Shown here one piece after another: positions 1 through 61,422 of a DNA stretch of 61,422 nt (positions are counted from its first letter, which is position 1; the number at the start of each line of letters is the position of its first letter). The translations under genes were made by a program, and so were the position numbers. Location: the NCBI GenBank assembly GCA_004214015.1, contig SGZE01000002.1, forward strand, positions 1-61,422. The letters are read 5' to 3'. The notes below the pieces were generated by a model. It was not told the origin of the DNA. It worked only from the letters and a program-made list of their open reading frames with translations, and searched no databases. This stretch comes from Flavobacteriales bacterium (GTDB taxonomy: Bacteria; Bacteroidota; Bacteroidia; Flavobacteriales; Flavobacteriaceae).

Positions 1-1
1 C

Positions 2-3000
2 GATGGGAACTTTTCTATTAATGTTTCTGAAGGCCAGTCTCTGGAATTCAGCTTCGTTGGTTATGAAACATCTGCAATAGTAGTTGGATCTGGCAACGTC
101 ATTAATGTGAGTCTTTCCCTAGGTAATCAACTTGAAGAAGTTATCGTAACCAGTTTAGGTATTACTAGAGAAAAACGTGCACTAGGATATGCTGTATCTG
201 AGGTTGACAATAGTCAAATCGAAAGTAGAGCTTCTGGTGATGTTGCACGTGTTCTATCTGGTAAAGCCTCAGGGGTTCAGGTAACAAATCAAGGTGGTAT
301 TTCTGGATCAGGAACAAGCGTTGTTATTAGAGGTCTAAGTACCTTTAGTTCAAGTAACCAACCATTATTTGTTGTTGATGGTGTACCTTTCCAAAGTGAT
401 ACTAACTCACAAGGATCGTTCACATCAGGTAACAATGGTTCGTCAAGATTCCTAGATCTAGATCCAAATAATATTGAATCTGTTAACGTTCTTAAAGGTT
501 TAGCTGCGGCTACTCTTTATGGATCGCAAGGTAGAAACGGTGTAGTTTTAATTACTACTAAATCCGGTACTACTGCTTCAGGTATGAATGCTCAAAAAAA
601 TGAAGTAACTGTAAACACATCTTACTTCTCTAACGAGCTTGCTATGAAGCCAGAATATCAAAATCAGTATGGTAACGGTTTTAACCAAAATTTTGGTTGG
701 TATTTCTCTAACTGGGGACCTAGTTTCGACGAAGGTGGACCAGCAGGATGGGGTAAACAATCACAAATTAATGGTGCAGTTTCAGGACAACCTGGATTTT
801 TAAAACACCCATACAATAGCAACTTAAATGCTAGGTTCCTTTCAAGAGATCTTCTTCCTTTATTAGGATTATCTGAAGAATCTTTATGGGAATGGAAGCC
901 TTACGATAGTGTAGGTGACTTATTCCAACCAGGAACAATTGTAAATACAAACATTAACTTCAGAGGTCAAAGCGATGACGGAAAAGTGTCTTATAATGTT
1001 AACTATGGTAATTTAGATGATGAAGGATTTACTCCTGGAAACACTCTAAGAAGAAACAACATAAGTTTCGGTGGTAGAGCTGTATTATCAAATAAAATTA
1101 CTGTTAACGGTACACTTAACTATTCATTTACTGATTTTAAAACCCCTCCTATTGCTGCGGCATATAGTAGTGGTAGTTCTGACTCATCATTATATGGTAA
1201 CGTGTTCTATACTCCAAGATCTGTTGGTATAGCTCAACTACCTTATGCACACCCTATTACAGGAGCATCTATATATTATAGATCTTCTAATGGTATTCAA
1301 CATCCACTTTGGACTGTTAACAATACTCAAGATGCGCAAGCAACTCATAGGGTATATGGTGGTACTTCAGTACAATATGATATCTCTGATAATTTAAATG
1401 TTCAATATAGATACGGTTATGATGTATACAGTGAAGATAACACGAGTTACCAAAATAAAGGTGGTGTTGACGGAAGTGTTGAATCACAATCTGGTTTCTA
1501 CGAAAAGTGGAACAACACGTCTACTATTTTTAACCACCAAATAACTATTAATGGTGATTTTGAACTTGACAGTGATTGGTCTATGACGTTTAACGCTGGT
1601 GCTACATCTAATGCAAGAGAATATGATAGAAATGGTGTAAGAAGTACTGGACAAAATGTATTTAATGTATTAAGACATTATAACTTTAACTCTCAAGAAG
1701 AAATTGAATATTTTTCTAGAAGAAACATTACCGGTGTATTTGGTCAAGCATCTCTAGATTATCAAAATTACTTGTATGTAACTTTAGCATCTAGAACTGA
1801 CTGGGTATCTAACCTAGCTGAAGAAAATAGATCTATTACTTATCCTTCTGCAAGTGTATCTTTTGTTCCAAGTTCAGTTTTAGACTTTGGTAACTTACCA
1901 ATTGATTTCTTAAAAGTTAGAGCTAGTTATGGTACGTCTGCAACATTTACAGGTGGATATCCAATCGCATCTACTCTTAACTTAGATACAAAAAGTTTTA
2001 AAATAGACGGTGTTGATGTTATTTCTAACACAACTGGTTCATCACTTGGTAACACAGCGTTAAAGCCTGAGTTACTTGCTGAATTAGAATTTGGAATTGA
2101 AGCTAATTTATTAGATAATAGATTATCAGCTGAGATTTCTTACTTTAATAGAACTACTACCGATCTAATTATAACTCAACCACTAGATCCTTCTACAGGT
2201 TATACTTCTACAAGTACTAACATTGGTAAGATTGATGCAACAGGTTGGGAAGTAGATCTTAACCTTGATTGGATTAGAGGTGATAAGTTTAACTGGAGTA
2301 CTAGTGTAAACTATACAACTAACCAAGCAATTGTTGAAGATTTAGGACAAGATACTGATCAAATTGTTTATGCTGGATTCAGCTCAAGAGGAAATGCTGC
2401 TATCGTAGGATTACCATTAACATCCATGATTGGAACTTCTGTAGGTAGAGATGCCTCAGGTGCGCCGCTAATTGATGCTTCAGGTAGTTATACTAGTAAC
2501 AATGACACTAACTATAAGACTAATAAATATGCTTTAATTGGTGACTCTAACCCTGATTTCATTGCAAACGTTGCAAACACGATTACATATGGAAATGTTT
2601 CATTTAATTTCCTATTTAACGCTACAATTGGTGGTGATATGTACTCAAGTTATATGATGACACTACTTGGTAGAGGTCAAACTATAGATACTGTTGATAG
2701 AGAATTACCATATGTTTTACCTGGTGTTCTTTCTGACGGTTCTCCAAACAACAAGATGATTGATAACGCAACAACTTATTTCGGAAACCTAATTGTAGGT
2801 CCAGACGAATTAAGAACATGGGATGCTAGTGTTCTAAGATTAAGTGAAGTTTCACTTTCTTATGACGTGCCAAAAAAATGGCTAGATAAAACTCCATTTG
2901 GAGCGGCTTCAGTAACTGCACAAGGTTTTAACCTTTGGTATGACGCATATAATACTCCTGAGGGTACAAATTATGATCCAAACATCGCCGGTTTAGGTGT

Positions 3001-3079
3001 TGGTAACGGTTCTGGATTTGAATACTTCAACGGTGTTAGTGCTAAGAGATACGGTGTAAGTTTAAAACTAACATTCTAA
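2..3079 (+). CDS. SusC/RagA-family TonB-linked outer membrane transporter (5' truncated by window edge)
   Basis: The frame is open from base 2 (DGNFSINVSEGQSLEFSFVGYETSAIVV...), upstream of the GTG called at 107. Carboxypeptidase-regulatory-like repeat, then EEVIVTSLGITREKRALGYAVSEV and a plug domain (VVIRGLSTFSSSNQPLFVVDGVP, LKGLAAATLYGSQGRNGVVLITTKSG), ending in a typical barrel C-terminus (YGVSLKLTF). Confidence 0.95.
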   Translation, partial: DGNFSINVSEGQSLEFSFVGYETSAIVVGSGNVINVSLSLGNQLEEVIVTSLGITREKRALGYAVSEVDNSQIESRASGDVARVLSGKASGVQVTNQGGISGSGTSVVIRGLSTFSSSNQPLFVVDGVPFQSDTNSQGSFTSGNNGSSRFLDLDPNNIESVNVLKGLAAATLYGSQGRNGVVLITTKSGTTASGMNAQKNEVTVNTSYFSNELAMKPEYQNQYGNGFNQNFGWYFSNWGPSFDEGGPAGWGKQSQINGAVSGQPGFLKHPYNSNLNARFLSRDLLPLLGLSEESLWEWKPYDSVGDLFQPGTIVNTNINFRGQSDDGKVSYNVNYGNLDDEGFTPGNTLRRNNISFGGRAVLSNKITVNGTLNYSFTDFKTPPIAAAYSSGSSDSSLYGNVFYTPRSVGIAQLPYAHPITGASIYYRSSNGIQHPLWTVNNTQDAQATHRVYGGTSVQYDISDNLNVQYRYGYDVYSEDNTSYQNKGGVDGSVESQSGFYEKWNNTSTIFNHQITINGDFELDSDWSMTFNAGATSNAREYDRNGVRSTGQNVFNVLRHYNFNSQEEIEYFSRRNITGVFGQASLDYQNYLYVTLASRTDWVSNLAEENRSITYPSASVSFVPSSVLDFGNLPIDFLKVRASYGTSATFTGGYPIASTLNLDTKSFKIDGVDVISNTTGSSLGNTALKPELLAELEFGIEANLLDNRLSAEISYFNRTTTDLIITQPLDPSTGYTSTSTNIGKIDATGWEVDLNLDWIRGDKFNWSTSVNYTTNQAIVEDLGQDTDQIVYAGFSSRGNAAIVGLPLTSMIGTSVGRDASGAPLIDASGSYTSNNDTNYKTNKYALIGDSNPDFIANVANTITYGNVSFNFLFNATIGGDMYSSYMMTLLGRGQTIDTVDRELPYVLPGVLSDGSPNNKMIDNATTYFGNLIVGPDELRTWDASVLRLSEVSLSYDVPKKWLDKTPFGAASVTAQGFNLWYDAYNTPEGTNYDPNIAGLGVGNGSGFEYFNGVSAKRYGVSLKLTF

Positions 3080-3099
3080 TTCAAATTATTTAAAAGATT

Positions 3100-4704
3100 A
3101 TGAAAACTTTAAACAAAATTTCAATTTTAGCTTTAACTAGTCTACTAGTACTAAGCTCATGTGAAACTACTGAGTTAGATCTAACTTCTAACCCTAATGC
3201 ACTTAGTCCTGCGCAAGCAAGTGCTGACTTATTTATAAACGAAATCCAAGTTGATTTTGCATATATGGTCAATGGATTAAGTGGAGTTGGTTCTAGACTA
3301 ACTAGAATTAACCAATTAGGTGGTGAAAGATTGTATCGTGATGCATATTCTCCGAATTCATTTTCAGGAACATGGTCACAGGCATATCAACAAATAATGG
3401 AAGATATTAGAGTAATGAATGAATTAGCTGCTGAAAGTGGCCTTACATACTATGTTGGTATGGGTGAGGTTATACAAGCTTATACATTATTAACTCTTGT
3501 AGATTTCTTTGGTGATATTCCTTACAGCGAGGCATTAACAGGTTCAGAAAATCTTAATCCAGCTTTGGATTCAGGTCAGTCTGTGTATAATGCTGCAATT
3601 GCAATGCTTGATTCTGCTATTAACAACTTTGGTCAAGGCGGAGCTTCTCCACAGTACGACATGTACTATGGTGGTGATGCATCTGGTTGGATTAAAGCAG
3701 CTAATAGTATTAAGAAAAAAGCTCTCTTAAATTTAGGAGACTACGCTGGTTATAACGCAATCACAAACTATATTACTGACAGTTCAGATGATTTCCAATT
3801 CACTTGGGGTACTAATGCAATTAACCCTGACAACAGACATCCTATGTACCGTTCTAGTTATTCAAATACTGGAGCAGGTGTATATCAGTCAAACTGGTAT
3901 ATGAATCGTATGATGATTGGTAGAAATGGAATGAGAGATCCACGTATTAACTACTTATTTTATAGACAAGTTTCTAAAACTCCTGGAAAAGATGGTCCAG
4001 TTGATGAGGTAAGTCTAGAATGTAGTGTGCCAGGATATTACATTGAACCACACAGAGTAGCTTACGGGCTATATTGTAACCTTCCTGAAGGATATTGGGG
4101 AAGAGATCACGGAAACGATGAAGGTATTCCACCAGATGGATTTAAAAGAACTATAGCAGGTGTTTATCCTGCAGGTGGTGCTTTTGATGACGAAAGCTTC
4201 CAATCACTTGGTTTAGGTGATGGTTTAGGTGGACTTGGAATTACTCCTGTACTTCTTAACTCATGGATGCATTTTATGAATGCTGAAGTAGCTGTTATGA
4301 CGGGTGGTGATCCAACTACTGAAACTCTAGCTGGAATAAGATCTAGTTTGAATAAAGTAGATGATATCGCAGGTGCACCAGCAATGGATGCAGCTTCAAT
4401 TGATTCTTATATCGCAAACTTTGCTGCTGATTGGACTGCAGCTTCTTCATTAGGCGCTAAGCTTGAGCTATGGGCTGAAGAATTTTGGATAGCATCACAA
4501 GGAGGTGGAATTGAAAACTATAATTCTTATAGAAGAAATGGTTATCCACAAAACCTTCAACCGATGATTGAACCAGATCCAGGGCAATTCCCTTTATCTA
4601 TGTGGTATCCACAAAATCTTGCGGCTAACAACTCTAATGTAAATCAGAAATCTGATGTATCAGGAAGAGTGTTTTGGAACTCTAACGGACCAGCGGTCGA
4701 CTAA
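3100..4704 (+). CDS. SusD/RagB-family outer membrane lipoprotein (SusD-like_2 type)
   Basis: Lipobox LLVLSSC; directly downstream of susC; SusD-like pattern (GMGEVIQAYTLLTLVDFFGDIPYSEAL, WIKAANSIKKKALLNLGDY, C-terminal SLNKV/EEFWIASQGG). Confidence 0.92.
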   Translation: MKTLNKISILALTSLLVLSSCETTELDLTSNPNALSPAQASADLFINEIQVDFAYMVNGLSGVGSRLTRINQLGGERLYRDAYSPNSFSGTWSQAYQQIMEDIRVMNELAAESGLTYYVGMGEVIQAYTLLTLVDFFGDIPYSEALTGSENLNPALDSGQSVYNAAIAMLDSAINNFGQGGASPQYDMYYGGDASGWIKAANSIKKKALLNLGDYAGYNAITNYITDSSDDFQFTWGTNAINPDNRHPMYRSSYSNTGAGVYQSNWYMNRMMIGRNGMRDPRINYLFYRQVSKTPGKDGPVDEVSLECSVPGYYIEPHRVAYGLYCNLPEGYWGRDHGNDEGIPPDGFKRTIAGVYPAGGAFDDESFQSLGLGDGLGGLGITPVLLNSWMHFMNAEVAVMTGGDPTTETLAGIRSSLNKVDDIAGAPAMDAASIDSYIANFAADWTAASSLGAKLELWAEEFWIASQGGGIENYNSYRRNGYPQNLQPMIEPDPGQFPLSMWYPQNLAANNSNVNQKSDVSGRVFWNSNGPAVD

Positions 4705-4716
4705 AACTATAAAATC

Positions 4717-5589
4717 ATGAAAAAATTATTTATATATATAACTTTAATTGCTCTTGTAGTTTCATGTTCAAAAGACTTCGGTTCTGATGAATATGGTGGT
4801 TACGAGATGATGACTGACTATATGCTTAGTGAGTACGAACAAGGTGCAGCGCTTAGACAAATTTCTCAATCTGGGGAATTTCAAGCAGCAACACCAGGTA
4901 CTTCAGTTGTAAACTGGACATTTGAGCCACATGACCCAGAATCGGGTGCATTAACTCAAAATGTTGAAATGTATTTATCTTACAATTCAGGTGCTGAGGT
5001 TCTATATCAAACTATTGATAGATCAGCAATGACAGAAGGTCCTGTAGGACTTCCAAGATTTGACGTATCACTTTCATTAAACGCAGCTTTAGGTGCCATG
5101 GGTATCTCTAGCTTTAGTGGAAACGATGTTGTTAATGTAAGATTTCAATTGAATCTTACTAATGGAAAATCTTATTCAAGATCATCAGTAACTGGGTCAA
5201 TGACTCAGTCATATTTTAGATCACCTTTCTCATATCCATTAATTATTGGATGTAGATTTGATGCTAATAATACTGGATCTGTAGCAGGTATCTACACCAT
5301 TAATGGTCAAGATAGCTACGGTGATGGTTGGAACGGTGCAACAGTTGAGTTTACAGTAGACGGCGTAACTACAGTCATTGGTATGGCTAGTGGTTCTGAC
5401 GTTTCTAAAACTATTACTGTACCTGCATCAGCTTCGACAGTAGGTATTGCTTTCACATCAGGTGATTGGGATAGTGAAGTAACATATCAAGTTGAATGGA
5501 CAGATTTAAATGGTGCTAACGGTCAAACTGCTTTATCGGACGGAACAAGTCCTGCAGTTGGATTTAAAGCTCTTAACATTTGTAAGTAA
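4717..5589 (+). CDS. Uncharacterised lipoprotein, third gene of the SusCD operon, with a C-terminal SYGDGWNG-type domain
   Basis: Lipobox ALVVSC; 12 nt after susD; C-terminal segment IIGCRF...DSYGDGWNGATVEFTVDG...LNICK. Confidence 0.8.
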   Translation: MKKLFIYITLIALVVSCSKDFGSDEYGGYEMMTDYMLSEYEQGAALRQISQSGEFQAATPGTSVVNWTFEPHDPESGALTQNVEMYLSYNSGAEVLYQTIDRSAMTEGPVGLPRFDVSLSLNAALGAMGISSFSGNDVVNVRFQLNLTNGKSYSRSSVTGSMTQSYFRSPFSYPLIIGCRFDANNTGSVAGIYTINGQDSYGDGWNGATVEFTVDGVTTVIGMASGSDVSKTITVPASASTVGIAFTSGDWDSEVTYQVEWTDLNGANGQTALSDGTSPAVGFKALNICK

Positions 5590-5609
5590 ATTTGATTAAA
5601 TTATTTAAT

Positions 5610-5641
5610 AAAAAGGAGGTTTTTTAACCTCCTTTTTTTTT
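5610..5641 (+). terminator. Rho-independent terminator of the SusCD operon
   Basis: Perfect 12-bp stem AAAAAGGAGGTT / AACCTCCTTTTT (5610-5621 / 5626-5637), TTTT loop, followed by a T-tract. Confidence 0.93.
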
Positions 5642-5649
5642 ATACATAT

Positions 5650-6393
5650 ATGGAAAAACAAATTGAAATTTATGGTATTAGAAGCATTATTGAAGCTATA
5701 GAATCATCAAAAGAAATTTCTAAAGTATACCTGTTAAAATCTGATTCCCCTCAAAGTAGTTTGTTTAGGTCACTAGTTATTCTTCTCGAGAGGAAGAATA
5801 TAAAATCTTCATTCGTACCTAAAGAAAAATTTAAAAAATACAGTGAAAAAAACCATCAAGGTGCAGTAGCAATTTTATCACCAGTTACACTGTTATCTAT
5901 AGAAGATTTAATTTCATCAACTTTTGATGAAAAATCTCCAAAAACTTACTTATTACTTGATGGAGTTACAGATACAAGGAATTTTGGAGCAATAATAAGA
6001 ACCAGTGCTGCTGCTGATATAGATGGAATAATAATTTCTCAAAATAACTCTGCCCCTATTAATGCTGATGTTGTAAAAACATCCTCAGGAGGAGTTTTTA
6101 AAATACCAATTGCAAGGGTAAGCAATATAAAGGATGCTATACTCTATTTAAGCTCAATAAATGTAGATATAGTTAGCTTATCTGAAAAAGCAGATAAAAC
6201 TATATATGAAGTGGATTTAAAAAAGTCTGTAGGTCTTATACTTGGATCAGAGGATAGAGGAATTTCAAAGAGTATATTAAGTCTATCAAATGAAACAGTA
6301 AGTATACCCATTAGTTCAAAAATAGACTCACTAAATGTATCTGTTGCTTTTTCAGCTGTTATATTTGAATTAGTTAGACAAAGAAGATTTTAA
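5650..6393 (+). CDS. rlmB: TrmH/SpoU-family 23S rRNA 2'-O-methyltransferase (RlmB-like)
   Basis: SPOUT motifs LLLDGVTDTRNFGAIIRTSAAADIDGIII, GLILGSEDRGIS, SIPISSKIDSLNVSVAFSAVIFE. Confidence 0.9.
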   Translation: MEKQIEIYGIRSIIEAIESSKEISKVYLLKSDSPQSSLFRSLVILLERKNIKSSFVPKEKFKKYSEKNHQGAVAILSPVTLLSIEDLISSTFDEKSPKTYLLLDGVTDTRNFGAIIRTSAAADIDGIIISQNNSAPINADVVKTSSGGVFKIPIARVSNIKDAILYLSSINVDIVSLSEKADKTIYEVDLKKSVGLILGSEDRGISKSILSLSNETVSIPISSKIDSLNVSVAFSAVIFELVRQRRF

Positions 6394-6425
6394 GCTAAAA
6401 GATGTAATTTAGTAAAAAACAAAAA

Positions 6426-8945
6426 TTGTCATCAGGTAAGTATCTTCATATTTTTTATTTATTTATAATTACATTATTTGTAAGTAGTTGTAATTTAGAT
6501 ATTTATAAAGGTTTTGAAGAGCCAATAGTCACTGAAAATATTTTTGAGATTAATGATAGTATCATTAAAAAAGATCCCGTTAAATTACTTATTCAACCAA
6601 GCTCACCTATTAATAAAGTTTTTGGATACCCACTTGGATTATCAATATATAAACTAGCAAGTGTTAATCCTGATGAAAAATTTGAATCATGGCTTTATAG
6701 AAAGCCCAATAGATATGAAAGACTTAGTAAAGTCCTATCTGAAAAACAAATATATCAACTTAAAAAATATAACAACTCTTTTAATGGATTTTTAAAAAAC
6801 CTTGGACAAGAGCCAATAATGCTTAGAGATTTAAATGTTAATCAAAACATATTAAGATTAAAGCAATATTATAAAAATGAGGGATATTTTGACTCAAATG
6901 TACATGTAGATACAATAATTAAAGAAAATCAAGCTAAAATAAAATATAATGTTTCTACAAACACTAGATATTTAATTGACTCCATTTCAATTGATGTTAA
7001 ATCTAGAGATATAGACTCACTAATTAACAACAGTCAAAAACTGAGTCTATTAAAGGAAAATGAATATTTTTCAATAACAAAACTGATATTAGAGAGAGAT
7101 AGACTTGAAAATTTATTTAAAAACAACGGTATTTATGATTTTCAACAAAGAAGTATTAACTATAATGTTTTAATAGACAGTTCTGGGATTAACAAAAAGA
7201 TTCCGATAATAATTAGTATCAAAAATCCTAAAGAAGAGAGTCTATATCAAATTAAAAAAATTAACGATATAAGTATTTATGTTGAAACTTTAGATGAGTT
7301 ATCAAATATTAGTTCTTACACAGATTCTATAATTTATAATGGAATTAAGATATTTTCTAAAGGAACTTTAAATTACAGTCCAAAATCACTAACTGAACCT
7401 ATTTTTTATAAAAAAGGAGAAAATTACAGTGACGAAAAGAAACTATTAACTTCAAGATACTTCTCTAATTTAGGAGCATTTAAGTATCCAAGAATTATTA
7501 CTAATGAGGTTAATGATTCATTATCATCATCAATATATCTTCTTCCAAGAAATAGATTTAGTCTTGGATTTGATTTAGATTTCACTCATTCAAATATTGA
7601 AGATTTTGGAATTTCTTTTGGAACAAATTTTAATATAAGGAATATATTTAGAGGCACTGAAAACCTTTCATTAAATCTTAACAACTCTATTGGTGCTTCA
7701 AAGAATATAGGTGATCCAAGTGATTCGTTTTTTAATTTATTTGAATTAGGAGGAAATCTAAATTTAAGAATTCCAAGAGCAATTCTTCCTTTTAAATCAG
7801 AGAGAATAATAAGAAAAGAGATGAATCCAGTTACAAATATAATAGTGGGATCTACTGTTCAACAAAACATTGGACTTGACAAGCAATATTATAGTGGTAT
7901 TTATGAAGTGAACTGGAATCCTTCAAAATACTCTAAAATAAATTTTAGATTGCTTGACTTTGAATATGTAAATAATCAAAACATTTCAAATTACTTTAAT
8001 GTATATAAAAACTCATATGATAAATTAAATTATATATCATCTTTATACAATATAGATCAATCAATAATAAATCAAAATGGTGACTTAATTATTCCTGATG
8101 GAGCTGATATGTTTATTAATCAAGTTCTTAACAATGAAACTTCACTTAATTCAGGGACTGACTTTTATAAAAGTGTTAGTTCAATACTGGAAAGAAAAGA
8201 AAGGCTGACTGAAAATAATCTAATCATTGGTTCCTCAATAACTCTAAACAGAAATACACAAGAAAATTTTTTAGATGAAAACTTTTCTCAATTGCGTTTT
8301 AAATTTGAAATGGTTGGTAATCTTTTTAATGCATTACTGAGAGGTGGAAACTTAAATTCAAATAATAAAGTGGAAATTTCAAATATTTTGCCATCACAAT
8401 ACACCAAAGCTGAGATAAATTATATAAAGCATATTCTTTTAAACAATGGTGATGTATTTGCATTCAGAGCTTTTACTGGAATAGCAATACCATATGGCAA
8501 TTCTAATTATATTCCATTTACAAGGTCTTATTATGCTGGAGGATCAAATGATAACAGAGCTTGGAAGGCATATAAACTTGGACCAGGAAGCAGCAATAAC
8601 ATTAATGAATTTAATGAAGCCAATTTAAAAATTGCATTTAACTTAGAATACCGAAATAAAATCTCCGGTAATTTAAACGGTGCCTTTTTTGTAGATTTTG
8701 GTAATATCTGGAACGTAAATGATAATGTAGAGGATGACTCAATGACATTTAATAATTTATCTGATTTAAGTGAGTTAGCAATAGGTACTGGATTTGGTTT
8801 AAGATATGATTTCAATTTTTTTGTTCTTAGACTTGATACTGCATTTAAGACATATAATCCAGCTAAAGAAAAAAGTAACAGATGGTTCAAAGACTTTAGT
8901 TTAAATAAGGCAGTATTTAATATCGGTATTAATTACCCTTTTTAA
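6426..8945 (+). CDS. tamL: BamA/TamA-family outer membrane protein with lipoprotein signal (TamL-like)
   Basis: TTG start; lipobox LFVSSC; POTRA-like region; C-terminal barrel (FRAFTGIAIPYGNSNYIPFTRSYYAGGSNDNRAW...FNIGINYPF). Confidence 0.8.
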   Translation: MSSGKYLHIFYLFIITLFVSSCNLDIYKGFEEPIVTENIFEINDSIIKKDPVKLLIQPSSPINKVFGYPLGLSIYKLASVNPDEKFESWLYRKPNRYERLSKVLSEKQIYQLKKYNNSFNGFLKNLGQEPIMLRDLNVNQNILRLKQYYKNEGYFDSNVHVDTIIKENQAKIKYNVSTNTRYLIDSISIDVKSRDIDSLINNSQKLSLLKENEYFSITKLILERDRLENLFKNNGIYDFQQRSINYNVLIDSSGINKKIPIIISIKNPKEESLYQIKKINDISIYVETLDELSNISSYTDSIIYNGIKIFSKGTLNYSPKSLTEPIFYKKGENYSDEKKLLTSRYFSNLGAFKYPRIITNEVNDSLSSSIYLLPRNRFSLGFDLDFTHSNIEDFGISFGTNFNIRNIFRGTENLSLNLNNSIGASKNIGDPSDSFFNLFELGGNLNLRIPRAILPFKSERIIRKEMNPVTNIIVGSTVQQNIGLDKQYYSGIYEVNWNPSKYSKINFRLLDFEYVNNQNISNYFNVYKNSYDKLNYISSLYNIDQSIINQNGDLIIPDGADMFINQVLNNETSLNSGTDFYKSVSSILERKERLTENNLIIGSSITLNRNTQENFLDENFSQLRFKFEMVGNLFNALLRGGNLNSNNKVEISNILPSQYTKAEINYIKHILLNNGDVFAFRAFTGIAIPYGNSNYIPFTRSYYAGGSNDNRAWKAYKLGPGSSNNINEFNEANLKIAFNLEYRNKISGNLNGAFFVDFGNIWNVNDNVEDDSMTFNNLSDLSELAIGTGFGLRYDFNFFVLRLDTAFKTYNPAKEKSNRWFKDFSLNKAVFNIGINYPF

Positions 8946-8987
8946 AATAAGTTTAATATTTTTGACAAAATTTAACACACATTCATT

Positions 8988-10046
8988 TTGAAAAACAATT
9001 TCATTTACGGTAAAAACAATCAAGAATTATACAAACTAGCTAAACAGAAAAAATTTGCTCTTCCTGCAATTAATGTTTCAGGGACGAATACCATAAACTC
9101 TGTTCTTGAAACAGCATCTGAGTTAAATAGCCCTGTAATAATTCAATTCTCTAATGGAGGTTCTCAGTTTATAGCCGGTAAAGGAATGCCAAATAAAGGC
9201 CTTAACTCATCTATTTCAGGATCAATAGCTGGTGCATATCATATTCATAAGACTATAGATGATTATAATTCAAAAGTAGTAATTCATACAGACCACTGTT
9301 CAAGAAAATTACTTCCATGGATAGATGGTTTACTTGAATATGGTAAAGGATTTTTTGATAAAAATGGATATCCATTATTTTCTTCACACATGATTGATTT
9401 ATCTGAAGAACCTATTGAAGAAAATATTGCTACATGTAAGGAATATCTTAAAAGAATGACAGATCTAGATATGACTTTGGAAATTGAGCTTGGTGTAACA
9501 GGAGGAGAAGAAGATGGAGTAGATAACTCAGATATTGATTCTTCAAAATTATATACACAACCCGAAGAGGTAGCATATGCATACTCTGAACTTAAATCTA
9601 TAAGCGATAAATTTATGATTGCTGCTGCATTTGGGAATGTTCACGGAGTTTATAAACCAGGAAATGTAAAGCTTACACCAAAAATTCTTAAAAATTCACA
9701 AGAACATGTTTCAAAAAAATTTAACGTACCTCATAACTCTCTTGACTTTGTATTTCATGGTGGCTCAGGATCTTCAGTTGAAGAGATAAGAGAAGCAATT
9801 GATTATGGTGTAATAAAGATGAATATTGATACTGACCTTCAATTTGCATTTACAGAAGGTATAAGAGATTATATGCTAGACAAAAAAGATTATTTGATGA
9901 CTCAGATAGGTAATCCTGAAGGAAGTGAAAATCCGAACAAAAAATACTATGACCCAAGAGCATGGTTAAGAAAGGGTGAAGAGACATTTAAAGCTAGATT
10001 AACTAAAGCTTTTGAAGATTTAAATAATATCAATACCTTAGACTAA
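8988..10046 (+). CDS. fbaA: Class II fructose-bisphosphate aldolase
   Basis: FALPAINVSGTNTINSVLETA, VVIHTDHCSRK, IELGVTGGEEDGVDN, HGGSGSS, IKMNIDTDLQ. TTG start. Confidence 0.95.
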   Translation: MKNNFIYGKNNQELYKLAKQKKFALPAINVSGTNTINSVLETASELNSPVIIQFSNGGSQFIAGKGMPNKGLNSSISGSIAGAYHIHKTIDDYNSKVVIHTDHCSRKLLPWIDGLLEYGKGFFDKNGYPLFSSHMIDLSEEPIEENIATCKEYLKRMTDLDMTLEIELGVTGGEEDGVDNSDIDSSKLYTQPEEVAYAYSELKSISDKFMIAAAFGNVHGVYKPGNVKLTPKILKNSQEHVSKKFNVPHNSLDFVFHGGSGSSVEEIREAIDYGVIKMNIDTDLQFAFTEGIRDYMLDKKDYLMTQIGNPEGSENPNKKYYDPRAWLRKGEETFKARLTKAFEDLNNINTLD

Positions 10047-10058
10047 ACTCTAGTAAAG

Positions 10059-10913
10059 ATGAGTTGGTTCAAAAGAACAAATAAAAACATTAATACTAAG
10101 ACTGAGGAAAAGAAAGATATTCCTGCGGGCTTATGGTATAAAACTCCTACTGGTAAAATAATTGAAACAAAGGAACTAGCTGAAAATAAATACGTTAGCC
10201 CTGAAGATGACTATCATGTTCATATCGGTAGCAAAGAATACTTTGAAATACTTTTTGATGAAAAATTTAAAGAGTTAAACTCAGGTATTACTTCCGTTGA
10301 TTTTCTTAAGTTTCAAGATCAAAAAAAATATTCTGACAGATTAAAAGACGCACAAGTAAAAACAAACCTCAAAGATGCTATTAGAATTGGTTATGGTAAA
10401 TCTCAAGGGAAAGATATTGTTATAGCTTGTATGGATTTTAAATTTATAGGTGGATCAATGGGATCTGTTGTGGGTGAAAAAATTTCTCTTTCAATTGATT
10501 TTGCAATCAAAAAAAAGTGTCCTTTAGTTGTTATATCAAAGTCTGGAGGTGCTAGGATGATGGAATCCGCTACATCATTAATGCAAATGGCTAAAACCTC
10601 TGCTAAATTAAATGATTTATCTGAGGCTAAATTACCATATATTTCATTATGTACTGATCCAACAACAGGTGGAACAACTGCTTCATTTGCAATGCTAGGA
10701 GATATAAATATAGCTGAACCAAAAGCTCTTATAGCTTTTGCTGGGCCAAGAGTTGTAAAAGATACTACTGGTCAAGATTTACCAGAAGGATTTCAAAAAA
10801 GCGAATTTCTTCTTGAAAAAGGCTTCCTAGATTTTATAACCCACAGAAAAGAATTAAAAAAGAAAATAAACCTTTACATAGATTTAATCCAGAATAATCC
10901 TCTTCGTAAATAA
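10059..10913 (+). CDS. accD: Acetyl-CoA carboxylase carboxyltransferase subunit beta
   Basis: [73 protein letters not shown]-terminal zinc-ribbon cysteines absent. Confidence 0.95.
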
Positions 10914-10947
10914 GGATAAATAATTTAATTTTCTAAATATATTCTAC

Positions 10948-10955
10948 TATATTTG
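10948..10955 (+). promoter_or_regulatory. Candidate Bacteroidota -7 element (TATATTTG) for rpsO
   Basis: Matches TAnnTTTG, 18 nt upstream of the rpsO ATG. Confidence 0.5.
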
Positions 10956-10973
10956 CGGCTCAAAATTAATTGA

Positions 10974-11237
10974 ATGACAGTACTTAAGAAAGAAGAAATT
11001 TTTAAAGAATTCGGAAAGAACAAGAAAGACTCTGGTTCTTCTGAAAGTCAAATTGCACTTTTTACTAAAAGAATAGAAGATTTATCTAACCATTTAAAAG
11101 ATAATGCAAAAGATTTTAATACAGAGAAATCTCTTGTTAAAATGGTTGGTAAAAGAAGAAATTTACTTGAGTACCTTAAGAAAACAGACATTGAAAGATA
11201 CCGTGAAATAATTAAAAAATTAGGTATCAGAAAATAG
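10974..11237 (+). CDS. rpsO: 30S ribosomal protein S15
   Basis: SGSSESQIALFTKRIEDLSNHLK...LVKMVGKRRNLLEYLKK; adjacent to pnp. Confidence 0.97.
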   Translation: MTVLKKEEIFKEFGKNKKDSGSSESQIALFTKRIEDLSNHLKDNAKDFNTEKSLVKMVGKRRNLLEYLKKTDIERYREIIKKLGIRK

Positions 11238-11241
11238 GATT

Positions 11242-11293
11242 TTTAGTTTGGTTGTCTTCATACACACAACAATAAAAAATAACCAAAACTAAA
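11242..11293 (+). promoter_or_regulatory. Intergenic stem-loop between rpsO and pnp
   Basis: TTTAGTTTGGTT (11242-11253) pairs with AACCAAAACTAAA (11281-11293): 12 bp with one bulged A. The 3' arm ends 2 nt before the pnp ATG. Confidence 0.65.
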
Positions 11294-11295
11294 TT

Positions 11296-13404
11296 ATGAT
11301 TCCAAAACCTTTATCACAAACAATATCATTATCAGACGGTAGAGAGATTACTATCGAGACTGGTAAACTTGCAAAACAAGCTCATGGATCCGTTGTTATT
11401 AGAATGGGTGATTGTATGCTTTTATCAACTGTAGTTTCAAGCTACGGTTCATCATCCTTGGATTTTCTTCCACTAACAGTAGACTACAGAGAAAAATTTG
11501 CGTCTGCAGGTAGATTTCCTGGAGGATTCTTCAAAAGAGAGGCAAGACCAAGCAGTGAAGAAATCCTTACAATGAGAATAGTTGACAGAGTTTTACGTCC
11601 TCTATTTCCAAAGGATTACCATTCAGAAACCCAAGTTATGATTCAGCTTATGTCTAGTGATGAAAATGTAATGCCAGATGCTCTCGTAGGATTGGCAGCT
11701 TCAGCAGCTTTATCATTATCTGACATTCCATTTGATGGGCCAATTTCAGAGGTAAGAGTTGGTAGAATTGAAGGTGATTTTGTGATAAATCCTTCAAGGA
11801 GTGAATTAGCAGAATCAGATATTGATATAATGGTTGGTGCTTCTGAAGACTCAGTTGTTATGGTTGAAGGAGAATTTAATGAAATTTCAGAGGAAGAAAT
11901 GGCAGATGCAATCAAATTTGCTCACGAAGAAGTAAAGAAACATATAGAGGCACAAAAAAAACTGATCAAAATGGTTGGTATAAGTTCGGAGAAAAGAGAA
12001 TATGACGGAGCAGAAGAAGATTCTGAGCTAGAAGCTGAAATTTTAAAGAAAGTTTATCAAAAATCATATGATATAGCAAAGAAAGGCCTTTCAAAAAATG
12101 AAAGAAGCGAGCACTTTGGATTATTAAAAGATGAAGTAATTGAGTCTTATGATGAAGAAACATTAGAAGAAAAGAAAGATTTAATTACTAACTACTTTTA
12201 TAAAGCACAAAAGAAAGCAATAAGAGACTTAGTTTTAAATGATGGTATTAGACTGGACGGAAGAAAGACAGAGGATATTAGAGATATCTGGACAGAAGTA
12301 GGCTACCTTCCTTCCACTCATGGGTCTGCGGTTTTTACTAGAGGTGAAACACAGTCACTTGCATCTGTAACTCTTGGAACAAGTAGAGAGGTTAATATGA
12401 TTGATATGCCAACAAATCAATCTGAAGAAAAATTTTATTTACATTATAATTTTCCACCATTCTCAACAGGAGAAGCTAGACCTTTAAGAGGAACTTCAAG
12501 AAGAGAAATTGGACACGGAATGTTAGCTCAAAGAGCTCTTGAAAAGGTTATGCCAGAAGATTGTCCGTATACTGTTAGAATTGTTTCTGAGATACTAGAA
12601 TCTAATGGTTCATCTTCTATGGCCTCAGTATGTGCTGGATCACTAGCATTAATGGATGCTGGTATAAAAATTAAGAGTAATGTTTCTGGTATAGCAATGG
12701 GACTTATTAGTGAAGGTGATAAATATGCAGTCCTGTCAGATATTTTAGGAGATGAAGATCACCTAGGGGATATGGACTTTAAGGTTACAGGAACTAAAGA
12801 AGGTATTACAGCTTGTCAGATGGACATTAAAATTAAAGGTTTAAAATATGAAATCCTGGTTGAAGCATTACATCAAGCTAAAAAAGGAAGACTTGAAATA
12901 CTTGATAAATTAGATAGTTCTATTGATAAAGCTAACGAAACTGTTAAGGCACATGCTCCAAAAATGGTTAATATGGAGATTCCTAAAGATTTCATAGGTG
13001 CAGTTATAGGACCGGGTGGAAAAATGATTCAAGAACTTCAAAAAGAAAGTGATACAACTATTGTAATTAATGAAAAAGATGAGGTTGGAGTTGTAGAAAT
13101 CTTAGGTATTGATAAAGAAAAAATTGATAATGCAATTGAAAGAATAAAAAATATAATTTTTCAACCTGTTATTGATGAAGTTTATAAAGTAACTGTTGTC
13201 AAAATACTAGATTTTGGAGCTGTAGTAGAATTTGTTCCTGGGAAGGAAGTTCTTCTTCATGTTTCAGAAATTGCATGGGAAAGAGTTGAAAAGGTTACTG
13301 AGTATCTTAATCTAGGTGATCAAATTGAAGTAAAATACATGGGAATTGATAAAAGAACTAGAAAACAAAAAGTTTCTAGAAAAGTTCTTCTTGAAAGAAA
13401 ATAA
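11296..13404 (+). CDS. pnp: Polyribonucleotide nucleotidyltransferase (PNPase)
   Basis: RNase PH domains, KH ([21 protein letters not shown]) and S1 ([31 protein letters not shown]). Confidence 0.97.
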
Positions 13405-13449
13405 TTTTTTTTTTCATTTTGGAACAATTTTTGTGGCATTATATAGTCT

Positions 13450-14313
13450 ATGAGACAACTAAAAATTACAAAACAAGTAACTAATAGAGAGACAGCCTCT
13501 CTAGATAAATACCTTCAAGAAATTGGAAAGGTAGACTTAATTACTGCAGAGGAGGAGGTTGAATTAGCTCAAAGAATTAAAAAAGGTGACCAATTTGCAC
13601 TTGAAAAACTTACAAAAGCTAATTTAAGGTTTGTTGTCTCTGTGGCTAAACAATATCAAAATCAAGGGCTAACTCTGCCAGATTTAATAAATGAAGGTAA
13701 TCTTGGTCTAATTAAAGCTGCTCAAAGATTTGACGAAACAAGAGGTTTTAAATTTATCTCTTACGCTGTTTGGTGGATTAGACAATCTATACTTCAAGCA
13801 CTGGCAGAACAATCTAGAATTGTAAGACTTCCACTTAACAAAATTGGATCAATTAACAAAATCAACAAAACTTATGCATTTCTTGAGCAAGCTCATGAAA
13901 GAGCTCCATCAGCAGAAGAAATAGCAAAAGAACTAGATATGACTGTTAATGATGTAAAAGAGTCTCTGAAAAATTCTGGAAGACATGTCTCCATGGATGC
14001 TCCTTTGGTAGAAGGTGAAGATTCTAATCTTTACGATGTTCTTAACAGTGGAGAGTCACCTAACCCTGATAGACAACTTTTGCACGAATCTCTTAGAACA
14101 GAGATTGAAAGAGCATTAGATACCCTTACCCCTCGTGAAGCTGACGTTGTAAGATTATATTTTGGTCTTGGAAACCAGCATGCTATGACCCTTGAAGAAA
14201 TTGGTGAAACTTTTGATTTAACAAGAGAAAGAGTTAGGCAAATCAAAGAAAAAGCCATAAGAAGGCTAAAACATACCTCAAGAAGTAAAATTCTTAAAAC
14301 ATATTTAGGGTAA
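13450..14313 (+). CDS. rpoD: Primary sigma factor RpoD/SigA (short Bacteroidota form)
   Basis: Regions 1.2-4.2: [37 protein letters not shown]...[16 protein letters not shown]...[27 protein letters not shown]. Confidence 0.96.
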
Positions 14314-14397
14314 GTATATCTCCTTTTAATGTTTATATCTTTTATTAACAGATTTAATTAAATCTATAAGGTTATTTTATATTCGTAATAAAACATT

Positions 14398-15042
14398 ATG
14401 TCTATAAAAATAGCTCCATCTATTCTTGCTGCTAACTTTGGCAATCTATCTCTTGAATGTAAAAAAATTGATAAAAGTAATGCTGACTGGTTCCATTTAG
14501 ATGTTATGGATGGACTATTTGTTCCCAATATATCATACGGAATGCCAATAGTCAAGTCAATCAGAAAGATGACAAAGAAACCCCTAGATGTTCATTTAAT
14601 GATTATTGAACCTGAAAGATATATTGATAAATTTATTGAAATTGGCTCTGATATTCTTACTGTTCATGTTGAAGCTACTTCAAAAATGGACAATATAATA
14701 GATAAAATTAATCATTCAGGAATTAAATCTGGGATAGCTATTAATCCTGATACACCAATTAGTAAATTAGATGATTACATTTGTAATGTTGACTTAATTT
14801 GCCTGATGGGAGTCCATGCAGGATTTGGAGGACAAAAATTTATTAAAAAAACATTTAATAGACTTGAAGAACTTAAAAACTTAATTAATTCTAAAAATTC
14901 ATCTGCCCTTATTGAGATTGATGGCGGAGTAAATGAAAATAATTTTGAAAAACTTAAAAATTTAGGCGCTGATGTTCTTGTTGCAGGAAGTTATATTTTT
15001 AACTCTTCTAATTATAATACAGCTATCGATCTACTTAAATAA
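14398..15042 (+). CDS. rpe: Ribulose-phosphate 3-epimerase
   Basis: IAPSILAANFGNL, WFHLDVMDGLFVPNISYG, DVHLMI, GVHAGFGGQKFI, EIDGGVNENN, LVAGSYIF. Confidence 0.96.
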   Translation: MSIKIAPSILAANFGNLSLECKKIDKSNADWFHLDVMDGLFVPNISYGMPIVKSIRKMTKKPLDVHLMIIEPERYIDKFIEIGSDILTVHVEATSKMDNIIDKINHSGIKSGIAINPDTPISKLDDYICNVDLICLMGVHAGFGGQKFIKKTFNRLEELKNLINSKNSSALIEIDGGVNENNFEKLKNLGADVLVAGSYIFNSSNYNTAIDLLK

Positions 15043-15067
15043 ACAATAATTTAAAATCTTTAATTTT

Positions 15068-15826
15068 ATGAAGTTTATGTTCAGATCATATAAAATTTTA
15101 AAAATTAACTTAGTATTTATCCTTTTTATTGCTTGTAATACATCAAGTAATTTGGATGATGAAAGTTCACCTATTTATAGTACAGAATCAAATATTATTG
15201 AAAATCAAGAGTTGAATTCTATAATTTCAAATGAAAGCCCATTATCGCTATTAGCTTTGGGTGATAGCTATACTATCGGAGAGGGAGTAAATGAAGAAGA
15301 AAGATGGCCTAACCAATTTGTTCAAGTTGCTTATGAAAATGGCATAGACTTTTTAACTCCAAGAATAATTGCAATGACTGGATGGAAAACATATGATTTG
15401 ATCAATGGAATAGAATCAAGCAATTTTGAAAAAAAATATGATTACGTTTCACTATTAATTGGGGTTAATAATCAGTTTAATTCAAGATCTATTAACGAAT
15501 TTGAAGATGATCTAGACAAACTATTAATCAAAATAAATAATTTAAAGAAAAAAGATGGTAGTGTTTTAATAATCTCAATACCTGATTGGGGATCTTCACC
15601 ATATGGGGAAAATATGGATAGAAATCAAATTTCAACTGAAATAAATACTTTTAATAATAGTTTGAAAAGCTTTGCAAATATTAATGGTTTAAAGTATGTT
15701 GATGTAACTGAAATATCTCGAAGAGCAATAAACGAGTCTAATTTAATTACTAGTGACAATCTTCATCCTAGTGGTTTAATGTATCTAGAATGGGCTAAGA
15801 AAATTTTTAATGTTTGGATAAATTAA
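15068..15826 (+). CDS. SGNH/GDSL hydrolase lipoprotein
   Basis: Lipobox LFIAC; block I LALGDSYTIGEG; block III IGVNNQ; block V DNLHPSG. Confidence 0.85.
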   Translation: MKFMFRSYKILKINLVFILFIACNTSSNLDDESSPIYSTESNIIENQELNSIISNESPLSLLALGDSYTIGEGVNEEERWPNQFVQVAYENGIDFLTPRIIAMTGWKTYDLINGIESSNFEKKYDYVSLLIGVNNQFNSRSINEFEDDLDKLLIKINNLKKKDGSVLIISIPDWGSSPYGENMDRNQISTEINTFNNSLKSFANINGLKYVDVTEISRRAINESNLITSDNLHPSGLMYLEWAKKIFNVWIN

Positions 15827-17082
15827 AAAAAATAGCAATTAATCTTGATTCTAATGACGAATTATCCTCATATAGAAAGGAATTTATATTACCTACTAAT
15901 ACTATTTATCTTGATGGAAATTCACTAGGTGTTCTATCAAAAAATATTATAGATGATATAAATAATACAATCAAGGAGGACTGGGGAAATAATCTTATTT
16001 CTAGTTGGAATGATAAATGGATTGAACTTCCAAATAAAGTATCAAAAAAAATAGCTTCTATACTTAATTGTAGTGGTAATGAGGTTTATGTTGGTAGCTC
16101 AACATCAAATAATCTTTATAAGCTAATCAAGAGCATATTAGAGGCTCATAAAGACATAAAAAACATATCAACTGATAATCTTAACTTTCCATCAGATAAA
16201 TATATATGCGAAGGCATTTGTGAGGATTTTAATTTAAAATTTAAATTTTTAGATTATAAAAATGATTTATTTCCTGATATAGAAGTTCTAAAAAGATTTA
16301 TAATTGATAATCCGGGGATAATAGTTCTTTCTCATGTAACTTATAAATCATCTTATAGATATCCAATAAAAGAGATTAATAAATTTTGTAGAGAAAATAA
16401 ATCAATGGCTATTTGGGATTTAAGTCATTCTATTGGTGCAGTCCATATTGACATGGAGTCGAATGAATCAGATTTTGCAGTTGGGTGTACTTATAAATAT
16501 CTAAACGGTGGACCTGGATCACCTGCATTCATTTATGTTAGAAAAAATCAAATAAAAAAATTAAAATCTCCAATCAAAGGATGGTTTAGTCATAATAAAC
16601 CTTTTGATTTTTCTGAAGAGTATCAAGAATCTAACTCAATGGAAAAATTTTCAAATGGAACTCCTCATATTTTATCATTATCAACACTAAAATCATCATT
16701 AGATATAACAATAAGTGCTTCTACAAAAAAACTTGAAAATAAATCTCACAAATTGTTTCATTTTTTTGAATCAATATATAAAGAGAAGTTAAGTGATAAA
16801 AAATTCAAATTAATAACTAAAAATAATAGAGATGAAAGTGGTTCTCATATTTCATTACACCATAATGAAGCCTGGCGAATATCTCAATGTTTAATTTCTC
16901 CTATCAGAAATACTTCAATTAAAATTATAGTTGATTATAGACCTAATAACATTATAAGGATTGCTTTAACGCCTTTATACACATCTTTTAAAGACATAAA
17001 TATTCTATGTGAAAGAATAGTTGAAATAATTGATACTAAAGAATTTAAACAAAAGGATAATACAAAAGAAGGGGTTACTTAA
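15814..17082 (+). CDS. kynU: Kynureninase (PLP-dependent)
   Basis: IYLDGNSLGVL, WDLSHSIGAVHIDM, PLP-Lys motif CTYKYLNGGPG; overlaps the GDSL gene by 13 nt; TTG start. Confidence 0.88.
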   Translation: MDKLKKIAINLDSNDELSSYRKEFILPTNTIYLDGNSLGVLSKNIIDDINNTIKEDWGNNLISSWNDKWIELPNKVSKKIASILNCSGNEVYVGSSTSNNLYKLIKSILEAHKDIKNISTDNLNFPSDKYICEGICEDFNLKFKFLDYKNDLFPDIEVLKRFIIDNPGIIVLSHVTYKSSYRYPIKEINKFCRENKSMAIWDLSHSIGAVHIDMESNESDFAVGCTYKYLNGGPGSPAFIYVRKNQIKKLKSPIKGWFSHNKPFDFSEEYQESNSMEKFSNGTPHILSLSTLKSSLDITISASTKKLENKSHKLFHFFESIYKEKLSDKKFKLITKNNRDESGSHISLHHNEAWRISQCLISPIRNTSIKIIVDYRPNNIIRIALTPLYTSFKDINILCERIVEIIDTKEFKQKDNTKEGVT

Positions 17083-17091
17083 AACTTTAAA

Positions 17092-17544
17092 TTAATTCAT
17101 CAATTTATTTTTAACCATTTCTGCAATCACTCTCCCTTCAGCTTTTCCTGAAACTTTTAGATTAACATTGGCTATTACTTTACCCATATCTTTCATTGAT
17201 TCTGCATTTAAATCTGTTATTACTGAATCAATAATTTCAGATAACTCAGATTCACTTAGTTGTTCTGGGAGAAATTCTGAGATAATCTTTGCCTGAGAAA
17301 TTTCGAGCTCTGCTAATTCACCTCTTTCTTGCTCAATATATATTTTAGCACTATCATTTCTTTGTTTTACCATTTTTTGAAGAATTTTAAGAATAATTTC
17401 TTCTTCGACTTGATCTTTAGATCCAGTTTTAGTTTTTTCTAATAAAATTGCAGACTTTATAGCTCTAAGAGATTCTAACCTTATAGTATCCTTACTTTTC
17501 ATTGAGTCCTTAATTGACTCATTAATTTTGTTTTCTATATTCAT
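17092..17544 (-). CDS. GatB/YqeY domain-containing protein
   Basis: KDTIRLESLRAIKSAILLEK, LQKMVKQRNDSAKIYIEQER, FLPEQLSESEL, DMGKVIANV. Confidence 0.9.
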   Translation of the reverse strand: MNIENKINESIKDSMKSKDTIRLESLRAIKSAILLEKTKTGSKDQVEEEIILKILQKMVKQRNDSAKIYIEQERGELAELEISQAKIISEFLPEQLSESELSEIIDSVITDLNAESMKDMGKVIANVNLKVSGKAEGRVIAEMVKNKLMN

Positions 17545-17547
17545 ATT

Positions 17548-19440
17548 TTAATCAACGTTATCATGAAGGTATGTATTTACATCTGGAAATTCTAACTTAT
17601 TTTCTTCATTTAAAATAGTCTTTGAAAATATATCTTCATTTTGAGATTTGGTATTAGTAATTTCAATACCCATCCTTTTATAAGCAGGTATTTTTTCTAA
17701 ATCTTCTATAGTAGAATTTTTATTCTTAAACACATAATTAAATTGTTTTAGATTCTCTCTTCTAATTAGATTCTCATTGTCTAAATCAGTATCTAATGGT
17801 TTGTCAAATAAATTTTCAGATATTTCAACTTCATTATCTAACTTATCTTCATTTTCATGAATATGATCCTGGATTTCAATATCTTCAGACACTTCTTCAT
17901 CAAGGTCTAATTTAATAAACTGAATCTCATCGTCCTCAATATTACTAAGTTCTGAATCTGGAATATCATTAAAATCAATCTCATTTTCTTCATTAATATG
18001 ATTATATTCTGGTTCTTCTATCTCATTTGGTTTAGTTATATTTTTTTCATCAATATGATTATCATTTAAATTAAACTCTTCTTTTTCTGGATTATTAATT
18101 GAATAATTATCACTTGAAAAAAGACCAAATGAAATATCATTAGGCGATTCCTTAGAAGTATTAATTTCTGACTCAACATATTCAATTTCATGCAGCTCAA
18201 TATCATTAATCACAAAGTCTGTTGTTTCTGGTTCAACAACCTCATAACTTATGTCAATATTTCTTAGTATTTCATTAATTTCACTTTCTATCTTCTTTTG
18301 TTGAGACTCGTTATTTAATTTATCTTCAACAATTTCATCAGACTCATGAGTTAGATGATCTAATTCATCTTTATTCATTAATGATTTTTCAAAGGGGTGA
18401 TCTTGATCTAGTTTATAAACTACTTTTTTAGTTTCAGAACTTACAAGACTTTTTTGCTTTTCATCACCAAACCCAGTTGCTATTACAGTAACAGAAATAT
18501 TATTTCCTAACTCAAGATCTTCACCTACTCCCATTATTATATTTGCACTATTTCCTGTCTCATTTTGAATATATTCATTTATTTCCCCTATCTCATCAAT
18601 TGTAATTTCTTCAGTACCAGATACAATTAATAATAAAACATTTTTACTTCCTTCAATTTTATTGTCGTTAAGCAATGGAGAATCTAAAGCTTTTATTACA
18701 GCTTCATTTGCCCTATTTGATCCACTTGTAATAGATGATCCCATTATAGCAGTTCCACTATTAGATAATACTGTTTTTGCATCTTTTAGATCTATATTTT
18801 GAGTATAGTGATGAGTAATTACTTGTGCAACTCCTCTAGCAGCTGTAGCCAAAACTTCATCAGCTTTTGAAAATCCTTCTTTAAAACCTAGATTACCATA
18901 AACATCTCTTAATTTATTATTATTAATTATTATCAAGGAGTCTACTGATCTTTTTAGTTTCTCTAAACCTTTAATTGCCTGTAACTCTCTATTTTTTCCT
19001 TCGAAGTTAAATGGAATAGTAACAATCCCTACTGTTAAAATATCAAATTCCTTAGCCATTTCTGCAATAATAGGTGCAGCACCAGTTCCAGTTCCACCTC
19101 CCATTCCTGCAGTTATAAATAACATCTTAGTTTGAGTTTCCAAAAGATTCTTTAATTCTTCATAGCTTTCTAATGCTGCTAGTTTACCTATTTCAGGATT
19201 AGCTCCAGCTCCAAGACCCTCTGTTAAATTTACCCCAAGTTGGATTTTGTTAGGGACAGGACTTTCTTCTAAAGCTTGAGAATCTGTATTACAAACAACA
19301 AAATCTACTCCTTTGATTCCTTGTTTATACATATGATTTACCGCGTTACTTCCTCCCCCTCCTACTCCCATAACCTTCATTACATTGCTTTTATTTTTTG
19401 GTAAATCAAAACTAAAGTTTGTGTCTATTTCTGTTTTCAT
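17548..19440 (-). CDS. ftsZ: Cell division protein FtsZ with long acidic linker
   Basis: GVGGGGSNAVNHM, GMGGGTGTGAAPIIAEMAKE tubulin signature; about 280-aa acidic linker; C-terminal tail LEFPDVNTYLHDNVD. Confidence 0.97.
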   Translation of the reverse strand: MKTEIDTNFSFDLPKNKSNVMKVMGVGGGGSNAVNHMYKQGIKGVDFVVCNTDSQALEESPVPNKIQLGVNLTEGLGAGANPEIGKLAALESYEELKNLLETQTKMLFITAGMGGGTGTGAAPIIAEMAKEFDILTVGIVTIPFNFEGKNRELQAIKGLEKLKRSVDSLIIINNNKLRDVYGNLGFKEGFSKADEVLATAARGVAQVITHHYTQNIDLKDAKTVLSNSGTAIMGSSITSGSNRANEAVIKALDSPLLNDNKIEGSKNVLLLIVSGTEEITIDEIGEINEYIQNETGNSANIIMGVGEDLELGNNISVTVIATGFGDEKQKSLVSSETKKVVYKLDQDHPFEKSLMNKDELDHLTHESDEIVEDKLNNESQQKKIESEINEILRNIDISYEVVEPETTDFVINDIELHEIEYVESEINTSKESPNDISFGLFSSDNYSINNPEKEEFNLNDNHIDEKNITKPNEIEEPEYNHINEENEIDFNDIPDSELSNIEDDEIQFIKLDLDEEVSEDIEIQDHIHENEDKLDNEVEISENLFDKPLDTDLDNENLIRRENLKQFNYVFKNKNSTIEDLEKIPAYKRMGIEITNTKSQNEDIFSKTILNEENKLEFPDVNTYLHDNVD

Positions 19441-19455
19441 CTTTTCAAATTTTTA

Positions 19456-20751
19456 TTAATTATCAATTGTATTATCTAGGTTTTCTACTTTATCTATAAA
19501 ACTTTTAAAACCTTCTGCCCATTTGGTCAAAGTTGTTTTTCTTCCTTGGTTTACTAAGTCATTTGAGGTTGAGTTTGAAATTGAGTTATCTTCTAAAGAA
19601 TTATTCTCAATAGCTTTCATCAACAAGCCAACTGCAGTTGAGTAAATTGGATTATACTCATTTGAGTCTCCAGCTAAATGTTCACCTGGAAATCCTATTC
19701 TAGTATCCATTCCAGTTACATATTCAGTTAATTGTTTTAAGTGTCTTAATTGACTTCCACCTCCTGTTAAAACAATTCCAGCTATTAATTTTTTCTTAGA
19801 ATCTTCATGACCATAATTTTTGATTTCTAGATAAGCTTGCTCTATTATTTCTACAACTCTTGCGTTAATAATCTTAGATAATGTTTTTAATGAAATTTCC
19901 TTTGGATCTCTTCCTCTAAGTCCTGGAATAGAAACAATTTCTGAATCTTTATTTTCACCAGGCCATGCTGAGCCAAATTTTATTTTTAATTGTTCAGCTT
20001 GATTACCAATTATTGAACATCCCTCTTTAATATCTTCTGTAATTACATTTCCACCAAAAGGAATTACTGCAGTATGTTTAATAATTCCATCTTTAAATAT
20101 AGCAACATCTGTGGTTCCTCCTCCTATATCAATTAGAGCTACTCCAGCTTCTTTTTCCTCCTCTGATAATACAGCATCTGAAGAGGCTAATGGCTCAAGG
20201 GTTATGTCTCCCATCTCTAAACCTGAACTTTTAATGCATTTTCCAATATTTCGAATTGATGATACCTGACCTACAACAATATGAAAATTTGCTTCTAGCC
20301 TACTACCATACATACCAATTGGTTCTTTGATTTCAGATTGACCATCAACTTTAAAATCCTGAGGAAGAACATGAATTATTTCTTCACCTGGAAGCATAAC
20401 TAATTTATAGACTTGATCAATTAACTTGTCAATATCATTTTCATTAATTACCTCATCTGGATTTTCTCTTGTAATGTAGTCACTATGCTGAAGACTTCTA
20501 ATATGTTGACCAGCTATACCTACTGCAACCTCCTTAACATCTACACCTGATTTTGATTGTGCTTCATCAACAGCAATTTTAATTGATTGTATTGTCTGTG
20601 TAATATTATTTACAACACCCCTATGAACTCCTAAACTTTGTGATTTTCCAACCCCTAGAATTTTAACTTTATTAAATTGATTTTTTTCTCCAACCATTGC
20701 TACAATTTTTGTAGTTCCTATGTCTAATCCTACAGAATAATTTTTATTCAT
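19456..20751 (-). CDS. ftsA: Cell division protein FtsA
   Basis: VGLDIGTTKIVAMVGE, VALIDIGGGTTDVAIF, IVLTGGGSQL; C-terminal amphipathic segment LTKWAEGFKSFIDKV. Confidence 0.95.
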   Translation of the reverse strand: MNKNYSVGLDIGTTKIVAMVGEKNQFNKVKILGVGKSQSLGVHRGVVNNITQTIQSIKIAVDEAQSKSGVDVKEVAVGIAGQHIRSLQHSDYITRENPDEVINENDIDKLIDQVYKLVMLPGEEIIHVLPQDFKVDGQSEIKEPIGMYGSRLEANFHIVVGQVSSIRNIGKCIKSSGLEMGDITLEPLASSDAVLSEEEKEAGVALIDIGGGTTDVAIFKDGIIKHTAVIPFGGNVITEDIKEGCSIIGNQAEQLKIKFGSAWPGENKDSEIVSIPGLRGRDPKEISLKTLSKIINARVVEIIEQAYLEIKNYGHEDSKKKLIAGIVLTGGGSQLRHLKQLTEYVTGMDTRIGFPGEHLAGDSNEYNPIYSTAVGLLMKAIENNSLEDNSISNSTSNDLVNQGRKTTLTKWAEGFKSFIDKVENLDNTIDN

Positions 20752-20754
20752 AAT

Positions 20755-21441
20755 TTAATTTTTAATTGCTATTAATCTATTATTATAAACCAGATCAACT
20801 TGTTTATATTTTTTATTTGATGAATTATTAAATTGATAGATATAAAATCCTTTTAACATGTTTAGTTTATTTTTTAATTGAAACTCATTACCAAATCTTA
20901 TATCAAAATCAAAACCTTTAATATTTAAGTATATATCATCTCCCTTAAGGGTTATTGATTTTAATTTATTTTCGAAAAAATCATCATTCTCTAGAGCAGC
21001 AATTACCTTTAAAATTTTAAATTCCTCACCATCAGTTATAATTCCTTTAATCTCGGGGATGCTATCAATTGATGAATTGTATTTTTTAAAAATAACTCCT
21101 GAAGAATCCATATAACTATTTAATTCTCTTATGAATGCTATAGGTTCTCTGTCTTTTATATCAATATCTAATTGCAAATAGTTATTACGATAAACATCAA
21201 TACTTTTTATTGATTTAATTTTTTCAAGTTCTTTTTCAACTTTTTGAAATTCATTTAGATTTATTAAATCTGATAGCTCTTTATTTCTAATTAAGTCATC
21301 AACAACTTTTTTATTATCAAAGTATCCAGTACTTAAATAATTTATATTAATATCTAGATAATTATTATCGTCAGTTAAGCTAATCAAGGCTGAACTTGAC
21401 AATAGAATTATTAAGACAAACATTTTAATTAAGCTAGTCAT
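20755..21441 (-). CDS. ftsQ: FtsQ-like cell division protein
   Basis: Position between murC and ftsA; N-terminal TM; POTRA-like IKSIDVYRNNYLQLDIDIKDREPIAFI. Confidence 0.78.
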   Translation of the reverse strand: MTSLIKMFVLIILLSSSALISLTDDNNYLDININYLSTGYFDNKKVVDDLIRNKELSDLINLNEFQKVEKELEKIKSIKSIDVYRNNYLQLDIDIKDREPIAFIRELNSYMDSSGVIFKKYNSSIDSIPEIKGIITDGEEFKILKVIAALENDDFFENKLKSITLKGDDIYLNIKGFDFDIRFGNEFQLKNKLNMLKGFYIYQFNNSSNKKYKQVDLVYNNRLIAIKN

Positions 21442-22765
21442 TTGTAAATATTTTTTTATTTAAATTTTCAGTTATATTTCCAGCTCCTAATATTGATATG
21501 ACTTCTGTTTTTGAGTTTATTATTATATCATTAATTAGTTCTTTATTAATAATTTCTTTCTTTGCTGAACTTATCTTTTCTAGTAATACTTTTGAGTTAA
21601 CTCCTTCAATTGGCTTTTCTCTAGCAGGATAAATTTCTAGCAGATATACTTCATCAAACTTTGATAAGACTGTTGCAAAATCTTCCATAAAATCTCTTGT
21701 CCTTGAAAATAAATGAGGCTGAAAAATAACAGATGTAGATTTATTTTTATAATTACTATTTATTGTATTTAAAACTGATTCAATTTCAGTTGGATGATGA
21801 GCATAATCATCTATAATAATTTTATCATCAATTTTATATATATTCATTCTTCTTTCTATTCCATTTAAATCAGAAAGAAATGGGAGTAATTCTGAAATCT
21901 CAATTTCTTTAATCTGATCAATTATAGAAAGGGCTGATAAAACATTTTTTAGATTATGCAGTCCAATGATATTAACATATATTTTAGTGAAAAAATTATC
22001 TGGTGTTTTAAAGTCAAAAATAATTCCGTCATTTTTTATTATTATACTTGAAGCTTTATAATCGGCATCATTTTTAATTGAAAAAGTAAAATCACCTTTA
22101 ATATTAATATCCTTTTCAACAACTAAGCTGTTTTTAACACTTTTTGAAAATAGCTTAAAACTCTTACTTAAAGATTCAAAGTCTCCATATATATCAAGAT
22201 GGTCACTATCAAGTGAAGTAATAACTGCATAGTCTGGAGATAAGTTAAGAAAAGACCTATCATATTCATCTGCTTCAACTATCACATAATCATCTCCAGT
22301 AAATAAATAGTTTGAATTATGCCCCTTCATGATTCCTCCAACAAAAGCTTTAAATTTTAATCCATAAGAATAAAAAAGATCACTAATTATTGCAGTAGTT
22401 GTTGTTTTTCCATGGGTTCCTGCTACTGCAATACATTTAGAAGTTTGAGATATCTCTCCAAGAATTTCTGATCTCTTATAAATTTTATTTTTTCCATTTG
22501 AAATAAAATAATTTAGAAAAACATTATCTTTTTTGATAGCAGGAGTATATATAATCTCCAAATCTTCTCCCATTATATCTTCAGGAATCTCTTCAAGATT
22601 TAATTTATTAGTAATAGCTATTCCTTTTTTTAATAATATTTCTATTGATCTATTATTCGATTGATCATACCCAAAAACAATGTTTCCTTTATCATGAAGA
22701 AATTGAGCAATCGAAGACATTCCAATACCTCCAATACCAATAAAAAAATATTTTTTATTCAGCAT
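21434..22765 (-). CDS. murC: UDP-N-acetylmuramate--L-alanine ligase
   Basis: FFIGIGGIGMSSIAQFL, AGTHGKTTTTAIISD, DDYAHHPTEIESVL, FQPHLFSRT. Confidence 0.96.
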   Translation of the reverse strand: MLNKKYFFIGIGGIGMSSIAQFLHDKGNIVFGYDQSNNRSIEILLKKGIAITNKLNLEEIPEDIMGEDLEIIYTPAIKKDNVFLNYFISNGKNKIYKRSEILGEISQTSKCIAVAGTHGKTTTTAIISDLFYSYGLKFKAFVGGIMKGHNSNYLFTGDDYVIVEADEYDRSFLNLSPDYAVITSLDSDHLDIYGDFESLSKSFKLFSKSVKNSLVVEKDINIKGDFTFSIKNDADYKASSIIIKNDGIIFDFKTPDNFFTKIYVNIIGLHNLKNVLSALSIIDQIKEIEISELLPFLSDLNGIERRMNIYKIDDKIIIDDYAHHPTEIESVLNTINSNYKNKSTSVIFQPHLFSRTRDFMEDFATVLSKFDEVYLLEIYPAREKPIEGVNSKVLLEKISSAKKEIINKELINDIIINSKTEVISILGAGNITENLNKKIFTND

Positions 22766-23849
22766 TATTCAAATGTTTTTTTATTAATTCTACAATATCA
22801 TTTGAGGCATTGGGTAATGCTATTTTAGATATATTATACGATAGTTCTTCTTGTAATTTTTTGTCTCTTATTACTAAATCAAGCTTATTCCTAAATATTA
22901 AATCTAGATCCTTCTCTTCAATACATATACATGCATGTTTTTCTTCAATTGCTCTTGCATTTTCTAATTGATGATTCTCTGCCACATTAGGAGAAGGAAT
23001 TAAAATTGCTGGCTTTGAGACAATTGCTAATTCAGAAAGAGTTAATGCACCACTTCTAGCTATTATTAAATCAGATGAATAATATACAGAATCAATATCA
23101 TCTATGAAGTCTGTAACAAAGACAGAGTCTGAATTATATTTTTTATAGTCTTCAAAGTAGTTCTTTCCACATTGCCAAATTATAAATATATTTTGCGAGA
23201 TTATAAAGTCAATATTCTCTTCAATCGTTCTATTTATTTTATCAGACCCTAAACTTCCACCAAGAATTGAAATCACAATTTTGCTTTCATCAATTTTTAA
23301 TTTTTTCTTTAAATCTATTAGATTATTCAAATTAGAAATTGACTCTCTTACAGGGTTTCCTGTTAAGAACAATTTATTTGAAGGAAAGTATTTTTCCATC
23401 TTATCATAAGCTACAGATATATAATTAGCATGGTTAGAAAGAAGTCTATTAGAAATTCCAGGGAATGAATTTTGTTCTTGTATTAAAGTAGGAATTCTTA
23501 AAATTGAGGAAATAAATACTATTGGAAAACTTGCAAAACCTCCTGTTCCTATAACAAATTTTGGTTTATATTTTATTAAAATAAATATTGACTGTATTAA
23601 ACTTATAATCAGTTTAAGTGGCAAAATTATATTTTTAAGTGAAAAAGATCTTTGAAGACCACTTATCCATAAACCATGAATATTATAACCATATTTAGGG
23701 ATAATGTTCATTTCCATTCTTCCTATTGCTCCAACAAATTTTATTTCAGCATTATTGAAAGACTCATTAATCTTATTAGCAATAGATAATGCTGGATAAA
23801 TATGCCCACCTGTTCCACCTCCTGAAATTATAAATCTATTCTTTCTCAC
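22755..23849 (-). CDS. murG: UDP-GlcNAc--MurNAc-pentapeptide pyrophosphoryl-undecaprenol GlcNAc transferase
   Basis: ISGGGTGGHIYPALSIA, IGTGGFASFPIVF, QEQNSFPGISNRLL, ILGGSLGSDKIN, RSGALTLSEL. Confidence 0.96.
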   Translation of the reverse strand: MRKNRFIISGGGTGGHIYPALSIANKINESFNNAEIKFVGAIGRMEMNIIPKYGYNIHGLWISGLQRSFSLKNIILPLKLIISLIQSIFILIKYKPKFVIGTGGFASFPIVFISSILRIPTLIQEQNSFPGISNRLLSNHANYISVAYDKMEKYFPSNKLFLTGNPVRESISNLNNLIDLKKKLKIDESKIVISILGGSLGSDKINRTIEENIDFIISQNIFIIWQCGKNYFEDYKKYNSDSVFVTDFIDDIDSVYYSSDLIIARSGALTLSELAIVSKPAILIPSPNVAENHQLENARAIEEKHACICIEEKDLDLIFRNKLDLVIRDKKLQEELSYNISKIALPNASNDIVELIKKHLNNAE

Positions 23850-24987
23850 TATTCATGTTTTTAATTGAAGAGCTCACACTAAGTATCATTCCTAAGGATA
23901 TGCAAGTCATCCATGCAGATGATCCTCCACTACTAATTAATGGTAAGTTTTGACCAGTTACAGGTATTATTTGAGTAGCAACTGAAATATTTGTAAATGC
24001 CTGCATAATAATAAAAATTCCAAGTCCTGAGACTAATATTTTTCCAAACCTATCATCCGTTCGATGGGTTATAACAAGAATTCTAAAGAACATTAATATA
24101 TATAGAACTATTATCAAGGAACCACCTATAATACCATACTCTTCAACAATTATGGCAAAAATAAAATCTGAATTACTTTGAGGTAAATGATTCTTCATAA
24201 TACTTTTTCCTGCACCAATACCAATTAAGCCTCCATTATTTATTGCCATTTTAGCTCTTTCTATTTGATAACTTGCATCTGAATTTTTATTAGATCCAAA
24301 ATTTTCAACTCTACTAATCCAAGTATCTATTCTATTTGGGAGTTTTTCAGGAAATGCTTTAGCTGTTAGAAAAAAGATTATCAACAGGAAAGTCAATATT
24401 AAAAACATCTTAAATAAATGACGTAAAGGAAATCCAGAAATTATAAGAACAACAAACAATGCACTAAAAATTAGAAAAGCTGATGAAAAATTAGCTGGTA
24501 GAATTAAAAATATATATGCAAATATTGGAAGCCAAAGAGGAAGTAAAGTTTGAGAAAATTTAGTTTCTGACAACTTTACTTTTGAAAGATATCTAGCAGT
24601 ATATGTTATTATAATTATAGCTGCAAATGAAGAAGTCTGAAAACCAATTCCAATTAGTGGAATATCTATCCACCTACTTGCAGCTGAGCCCCCTATCATA
24701 GTTCCCTGAGATAATGTATATGCTAATAATGCTAATCCAATTGGAAGAAGAATTAATGACATACCCTTGAACAGTTTAAATGGAACTAATTTCACAGACA
24801 ACATTAATATAATCCCAAAAAGTAGTACAATTAGATGTTTTACCAAATAGTAAATTGGTGATGAACCATCAACTACATAGGAAAGATATGAGCTAGATGA
24901 AAAAACTGGAAAAAAAGAAAACAGAGATAATAGTAATATAATTACTAATAAAACTTTATCACCGAATATTAAACTTTTAGTACTCAT
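23836..24987 (-). CDS. ftsW: FtsW/RodA/SpoVE-family glycosyltransferase
   Basis: Polytopic SEDS protein; GIGAGKSIMKNHLPQSNSDFIFAIIVEEYG, PVTGQNLPLISSGGSS. Confidence 0.95.
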   Translation of the reverse strand: MSTKSLIFGDKVLLVIILLLSLFSFFPVFSSSSYLSYVVDGSSPIYYLVKHLIVLLFGIILMLSVKLVPFKLFKGMSLILLPIGLALLAYTLSQGTMIGGSAASRWIDIPLIGIGFQTSSFAAIIIITYTARYLSKVKLSETKFSQTLLPLWLPIFAYIFLILPANFSSAFLIFSALFVVLIISGFPLRHLFKMFLILTFLLIIFFLTAKAFPEKLPNRIDTWISRVENFGSNKNSDASYQIERAKMAINNGGLIGIGAGKSIMKNHLPQSNSDFIFAIIVEEYGIIGGSLIIVLYILMFFRILVITHRTDDRFGKILVSGLGIFIIMQAFTNISVATQIIPVTGQNLPLISSGGSSAWMTCISLGMILSVSSSIKNMNSEKE

Positions 24988-26319
24988 CTATAAATTTCTA
25001 ACAGCATTTTTAAATTGATTTCCTCTATCTTCATAATTATCAAATAAATCGAAACTAGAACATGCGGGAGATAAAAGAACATTTTCTTTTTTCTCTGCAA
25101 TCTTATTAGCTACTTTAACAGCTTCAGTAATTGACTCTGTTTCAACAATAATTTCTATTACTGGTTTAAATGTTTCAATAATTTTAGCATTATCTATTCC
25201 AAGACATATAATAGCTTTTACTTTCTCTCTTACAATTGGAAGTAATTCAGTGTAGTCATTTCCTTTGTCAACTCCACCTGCAATCCATACGGTTGGTGAT
25301 TTCATTGAATCAAGTGCATAATAAGCAGCATTTACATTTGTAGCTTTAGAATCGTTAATATAATTTACTCCTTGGATTTTTAAGAAATTTTCAAGACGAT
25401 GTGGAAGACCAGAAAAAGTTAATAGGCTTTCTCTAATAATTTCGTTATCAATTTTAAGCAAATCTGAGACAGTAATTGCTGCCATTGCATTAAGTAAATT
25501 ATGCCTTCCCTTAAGCGCAAACTCTTCTGTATTTATCATAATAGTTTTTTTTTTGTTAGAAAGAATGTTATTTTCAACTAATACTTGATTTTGATTACTA
25601 TTTTTAATTCCAATTGAAATTTTATTTACTGGTAATTTTTTATTTTTTAATACATCAATTAAAGCCTTATCATCTGAATTATAAATTAAATAATCAGACT
25701 CATCTTGATTCATTGTAATCTTCATCTTAGCATCTACATATTTGCTAAAATCATTGTCGTATCTATCAAGGTGATCTTCAATAATATTGGTTATAACAGA
25801 AATATTTGGCTTAAATTTTTTAATATCATCAAGTTGAAAACTGCTGATTTCTAAGACATAGACTTCTTTATCTCCAGATAGAAGTGTTTTTGAAAAGCTA
25901 TCACCAATATTTCCTGCTAGACCAACATCTATTCCAGATTTATGAAGAATATGATGAATTAACTTGGTTGTAGTAGTTTTTCCGTTTGTACCAGTAATAC
26001 ATATTTTAAATGAATTTGAATAACTACTTGCAAATTCAATTTCAGAAATTATTGGAATATCAATAGATTTGATTTTTGAAATAATTTCAGAATTATTTGG
26101 TATTCCTGGGCTTTTAATAATTAAATCTGAAAATTCAATTTCATTAAAAGTGTGTTTGTTCTCTTCAAATCTGATTGAATTTTCAAGAAATATTGATTTT
26201 ATATCTTTTCTAATTTTAGAATTGTCAGAAACAAATACATTATGACCTTTTTGATTTGCTAACATAGCTGCCCCAAATCCACTCTCCCCGGCTCCAAGAA
26301 TAGTTATATTTTTTATCAT
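24988..26319 (-). CDS. murD: UDP-N-acetylmuramoyl-L-alanine--D-glutamate ligase
   Basis: [58 protein letters not shown]. Confidence 0.95.
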
Positions 26320-27530
26320 CTAATTTTTAATGTTAAGATTGTGATAAGAGCTAAGAATATTCCAATAATCCATAACCTCGAAACTATTTTACTTTCATGA
26401 TATCCAACTTTCTGAAAATGATGATGAATTGGAGACATTAAAAAAATACGTTTACCTATACCTGTTCTTCTTTTAGTTATTTTGAAATAACTGACTTGAA
26501 GAATAACTGATAATGCTTCTAATAGAAAAACTCCACATAAGATTGGTATTAGTAATTCTTTCCTTATTAAAATTGAAATAACTGCGATTAGACCTCCAAC
26601 TGTCAAGCTTCCTGTGTCTCCCATAAAGACAGTAGCTGGGTAAGTGTTGTACCAAAGAAAACCAACTAATGAGCCTAATAATGCAGCAATAAAGATTGTA
26701 ATTTCTCCAACTCTAGGTATATACATTATATTGAGATAATCTGAGAAAATTATATTTCCTGAAGTCCATGCAAAAACTCCAAGAGTAAATACAATTATTG
26801 CAGACAGACCAGCAGATAAGCCATCTAATCCATCTGTTAAATTATTGGAGTTCGAAACTGCAGAGATAATAAATATTATTACTGGAATTAATATTATCCA
26901 TAATAATCTATCACCATATTTGAATATAGAGTTTGATATTTCACTGTAGTCTAACTCATTATCTTTGAAGAATGGAATAGTTGTCTTAAATGATTTAATT
27001 TCTTCAACTTCAGAGAATTCAATCTTATCATTATTTAAATCTTTATCAAATTCAACTATTGTAATATCATTATTTGTTAAAAGAATTAATGCAACAAAAA
27101 TTCCTAATAATGACTGACCTGCTATTTTAAACTTACCCTTTAATCCTTTTTTATCTTTCTTGAAAACTTTAATATAATCATCAATAAAACCAATAGTTCC
27201 AAGCATTAGTGTTGAAAATATTAATATTTGAATATAAATGTTTTCAAGATTAGACATTAAAATTACTGGAATAAGTGTTCCTATTATAATTATCAAACCA
27301 CCCATAGTAGGAGTTCCTACTTTTTTATCTTCACCATCTAAACCAAGCTCTCTAATATTCTCACCTATTTGTTTTCTTTTTAAATAATTAATTATTTTTT
27401 TTCCAAAAATTACAGATATAATAAGTGATAATAATACCGATACAGCAGCTCTAAAAGACAAATAACTAAATAGACTAGCACCTGGAAAGTTAAATTGACT
27501 TTCTAATATTTCGAACAGATAGTATAACAT
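26316..27530 (-). CDS. mraY: Phospho-N-acetylmuramoyl-pentapeptide-transferase
   Basis: [66 protein letters not shown]. Confidence 0.96.
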
Positions 27531-27532
27531 AT

Positions 27533-28993
27533 TTATTTATTAAAAATTTCTTTTGCAATTTTAAAATCATCAAACTTTACTCTCATATTATTTTTTAGTT
27601 CTTGATAATCTTCATGACCTTTTCCTGCTATTAGAACTATATCTCCTTGCATACTTCTCTCTTTTGCTTCTATAATTGCTTTAGATCTCTCTATTTCTAC
27701 TGTAACTTTATCCGTATTAAATTTTGAAACCCCCTTAATCATATCTTCAATAATTGAATTTGGATCTTCAGATCTTGGATTATCTGAAGTAAATATTACT
27801 CTTGAACTTAAATCAGAACAAATTTTACCCATAATTGAACGCTTATCTTTATCTCTATCTCCTCCACATCCAATTACAGTTATAAGATTTTGACTTGATG
27901 ATTTTATTTTATTTATAGTCGATATTACATTTTCTATAGCATCTGGAGTATGAGCGTAGTCAACGATAACTGTAACTTTATTAGTTGACAAAAAAGATTG
28001 TAACCTACCAACTACACTTTCAAGCATACTTATAGCGGTTAATAATTTAATTTTATCAATATTATATAGTTTTCCTACAGAGTATATAGCTAATAAATTC
28101 GAAGCGTTAAACTTACCTATTAGCTTAGTCCAAATCTCACTACTTTCTATACTTAGAAGCATTCCATTTAATTGTTGTTCAATTATTCTTGATGAAAAAT
28201 TTGACTTTGACTTTAATGAATATGAGTATACTCTAGCTGAAGTATTTTGAACCATATATTTAGCATTTTTATCATCTATATTAATAAGTGCAAAAGCTTT
28301 TTTACCTAATCTATCAAACACAATTTTTTTGGTATCTCTATATTCTTTAAATGATTTATGATAATCAAGATGATCATGAGTAAGGTTGGTAAAAATCATT
28401 CCCTTAAAATCAAGTCCATTAACTCTTTTTTGAAAAATCCCATGAGACGATACCTCAATAAAACAAACTTGAACACCCTTTTCAATCATTTTTGATAAAT
28501 GATGATTTAAAGTTATTGGATCAGGAGTTGTGTTTTTTGAAGTTTCAATGAAATCATCATATTCAATATTTATAGTTGAAACTAATCCAGATTTAATATC
28601 TAAATCATTATATAATTTATATAAAAGTGATGCTATTGTTGTCTTACCATTTGTTCCTGTAACACCTATCAAATCTATTTTCGAAGATGGAATATCATAA
28701 AAATTTGAAGCAATTATTGAAAGTGCTGATTTTGAACAATCAACACATATATAAACTGAATTATTATTTTTAAAATTTTTAGGTAATTTTTCACAGACAA
28801 TAACAGATGCTCCTTTTTTAAGTGATTGATCAATGTAATCGTGGCCATCAATCCTATATCCTTCAATAGCTACAAATAGAGTATTATTTTCAACATTTCT
28901 TGAGTCAAAAGTTACTTTTGTAATATCTATATCAGTATCTCCGTAAACTGAATTAATATTTACTTTAAATAATATCTCTTTTAACTTTTTCAA
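27533..28993 (-). CDS. murE: UDP-N-acetylmuramoylalanyl-D-glutamate--2,6-diaminopimelate ligase
   Basis: [69 protein letters not shown] (DNPR typical for mDAP), AGKGHEDYQ. Confidence 0.96.
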
Positions 28994-30765
28994 AATAGTA
29001 TATCCTTTTTACTTATTTCAATTTCAATTGGAATTCTAGTGATAATTTTTTGTGCTACTTTTTTAAATACTGGAGCAGCTACTGAATTCCCATAATATCC
29101 TTTAGATTTATTTGGTTTATTAATAACTACAATTGCAGAATATTTTGGGTTATCTGCAGGAAAATAACCTACAAAACTTGAAACATAATCTGTCATATCA
29201 GAAGCATATCCTGTCTGACTTGTTCCAGTTTTTCCTGCAATTTTAATATTTTCATCATATATATTATTTGCTGTTCCCCATGGTTTTTCAACCACATTCT
29301 TTAACATTAATTGAACTGATTTTAGTGTTTCCTCTGAGCAAATAGAAGGCATTATCACCTCCCTATCTATCTTATAAACTGGCTCCTGACCAAAAGCACC
29401 AATACTTTTAATAAAGCTAGGTTTAACCATCTCTCCATTGTTTGCAACTGCATTATAAAACGTGAGTGTTTGTAGTGGTGTCATACTAACTCCATAACCA
29501 AAAGCCATCCAAGGAAGGGAAAGCCCACTCCAATCTTTATCTGAAGGGTGTGGAATTTTAGGTTTACCTTCTCCCTCTATATCTACATTAATCTTTTGAT
29601 TAATTTTCATATTAATTAATCTGTCTACAAATCTTTCTGGATTATCTTTATAATTATCATAAATCATCTTGACAATTCCAGTATTCGACGAAACCTCGAA
29701 AGCTCTAGAAATTGGAATTATTCCATAACCCCTCCTATTAGAATCTTTAACCTCTTCATTATAGAATTTAAGCACTCCATTACCAGTGTCAACAGAGTCT
29801 GTCGGACTAACCACACCATCTTCCAAGGCAGCTATTAGACTCATTAATTTAAATGTTGAACCTGGTTCTTGACTCTCCCATATACCATAATTGATTTTTT
29901 CATAATACTTACCCTCAGAGGTTCTTCCCAAATTTGAAATAGCCTTGACCTTTCCAGATTTAGTCTCCATTAAAATCATTGTTCCATGATCAGCTTCATA
30001 TTTTTCTAATTGATATAACAATTCATGATGAACCATATCTTGTATTTGTGTATCGATGGTAGTATGTACATCATAACCTGGAACAGGTTTTCTTTTATAA
30101 TTAACTGTCATAGGCTTCCATTGGCCATCAGCAATTTTTTGCATTAATCTTAGACCACTTTTTCCAGAAAGATATTCTGAGTAAGCACCTTCAAGTCCAA
30201 TTCTCTTATATTTTCCATCTAGTAACTTTTCGTAACCTATTGTTCTTTCTGCAACTTTCCCTAAATGACTTTGTCTAGTATGGTGCTCTTTAACTATCAA
30301 TCCTCCTTTATATATTCCTTGATTAAAAATTGGAAATGACTTAATTTTATTTACATCGATAATTGATAAATTTTTACCTATTAATAAATATCTATTATTA
30401 TTTATTCTTGCATTTTTAAGATGGTTAAGAAAATATTCTTGAGTAGTATTAAAATATGCTGACAATTCTTTAGATAAGTCTGAAATATTATCAGAATAAA
30501 TACTAGATGAAGGTGTTTTTGAATCCCATCTTAATTCATATTTAACAACAGTTGACACTATTAAGTCACCATTATCTGAATAAATATTCCCCCTTGGTGA
30601 TTCAACTTCAATATTCTTTACAGCTTCGATTGTAGATTTAGTAATTGTTTCAACTTCAATGTTTTGTAGATAAAATATCTTACCAATTAAAAAAAATGAA
30701 AATAATAGAGACAAAAAGAATATTATATTCATTCTATTAGCTATTCTATTATTTGATTTACTCAT
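28990..30765 (-). CDS. ftsI: Penicillin-binding protein / FtsI-like transpeptidase without C-terminal PASTA domain
   Basis: SPRGNIYSDNG; SxxK ESQEPGSTFKLMSLIAAL; SSN VSSNTGIVKM; KTG AGKTGTSQTG; ends about 20 aa after the transpeptidase fold. Confidence 0.94.
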   Translation of the reverse strand: MSKSNNRIANRMNIIFFLSLLFSFFLIGKIFYLQNIEVETITKSTIEAVKNIEVESPRGNIYSDNGDLIVSTVVKYELRWDSKTPSSSIYSDNISDLSKELSAYFNTTQEYFLNHLKNARINNNRYLLIGKNLSIIDVNKIKSFPIFNQGIYKGGLIVKEHHTRQSHLGKVAERTIGYEKLLDGKYKRIGLEGAYSEYLSGKSGLRLMQKIADGQWKPMTVNYKRKPVPGYDVHTTIDTQIQDMVHHELLYQLEKYEADHGTMILMETKSGKVKAISNLGRTSEGKYYEKINYGIWESQEPGSTFKLMSLIAALEDGVVSPTDSVDTGNGVLKFYNEEVKDSNRRGYGIIPISRAFEVSSNTGIVKMIYDNYKDNPERFVDRLINMKINQKINVDIEGEGKPKIPHPSDKDWSGLSLPWMAFGYGVSMTPLQTLTFYNAVANNGEMVKPSFIKSIGAFGQEPVYKIDREVIMPSICSEETLKSVQLMLKNVVEKPWGTANNIYDENIKIAGKTGTSQTGYASDMTDYVSSFVGYFPADNPKYSAIVVINKPNKSKGYYGNSVAAPVFKKVAQKIITRIPIEIEISKKDILF

Positions 30766-30766
30766 T

Positions 30767-31075
30767 TTAATCTTTAATTATTAGTTTAATAGGTTGATAT
30801 TTTGATATTGACAGACCGATATCTTTTAATCTAGATGTAACTTTAGATTCCATCTTAACATTCATTAAATCTAATTTTGTAGAAACTGAAACACTATTAA
30901 GAGTATTAACTTCTTTGTTAAGTTTTGTTATTAAAAATATTTTTTGATCTGCGCTATGACTACTATATATTGTAAACATGAGTAAAACTGAAACAAACAA
31001 TAGCATCCTCCAATTCTTCAAAGAATCTTTTCCAGCTAAAAAATCAATATTAACAAATGATAAAAAATTTTTCAT
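30767..31075 (-). CDS. ftsL: FtsL-like small division protein
   Basis: 102 aa, single TM, between rsmH and ftsI; followed by short coiled-coil-like segment. Confidence 0.75.
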   Translation of the reverse strand: MKNFLSFVNIDFLAGKDSLKNWRMLLFVSVLLMFTIYSSHSADQKIFLITKLNKEVNTLNSVSVSTKLDLMNVKMESKVTSRLKDIGLSISKYQPIKLIIKD

Positions 31076-31983
31076 ATTCTTTCTGCTATTCTAAGTTTTG
31101 CACTTCTTGATCTATTGTTAATTAAGATTTCATTTTTTGAAGGTGTTATCATCTTGCCTACTTTAACTAAATTCAATCTTTTATTTCCATACAGATCAGA
31201 AGATGCCTCTTTCCTAAATCCTCCATTTTGTATGAATTTTTTTACTAACCTATCCTCAAGAGAGTGATAAGAGATGCACACTAATCTTCCACCTTTTTTT
31301 AAATACTGAGATGATTTATCCAATAAGGCCTCTATTACTTCTAGCTCATCATTAACTTCAATTCTAATTGCTTGAAATATTTTAGCAAAAAATTTATTTT
31401 CTTCTTTTTTATTTGTGAGAGGTGATAGGATTTTTTTTAGATCATTAGTAGATTTAATCTCTTTAATTAATCTTTGAGAAGTTATAGTATGAGAGATTTT
31501 TCTATAATTTTTTAGTTCTCCATAATTTTTAAAAATATACTCTAACTGATCTGTTTTAAAATTATTCACCACTTCTTTAGCATCAGTTTTTTGAGAATTA
31601 TTCATTCTCATATCAAGATCTGAATCAAATCTTGTTGAAAAACCCCTACTTGCATTATCAATTTGATGTGATGATATTCCAAAATCCGCAAGCAATCCAT
31701 CAATTTTATTAATTTGAAAATAGTTTAGGTAGTTGTTTAAATATTTAAAATTTGATTTAACAAGATTTAATCTCTTGTCTAATAGTCTGTTTTCTATTGC
31801 ATCTTGATCTTGATCAAATGCAATTAGCCTTCCTTTTGAATTTAGATTATTTAAAATCTCTTTAGAGTGACCACCTCCCCCAAAAGTTGCATCTACATAT
31901 ATTCCATTTGGGTTGATTTTTAAACCAATGATTGACTCTTCAAGAAGAACTGGTTTATGATACATTTTCATCTTTTTTATCAC
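31072..31983 (-). CDS. rsmH: 16S rRNA (cytosine-N4)-methyltransferase RsmH (true start probably ATG near 31971 or 31965)
   Basis: YHKPVLLEESI, YVDATFGGGGHSKEIL, GLLADFGISSHQID, RGFSTRFDSDLDMRM, ISYHSLEDRLVK. Confidence 0.96.
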   Translation of the reverse strand: MIKKMKMYHKPVLLEESIIGLKINPNGIYVDATFGGGGHSKEILNNLNSKGRLIAFDQDQDAIENRLLDKRLNLVKSNFKYLNNYLNYFQINKIDGLLADFGISSHQIDNASRGFSTRFDSDLDMRMNNSQKTDAKEVVNNFKTDQLEYIFKNYGELKNYRKISHTITSQRLIKEIKSTNDLKKILSPLTNKKEENKFFAKIFQAIRIEVNDELEVIEALLDKSSQYLKKGGRLVCISYHSLEDRLVKKFIQNGGFRKEASSDLYGNKRLNLVKVGKMITPSKNEILINNRSRSAKLRIAERI

Positions 31984-32422
31984 CCATTACTTCCTCTGCT
32001 AGATTTCCAAAATCTATTTTTGCATCATCTATTGCATTTTCATAAGAATCTTTATCCCATATTTCAAGAATATTTACAGCAGATGAAACAACTATTTCTT
32101 TAGAGATATTAGCGTGAGATATTAAATCTTTTGGAATTAAAATTCTTCCTGACATGTCAATTTCAATCTTTCTGACACCAGCTGTAAATCTTCTTATAAA
32201 GTCTATATTTTTTTTATTAAATCTATTTAGCTTATTAATCCTTAGCATTAAATCATCCCACTCCTTTGAAGGATACAACTCTAAGCAAGAATTGAATACT
32301 GCTCTTTTAATAACAAAACCACTTTTTAATTTATCGGACAATTGTTTCTTTAATGAAATTGGAAGCATGATTCTTCCTTTTTCATCAGCCTTACATTCGT
32401 ATGTCCCTATGAAGTGTTGCAT
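31955..32422 (-). CDS. mraZ: Transcriptional regulator MraZ
   Basis: IGTYECKADEKGRIMLPISLKKQL, MSGRILIPKDLI; first gene of the dcw cluster. Confidence 0.95.
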   Translation of the reverse strand: MQHFIGTYECKADEKGRIMLPISLKKQLSDKLKSGFVIKRAVFNSCLELYPSKEWDDLMLRINKLNRFNKKNIDFIRRFTAGVRKIEIDMSGRILIPKDLISHANISKEIVVSSAVNILEIWDKDSYENAIDDAKIDFGNLAEEVMGDKKDENVS

Positions 32423-32439
32423 TAATTGGTTGCTTTACT

Positions 32440-32447
32440 CAAATATA
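32440..32447 (-). promoter_or_regulatory. Candidate -7 element of the dcw/mraZ promoter (TATATTTG on minus strand)
   Basis: CAAATATA on plus strand, 18 nt upstream of the mraZ ATG; the -33 position falls inside the AAAGTGGTAA array. Confidence 0.55.
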
Positions 32448-32455
32448 AAATTTAT

Positions 32456-32485
32456 TTACCACTTTTTACCACTTTTTACCACTTT
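32456..32485 (-). promoter_or_regulatory. Probable MraZ operator: three perfect 10-bp direct repeats AAAGTGGTAA
   Basis: TTACCACTTT x3 on the plus strand with no spacer, upstream of mraZ; resembles described MraZ boxes (GTG-containing direct repeats with 10-bp period). Confidence 0.8.
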
Positions 32486-32567
32486 GTTGATAAGTTATTT
32501 AAATACAATCTATAATATTGATTATCAACAAAATAGATTGTAAAAAAAAAAGGTTATTCTTTATGCA

Positions 32568-32575
32568 TATATTTG
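32568..32575 (+). promoter_or_regulatory. Candidate -7 element (TATATTTG) for the alpha/beta hydrolase gene
   Basis: 18 nt upstream of the probable ATG at 32593. Confidence 0.45.
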
Positions 32576-32592
32576 CAAATAAGTCAATAACT

Positions 32593-33360
32593 ATGGAAAA
32601 AGAGTTGATCAAAGAAGAAGGGTTTAGTTACATCGAAAAAGGAGAAGGAAGACCAATAATTATTTTACATGGATTGATGGGAGGATTAAGCAATTTTCAA
32701 GGAGTTTTTGAACACTTTCCATTAAAAAATTACAAGGTAATTATCCCTGAACTTCCAGTAGATAGCACACCTATTTTAAAAACAAATGTTGCTACTTTTT
32801 CAAAATTTGTAAAAGAATTTATTGATTTTAAAAACCTAAAAGATGTTATTTTATTAGGGAATTCATTAGGTGGTCATGTAGGACTTCTTTTTACAAGAGA
32901 TTATCCTGAATTAGTAAGTGGCTTAATAATAACAGGTAGCTCGGGTCTTTATGAGAAGTCATTGATTGGAGATGGATATCCTAAAAGAGGTAATTATGAA
33001 TATATCCAGATGAAAGCTGAAGAAGTATTCTATGACCCTAAAGTAGCTACTAAAGAAATAGTTGATGAAGTTTTTGCAAGTGTTAATGATCGTGAAAAAC
33101 TAATCAGAACATTATCTTTAGCAAAAAGTGCAATCAGACACAATATGGCTGATGACCTTCCTAAAATGGAAACAAAAACTTTAATTATATGGGGAAGACA
33201 AGATGTTGTTACTCCGCCAAATGTTGGAGAAGATTTTAATTCTTTGCTTCCAAATTCAGATTTAATATGGATTGATAAATGTGGACATGCTCCTATGATG
33301 GAACATCCAAATGATTTTAACGAAATAATGGAAAATTGGCTTTTAAAGAATAAATTATAA
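32593..33360 (+). CDS. Alpha/beta fold hydrolase (start moved from 32518 to ATG 32593)
   Basis: IILHGLMGGLSNF, LLGNSLGGHVGL nucleophile elbow, CGHAPMMEHP. The upstream 25 codons of the supplied ORF overlap the promoter and IR region. Confidence 0.9.
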   Translation: MEKELIKEEGFSYIEKGEGRPIIILHGLMGGLSNFQGVFEHFPLKNYKVIIPELPVDSTPILKTNVATFSKFVKEFIDFKNLKDVILLGNSLGGHVGLLFTRDYPELVSGLIITGSSGLYEKSLIGDGYPKRGNYEYIQMKAEEVFYDPKVATKEIVDEVFASVNDREKLIRTLSLAKSAIRHNMADDLPKMETKTLIIWGRQDVVTPPNVGEDFNSLLPNSDLIWIDKCGHAPMMEHPNDFNEIMENWLLKNKL

Positions 33361-33371
33361 TCAATTCGATT

Positions 33372-33974
33372 ATGAAAATCATTAATTCAGTTTTTGAAAA
33401 AAGTAGTAAAACCATTGATCAATGTCCAAACAAAAACCTACCTGAATTTGCTTTTGTAGGCAGATCAAATGTAGGCAAATCATCACTCATAAATTCTTTA
33501 TTAAACAATAAATCAATTGCTAAAATTTCCTCTAAACCAGGAAAAACATTACTAATAAATCATTTTAGAATAAATGATAAACTGTTTATTGTTGACCTTC
33601 CAGGATATGGGTATGCAACTGTTTCAAAAAAAATAAAAGAAGACATTAAAAATATACATGAAAATTATTTCAAGTTAAGAAAAGAACTATTATACACCTT
33701 ACTTCTTATTGACATAAGACATGATATTCAAAAAAAAGATGTTGAATTTATGGAGTTCTTGATCAACAACTATTGTCCTTTTGTAATAATTTTTACAAAA
33801 TCTGATAAATTAAAAAACAATGAGTTAGACAAACAGGTTGAAAATTTAAAAAAACAACTTTCTGTGTATTGGGAAGATTTACCTAAAATGTTTGTTACTT
33901 CTTCTAAAACCAAAACAGGAATTAGTGAAATTCATAGCTTTATTGAATCTTCCTTAAAAGAATATGCTATTTAG
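33372..33974 (+). CDS. engB: Ribosome biogenesis GTP-binding protein YihA/YsxC
   Basis: FAFVGRSNVGKSSLINSLL, KPGKTLLINHF, VDLPGYGYA, FTKSDKL. Confidence 0.96.
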   Translation: MKIINSVFEKSSKTIDQCPNKNLPEFAFVGRSNVGKSSLINSLLNNKSIAKISSKPGKTLLINHFRINDKLFIVDLPGYGYATVSKKIKEDIKNIHENYFKLRKELLYTLLLIDIRHDIQKKDVEFMEFLINNYCPFVIIFTKSDKLKNNELDKQVENLKKQLSVYWEDLPKMFVTSSKTKTGISEIHSFIESSLKEYAI

Positions 33975-34296
33975 ATTGATCTGAAATTCTCTTTTCAAAT
34001 TCAATACAAAAATCTTCAATTAAGTTTACTAAGTTTTCTTCACCTGTAGCTTTAGATATAGATTGTTTCATTGATAAAAAAGTTTGAAGAGTAAAAGTTT
34101 TCATTTCATCAACAGGCATTTCTTTTGTCCAAAGATCCATTTTTAAAGTCTCTTTTTTTTTACTATCCCAAAAAGAGAGAAGCATAGCTTTTGAAGACTC
34201 GTCTATCATGCCGCCATCAGGAGCTGACCATGAAATTTGTTCAGGTATATTATTATCATCCAACTTCACCTTAATTGTTATTTCTGTTTCTTTCAT
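33967..34296 (-). CDS. gldC: Gliding motility protein GldC
   Basis: SWSAPDGGMIDESSKAMLLSFWDSKKKETLKMDLWTKEMPVDEMKTF matches the GldC pattern. Confidence 0.88.
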   Translation of the reverse strand: MKETEITIKVKLDDNNIPEQISWSAPDGGMIDESSKAMLLSFWDSKKKETLKMDLWTKEMPVDEMKTFTLQTFLSMKQSISKATGEENLVNLIEDFCIEFEKRISDQSK

Positions 34297-34313
34297 TTAA
34301 CTTTTTTAAACAC

Positions 34314-34321
34314 TAAATTTG
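34314..34321 (+). promoter_or_regulatory. Candidate -7 element (TAAATTTG) for nadE
   Basis: TAnnTTTG match in the gldC-nadE divergent gap. Confidence 0.5.
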
Positions 34322-34323
34322 CA

Positions 34324-34331
34324 CAAATATA
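34324..34331 (-). promoter_or_regulatory. Candidate -7 element (TATATTTG, minus strand) for gldC
   Basis: CAAATATA on plus strand, 2 bp from the opposing nadE -7 box. Confidence 0.5.
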
Positions 34332-34345
34332 TAATTTAATATTAG

Positions 34346-35134
34346 TTGATGAAATATCCTGAAAAAGTTTCAAAACATATAGTTAGTTGGATAGACAATT
34401 ATCTTAATAAAAGTAAAATGAAAGGCTTTGTAGTTGGTGTTTCTGGAGGAATAGACTCAGCATTGACATCAACTTTATGCGCTGAAACTGGGAGGAATGT
34501 TCTTTGTATTGAAATGCCTATCAGTCAAGGAAAAGATCAAGTTTCAAGATCTAAAAAACATATTGAATGGCTTAAGAAAAAATATCCCAATGTAAGCTCT
34601 ATTACGATTAGTTTAGATAAAACTTTTGATTCATTTGTAGATTCTGTTCCTAAGGTTAAATCTCCAGAAAATGAACTAAGTTTAGCTAATACGAGATCTA
34701 GATTACGAATGGTTACATTATATTATTTCTCAGCATTAAAAAAGTACATAGTTGTAGGGACAGGAAATAAGGTTGAAGATTTTGGTATTGGATTCTACAC
34801 TAAGTATGGAGACGGAGGTGTAGACATAAGCCCAATTGCAGATTTGTTAAAATCCGATGTTTATTCTTTGGCTAAATTTTATAATGTAAATGATGATATT
34901 ATAGAAGCAATCCCAACTGACGGACTTTGGAATGATAATAGAAATGATGAAGATCAAATTGGAGCTTCATATGAAGAGCTTGAAAAAGCAATGCAAATAG
35001 CTAACAAATTAGATTATGAACTATCAGAGAGAGAAAAGGAAGTTTCAAAAATATATAAGACATTAAACTCTTTAAACAGACATAAAATGCTGCCAATACC
35101 CGTTTGTAAAATTCCAAAAGATTATCTTAGATAA
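34346..35134 (+). CDS. nadE: Ammonia-dependent NAD+ synthase (start may be ATG 34349)
   Basis: GFVVGVSGGIDSALTSTL, VVGTGNKVEDFGIGFYTKYGDGGVDISPIADLLKSDVY, IPTDGLW. Confidence 0.93.
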   Translation: MMKYPEKVSKHIVSWIDNYLNKSKMKGFVVGVSGGIDSALTSTLCAETGRNVLCIEMPISQGKDQVSRSKKHIEWLKKKYPNVSSITISLDKTFDSFVDSVPKVKSPENELSLANTRSRLRMVTLYYFSALKKYIVVGTGNKVEDFGIGFYTKYGDGGVDISPIADLLKSDVYSLAKFYNVNDDIIEAIPTDGLWNDNRNDEDQIGASYEELEKAMQIANKLDYELSEREKEVSKIYKTLNSLNRHKMLPIPVCKIPKDYLR

Positions 35135-35135
35135 A

Positions 35136-35780
35136 TTGAAAAAATTAAAAATCTTAATTATTGACTCAAATCCAATTATTAATATTGGGTTTAAATCTAT
35201 ATTTAAAAACTCAGTAATATTTGAGGTAGCTGCATTTTCCAATAACAAAAATGAAATTAATGAGATAATGAATCAACAAGAAATTGATCTAGTTATATCC
35301 GAAATTAATTTTAAAGATGGAAATGTAAAAGATATTTTAAAATTATTCAAGAAAAAAGATATTGACGTCCCTTTAGTAATATTTACTTCTGAATCAAATG
35401 AAAATAAATCTGTTAACCTATTAAAATATGGAGCTTCAGGATTCATAACAAAAAATTTAAGAAAAAAAACAATAAAACGTATTATTCAAGATGTGGCTTT
35501 CACAAAATACGGATCAAAAGAATTGAATAAATTCACGAGACTTAAGAACAGATTTAGCTTTGATTATAATACAGAAAAATTAAATAGTCTTTCAAAACGT
35601 GAACTTGAAGTTTTAAAGTTATTCTTTAGAGGGAAAAGAAATATTGAAATTTCTGAAAAATTAAATATTAATCAAAAAACAGTAAATACTTATATAACAA
35701 GAATTATGAAAAAGCTTGAGGTTAATTCGAAAACTGATTTGTACTTATTAGCAAGAAAACACATTAAACAACCCTATTAA
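35136..35780 (+). CDS. LuxR/NarL-type response regulator with atypical receiver
   Basis: Receiver-like N-terminus (LKILIIDSNPII...VIFTSESN...YGASGFITKNL) and LuxR HTH (LSKRELEVLKLFFRGKRNIEISEKLNINQKTVNTYITRIMKKLEV). TTG start. Confidence 0.88.
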   Translation: MKKLKILIIDSNPIINIGFKSIFKNSVIFEVAAFSNNKNEINEIMNQQEIDLVISEINFKDGNVKDILKLFKKKDIDVPLVIFTSESNENKSVNLLKYGASGFITKNLRKKTIKRIIQDVAFTKYGSKELNKFTRLKNRFSFDYNTEKLNSLSKRELEVLKLFFRGKRNIEISEKLNINQKTVNTYITRIMKKLEVNSKTDLYLLARKHIKQPY

Positions 35781-37695
35781 GCTTAGCTGAAAGTATTTTT
35801 TTAAGCTTATAATAGCTCATAACTTGTTCTAAAATATCATTTTTATTGTCTTCTTTTTGAAACTCCTGCAGCTCTATAATTTTTTTATCGATTAGAAATC
35901 TTCTCATATTTAGTATTGTTTCGTTTACAAGCTGACTTAACTCACTACCGATTTTTTTAACATAAATATTTTTTCTTTCCCAATCGTGTAATTGATACTT
36001 CTCATCATTGATTAAAATATCAGATACAATTTTACTAGAACTTGAGTCTAAATCATTTATAAAATTCTCAATTGACAGAGTTGTTCCATTATGAAATCCA
36101 TTTATTAGTTTATTGTAAATATCCTTAAACGGAGAGTGTGTAAATTCTATTTCATCTTGCTGAAGATCCAAATATATTTTTTCAAATACTTTAGATCTAA
36201 TTTCTTTTTTAGTCTCAAGCACCTTTCCATTTTCATCCTTACTAAGTCGAGTGTCTTCAAATAAAATTTCTTCAGCACCATATTTTAGTAGGATACTAAT
36301 AATCTGTCTTTCAAGCTGATAAATGTAACTTGATGTATTTTCATTTTTGGAACTTTGAACTTTAACAATTTTTTTTCCGTAGAATTTTCTAGATGATTTT
36401 TTTAATGATTTACTATTCTCAATATTAGCAAAAGACCTAAAAAGTGAAGCTTCATCAATTTCTAAAATAGATGATAATTTTTTTATATAAATTTCCTGCT
36501 TTAATGAGTCTGGAATCAGTGAAATTGATTTAAGGATATTTTTTATTAAAGCTACTTTTTTATCTTCATCATTATGAAAGTCAGAGTTTATGTCAAGTTT
36601 AAAATCAATAAAATCTTTTGATTCTTTTTCAACGTAATCTAGCATAAAATCCTTTTTATTTTTTTTCACAAAACTATCAGGATCTTCTCCATCTGGGAAA
36701 GAACAAATTTTGACATTTAAACCTTCTTCTAAGATCATATCAATACTCCTTAATGAGGCTGAAAGACCAGCCTGATCTCCATCAAATAATATTATGATGT
36801 TTGAAGTAAGTCTTTTAATTAAAATAATTTGATCTTTAGTGAGAGATGTTCCAGATGATGCTAATACATTTTTAATTCCATGTTCATGAAGTTGAATTAC
36901 ATCCATATATCCTTCAACTAATAAACAGACATCATCTCTTACTATAAATTGTTTTGATTCATATATCCCATATAATGTCTTACTCTTATTATAAATTTTA
37001 CTTTCAGGGGAATTAATATACTTAGCTATCTTTTTAGTTGAATCAACTATTCTTCCACCAAAACCTACAATTCTTCCTGCTATACTTTTAATTGGGAAAA
37101 TTATCCTTCCTCTAAACCTGTCAATCTTTTTATCAGCGGTAGATAACACCAGCCCAGTTTCTTCAAGAAAATTATCAGAATATCCCTTATTTGAAGCACT
37201 CTTATAAAATTCATTCTGGGAATCATTACTATAACCTAAACTAAAATTTTGAATAGTGGACTCCGATAAACCTCTATCAATTAGATATTTTTTTATTCTA
37301 TCATTTTTCGAATATATTTCCTCAAAATAGGACAATGCATAGGAGTTTATAATAAATAAAGATTCTCTTTCATTTCTTTCTTCTACATTTTCAGCACTTT
37401 CTGCTGTTTCTATGATTTCAATATTATATTTATTAGCAAGATATCTTATAGACTCAGGATAATTAAACTGTTCGTGTTCCATTAAAAAAGCAATTACATT
37501 TCCACCTTTACCTGAACTAAAATCTTTCCATATTTGCTTTGAAGGAGAAACAATGAAACTTGGGGTCTTTTCATTTGTAAAGGGACTCAGACCTTTAAAA
37601 TTAGCACCAGTTTTTTTTAGAGCTATAAAGTCAGAAATCACCTCTTCAACTCTAGAAAACTCAAAAACCTTATCTATTGTATCCTTACTTATCAA
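35764..37695 (-). CDS. dnaG: DNA primase
   Basis: LKKTGANFKGLSPFTNEKTPSFIVSPSKQIWKDFSSGKGGN; Toprim LLVEGYMDVIQLHEHGIKNVLASSGTSLT, ILFDGDQAG. Confidence 0.96.
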   Translation of the reverse strand: MISKDTIDKVFEFSRVEEVISDFIALKKTGANFKGLSPFTNEKTPSFIVSPSKQIWKDFSSGKGGNVIAFLMEHEQFNYPESIRYLANKYNIEIIETAESAENVEERNERESLFIINSYALSYFEEIYSKNDRIKKYLIDRGLSESTIQNFSLGYSNDSQNEFYKSASNKGYSDNFLEETGLVLSTADKKIDRFRGRIIFPIKSIAGRIVGFGGRIVDSTKKIAKYINSPESKIYNKSKTLYGIYESKQFIVRDDVCLLVEGYMDVIQLHEHGIKNVLASSGTSLTKDQIILIKRLTSNIIILFDGDQAGLSASLRSIDMILEEGLNVKICSFPDGEDPDSFVKKNKKDFMLDYVEKESKDFIDFKLDINSDFHNDEDKKVALIKNILKSISLIPDSLKQEIYIKKLSSILEIDEASLFRSFANIENSKSLKKSSRKFYGKKIVKVQSSKNENTSSYIYQLERQIISILLKYGAEEILFEDTRLSKDENGKVLETKKEIRSKVFEKIYLDLQQDEIEFTHSPFKDIYNKLINGFHNGTTLSIENFINDLDSSSSKIVSDILINDEKYQLHDWERKNIYVKKIGSELSQLVNETILNMRRFLIDKKIIELQEFQKEDNKNDILEQVMSYYKLKKILSAKLNRVV

Positions 37696-37724
37696 TTTAA
37701 TGTATTTAATGTCAATATAATAAA

Positions 37725-38696
37725 TTAATACTTTCGATCAATTATATAATCTAACAGAATTTTAATTGATTCTTTTGACTCGTTATCTGGAAATTTTTTG
37801 AGTATTTTGATAGCACCATTCTTATACTCAAGCATTTTATTACGGGAATATTCAAAGCCTTTGTATTTAATTATAAACTCATTAACCAATTTTTTATCAG
37901 CCATAGTATACTTTTTCTTTTTAAGAATAGCTTTTATTGCTTTTTTATCTTGATAAGTTGACTGTTTTATTGAAAAAATTAAAGGCAAAGTGATTTTTTG
38001 AGATTTTAAATCTGACTTTGTAGGTTTACCAATTCTCTTAGTTGTAAAATCAAAAAGGTCGTCTTTAATTTGGAATATTATTCCTAAATAATTACCAAAA
38101 GCTTCAATTTCATTTAAATCTTTATTTCCTGAAGAAATTGAACCTAATTTACAACAACAGGAAAAAAGTGATGCAGTTTTTTTAGATATCAAAAGAATGT
38201 AATCTTCTTCAGATAAATTAAAATTTTTAGATTTCTGAATCTGAAATAACTCACCTTCAGAAATTTCTTTAACTGCTGTTGAAACTTCATTTAATAAGTC
38301 ATAATCTTTATTTTCAGTTGATAGAAGTAGGGCTTTTGATAAAAAAAAATCTCCAACAAGGACTGAAATTTTATTCTTCCATAGAGCATTAATTGTTAAA
38401 AAATTACGCCTTATGTTACTGTCATCTACTATATCATCATGAATCAATGAAGCAGTATGAATTAGCTCTACAAGATTAGCAGCTCTGTAGGATTTCTCAT
38501 TTAAAGCTCCCTTTGAAAACATTTTAGCAAAAAGCAAAACAAGAATAGGTCTAATTTGCTTGCCTTTTCTATTAAGTATATAAATTAGGATAAGATCTAA
38601 AAGTTTAACTTTTGAAGAAACTGAACTATAGAATTGTTTTTCAAAGATCTTTAATTCTTTAGTAATTGGTTTTTTTATTTTCTCCGTAATCTTCAA
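37725..38696 (-). CDS. ispB: Polyprenyl (octaprenyl-type) diphosphate synthase
   Basis: GKQIRPILVLL, FARM-type LIHDDIVDDSNIRR, second Asp-rich LGIIFQIKDDLFDF. Confidence 0.9.
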   Translation of the reverse strand: MKITEKIKKPITKELKIFEKQFYSSVSSKVKLLDLILIYILNRKGKQIRPILVLLFAKMFSKGALNEKSYRAANLVELIHTASLIHDDIVDDSNIRRNFLTINALWKNKISVLVGDFFLSKALLLSTENKDYDLLNEVSTAVKEISEGELFQIQKSKNFNLSEEDYILLISKKTASLFSCCCKLGSISSGNKDLNEIEAFGNYLGIIFQIKDDLFDFTTKRIGKPTKSDLKSQKITLPLIFSIKQSTYQDKKAIKAILKKKKYTMADKKLVNEFIIKYKGFEYSRNKMLEYKNGAIKILKKFPDNESKESIKILLDYIIDRKY

Positions 38697-38704
38697 AACC
38701 TTAT

Positions 38705-39754
38705 TTAGATAATCATCATTGCATCACCATAGGAAGAAAATTTATATTTCTTTTTCATAGCCTCCTTGTAAGCTTTCAAGATAAAATCCTTATCACCAAA
38801 AGCTGAAACCATCATTAGTAGTGTAGATTTTGGTGTATGAAAATTAGAAATCATTGAATTAGCAATCGAGAAATCAAATGGTGGATATATAAATTTATGA
38901 GTCCAACCATTATAAGGGTTTAAAGTACCAAATGAAGAAACAGAACTTTCCAGCCCTCTCATTACAGTAGTACCTACTGCACATATTTTTTTATTATTCT
39001 TTAATGCATTATTAATTATGTCAGCTGATTCTTGTTTAATGATTAGTTCTTCTGAGTCCATTTTGTGCTTAGAAAGATCTTCAACATCAACAGGACTAAA
39101 TGTTCCAAGACCAATATGTAATGTGATTTCTGGAAGAAGCACTCCTTTTATCTCTAATTTTTTTAGTAAATGTTTTGAAAAATGAAGACCAGCAGTTGGA
39201 GCTGCAACAGCTCCTTCATTTTTTGCATAAATTGTTTGAAACCTTTCTTTATCTTGTGGCTCAACAGGTCGATCTATATACTTTGGCAATGGAGTTTCAC
39301 CAAGTTCCTGAAGTTTATTCCTAAATTCATCATAAGGACCATCAAAAAGAAACCTTAATGTTCTTCCTCTTGAAGTAGTATTGTCAATAACTTCGGCAAC
39401 TAAACTTTCATCTTCTCCAAAATACAATTTATTACCAATTCTAATCTTTCTTGCAGGGTCAACTAGAACGTCCCAAAGTCTTTGATCTTGATTAAGTTCT
39501 CTTAAAAGAAAAACTTCAATTCTTGCACCGGTTTTTTCTTTATTACCAAATAATCTTGCAGGAAAAACTTTGGTATTATTAAGAACAATAACATCTCCAT
39601 CATCATAAAAATCAATAATATCCTTAAAAACTAAATGCTCTATTGTTTGATCTTTTCTATTCAAGAGCATTAGCTTACATTCGTCCCTTTCTTCAGAAGG
39701 ATGTTGAGCAATATATTTATCGGGTAATTTGTATTCAAAGCTTGATAATTTCAT
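38705..39754 (-). CDS. queA: S-adenosylmethionine:tRNA ribosyltransferase-isomerase
   Basis: [77 protein letters not shown]. Confidence 0.96.
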
Positions 39755-39816
39755 TATAAAATATTAGGTGAGCAAATATAACCTTCTGAAACACCGAAAG
39801 TCAAGTAATTAGGTAA

Positions 39817-41040
39817 TTATTTTTTAGAAATATTAAAGCCTACTGATTTAAGGTCTTTCCAAAAATTTGAATAAGACTTAGAAACAACCTCTGGGTTTCT
39901 GATAATAATTGGATTAATTAAAGATAATGGAGCAAAAGACATAGCCATTCTATGATCATTATATGTATCTACAGTAACGTTTGATTTTAACTTAGAATTA
40001 TTTTTTAAAATAATTGATTGATCTGTGACTTCAACTCTATCTACGTCAAATTTTTCTATCTCTTTTTTAAGAGCAATTAATCTATCTGTTTCCTTAATTT
40101 TCAAGGTATGCAAACCCTGTAAATCACAATCTACACCAAGACCAAGACAAGTTATTATAATAGTCTGAGCCAAGTCTGGGTTATCTTGAAGGTTAATCGA
40201 AATGATTTCAGGAAGTTCCACATTAACCTTTTTTAAGTGAATTTTGTTATCTCTAAAACTTGTTTCAACACCAAATTTTCTATAAATATTTTCAATTCTA
40301 GAGTCACCCTGAATACTTTTTTTAAAAAATGTTGAAATAGTTATTTCTGAATAATCAGACAAAGCGACTAAACTATAAAAATAAGACGCTGAACTCCAAT
40401 CAGATTCTACAGTTTGATCTGAAATATTATGAGCTATAAAAGGTTTTATTATTATTTTATCTGACTTAATAATAACCTCTCCACCTATTCTTTCAATCAA
40501 TATTTTTGTCATTTTAATGTAAGGAAGAGAAGTAATTTTAGTAGATAAATTAATTTTTAACCCATCCTCAAGAGAAACACCTAACATCATTAAAGAGGAT
40601 ATATATTGAGAGCTAACGTTTGCAGGTAAAATGACTACATTATTGGTTATTAATTTACCTTTAAGTTTAATTGGAGGATACCCTTCACTTTCTAGATATT
40701 CAATCTCAGCACCTATATGATTTAAAGCATCCACTAGAATTGAAATTGGTCTTTGTTTCATTCTTTCAGAACCAGTTAAAATTTTTGAAGAATTAATAAT
40801 AGATGAATAATACGAAGTTAAAAACCTCATGGCAGTTCCTGCGTGACCAATATCAATTTTCTCATCTTCAGATTTTAAAGCAGAAATCATTGTATTAGTG
40901 TCATCTGAATCTGAGAGGTTAAAAATTTTAAAAAAAGAAGTATAAGCTCTTAAAATAAGTAACCTATTAGATTCACTTTTAGATCCACTAATTTTTATTT
41001 CACCTCTTAGGCTTCTTTCTTCTTTTGATATTAAATACAC
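39817..41040 (-). CDS. aroA: 3-phosphoshikimate 1-carboxyvinyltransferase (EPSP synthase)
   Basis: ISGSKSESNRLLIL, DIGHAGTAMRFLTSYYS, LTGSERMKQRPI, SSQYISSLMM, ESDWSSASYFY, KETDRLIAL, DHRMAMSF. Confidence 0.95.
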   Translation of the reverse strand: MYLISKEERSLRGEIKISGSKSESNRLLILRAYTSFFKIFNLSDSDDTNTMISALKSEDEKIDIGHAGTAMRFLTSYYSSIINSSKILTGSERMKQRPISILVDALNHIGAEIEYLESEGYPPIKLKGKLITNNVVILPANVSSQYISSLMMLGVSLEDGLKINLSTKITSLPYIKMTKILIERIGGEVIIKSDKIIIKPFIAHNISDQTVESDWSSASYFYSLVALSDYSEITISTFFKKSIQGDSRIENIYRKFGVETSFRDNKIHLKKVNVELPEIISINLQDNPDLAQTIIITCLGLGVDCDLQGLHTLKIKETDRLIALKKEIEKFDVDRVEVTDQSIILKNNSKLKSNVTVDTYNDHRMAMSFAPLSLINPIIIRNPEVVSKSYSNFWKDLKSVGFNISKK

Positions 41041-41366
41041 TATTGAAGTTTAATATTTGACTTGTGCCTATTCTTATCTCGCTTTGTTTTTTTATCTAGA
41101 TTTAGTTTAAATGATTTCTCAAGATCTATTCCAGTTTGATTAGCAAGACAGATTAAAACAAAAAGAACATCAGATAATTCATCAGCTAAATTTTCAGTAT
41201 TATCATCTTTTTTTGAACTTTGCTCACCATATTTTCTTGCTATAATTTTAGCTACTTCACCTACTTCTTCTGATAAAATCGCCATATTAGTTAGCTCATT
41301 AAAATATCTAACTCCATGAAGATTTATCCAATCATCAACCTTTTTTTGAGCTTTTTTTAAATCCAT
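41040..41366 (-). CDS. MazG-like nucleotide pyrophosphohydrolase
   Basis: ILSEEVGEVAKIIARKYGE...NLADELSDVLFVLICLANQTGIDLE. Confidence 0.88.
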   Translation of the reverse strand: MDLKKAQKKVDDWINLHGVRYFNELTNMAILSEEVGEVAKIIARKYGEQSSKKDDNTENLADELSDVLFVLICLANQTGIDLEKSFKLNLDKKTKRDKNRHKSNIKLQ

Positions 41367-41368
41367 AA

Positions 41369-42376
41369 TTAATTATTTTTATTTAGCATTTTCCACAATC
41401 CTTCTTTTAGCTCAGAAACTCCATATGTATTAACTGAAGAAATTATAAAAAAAGGAATCGATTTAAATTCTTTTTTTAAAATTACCTCAAATTCTTTAAT
41501 CAATTCATCATCCATTAAATCACACTTACTAAAAGCAATCATAAAATCCTTATCAGCAAGTTCCGGATTATATTTAATAAGTTCGCTTCTTAAAACATTA
41601 AAATCCTTTTTAACATCTTTAGTATCAACAGGAATCATAAAAAGTAGAATGGAATTTCTTTCAATATGTCTTAAAAAATAATGACCAAGACCTCGACCCT
41701 CACTAGCTCCCTCAATTATTCCAGGAATATCTGCCATTACAAATGATCTGTAGTCTGACATAGCTACTATCCCTAAATTTGGTTTAAGAGTTGTAAACTC
41801 ATAATCTGCAATTTTTGGTTTTGCATCTGAAAGAACAGAGAGTAAAGTTGACTTTCCAGCATTTGGGTATCCAACAAGACCAACATCTGCAAGAACTTTT
41901 AACTCTAATGTTATTTGAAGTTCTTCTCCCGGAAGACCTGCTTGTGAATATCTTGGTGTTTGATTTGTTGGAGATTTAAAATGGAAATTACCACGCCCCC
42001 CTTTTCCTCCTTTTAAAAGGATTGTTTCAGTATTCTCATCATTTATTTCAAAAAATACAGTATCAGTGTTTGTATCTTTTATAATGGTTCCCAAAGGAAC
42101 ATCAACAATAACGTCTTCACCACTAATTCCTGATTTTCTTGAGCCACCTCCATCTCCACCATTACCAGCTTTAAAATGTTTTTTAAATCTAAAACTTTGA
42201 AGTGTCCAAAGATTAGCATTTCCCCTTACAATTATATTTCCTCCATGACCACCGTCACCACCATCAGGGCCACCTTTAGGGACATATTTTTCTCTTCTCA
42301 AGTGAGTAGAGCCTCTGCCACCTTTTCCTGAGCGTATAGTGAGTTTTACGTAATCTACAAAGTTGTCAACAATCAT
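41369..42376 (-). CDS. obgE: GTPase ObgE/CgtA
   Basis: Obg glycine-rich fold ([37 protein letters not shown]), [40 protein letters not shown]. Confidence 0.97.
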
Positions 42377-42382
42377 ATAATC

Positions 42383-42964
42383 TTAGATTAAACTATCAAT
42401 AAGATTAAACAATCTTGAAGTAATATCATCAACAGAGCCCTTACCGTCAACTGAATAAAATTTATCTTGATTTTTATAAAAATTAATAAGTATTGAAGTC
42501 TTATTATTATACTCATTAAATCTGTTCTTAATTTTATCTACATCTTGATCGTCTGATCTATTTGTAATTTTACCTCTTTCAAGTAGTCTTGATATTAACT
42601 CATCTTCACTAACATCAAGGGCAATTGTAGCACTGATATTAAGATTTATTGATTCTAAAAAAAAATCAAGAGACTCAGCTTGATTTAAAGTTCTGGGAAA
42701 GCCATCAAAAATATATCCTTTAACATCTTTATTAGACAAAACCTCATTTTCAAGCATTTTAATAGTGATAGTATCAGGAACTAAATCTCCATTGTCTAAA
42801 TAGGATTTAGCTTCTAAACCTAGCTTAGTTTCAGTTGTAATATTTTTTCTAAATAAATCTCCTGTTGAAATATGATATAAATCATATTTATTCTTTAAAA
42901 AATCTGCTTGAGTTCCTTTACCTGAACCTGGTTTTCCAAAAATGATAATGTTAAACATAGGCAC
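42383..42964 (-). CDS. adk: Adenylate kinase (true start probably ATG at 42958)
   Basis: IIIFGKPGSGKGTQADFLKNKYDLYHISTGDLFR, GYIFDGFPRTLNQAE, RLLERG; LID-lacking short form. Confidence 0.95.
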   Translation of the reverse strand: MPMFNIIIFGKPGSGKGTQADFLKNKYDLYHISTGDLFRKNITTETKLGLEAKSYLDNGDLVPDTITIKMLENEVLSNKDVKGYIFDGFPRTLNQAESLDFFLESINLNISATIALDVSEDELISRLLERGKITNRSDDQDVDKIKNRFNEYNNKTSILINFYKNQDKFYSVDGKGSVDDITSRLFNLIDSLI

Positions 42965-42971
42965 AAATATA
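42964..42971 (-). promoter_or_regulatory. Candidate -7 element (TATATTTG, minus strand) for the adk operon
   Basis: CAAATATA on plus strand, 5 nt from the ATG at 42958. Confidence 0.5.
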
Positions 42972-43013
42972 TTTAAAATGTTTCTTATTTTTTACTGTCT
43001 TTAAAGTAATGCT

Positions 43014-43021
43014 TATTTTTG
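43014..43021 (+). promoter_or_regulatory. Candidate -7 element (TATTTTTG) for purK
   Basis: TAnnTTTG match ending 4 nt before the purK ATG. Confidence 0.4.
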
Positions 43022-43025
43022 ATCA

Positions 43026-44174
43026 ATGTTTAGAGAAAATAGAACAATTGGAATATTAGGAGGGGGACAACTTGGTAAAATGATTCTGGATGTTTCTAAC
43101 AGATGGGATCTTAAAGTATTTGTGCTTGACCCAGACATCAACTGCGCATCTAGTAAATTATGTTCTAAGTTTTTTAAGGGCAACTTAATGGATTTTGATA
43201 CTGTAGTTGAATTTGGTAAAAATGTTGATTTAATTACTATCGAAATTGAGAATGTTAATGTTGAGGCATTAAAATTTCTTCAAACACAAGGAAAAAAAGT
43301 ATATCCTCAACCGAGTGTAATTGAAATAATTCAAGATAAATCAAAACAAAAAGAGTTTTATGCAAATAATAAGATACCTACTTCATCTTATCTAAGCTGT
43401 AATGGAATTAATGAGATAAAAACTTTAATATCTAAAGGAGATATATCTTTTCCGTTTATATGGAAAGCATCAAAAATGGGTTATGATGGTTATGGAGTTA
43501 ATAAAATATCTAATACTGAAGATTTAGAGAAATTAAATGATTGCCATTGTATTATTGAAGACGTAATCTCAATACAAAAAGAACTCTCCGTTATGGTTGG
43601 TTCAAGAAAGTCAGGAGAGATGATTAGCTATCCTTCAGTTGAAATGGAGTTTAATAAAATATCTAATCAAGTAGAATATATTTTATCTCCTGCTCAAATT
43701 TCAAATGAATTAAAGATAAAAGCTGAAAAACTTGCATTAATTGTTGCAGAAAAATTTAAAATTTCTGGAATAATTGCTGTTGAAATGTTTTTAACAACTA
43801 ATAATGAACTTCTAGTAAATGAAGTTGCTCCAAGACCACATAATAGCTATCATTTTTCAATTGAAGGTTCTTATACAAGTCAGTTTGAACAATTTTTAAG
43901 AGCAATTTTAGATTTACCGTTGGGTAATACTGATATTTTAATAAATTCCGTAATGGTTAATTTAGTTGGCGAAAAAGATTCTAAGGGTATAGCAGCTTAC
44001 AAAAATTTTGATCAAATTATTGGTATAGAAGGAGTTAATCCTCATATTTACGGTAAACTTGAAACTAAGCCTAATAGAAAAATGGGGCATGTTACTATAA
44101 TTAACCAAGATATTAATGCGGCTAAAGCGTTAGCTAAAAAAATTAAAGAAACTATAATAATAACAACCAAATGA
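43026..44174 (+). CDS. purK: 5-(carboxyamino)imidazole ribonucleotide synthase
   Basis: IGILGGGQLGKMILD, VFVLDPD, FPFIWKASKMGYDGYGV, NEVAPRPHNSYHFSIEGSYTSQFEQFLRAI. Confidence 0.96.
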   Translation: MFRENRTIGILGGGQLGKMILDVSNRWDLKVFVLDPDINCASSKLCSKFFKGNLMDFDTVVEFGKNVDLITIEIENVNVEALKFLQTQGKKVYPQPSVIEIIQDKSKQKEFYANNKIPTSSYLSCNGINEIKTLISKGDISFPFIWKASKMGYDGYGVNKISNTEDLEKLNDCHCIIEDVISIQKELSVMVGSRKSGEMISYPSVEMEFNKISNQVEYILSPAQISNELKIKAEKLALIVAEKFKISGIIAVEMFLTTNNELLVNEVAPRPHNSYHFSIEGSYTSQFEQFLRAILDLPLGNTDILINSVMVNLVGEKDSKGIAAYKNFDQIIGIEGVNPHIYGKLETKPNRKMGHVTIINQDINAAKALAKKIKETIIITTK

Positions 44175-44662
44175 ATAAAGTAGCAATTATAATGGGCAGC
44201 AAATCCGACTTTGATATAATGAGTGAGGCAATTGAAATTTTAAAATCTTTTGGCATTAAAACAGAACATGATATTGTTTCAGCTCATAGAACTCCTAATA
44301 AAATGATTGAATATGCTGAAAATGCTGAACTAAATGGAATAAAAGTTATTATTGCAGGTGCTGGAGGTGCAGCTCATCTGCCAGGAATGGTAGCTTCAAT
44401 CACAAGCCTTCCAGTTATTGGTGTTCCTATAAAATCTAGAAATTCAATTGATGGATGGGATTCCATCCTCTCAATTTTACAAATGCCAGGTGGTGTACCA
44501 GTTGCAACAGTTGCGTTAAATGGATCTAAAAATGCTGGAATTCTTGCAGCACAAATTATTGGATCTTTTGATTCTAATATTTCTCAAAAGGTAAAAGCTT
44601 ATAAGAAAGATCTTGAAAATAAAGTTTTAGAGAGCAGTAAAGATTTAAAGGAAAAATCTTAG
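44171..44662 (+). CDS. purE: N5-carboxyaminoimidazole ribonucleotide mutase
   Basis: VAIIMGSKSDFDIM, SAHRTPNKM, IAGAGGAAHLPGMVAS, SILQMPGGVPVATVALN. Confidence 0.97.
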   Translation: MNKVAIIMGSKSDFDIMSEAIEILKSFGIKTEHDIVSAHRTPNKMIEYAENAELNGIKVIIAGAGGAAHLPGMVASITSLPVIGVPIKSRNSIDGWDSILSILQMPGGVPVATVALNGSKNAGILAAQIIGSFDSNISQKVKAYKKDLENKVLESSKDLKEKS

Positions 44663-45003
44663 TCTTTAATCCAGTCTTTATAGCCTTTTTTATAATTATA
44701 TATAACCTTAAACCCTAAAGACTTCATAATATGACTAGCCTTTCGGCTTTTATTACCAGAAGCACAATAAATCAAATACTCTCTACTTTTATCAAGTTTT
44801 TCTAAACTATCAATAAACTCTCTTTTTTGAAAGTCTAAATTAAATGAAGTTTTGATATTCCCTTCCTTAAATTCTTTTTCTGTTCTAACATCAATTACAG
44901 TTACTTCATTATTTAATAGATTCTTCACCTGATGTTTGTCTATGTCTTGAATAACATAAGATTGAAAAAAAACTAATAGCGTATAAAAAAAAAGTTTTAA
45001 CAT
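44659..45003 (-). CDS. Rhodanese-like domain protein, predicted exported
   Basis: N-terminal hydrophobic segment; VTVIDVRTEKEFKEGNI; active-site loop YCASGNKSRKA. Confidence 0.88.
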   Translation of the reverse strand: MLKLFFYTLLVFFQSYVIQDIDKHQVKNLLNNEVTVIDVRTEKEFKEGNIKTSFNLDFQKREFIDSLEKLDKSREYLIYCASGNKSRKASHIMKSLGFKVIYNYKKGYKDWIKD

Positions 45004-45039
45004 TTAATGAACATTATTATTATTATTTTCAATATTACA

Positions 45040-45047
45040 TATTTTTG
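45040..45047 (+). promoter_or_regulatory. Candidate -7 element (TATTTTTG) for gcvP
   Basis: TAnnTTTG match 13 nt before the gcvP ATG. Confidence 0.45.
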
Positions 45048-45060
45048 CTAAAACTTTTAA

Positions 45061-47889
45061 ATGTTCAAGGAAAACTTTTCGAATAGACATATAGGACCAA
45101 ACAGTTCTGAGTTAGAGATTATCCTTAAAACTATTGGTGTAGAATCTGTTGAAGAACTATTAAATCAAACAATTCCTGATAACATTCGTCTTAAGAAAGA
45201 TCTAGACATTCCAGAGGGAATTAGTGAAATGGAGTTTTTAAATGAAATTAAAAAACTTTCATATTTAAATAAAAATTTCAAAACATATATTGGACTTGGC
45301 TACCACGACACCTTTACACCTTCTGTAATTCAAAGAAATATTCTTGAAAACCCAGGATGGTATACCGCATACACCCCTTACCAACCAGAAATTGCCCAGG
45401 GAAGACTTGAAGCATTGTTAAACTTTCAAACAATGATCTGCGATTTAACCAAGATGGAAATTGCAAATGCATCATTATTAGATGAAGGGACTGCCGCTGC
45501 TGAAGCTATGATTATGATGTTTAACAATAGGTCAAAAAATCAAAAATCAATTGATGAAAGAAAGTTTTTTGTTGATTCTAATATTCTACCTCAAACACTA
45601 GCTGTTATTCAAACTAGAGCTAATCCTCTTAACATTGAAATAATTCTTGGAGATATAAATAGTATTTCTGAAAATGAGTTTTTTGGATGTATTATTCAAT
45701 ACCCTGGAAGAGAGGGAAACTTAATTGATATTGATAATCTATTATCTAATATTCAAAATGATGATTTAAAAATTATTCTTGCAGTTGACTTGATGTTAAT
45801 GGTAACCATAGAACCTCCTTCGCCAGATAAAATTGATGTAGTAGTTGGTACTACTCAAAGATTTGGAATACCATTAGGATATGGTGGTCCTCATGCTGCA
45901 TTTTTTGCAACTAAAGAAAAATATAAAAGAAACATTCCAGGAAGAATTATTGGTGTTACTAAAGATATTGATGGAGATCATTCATTAAGAATGGCATTAC
46001 AAACAAGGGAACAACATATCAAAAGAGATAGAGCTACTTCTAATATTTGTACAGCTCAAGTTTTACTTGCAGTTATGGCTGGAATGTATGCTGTATATCA
46101 TGGTCCTAAGGGATTAAAAGATATCTCAAATTCAATACACTTAAAGGCGGTTTATTTATATAATAGAATTTCTAGTTTAGGAATTCCTATTAAATATTCT
46201 AAATTCTTTGATACTATTACACTTGAATGTAATACTCAAGAAATAAGTAAAATTGCATTATCAAAAAACATAAACTTTTGTGAATTGATTGAGAATCAAA
46301 TCTCAATTTCAGTAAATGAAAAAACAGATCTTGAAGATTTAAATCAAATTATATCAGTCTTTGAAGATTATTTAGGACAAAAATCAAATAAAATTGATTT
46401 TCCAAATAACCTGATGATAGATAACATAAGAAAATCAGAAATTTTAATTCACCCTGTTTTTAACTCCTACCATTCAGAAACATCTTTAATGAGATATATC
46501 AAATCTCTTGAAAATAAAGATTTATCTCTTACTCAATCAATGATTTCATTGGGATCATGTACAATGAAACTAAATGCTGCATCAGAAATGATTCCATTAA
46601 GTTGGTCTGAATGGAATTCAATACACCCATTTGTTCCTAAAGGTCAAGCTGCAGGATATCATAAAGTTATAAGTAAGCTTGAAACATTTTTATCAGAGAT
46701 AACAGGTTTTTCAGCCACATCATTACAACCCAACTCTGGTGCTCAAGGAGAATATAGTGGCCTGATGGTAATAAAATCATATCTAAATAAAATAGGAGAA
46801 AGTCATCGAAATATCTGTTTAATTCCTTCCTCAGCTCATGGAACTAATCCTGCTTCAGCGATTATGGCTGGTTTAAAAGTTGTAGTTATTGGAACAGATG
46901 AAAAAGGAAATATTGATATTGAAAATCTTAAGATAAAAGTTGCTGAACATAAAGATAATTTAGCAGCTTTAATGATAACTTATCCTTCAACTCACGGAGT
47001 ATTTGAATCAGAAATTCAATTTATTAATCAACTTATTCATGAAAATGGAGGACAGGTTTATATGGATGGAGCTAACATGAATGCTCAAGTTGGACTTACT
47101 AGTCCAAAAATAATTGGTGCAGATGTTTGCCACTTGAATCTTCATAAAACATTTTCAATACCACATGGTGGTGGCGGACCAGGTGTAGGACCAATCTGTG
47201 TTGCTGAGCATCTTAAAGATTTTCTTCCTTCAAATCCAGTAATACCAACAGGTGGAAAGGATCATATAAAAGCAATATCCTCTGCACCATGGGGATCATC
47301 ATTGGTTTGCTTGATTTCTTACGGATATATTAGAATGCTAGGAAAATCAGGTATTAAACAATCTACTGAGCTTGCCATTGTTAATGCAAATTATATGAAA
47401 ACTAGACTTGAAAAAAACTTCACAATTTTATATAGTGGAGAAAATGGAAGATCTGCTCATGAATTTATAATTGATTGTAGAGAGTTTAAGAAATATAACA
47501 TTGAAGTTATTGACATTGCTAAACGATTAATTGATTATGGATTTCATGCACCAACAGTATCATTTCCAGTTCCAGGAACAATGATGATAGAACCAACTGA
47601 AAGTGAAAATTTAACTGAACTTGATAGATTTTGTGATGCACTTAACTCTATCTATCTAGAGATTACATCTAATGATGAATCAGATAGGGAAATGTTAAAA
47701 AATTCTCCACATACTCTCAAGATGATAACGTCTAGTGATTGGAATTACAATTACACCCGAGAAGATGCATCATTTCCAAAGAGTTATTTAAAAAATAATA
47801 AATTTTGGCCCTCTGTTAGAAGAGTGGATGAAGCATTTGGAGATAGAAATTTAATATGTAGCTGTCCACCTATAGACAGTTATGAATAA
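45061..47889 (+). CDS. gcvP: Glycine dehydrogenase (aminomethyl-transferring), P-protein
   Basis: YTPYQPEIAQGRLEALLNFQTMICDLT, LDEGTAAAEAM, SLGSCTMKLNAASEM, DVCHLNLHKTFSIPHGGGGPGVGPI. Confidence 0.97.
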   Translation: MFKENFSNRHIGPNSSELEIILKTIGVESVEELLNQTIPDNIRLKKDLDIPEGISEMEFLNEIKKLSYLNKNFKTYIGLGYHDTFTPSVIQRNILENPGWYTAYTPYQPEIAQGRLEALLNFQTMICDLTKMEIANASLLDEGTAAAEAMIMMFNNRSKNQKSIDERKFFVDSNILPQTLAVIQTRANPLNIEIILGDINSISENEFFGCIIQYPGREGNLIDIDNLLSNIQNDDLKIILAVDLMLMVTIEPPSPDKIDVVVGTTQRFGIPLGYGGPHAAFFATKEKYKRNIPGRIIGVTKDIDGDHSLRMALQTREQHIKRDRATSNICTAQVLLAVMAGMYAVYHGPKGLKDISNSIHLKAVYLYNRISSLGIPIKYSKFFDTITLECNTQEISKIALSKNINFCELIENQISISVNEKTDLEDLNQIISVFEDYLGQKSNKIDFPNNLMIDNIRKSEILIHPVFNSYHSETSLMRYIKSLENKDLSLTQSMISLGSCTMKLNAASEMIPLSWSEWNSIHPFVPKGQAAGYHKVISKLETFLSEITGFSATSLQPNSGAQGEYSGLMVIKSYLNKIGESHRNICLIPSSAHGTNPASAIMAGLKVVVIGTDEKGNIDIENLKIKVAEHKDNLAALMITYPSTHGVFESEIQFINQLIHENGGQVYMDGANMNAQVGLTSPKIIGADVCHLNLHKTFSIPHGGGGPGVGPICVAEHLKDFLPSNPVIPTGGKDHIKAISSAPWGSSLVCLISYGYIRMLGKSGIKQSTELAIVNANYMKTRLEKNFTILYSGENGRSAHEFIIDCREFKKYNIEVIDIAKRLIDYGFHAPTVSFPVPGTMMIEPTESENLTELDRFCDALNSIYLEITSNDESDREMLKNSPHTLKMITSSDWNYNYTREDASFPKSYLKNNKFWPSVRRVDEAFGDRNLICSCPPIDSYE

Positions 47890-47907
47890 TTTAATTAATT
47901 TTACGAA

Positions 47908-48978
47908 ATGAACTTTAAAATTACTGGAACAGGTAGTTGTATTCCAGATATAACAAAAAAAAATACCGAGTTTCTTAATAATAGTTTTTTCGATAATGAT
48001 GGAAATCAAATTCAAAGTTCAAATCCTGATATTATTGAAAAATTTCAATCAATTACTGGTATTGATGAAAGAAAGTATGTTTCAGGTGAAGTTAAATCTT
48101 CTGATCTAGCTGCAATAGCTGCAAAAAAAGCAATTAAAGATTCTAATATCAACCAAGAAACATTAGATTATATAATTGTTGCTCATAATTTTGGTGATAT
48201 TTCATGCAACAGTAGTCAAATTGATACATTACCCTCCCTTTCATCTAGAGTTAAAACCATTCTGAAAATTAAAAATCCAAAATGTGTAGCCTACGATATT
48301 ATTTGTGGATGCCCAGGTTGGGTTGAAGGAGTTATTCAAGCAAAATCATTTATTAAGTCTGGAATGGCAAATAAATGTCTAGTTATAGGAAGTGATACTT
48401 TATCTAGAGTGACTGACGACAATGATAGAGATTCTATGATTTATGCAGATGGATCTGGAGCAATCATACTTGAATCTAATAACTCTGATGATTCTGGAAT
48501 ATTATCTCATAATTCTGCAACCTATACATTTGAGGGGGAAAATGAATTTATTTACTATGGATCTTCTTACAATCCTAAATTGAGTAAAGATTCAAATCAA
48601 AAATATATTAAAATGCAAGGAAGAAAAGTTTATGAATTTGCATTAACTAATGTACCTGCAGCAATGAAAGATTGCTTTGATGAATCAAAATGTAAAATTG
48701 AAAATCTCAAAAAAATATTTATTCATCAAGCTAATAAAAAAATGGATGAGGCAATTATTAAAAGATTCTTTAGACTATATAAAATATCTCCACCTGAGGA
48801 TGTGCTCCCTATGAATATTGAAGAATATGGAAATAGTTCTGTTGCTACTATTCCAACTCTTTTTGACTTAGTTAAAAAGAGTGATTATAAGGGTCATAAA
48901 CTTGTTAAAGGGGATCTTATCATGTTTGCAAGTGTTGGTGCTGGAATGAACATCAATGCTATAACTTACCAGATCTAA
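47908..48978 (+). CDS. 3-oxoacyl-ACP synthase III (FabH)-family protein
   Basis: Cys in DIICGCPGWVEGV, FIHQANKKMDEAI, EYGNSSVATIPTL form a KASIII-type Cys-His-Asn triad. Confidence 0.88.
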   Translation: MNFKITGTGSCIPDITKKNTEFLNNSFFDNDGNQIQSSNPDIIEKFQSITGIDERKYVSGEVKSSDLAAIAAKKAIKDSNINQETLDYIIVAHNFGDISCNSSQIDTLPSLSSRVKTILKIKNPKCVAYDIICGCPGWVEGVIQAKSFIKSGMANKCLVIGSDTLSRVTDDNDRDSMIYADGSGAIILESNNSDDSGILSHNSATYTFEGENEFIYYGSSYNPKLSKDSNQKYIKMQGRKVYEFALTNVPAAMKDCFDESKCKIENLKKIFIHQANKKMDEAIIKRFFRLYKISPPEDVLPMNIEEYGNSSVATIPTLFDLVKKSDYKGHKLVKGDLIMFASVGAGMNINAITYQI

Positions 48979-48983
48979 TTCTT

Positions 48984-49721
48984 ATGAAATTTTTTTTCCA
49001 TATTGGAAGATATTTTTTGATGATTAAATATACATTCACAAAGTTTACAAAGTGGAGTGTTCTTAAAAAGTTAATTTTTCAGGAAATTGATGACTTAATA
49101 ATAGGTTCAATTGGTATAGTAGCTTTTATGTCTTTTCTAATTGGTGGAGTTGTTGCTATTCAAACTGCTCTTGCAATAGAAAACCCTCTTCTTCCAGGTA
49201 ACCTTATAGGTTTTGCAACAAGACAATCCGTAGTATTAGAGTTTGCACCTACTCTTATATCAATAATAATGGCTGGTAAGGTAGGTTCATTCATCACATC
49301 TAGTATTGGAACTATGAGAGTCACAGAACAAATAGATGCGCTTGAAGTTATGGGCATAAACTCTTTTAATTATTTAATATTTCCAAAAATTATATCATTG
49401 TTACTTTATCCATTTTTGATAACTCTTGCAATGTTTCTTGGGATTCTTGGAGGGTATATAGCTAGTGTTTATGCAGGGTTTTCAACTAGTTTTGACTTTA
49501 TTCAAGGAATTCAACTTGACTTTAAAGTATTTCACATAATTTACACCTACATAAAAACAATATTATTTGCATTTGTTTTAGCTACTATTCCATCATATCA
49601 TGGTTTCTTCATGAAGGGTGGTGCATTAGAGGTTGGTAAGGCAAGTAATGTTTCTTTTGTTTGGACTAGTAGTGTGATTATCATTATTAATTTTATTGTA
49701 ACACAACTTTTATTAGCTTAA
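48984..49721 (+). CDS. mlaE: MlaE-family ABC transporter permease
   Basis: VLEFAPTLISIIMAGKVGSFITSSIGTMRVTEQIDALEVMGIN. Confidence 0.9.
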   Translation: MKFFFHIGRYFLMIKYTFTKFTKWSVLKKLIFQEIDDLIIGSIGIVAFMSFLIGGVVAIQTALAIENPLLPGNLIGFATRQSVVLEFAPTLISIIMAGKVGSFITSSIGTMRVTEQIDALEVMGINSFNYLIFPKIISLLLYPFLITLAMFLGILGGYIASVYAGFSTSFDFIQGIQLDFKVFHIIYTYIKTILFAFVLATIPSYHGFFMKGGALEVGKASNVSFVWTSSVIIIINFIVTQLLLA

Positions 49722-50482
49722 TGATTACTGTAAATAAAATATCAAAATCATTTGATGATGTCAAAATAATTAATGATGTATCAGCAGTTTTTGATAAAGG
49801 AAAAACCAACTTAATTATAGGTCAGAGTGGATCTGGTAAAACTGTATTAATGAAATGCCTATTAGGTCTTTTGGACATTGATAATGGTGAAATTTTATAT
49901 GATGGAAAAAAATTTGATAAGGATAATATTTCAACTATCTCAAACCTAAGAAAAAAGATAGGAATGGTTTTCCAAGGAAGTGCTCTTTTTGACTCTATGA
50001 ATGTTTTGGATAACATCATTTTTCCACTTAGAATGTTTTCAGACAAAACTGACTCAGAGATGATTAGTAGGGCTAAAGAGGTTATTAACCGAGTTGATCT
50101 TAAGGATGTAGACAGTAAATTTCCATCTGAAATTTCTGGAGGTATGAAAAAAAGAGTTGCAATTGCTAGGGCTATAGTACTTAATCCCAAATATTTATTT
50201 TGTGATGAACCTAATTCAGGTCTAGATCCTAAAACTGCTATTATTATTGATAAACTAATTCAAGAAATTACCGTTGAATATGATATTACAACTGTAATTA
50301 ATACACATGACATGAATTCAGTAATGGAAATAGGTGATAAAATCATTTTTTTAGTAGAAGGAAAAAAAATATGGGAGGGCACAAATCAAGAAATATTAAA
50401 CACAGATGATAAAATGATTAATGACTTTGTTTATTCGTCTGAATTATTCAAAAAAGTTAAACTGACACAAAAAAAAATCTAA
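49721..50482 (+). CDS. mlaF: MlaF-family ABC transporter ATP-binding protein
   Basis: Walker A LIIGQSGSGKTVLMKCLLG, signature EISGGMKKRVAIARAI, Walker B KYLFCDEPNSGLDP. Confidence 0.92.
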   Translation: MITVNKISKSFDDVKIINDVSAVFDKGKTNLIIGQSGSGKTVLMKCLLGLLDIDNGEILYDGKKFDKDNISTISNLRKKIGMVFQGSALFDSMNVLDNIIFPLRMFSDKTDSEMISRAKEVINRVDLKDVDSKFPSEISGGMKKRVAIARAIVLNPKYLFCDEPNSGLDPKTAIIIDKLIQEITVEYDITTVINTHDMNSVMEIGDKIIFLVEGKKIWEGTNQEILNTDDKMINDFVYSSELFKKVKLTQKKI

Positions 50483-51150
50483 GGATTTGAGTTAGATACT
50501 GAAATAAGTTTTCCATTAAACAGCTTACTTCCATTTAGTGCAAAGTCAATAATATATTTTGCCATTTCTTCAGGCTTAGTATCGGCATTATAACCTGGAA
50601 ATGCTTCCTTTAACATTTTTGTTTGAACTGCTCCAAGGGCTAACACATTAAATGAAGGGCCATCAGAATATTCTTCAGAAAGAACTTCTGTTAAAGCAAT
50701 AACAGCAGCTTTACTACTTGAGTAAACCGAAAGACCTGGAAATTTTTTTGAACCATTCACCCCTCCTATACTACTAATATTAATTACATGACCAGTTTTA
50801 TTAATCAATGGAATAAGTGACCTAGTGATTTCTGCTAATCCAAAAACGTTTACATCGAATGTGTCTTTAAAAGATTTATATGAAGTTTCGCTAAATAATT
50901 CATTACTCAAGTGTCCAGCATTGTTTATAAGAATATCAATTTTAATATTTCTTTTACTTAAATCTTCAACAAAATCACTTATACTTTTTTTGTCAGTTAT
51001 ATCAACTGAGTGAGATTCTACCCCATTAACTTTTGACAGAGGTTCAATATTTCTTGAAATGGAGATTACATTATAACTAAGGTTTGCAGCTTGAGTACAT
51101 ATCTCATAGCCTATTCCTGAGCTAGTTCCAGTTACAACTATAGTTTTCAT
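50479..51150 (-). CDS. Short-chain dehydrogenase/reductase
   Basis: VTGTSSGIGYEI, ILINNAGHLS, YSSSKAAVIAL. Confidence 0.88.
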   Translation of the reverse strand: MKTIVVTGTSSGIGYEICTQAANLSYNVISISRNIEPLSKVNGVESHSVDITDKKSISDFVEDLSKRNIKIDILINNAGHLSNELFSETSYKSFKDTFDVNVFGLAEITRSLIPLINKTGHVINISSIGGVNGSKKFPGLSVYSSSKAAVIALTEVLSEEYSDGPSFNVLALGAVQTKMLKEAFPGYNADTKPEEMAKYIIDFALNGSKLFNGKLISVSNSNP

Positions 51151-52418
51151 TAAATTAGTATTGAAACTGGGTTTTCGACATATTCTTTAAGAGTCTTTAA
51201 AAATAATGATCCTGTTGCACCATCGACTGTTCTGTGGTCACATGCTAGTGTAAGCTTCATAGTATTTCCTACAACAACCTCATTGTTTTTTATTATTGGC
51301 TTTTGAACTATTGCTCCTATAGAAAGAATTGCAGAATTTGGTTGATTAATAATAGAAGTGAAACTCTCAATTCCAAACATACCAAGGTTTGAAATTGTAA
51401 ATGTACTACCTTCAATTTCAGCTGGAGTTAATTTTTTATTTTTTGCACGTTCAGCAAAGTCTTTAATCTCAGAATTAATCTGCGGTAAATCTTTTGAGTT
51501 GGCAAACTTAACAATTGGAACAATTAAACCATCATCTACAGCAACTGCAACTCCAAGATGAACATGCTCATTAAAAATAATTTTGTCATCATACCATCTT
51601 GAATTAACATTAGGATGTTTGGCTAAAGATAATGATACAGCCTTTGCAATTATATCATTAAAAGAAATTTTAATATTTTGTGTTTGAATAAATTGCTTTC
51701 TAAATGAAATCATATTATCCATTTCTAGTTCAATATTTAGGTAATAATGAGGAGCTGAGAATTTAGAATCTGCAAGTCTTTTAGCAATTGCCTTTCTCAT
51801 CGTTGAGTTTTGAGTCTCATAAGATGATTCTGTTAATTGTGGGCTGGGCTGAGAAAATTGAGAGTAATTTGATGGTTTGAATGAATCAATATCCCTTTTT
51901 ATTATCCTTCCATTATCACCTGTTCCCTTAACTGAAGATATATCTATTCCCTTTTCTTTAGCTAAACTCTTAGCTAATGGTGATATAAGTATTCTATCGC
52001 TTGGTTTATTATTATTTGAAACTGGCTTTGGTTCCTCCTTGACTTCTGGCTTTGGTTCCTCCTTGACTTCTGGCTTTGGTTCCTCCTTGACTTCTGGCTT
52101 TGGTTCCTCCTTGACTTCTGGCTTTGGTTCCTCCTTAACTTTTATATCAGCATTTTTAAGAAGTGAGGAAATATCTTCACCTTTTGAACCAATAATAGCA
52201 ATTATACTATCTACAGGAGCAGTTGACCCTTCATCAATTCCAATATGAAGCAGAATACCATCATGAAATGATTCAAATTCCATAGTAGCTTTATCAGTTT
52301 CAATTTCAGCTAAAATTTCTCCTTCTTTAACTGTATCGCCTACTTTCTTAAACCATTTAGCAAGAGTTCCCTCTTCCATAGTATCACTCAATCTTGGCAT
52401 ATTTATTACTTCAGCCAT
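51150..52418 (-). CDS. pdhC: Dihydrolipoamide acetyltransferase (E2 of pyruvate dehydrogenase)
   Basis: Lipoyl motif EIETDKATMEFES; E3/E1-binding domain ISPLAKSLAKEKGIDISSVKGTGDNGRIIKRDI; catalytic ACDHRTVDGATG. Confidence 0.94.
   Translation of the reverse strand: MAEVINMPRLSDTMEEGTLAKWFKKVGDTVKEGEILAEIETDKATMEFESFHDGILLHIGIDEGSTAPVDSIIAIIGSKGEDISSLLKNADIKVKEEPKPEVKEEPKPEVKEEPKPEVKEEPKPEVKEEPKPVSNNNKPSDRILISPLAKSLAKEKGIDISSVKGTGDNGRIIKRDIDSFKPSNYSQFSQPSPQLTESSYETQNSTMRKAIAKRLADSKFSAPHYYLNIELEMDNMISFRKQFIQTQNIKISFNDIIAKAVSLSLAKHPNVNSRWYDDKIIFNEHVHLGVAVAVDDGLIVPIVKFANSKDLPQINSEIKDFAERAKNKKLTPAEIEGSTFTISNLGMFGIESFTSIINQPNSAILSIGAIVQKPIIKNNEVVVGNTMKLTLACDHRTVDGATGSLFLKTLKEYVENPVSILI
52024..52143 (-). 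repeat. 24-bp in-frame tandem repeat (4 identical units plus one diverged) coding KEEPKPEV linker of PdhC
   Basis: Plus-strand unit GGCTTTGGTTCCTCCTTGACTTCT at 52024, 52048, 52072, 52096; fifth unit at 52120 ends in ...TTAACTTTT. Confidence 0.95.
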
Positions 52419-52419
52419 A

Positions 52420-53421
52420 TTAATCTATTTTATGTTTTATAAAAGGGTAGTCCTTTTGTTCATATACTACATCATACATAACAGACTTATCTGGAAAAGG
52501 AGAAGATTCAGCAAATTCTTCACATTCTGTTATGGTTGACTTAACCTTTTTTTCGATTTTTTCTAAATCAGATTTTTTTGCATACTTTTTAGAAATAATG
52601 ATTTTTTCAACTTGAGAAATTGGATCAATTTTTCTGTATTCTTCAACTTCTTCTTTAGTTCTATATTGTTGTGCATCAGACATTGAGTGTCCTCTGTATC
52701 TATATGTTTTAATATCTAATAGTGATGGACCTTTTCCAGCTCTTGCATGCTTAACACACTCGTCAATAGCTTCAGCTACTTTTACTGGATCCATACCATC
52801 AACTGGCATTGATGGCATTTCGTATGGCTCTCCTAATTTCCAAAGGTCTGCTTGACTAGTTGTTCTTGCTACGGAAGTACCCATTGCATATCCATTATTT
52901 TCGACTATATAAATTACTGGAAGTTTCCATAAAGCTGCAAGGTTTATAGATTCATGAAAAGCACCTTGTCTTATTGCTCCATCTCCCAAAAAACATAATG
53001 TAACACTATCTCTTTTAAAATACTTATCTCCAAATGCAATTCCCGTACCTAATGGAATTTGTCCTCCAACAATACCATGACCCCCAAAAAAGTTATATTT
53101 TTTTGAAAAAATATGCATTGAACCTCCAAGGCCTCCAGATGTTCCAGTTGCTTTTCCAAATAATTCAGCCATTACAAACTTTGGATCTTCTCCAAGGCCT
53201 ATTGCGTGTACATGACTTCTGTAGGAACTTATCATTCTATCTTTCTTTGGATCTGTTGAATGAAGACATCCCGCTAGGACTGCCTCTTGGCCATTATATA
53301 AATGAAGGAAACCTCTAATTTTTTGTTGTATGTATTTTGCCGCAAGCTTATCTTCAAACTTTCTCCACAGTAGCATATTCTCGTACCAATCTAAATAAGT
53401 TTTTCCAGTAATTTTTTTCAT
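52420..53421 (-). CDS. pdhA: Pyruvate dehydrogenase E1 component subunit alpha
   Basis: GFLHLYNGQEAVLAG, YRSHVHAIGLG, GGSMHIF, LGDGAIRQGAFHESINLAALWKLPVIYIVENNGYAMGT, YRYRGHSMSD. Confidence 0.96.
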   Translation of the reverse strand: MKKITGKTYLDWYENMLLWRKFEDKLAAKYIQQKIRGFLHLYNGQEAVLAGCLHSTDPKKDRMISSYRSHVHAIGLGEDPKFVMAELFGKATGTSGGLGGSMHIFSKKYNFFGGHGIVGGQIPLGTGIAFGDKYFKRDSVTLCFLGDGAIRQGAFHESINLAALWKLPVIYIVENNGYAMGTSVARTTSQADLWKLGEPYEMPSMPVDGMDPVKVAEAIDECVKHARAGKGPSLLDIKTYRYRGHSMSDAQQYRTKEEVEEYRKIDPISQVEKIIISKKYAKKSDLEKIEKKVKSTITECEEFAESSPFPDKSVMYDVVYEQKDYPFIKHKID

Positions 53422-53456
53422 ATAAATGAGTTAAAATCAGTTATTATAACACGAAG

Positions 53457-53464
53457 CAAAAATA
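53457..53464 (-). promoter_or_regulatory. Candidate -7 element (TATTTTTG, minus strand) for pdhA-pdhC
   Basis: CAAAAATA on plus strand, 36 nt upstream of the pdhA ATG. Confidence 0.4.
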
Positions 53465-53497
53465 CTCTTTTCTTTAGTATATTGCAATAAAATTAGA

Positions 53498-54778
53498 TTG
53501 GACACAAAAAAATTACATTCATTATTCGCTTCATCTGCTGGAGTGTCCATAGATACTAGAAGAATTAGTAAAGATGAAATATATTTTTCATTGAAAGGTG
53601 ATAATTTCGATGGAAATAAATTTGCATTAGAGGCAATAAAAAAAGGAGCTAAATTCTCTGTAGTTGATGATATAAAATTAAAAAATGCAAATGATAAGAT
53701 TATATATGTTGAAGATACTTTAAAGTCTCTTCAGGAACTAAGTAATTATCATAGATCTCTTTTTGACACGAAAGTAATTGGAATTACAGGAAGTAATGGT
53801 AAAACCACAACTAAAAATTTAATTTATTCAATTCTTTCACAAAGCTATGGTGTTATTAAAACAAAAGGTAATTTAAATAACCATATAGGAGTACCTCTTT
53901 CACTTTTGGATATTAATGATGATGTTGATATTGCAGTTATAGAAATGGGTGCTAATCATATAGGTGAAATTAAAACTTTGTGTGAAATTGCAATGCCAGA
54001 CTTTGGATTAATTACTAATTATGGACATGCTCACCTTGAAGGTTTTGGAGGTTTTGAAGGAGTTGTAAAAGGAAAAAGTGAAATGTTTGACTACCTAACT
54101 CAAAATTATGGTCATATTATTTTAAATAATGATGATATTATTCAAATTGAAAATTGCAAAGGGGATCTAGCTATAACTTTTGGAGAAAAAGAAGATTCTG
54201 AATTTATTTATAAATATAAAAAAGAGGAAAATGTTCTAATAATACAGAATGATGATGACAAATATAAATGTGAAATTTATGGTGACTATAATTTCTCAAA
54301 TATTGCTGCAAGTATAACTATTGGTAAGTTTCTTGACTTATCAAGTTCCGAAATAAAGAAAGGTTTAATCTCTTTTAAAAATGATTCCAATAGATCTGAA
54401 GTAATAAATTATGGAAATAATAAATTGTATTTAGATGCATACAATGCAAATCCAACAAGCATGAAAGCTGCTATATCAAATTTTGAAAACAATATTCTAA
54501 ATAATAAAATTCTAATACTAGGAGACATGTTTGAACTTGGTGATTATTCAAGTAAAGAACATCAAAAAATTATTGATTTTATTGATAACAAAGATTATTT
54601 AAAAGTTTATTTGGTAGGAGAAAATTTCTATGATTGTCAAACTCAAAGTAATTATTTTGAGAGATTTAAATCTACTGAAGAAATGTTGAAGTCAGTTAAA
54701 CTAATTGATTTTAGTTTGACAAATATTTTGATTAAAGGCTCTAGAGGAATAGGATTAGAAAAACTAATTAAAGACTAG
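53498..54778 (+). CDS. murF: UDP-N-acetylmuramoyl-tripeptide--D-alanyl-D-alanine ligase
   Basis: GVSIDTRRISKDEIYFSLKGDNFDGN, GITGSNGKTTTKNLI, EMGANHIGEIKTL, DAYNANPTSMKAAI, LGDMFELG. TTG start. Confidence 0.93.
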   Translation: MDTKKLHSLFASSAGVSIDTRRISKDEIYFSLKGDNFDGNKFALEAIKKGAKFSVVDDIKLKNANDKIIYVEDTLKSLQELSNYHRSLFDTKVIGITGSNGKTTTKNLIYSILSQSYGVIKTKGNLNNHIGVPLSLLDINDDVDIAVIEMGANHIGEIKTLCEIAMPDFGLITNYGHAHLEGFGGFEGVVKGKSEMFDYLTQNYGHIILNNDDIIQIENCKGDLAITFGEKEDSEFIYKYKKEENVLIIQNDDDKYKCEIYGDYNFSNIAASITIGKFLDLSSSEIKKGLISFKNDSNRSEVINYGNNKLYLDAYNANPTSMKAAISNFENNILNNKILILGDMFELGDYSSKEHQKIIDFIDNKDYLKVYLVGENFYDCQTQSNYFERFKSTEEMLKSVKLIDFSLTNILIKGSRGIGLEKLIKD

Positions 54779-56660
54779 CTCCATTAATAATTTCTTCAAC
54801 TACATCTGGATTAAGAAGAGTTGATGTATCACCTAGATTTCCAAAATCATTACTTGCCACCTTCCTTAGAATTCTTCTCATAATCTTTCCAGATCTTGTT
54901 TTTGGAAGACCACTTACAATTTGAATTTTATCCGGTTTAGCAATAGGGCCAATAACTCTTCTTACTACATTTACAATTTCAGCTTTTATTGTATCATCTG
55001 AAGATTTAGAATTTATTATTACATATGCATAAATTCCTTCACCCTTAATATCATGAGGATATCCTACTACAGCTGACTCAATAACCTCTTCATGTTCATT
55101 AATAGCATTTTCGACTTCTGCTGTTCCCATTCTATGTCCAGAGACATTAATAACATCGTCAACTCTTCCAAGAATTCTTAAATATCCATCATGATCTCTT
55201 TTTACTCCATCTCCAGTAAAATACATTCCTTTATAATTTGAAAAGTACGTGTTTATACACCTTTGGTGATCTCCGTATGTTGTCCTAACAATCGATGGCC
55301 ATGGAAATTTAATACAAAGATTACCTTGAACATTATTTCCAAGCAACTCATTTCCTTCAGAATCAACTATGACAGGTAGAATTCCAGGTAAAGGAAGTGA
55401 CGCATGTGCAGGTTTGTTTGGAGTTATTCCTGCTAATGCTGATATCATTATTCCTCCTGTTTCAGTTTGCCACCAGGTATCAACCAATGGACAATTACCT
55501 TTACCAATATTATCATGATACCAATGCCACGCTTCTTCATTTATTGGCTCCCCAACAGAACCTATTACTTTTAAAGAATCTAAGGAATTATTTTTTAATG
55601 GCTCTAATCCATGAGCCTGTAGAGCTCTTATAGCAGTAGGAGCTGTATAAAATTGATTGATTTTAAATTTATCTACTATATCCCAAAATCTACTCACATT
55701 TGGAAATGTTGGAACACCTTCAAACATAACGGTGGTTGCACCACAAAGCAAAGGACCATAAACTATATATGAATGACCTGTAATCCAACCAACATCAGCT
55801 GTACACCAATAAATATCATTCTCATCATATTGAAATACATTTTGAAAGGTATAAGCTGAATATATCATGTAACCAGCAGATGAGTGAACTACACCTTTAG
55901 GTTTTCCGGTTGAACCAGATGTATAAAGTATAAATAACATATCCTCTGAATCTAATACTTCAGATTCACAGACTTTAGGTTCTTCACTTATGCAATCATG
56001 CCACCAATGATCTCTTCCATTTATCATTTCTACATTTTGTTTTGTTCTTTCTAGAACTATAACGCTCTCTATTGTTGAACATTTTTCAAGCGCTTCATCT
56101 ACAACTGGTTTGACCGGAATTGTTTTACTTCCTCTAAAATTTCCGTCTGAAGTCAAAACCATTTTTGCTTGACAGTCATTAATTCTATCAGCTAATGAAG
56201 TTGAAGAGAAGCCTGCAAAAACGACTGAATGAACAGCACCAACTCTAGCACATGCTAGCATTGCAATAGCAGCCTCAGGAACCATAGGCATATATATAAT
56301 AACCCTATCTCCTTTCTTTATTCCTTTAGCTCTTAATGCATTTGAAAATCTACAAGTCTCTTCATAAAGCTCTTTATATGTAATATGAATTGGAGACTCT
56401 GATGGGTCATTAGGTTCCCAAATAATTGCTGTTTTATCTCCCCTTTCTTTTAGATTTCTCTCAAAAATATTTTCTGTGATATTTAGCTTAGCATTTTGAA
56501 ACCAATTAATATTTACTTTTTCAAAATCCCAGTCAAGTACCTTATCCCATTTTTTTTTCCAAGTAAAAGATTCCGCAATTTCTGACCAGAATGATTCTGG
56601 ATCTTTCTCACTTAATTCATATTTTTTAAAATAATCTGAGAGGGACTTAATTCTTTGCAT
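54768..56660 (-). CDS. acs: Acetyl-CoA synthetase
   Basis: ILYTSGSTGKPKGVVHSSAGYM, WCTADVGWITGHSYIVYGPL, DTWWQTETGG, RTRSGKIMRRILRK-type C-terminus (LPKTRSGKIMRRILRK). Confidence 0.97.
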   Translation of the reverse strand: MQRIKSLSDYFKKYELSEKDPESFWSEIAESFTWKKKWDKVLDWDFEKVNINWFQNAKLNITENIFERNLKERGDKTAIIWEPNDPSESPIHITYKELYEETCRFSNALRAKGIKKGDRVIIYMPMVPEAAIAMLACARVGAVHSVVFAGFSSTSLADRINDCQAKMVLTSDGNFRGSKTIPVKPVVDEALEKCSTIESVIVLERTKQNVEMINGRDHWWHDCISEEPKVCESEVLDSEDMLFILYTSGSTGKPKGVVHSSAGYMIYSAYTFQNVFQYDENDIYWCTADVGWITGHSYIVYGPLLCGATTVMFEGVPTFPNVSRFWDIVDKFKINQFYTAPTAIRALQAHGLEPLKNNSLDSLKVIGSVGEPINEEAWHWYHDNIGKGNCPLVDTWWQTETGGIMISALAGITPNKPAHASLPLPGILPVIVDSEGNELLGNNVQGNLCIKFPWPSIVRTTYGDHQRCINTYFSNYKGMYFTGDGVKRDHDGYLRILGRVDDVINVSGHRMGTAEVENAINEHEEVIESAVVGYPHDIKGEGIYAYVIINSKSSDDTIKAEIVNVVRRVIGPIAKPDKIQIVSGLPKTRSGKIMRRILRKVASNDFGNLGDTSTLLNPDVVEEIINGASL

Positions 56661-56662
56661 AT

Positions 56663-58330
56663 CTATTTTGGATATCTTATACTTTCAACCAAAGCTTTAA
56701 TTTTTTCTGGTGTTGGTTTTGTTAATCTTGATACAATTAAAGATACAATAAAGTTAATAATCATTCCAATTGTTCCAATACCTTCAGGAGATATTCCAAA
56801 TAAATAATCCTCAGGGAGACCAATCCCTCCAAGCTGTGGTTTAAAATATAAAATATATAAAGCGGTAAATATAATACCTGTAAGCATTCCAGCAATTGCT
56901 CCTTCTTTATTCATTTTTTTATCAAAAATTCCAAGAATAATTGCAGGAAAAAAAGATGAAGCAGCTAAACCAAAAGCTAATGCAACTACTTCTGCAACAA
57001 AACCTGGCGGATTCAATCCAGCCAAACCAGCAGCTACTACAGCTACTGCAATTGAAATTCTTGCAGCCCAGAGCTCTCCTTTCTCTGATATATTTGGATT
57101 GATATTCTTTTTCAAAAGATCATGAGATATTGAAGTTGATATAACCAATAAAAGTCCTGCTGCAGTTGATAAAGCAGCAGCTAATCCACCCGCTACAATT
57201 AATCCAATAACCCATGGAGGTAAATTAGCAATCTCAGGGTTAGCTAATACCATAATATCATTATCAATTGTTAATTCATTAACCTGAGTATCTGCAACAT
57301 ATTGAATCACACCATCTCCATTCTTATCATCAAACTCAAGTAATCCAGTATTCTCCCAATTAGTAAACCAAGATGGCATATCAGCATATTTAGCATTTGA
57401 AACAGTATTTATTAAATTAACTTTTGCAAATGCAGCAACAGCAGGAGCAGTTGTATATAAAATGGATATGAATAAAAGAGCCCATCCAGCAGAAATTCTT
57501 GCATCACGTACTTTTGGAACTGTAAAGAATCTAACAATAACATGAGGAAGTCCCGCTGTACCAAACATCAGTGCTCCAGTTATAAAAAAAACATTAATTA
57601 AGGTGGTTCTATTTATATCAGTATATCTATCAAAACCTAAATCAACCGACAGTAAATTAAGTTTTTCCAAAAGATATACTCCATCCATAGTCTTACTTCC
57701 AAATCCTATTTGAGGGATTGGATTTCCAGTTGCTTGTAGTGATAGATAAATAGCAGGAACTGTAAATGCAAAAATTAATACACAATATTGCGCTACCTGT
57801 GTATAAGTAATACCTTTCATACCACCAAGAACAGCATAGAAAAAAACTATAGCAATTCCAATAATAACTCCACTATCATAAGGTATTTCAAGAAATCTTG
57901 AGAAAGCAACACCAACTCCTTTCATTTGACCAACTACGTATGTAAATGAGACAAAAATTGCACAAATCAAAGCAATTGTTCTTGCGTTTTGTGAATAATA
58001 TCTTTCACCTATAAAATCAGGAACTGTAAATTTTCCAAATTTTCTAAGATATGGTGCGAGACATAGTGCTAGAAGAACATATCCACCAGTCCACCCCATC
58101 AAATATTGAGAACCACCATATCCTAAAAATGATATTATTCCTGCCATAGAAATAAAAGATGCTGCTGACATCCAATCTGCAGCAGTAGCCATTCCATTTA
58201 ATACAGGATGTATTCCTCCTCCAGCAACATAGAATTCTTTTGTACTCTTGGCTCTTGACCATATTGCAATTCCAATGTATAGCGTAAATGTTATTCCAAC
58301 TAAAAAATATGTCCAAAATTGTGCATCCAT
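56663..58330 (-). CDS. Sodium:solute symporter, ActP/VC_2705-like (probable acetate or short organic acid uptake)
   Basis: EFYVAGGGIHPVLNGMATAADWMSAASFISMAG, SSS-family TM pattern; insertion with DKNGDGVIQY; between acs and a DUF4212 gene. Confidence 0.9.
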   Translation of the reverse strand: MDAQFWTYFLVGITFTLYIGIAIWSRAKSTKEFYVAGGGIHPVLNGMATAADWMSAASFISMAGIISFLGYGGSQYLMGWTGGYVLLALCLAPYLRKFGKFTVPDFIGERYYSQNARTIALICAIFVSFTYVVGQMKGVGVAFSRFLEIPYDSGVIIGIAIVFFYAVLGGMKGITYTQVAQYCVLIFAFTVPAIYLSLQATGNPIPQIGFGSKTMDGVYLLEKLNLLSVDLGFDRYTDINRTTLINVFFITGALMFGTAGLPHVIVRFFTVPKVRDARISAGWALLFISILYTTAPAVAAFAKVNLINTVSNAKYADMPSWFTNWENTGLLEFDDKNGDGVIQYVADTQVNELTIDNDIMVLANPEIANLPPWVIGLIVAGGLAAALSTAAGLLLVISTSISHDLLKKNINPNISEKGELWAARISIAVAVVAAGLAGLNPPGFVAEVVALAFGLAASSFFPAIILGIFDKKMNKEGAIAGMLTGIIFTALYILYFKPQLGGIGLPEDYLFGISPEGIGTIGMIINFIVSLIVSRLTKPTPEKIKALVESIRYPK

Positions 58331-58331
58331 C

Positions 58332-58574
58332 TTATTCTTCTAAATTATGTTTTTTATCAAGTTTGTTCATTAAATAAACATATATAAAAATCAATATGAC
58401 GAATATGTAAATTGATCCTTGTTGAGCAAACCAAAAACCTAAAGGAAAGCCTCCTAAATAAAAATTATTTAAACTCTCTGCAAAGAGAATTCCAAAACCA
58501 AAAGAAGAAATAAACCATACACTTAGAAGTATTCTTAAATACATAATGTTTTTTTTCCAATATTTTTCTTTCAT
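58332..58574 (-). CDS. DUF4212 small symporter subunit
   Basis: 80 aa; two TMs; FGFGILFAESLNNFYLGGFPLGFWFAQQGSIYIFVILIFIYVYLMNKLD; directly upstream of the symporter. Confidence 0.9.
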   Translation of the reverse strand: MKEKYWKKNIMYLRILLSVWFISSFGFGILFAESLNNFYLGGFPLGFWFAQQGSIYIFVILIFIYVYLMNKLDKKHNLEE

Positions 58575-58683
58575 ATTTAATTCTTTATATTAAGTGTAAT
58601 TTAAACTAAATCTTTTATAATAATACTTCATAAAATTATAAAACCCTTGGTTTTTTTAAAATAAATTCACTGCATTAATACTG

Positions 58684-59169
58684 CTATATTATAATATTTT
58701 CAGGAAACTTACCATGTCGTCTCAAATCTTCTTTTTTTAAAATCTTAAATGATTTTGATTTTGGACCGTTTTTAAGAATCTTAAATGAATCCTCAGGGAT
58801 TGATGTCAATTTTCTTTTTTTTGTATCCATAACTCCAAATGCAAGATCTAAATGAGCTAGGTGAGTTCCGTCATTATCATAAAAATTTTGAAATAAAGAG
58901 AAGAATCTTCCATCTTCACTATAACCATCTATTTCAACATTGATTTTAAATTGAACTCCCATTAAGATTTCCTTGTAGTAATGCATGTGCTCATAAAATA
59001 ATACAGGACCAATATTTAAATTCTCAAATACATCTTTATCTAGATTGATAGCTGAAAAAAAAGATACTCTTGTATCAGCAGCATATTTTATATATGCATG
59101 ATTTGCCACATGCCAATTAGGATCAAGATCAGTCCATGATGCAAAAAAAGTTTTCTCAAATTTTTTCAA
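58684..59169 (-). CDS. Acyl-CoA thioesterase (4HBT, hot-dog fold)
   Basis: SWTDLDPNWHVANHAYIKYAADTRVSFF motif. Confidence 0.82.
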   Translation of the reverse strand: MKKFEKTFFASWTDLDPNWHVANHAYIKYAADTRVSFFSAINLDKDVFENLNIGPVLFYEHMHYYKEILMGVQFKINVEIDGYSEDGRFFSLFQNFYDNDGTHLAHLDLAFGVMDTKKRKLTSIPEDSFKILKNGPKSKSFKILKKEDLRRHGKFPENIII

Positions 59170-59209
59170 TGTAATCAGTTAATAGGTTTTATCAATTTAG
59201 GTAATTAAT

Positions 59210-59707
59210 TTAAAAGAAACTTTCCCGATATCCCCAAAAAATATCAAAATAAAAAAATAAAAAACTAAGACTAATTAAAAATTTAATTACACTACCAGCA
59301 ATAACTCCAATAAATGAACCAAAGGCAGGTTTTAAAGAATTTTGAAAAGATTTATTAGTTGACATTTCTCCTAGTAGAGCTCCCATAAATGGACCTATTA
59401 TTATTCCTATTGGACCAAGAATAACTAAGGCAACAATTAGTCCCAAAGTAGTTCCAATTTGACCTGATCTAGAACCGCCAAGTTTCTTAACTCCAAGTAT
59501 TGGTATTATATAATCTAGTATACCAACAGATACTGCAACTGTGAATGTGATTAAAACAAAATTTAGATTAAACTCAACAGCTGAGGTTAAATTTAAAAGC
59601 AAAATACCTAGCCAGGAAGTAACCGGACCAGGTATTATTGGCAAAAAACTTCCTACAATTCCTATTAGGCAAAGTAGAAGTCCTGTAATAAGAAATATTA
59701 TGTCCAA
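59210..59707 (-). CDS. DUF456-family membrane protein
   Basis: Hydrophobic; LCLIGIVGSFLPIIPGPVTSWLGILLL and GIIIGPFMGALLGE repeats. Confidence 0.8.
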   Translation of the reverse strand: MDIIFLITGLLLCLIGIVGSFLPIIPGPVTSWLGILLLNLTSAVEFNLNFVLITFTVAVSVGILDYIIPILGVKKLGGSRSGQIGTTLGLIVALVILGPIGIIIGPFMGALLGEMSTNKSFQNSLKPAFGSFIGVIAGSVIKFLISLSFLFFYFDIFWGYRESFF

Positions 59708-59711
59708 CTAC

Positions 59712-60209
59712 TTAATCTTGTGGTGGAGGTGGTGGTAATTGTCTAGAATAAACAATTATCATGCTAATAACTCCATCTTTTGCTTGAAGATCAAGCATGT
59801 GAGAATTATATGAATCTACACCATCTAAAGTAGTTTTTGAATTGTGGGCAGCAATCATCCATGTTTCCCCATTATTAACCCCTACATAAGGCATACCCCA
59901 AAAAGGATTAAAAGTCGGATTAGTTTCATCGAACCAAGATTGAAGAGCCTCTAGATGAGCGTCTCTTCCTTCAACTCTACTACCATCTGAATGCCAAATA
60001 ACAAGGTCTTCAGATAATAGAGATTTTATAGTTTCCATATCCCTATCATTATGGGCATCCATAAATTTGTTGTACAAATCTGTTGTTTCAGATGGACCTG
60101 CAACAAAAGTCTCATCTCCATCTTGACCTGCCCAAAAACCTTGGCCTTCAATAACAGGAGCATCACATCCTAAAGCAAGTAATGCTAGCATTAGTATAAT
60201 TTTTTTCAT
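59712..60209 (-). CDS. NTF2/SnoaL-like lipoprotein with C-terminal penta-proline
   Basis: Lipobox ALLALGC; TTDLYNKFMDAHNDRDMETIKSLLSEDLVIWHSDG; ends RQLPPPPPQD. Confidence 0.78.
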   Translation of the reverse strand: MKKIILMLALLALGCDAPVIEGQGFWAGQDGDETFVAGPSETTDLYNKFMDAHNDRDMETIKSLLSEDLVIWHSDGSRVEGRDAHLEALQSWFDETNPTFNPFWGMPYVGVNNGETWMIAAHNSKTTLDGVDSYNSHMLDLQAKDGVISMIIVYSRQLPPPPPQD

Positions 60210-60247
60210 TTGAATATTTTTTAATTAGTTAATAAATATAAAGAAAG

Positions 60248-61422
60248 TTAAGCAGAGTTTCTACTAGCGTTAATATTTCCATATAGAGATCTTGTTATCA
60301 TTTTTTCAAAAACAGATATTTTTTTATCATCTATTTCACCTGATTCAATTTCCTTTACAATTTGAAGAGCATATTGTTGAATAGTAATTAGAGGCATAAC
60401 TACATTTTCTCGTGTTTGAATTGAAAGCTTATTTGCTGGTTCATTTTCCATCAATTCTTTAAAGTTGGAAATTTTAAGTAACATCTTTTTTGTTAGAATA
60501 TATTCATCATGAATTATTTTCCAAAATTCTCCAAATTCTTCATCTTTACTCATATATGAGGTTAGCTCAAAAAATGACTTGGTTAAACTCATCATACTAT
60601 TAGACACAAGAGCTCTAAAAAATGGAACTTCTTCATATAAGAGTTTAACATCTTTTATTTTATTATTCTTATAAAAGTGATTAATAGATGTTCCTAATCC
60701 ATAAAACCCAGGAACATTTTGCTTTAGCTGATTCCAACTCCCTACAAAGGGAATAGCTCTTAGTTTATCAAAATTGAATGCTTCTCCTTTTACCCCTCTT
60801 TTTGAAGGTCTACTTCCAATATTAGTTTTTGAGTAGTATTTTATTGTACTCATTTTTTCTAAGTATGGAATAAAAGATGGGTGACTCTTAAAATCTTTAT
60901 ATGAATTATAACTTATAGAAGATAGCTTCTCAATAGTTTTTCTATTTTTTTTATTAAACACCTCAGAGTTTGATAAAATTCTGTTTTTTATACCAGAGCT
61001 AATTAATTGCTCCATATTATATTGAGAAGATTTAATAGTTCCAAAATTTGAACTAATTGTTTGGCCTTGAACAGTTAACTGTATTTCATCTGACTCAATA
61101 AAATCTCCTAATGAACTATAAAATTGGTGTGTATTCCCTCCTCCTCTTGCAGGGGGTCCTCCTCTGCCATCAAAGAATAAAACTTTAATACCAAATTTCC
61201 TTGAAACTTTAGTTAGAGATTCTTTAGCTTTTAAAATACTCCAATTTGCAGTTAAATAACCGCCATCTTTTGTTCCATCAGAAAAACCAAGCATTATAGT
61301 TTGAATATTATCTCTTCTAATTATATGATCTCTATATAGTTGATTACAATAAACATTTTCCATTACAGTACTTGCATTTTCTAAATCTGACACTGACTCA
61401 AAAAGAGGTACTACGTCAACAT
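60248..61422 (-). CDS. ppc: Phosphoenolpyruvate carboxylase, C-terminal part (truncated by window edge)
   Basis: VDVVPLFESVSDLENA, MLGFSDGTKDGGYLTANW, FFDGRGGPPARGGG, TVQGQTISSNFG; frame open to the last base. Confidence 0.93.
   Translation of the reverse strand, partial: VDVVPLFESVSDLENASTVMENVYCNQLYRDHIIRRDNIQTIMLGFSDGTKDGGYLTANWSILKAKESLTKVSRKFGIKVLFFDGRGGPPARGGGNTHQFYSSLGDFIESDEIQLTVQGQTISSNFGTIKSSQYNMEQLISSGIKNRILSNSEVFNKKNRKTIEKLSSISYNSYKDFKSHPSFIPYLEKMSTIKYYSKTNIGSRPSKRGVKGEAFNFDKLRAIPFVGSWNQLKQNVPGFYGLGTSINHFYKNNKIKDVKLLYEEVPFFRALVSNSMMSLTKSFFELTSYMSKDEEFGEFWKIIHDEYILTKKMLLKISNFKELMENEPANKLSIQTRENVVMPLITIQQYALQIVKEIESGEIDDKKISVFEKMITRSLYGNINASRNSA

Follow-up and report, generated by a model that had tools for sequence, protein, structure and literature searches.

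A NarL-type regulator with a putative pseudo-receiver domain conserved between nadE and dnaG of Flavobacteriaceae

The window analyzed here is a stretch of 61,422 nucleotides from contig SGZE01000002.1 of a Flavobacteriales bacterium (Flavobacteriaceae), and it carries a response regulator gene between nadE and dnaG. The features of this locus are given below; residue counts refer to 148 orthologues of the family.

34346..35134, plus strand: nadE, upstream neighbour, 1-nt gap (PF02540, 1e-48; adjacency conserved)
35136..35780, plus strand: regulator gene, NarL/LuxR-type response regulator of 214 amino acids, TTG start (translation, Pfam)
35151..35486, plus strand: putative pseudo-receiver domain, residues about 6-117 (PF00072 match, (beta-alpha)5 topology in AlphaFold2)
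35163..35168, plus strand: Asp10-Ser11, first metal-site acid kept and second (DD2) lost (Asp10 in 148/148, position 11 non-acidic in 148/148)
35301..35303, plus strand: Glu56, encoded by GAA, in place of the phospho-acceptor Asp (translation; alignments with EvgA and NarL)
35385..35387, plus strand: Thr84, the conserved Thr/Ser, retained (Ser/Thr in 148/148)
35451..35453, plus strand: Lys106, the conserved Lys, retained (Lys in 148/148)
35586..35753, plus strand: LuxR/GerE helix-turn-helix (HTH), residues 151-206 (PF00196, 1.9e-20)
35764..37695, minus strand: dnaG, convergent, overlapping the 3' end of the regulator gene by 17 nt (Pfam DnaG domains; adjacency conserved)

When the coordinates were re-read, the regulator was found to start 1 nt past the nadE stop at 35134, as a previous sequence-only reading of this DNA had stated, and the TTG start (GTG in two cases) is kept across 23 sequences of the host genus. 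Several genus members carry an in-frame stop 3-9 nt upstream of this codon, and in these an alternative start is excluded. Pfam recognized a Response_reg domain (PF00072) above cut-off at residues 6-117 (2.6e-15, 57 bits), and the GerE match at residues 151-206 indicates that the LuxR HTH is intact, which had also been proposed. With an N-terminal receiver, a C-terminal GerE/LuxR HTH and a length of about 210 amino acids, the protein belongs to the NarL/FixJ family. Its best solved relatives by sequence were EvgA, NarL and VraR/LiaR, and Foldseek matched the structural model to FixJ, EvgA, LiaR and RcsB. EvgA, NarL and VraR/LiaR are thus among the best full-length sequence and fold matches, but these proteins are canonical, kinase-controlled receivers. 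The AlphaFold2 monomer reached a mean pLDDT of 84.9 and a pTM of 0.57; its domain arrangement is uncertain and it is blind to the active versus inactive state.

In this model, the receiver strands comprise residues 4-9, 29-35, 52-55, 80-84 and 102-105. Glu56 immediately follows beta-3, Thr84 (in VIFTSE) ends beta-4 and Lys106 (in GFITK) follows beta-5, and therefore these three residues occupy active-site positions. Glu56 aligned onto the phospho-Asp of both EvgA and NarL. Codon reading, alignments and model together confirmed what had been noticed from the letters alone, namely Glu in place of the acceptor Asp, an incomplete acidic pair (Asp10-Ser11) and retention of Thr and Lys. The domain is not a canonical receiver, as DD2 is Ser and the phospho-Asp is Glu. 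It falls into the class of pseudo-receivers or aspartate-less receivers: it is recognized by PF00072, yet it carries Glu56 and Ser11, and the substitution is conserved.

A profile search of 151 family genomes (one per genus) matched 134 of them at E <= 1e-30, and, by our count, 117 of the 151 at about 1e-50 or better. We read 148 distinct Flavobacteriaceae orthologues after removal of duplicates; those of G140 and G088 were left out. At position 56, we found Glu in 131 sequences, Asp in 14, and Thr, Ser and Gly in one each (L160, L187, L195); the latter three are natural counter-examples to a required carboxylate. Position 103 was Tyr/Phe in 147/148 sequences, and the second residue after the Lys (K+2) was Ala, Val, Leu or Ile in 112/148, with Phe absent from the residues listed there. 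Position 11 was occupied by Asn, His, Ser, Pro and others. In one genus subclade (L018, L019, L020, L022, L024, L025), the lost DD2 is replaced by Cys (LDCNP/IDCNP/LDCDP). A different Asp might have served as acceptor, which would have contradicted the original proposal, but no other conserved Asp was present in the orthologue alignment.

Outside the Flavobacteriaceae, all 14 relatives within the order had the complete site (DD, D, S/T, K), eight of them with nadE and two with dnaG nearby, and all 20 paralogues from Flavobacteriaceae genomes carried DD...D. Because these two groups are canonical, the altered site belongs to the nadE-dnaG orthologous group and not to flavobacterial regulators generally. 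The loss of DD2 in every orthologue and the frequency of Glu56 rule out both a private mutation and a sequencing error. The sequence-only reading had named Asp in close relatives as a sign of such an artefact. Asp56 does indeed occur in 4/23 genus sequences, but these four branch from within Glu sequences and have not regained DD2, which makes them reversions.

Aspartate-less and pseudo-receivers overall retain the Lys and the Thr in only about 60-70% of cases (PMC4395418, PMC12632262), compared with all sequences here, and therefore the non-catalytic pocket appears to be under unusual constraint. Within the genus, mean identity rose from 61% in the receiver through 80% in the linker to 88% in the HTH. 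Pairwise dN/dS was about 0.07-0.3 for closer pairs, and these values indicate that the regulator is under purifying selection. In one congener (L085, G020:C9, 60-540), the regulator runs out of frame near the HTH at an A-rich run close to a contig start, which may reflect a pseudogene or an assembly error. The low identity of the receiver relative to the HTH, together with the finding of Glu, Asp, Thr, Ser and Gly at position 56, would fit a domain decaying to a passive spacer, in which residue 56 is nearly neutral and only the LuxR DNA-binding domain matters. We consider this very unlikely, since Asp10, Ser/Thr84 and Lys106 are invariant, most of the family has kept Glu56, and dN of the receiver was lower than dS in the pairs shown.

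The substitutions were read on a FastTree phylogeny with SH-like supports. The canonical group had been picked by its residues, and the tree independently parted this group from the Flavobacteriaceae sequences with a support of 0.985. Under parsimony, the second acid needed to be lost a single time, and position 56 needed to change eight times. This reconstruction places the single loss of DD2 on the stem of the Flavobacteriaceae. As we read the tree, Asp was replaced by Glu once on the same stem, followed by about four returns to Asp and by changes to Thr/Ser and Gly. Asp56 came back in two single sequences, in a genus with large genomes and in some members of the host genus, whose four Asp56 sequences clustered together with a weak support of 0.506. 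The second acid was regained in none of the 14 Asp56 sequences. Taken together, the comparison shows that the predicted Mg2+/phosphotransfer site of the receiver has been gone since the family ancestor, in which DD2 was lost and Asp changed to Glu.

Within the fetched flanks, nadE lies upstream and dnaG convergently downstream in 144/148 orthologues. The neighbour order (mraZ, alpha/beta hydrolase, engB, gldC, nadE, regulator, dnaG, polyprenyl synthase, queA, aroA) is kept around the regulator in the genus and largely kept across the family, and these data are best explained by vertical inheritance of the regulator at the nadE-dnaG locus in Flavobacteriaceae. The 17-nt overlap of the regulator and dnaG 3' ends (35764-35780) codes for a KQPY C-terminus that is near-invariant in the genus. 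On the other side, gldC (33967-34345 region) stays beside nadE, and in L066 gldB lies between the two. A search of 25 genus genomes, which was run without a positive control, did not find gldB.

In nearly all members of the host genus, the regulator follows a few nt past nadE, and therefore it is probably co-expressed with nadE there. The gap in most other genera is about 90-170 nt (median 133). This spacer of about 133 nt contains clade-wide conserved words, ATCTCCACA and CCTTACATTGCATGTCAGTAT, just after a TAnnTTTG-like box; they were read 130 nt ahead of the regulator at loci such as L071, L074, L101, L107 and L112. These words, which cannot be ascribed to the nadE-dnaG regulator as its operators, may represent a leader or an autoregulatory site that was lost in the host genus. 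No Rfam match was obtained at five loci around the regulator.

The host genome (806 kb, 61% complete) belongs to a genus of streamlined marine bacteria with genomes of about 0.8-1.3 Mb. NarL-type regulators usually have HisKA_3 kinases as partners. We found none of these in 25 genus genomes, most of which are incomplete, and control genomes were positive. The host genome and its congeners contain four receivers at most: two of OmpR size, each of which adjoins a HisKA kinase, one of about 390-400 amino acids and the nadE-dnaG regulator. Three HisKA kinases were detected in five of six genomes searched and two in the incomplete host genome. The counts suggest that the third kinase pairs with the 390-400-residue receiver, and by this assignment the nadE-dnaG regulator is the sole orphan receiver of the host genus. 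The initial remark that no kinase is adjacent thus holds and can be extended genome-wide, with the other three receivers matched by count to three HisKA kinases and HisKA_3 absent.

These data also bear on the question of whether the protein might still be phospho-regulated, either at Asp in the reverted lineages, via phospho-Glu or at another Asp. Asp56 occurs in 14 sequences, including four from the host genus, and HisKA-type kinases are present there. However, DD2 is non-acidic in all 14 Asp56 sequences too and the genus genomes lack HisKA_3, which makes phospho-regulation highly improbable. Since the phosphorylation switch is dismantled, control should come from something other than a partner kinase.

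We consider it rather likely that the protein is a phosphorylation-independent pseudo-receiver regulator of the NarL family, probably active-like via Glu56, Lys106 and Thr84, with its output set by expression or by a partner. In this mechanism, the carboxylate at position 56, Thr/Ser84 and Lys106 would make up a permanent network, which keeps the receiver active-like and competent for dimerization, so that the LuxR HTH would bind DNA without a kinase. The output would then follow either the amount of protein, which in the host genus is encoded 1 nt behind nadE, or a partner. Glu can mimic phospho-Asp as a general rule, but this rule is weak and Glu alone is often insufficient. We infer the active-like network from this rule, from the fact that Lys and Thr/Ser are kept without exception and from the Ala/Val/Leu/Ile residues at K+2. 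Residues of this type at K+2 have been reported to favour active states of CheY (PMC12632262). Against the network, the Glu of ChxR is replaceable without loss of constitutive DNA binding (PMC4395418). The reversions to Asp and the rare sequences with Thr, Ser or Gly at this site also show that the protein does not strictly need Glu there. Thus, the pseudo-receiver suggested originally is well supported by the loss of DD2, the prevalence of Glu56 and the lack of both HisKA_3 kinases and an alternative Asp, whereas constitutive activity through Glu as a phospho-mimic, proposed in the same reading, is a hypothesis. The repeated return of Asp suggests that a carboxylate at position 56 matters more than the length of its side chain.

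As a possible but doubtful scenario, the pocket might bind a metabolite or an anti-regulator that switches DNA binding; ligand control had also been raised in the sequence-only reading. Ligand or protein control is documented for some atypical regulators (multimers of FleQ and VpsT, and inhibition of Rem by MirA; PMC12632262), nadE is a fixed neighbour of the locus, the sequence of the receiver changes more quickly than that of the HTH, and a binding pocket would need the strictly kept Asp10, Thr/Ser84 and Lys106. Against such control, the nadE adjacency may reflect general synteny only. Moreover, redox-controlled regulators (RitR, HP1021) have a regulatory Cys, and a Cys redox switch is excluded because the regulator protein contains no Cys. 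Regulators of the VpsT type bind c-di-GMP with a W[FLM][TS]R motif, and the protein has no Trp. The more specific idea that the receiver senses a ligand, for instance NAD-related status in view of the nadE linkage, and couples this status to expression as a kinase-free, family-wide core regulator is very unlikely. For the phosphorylation-independent pseudo-receiver, known systems offer the following comparisons.

Glu is the commonest replacement of the phospho-Asp in aspartate-less receivers (26%; PMC4395418, PMC12632262). The nadE-dnaG regulators share with this class the receiver fold, Glu for phospho-Asp, loss of DD2, retention of DD1 and an orphan gene. They differ in that they form one synteny-locked orthologous family with near-complete conservation of Lys, Thr/Ser and Tyr/Phe, and in that Asp has returned in them repeatedly while DD2 has not. 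ChxR of Chlamydia trachomatis, which is itself active without phosphorylation, also has Glu at the phospho-site, but it is of the OmpR/PhoB type, whereas the nadE-dnaG regulator is of the NarL type with a LuxR HTH and a predicted activity. Other families of the order contain canonical relatives linked to nadE or dnaG (L075, L083, L206, L214, L219-L221, L223), some of them within about 100 nt of nadE, and these differ by their complete DD...D...S/T...K site. We found no study of the nadE-dnaG regulator gene in the open-access literature. Glu-type aspartate-less receivers are an already described class, and the family-wide, position-locked nadE-dnaG case seems to be uncharacterized.

The mode of switching of bacterial pseudo-receivers has been described as unknown (PMC12632262). 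The nadE-dnaG family offers a placed switch from canonical to pseudo-receiver at one locus, with canonical relatives beside the same genes. Given the recurrent reversions from Glu to Asp and hosts that are probably cultivable, natural variants could test the idea of Glu as a mimic. Streamlined marine bacteria, which have just four receivers and no HisKA_3 kinase, retain this regulator.
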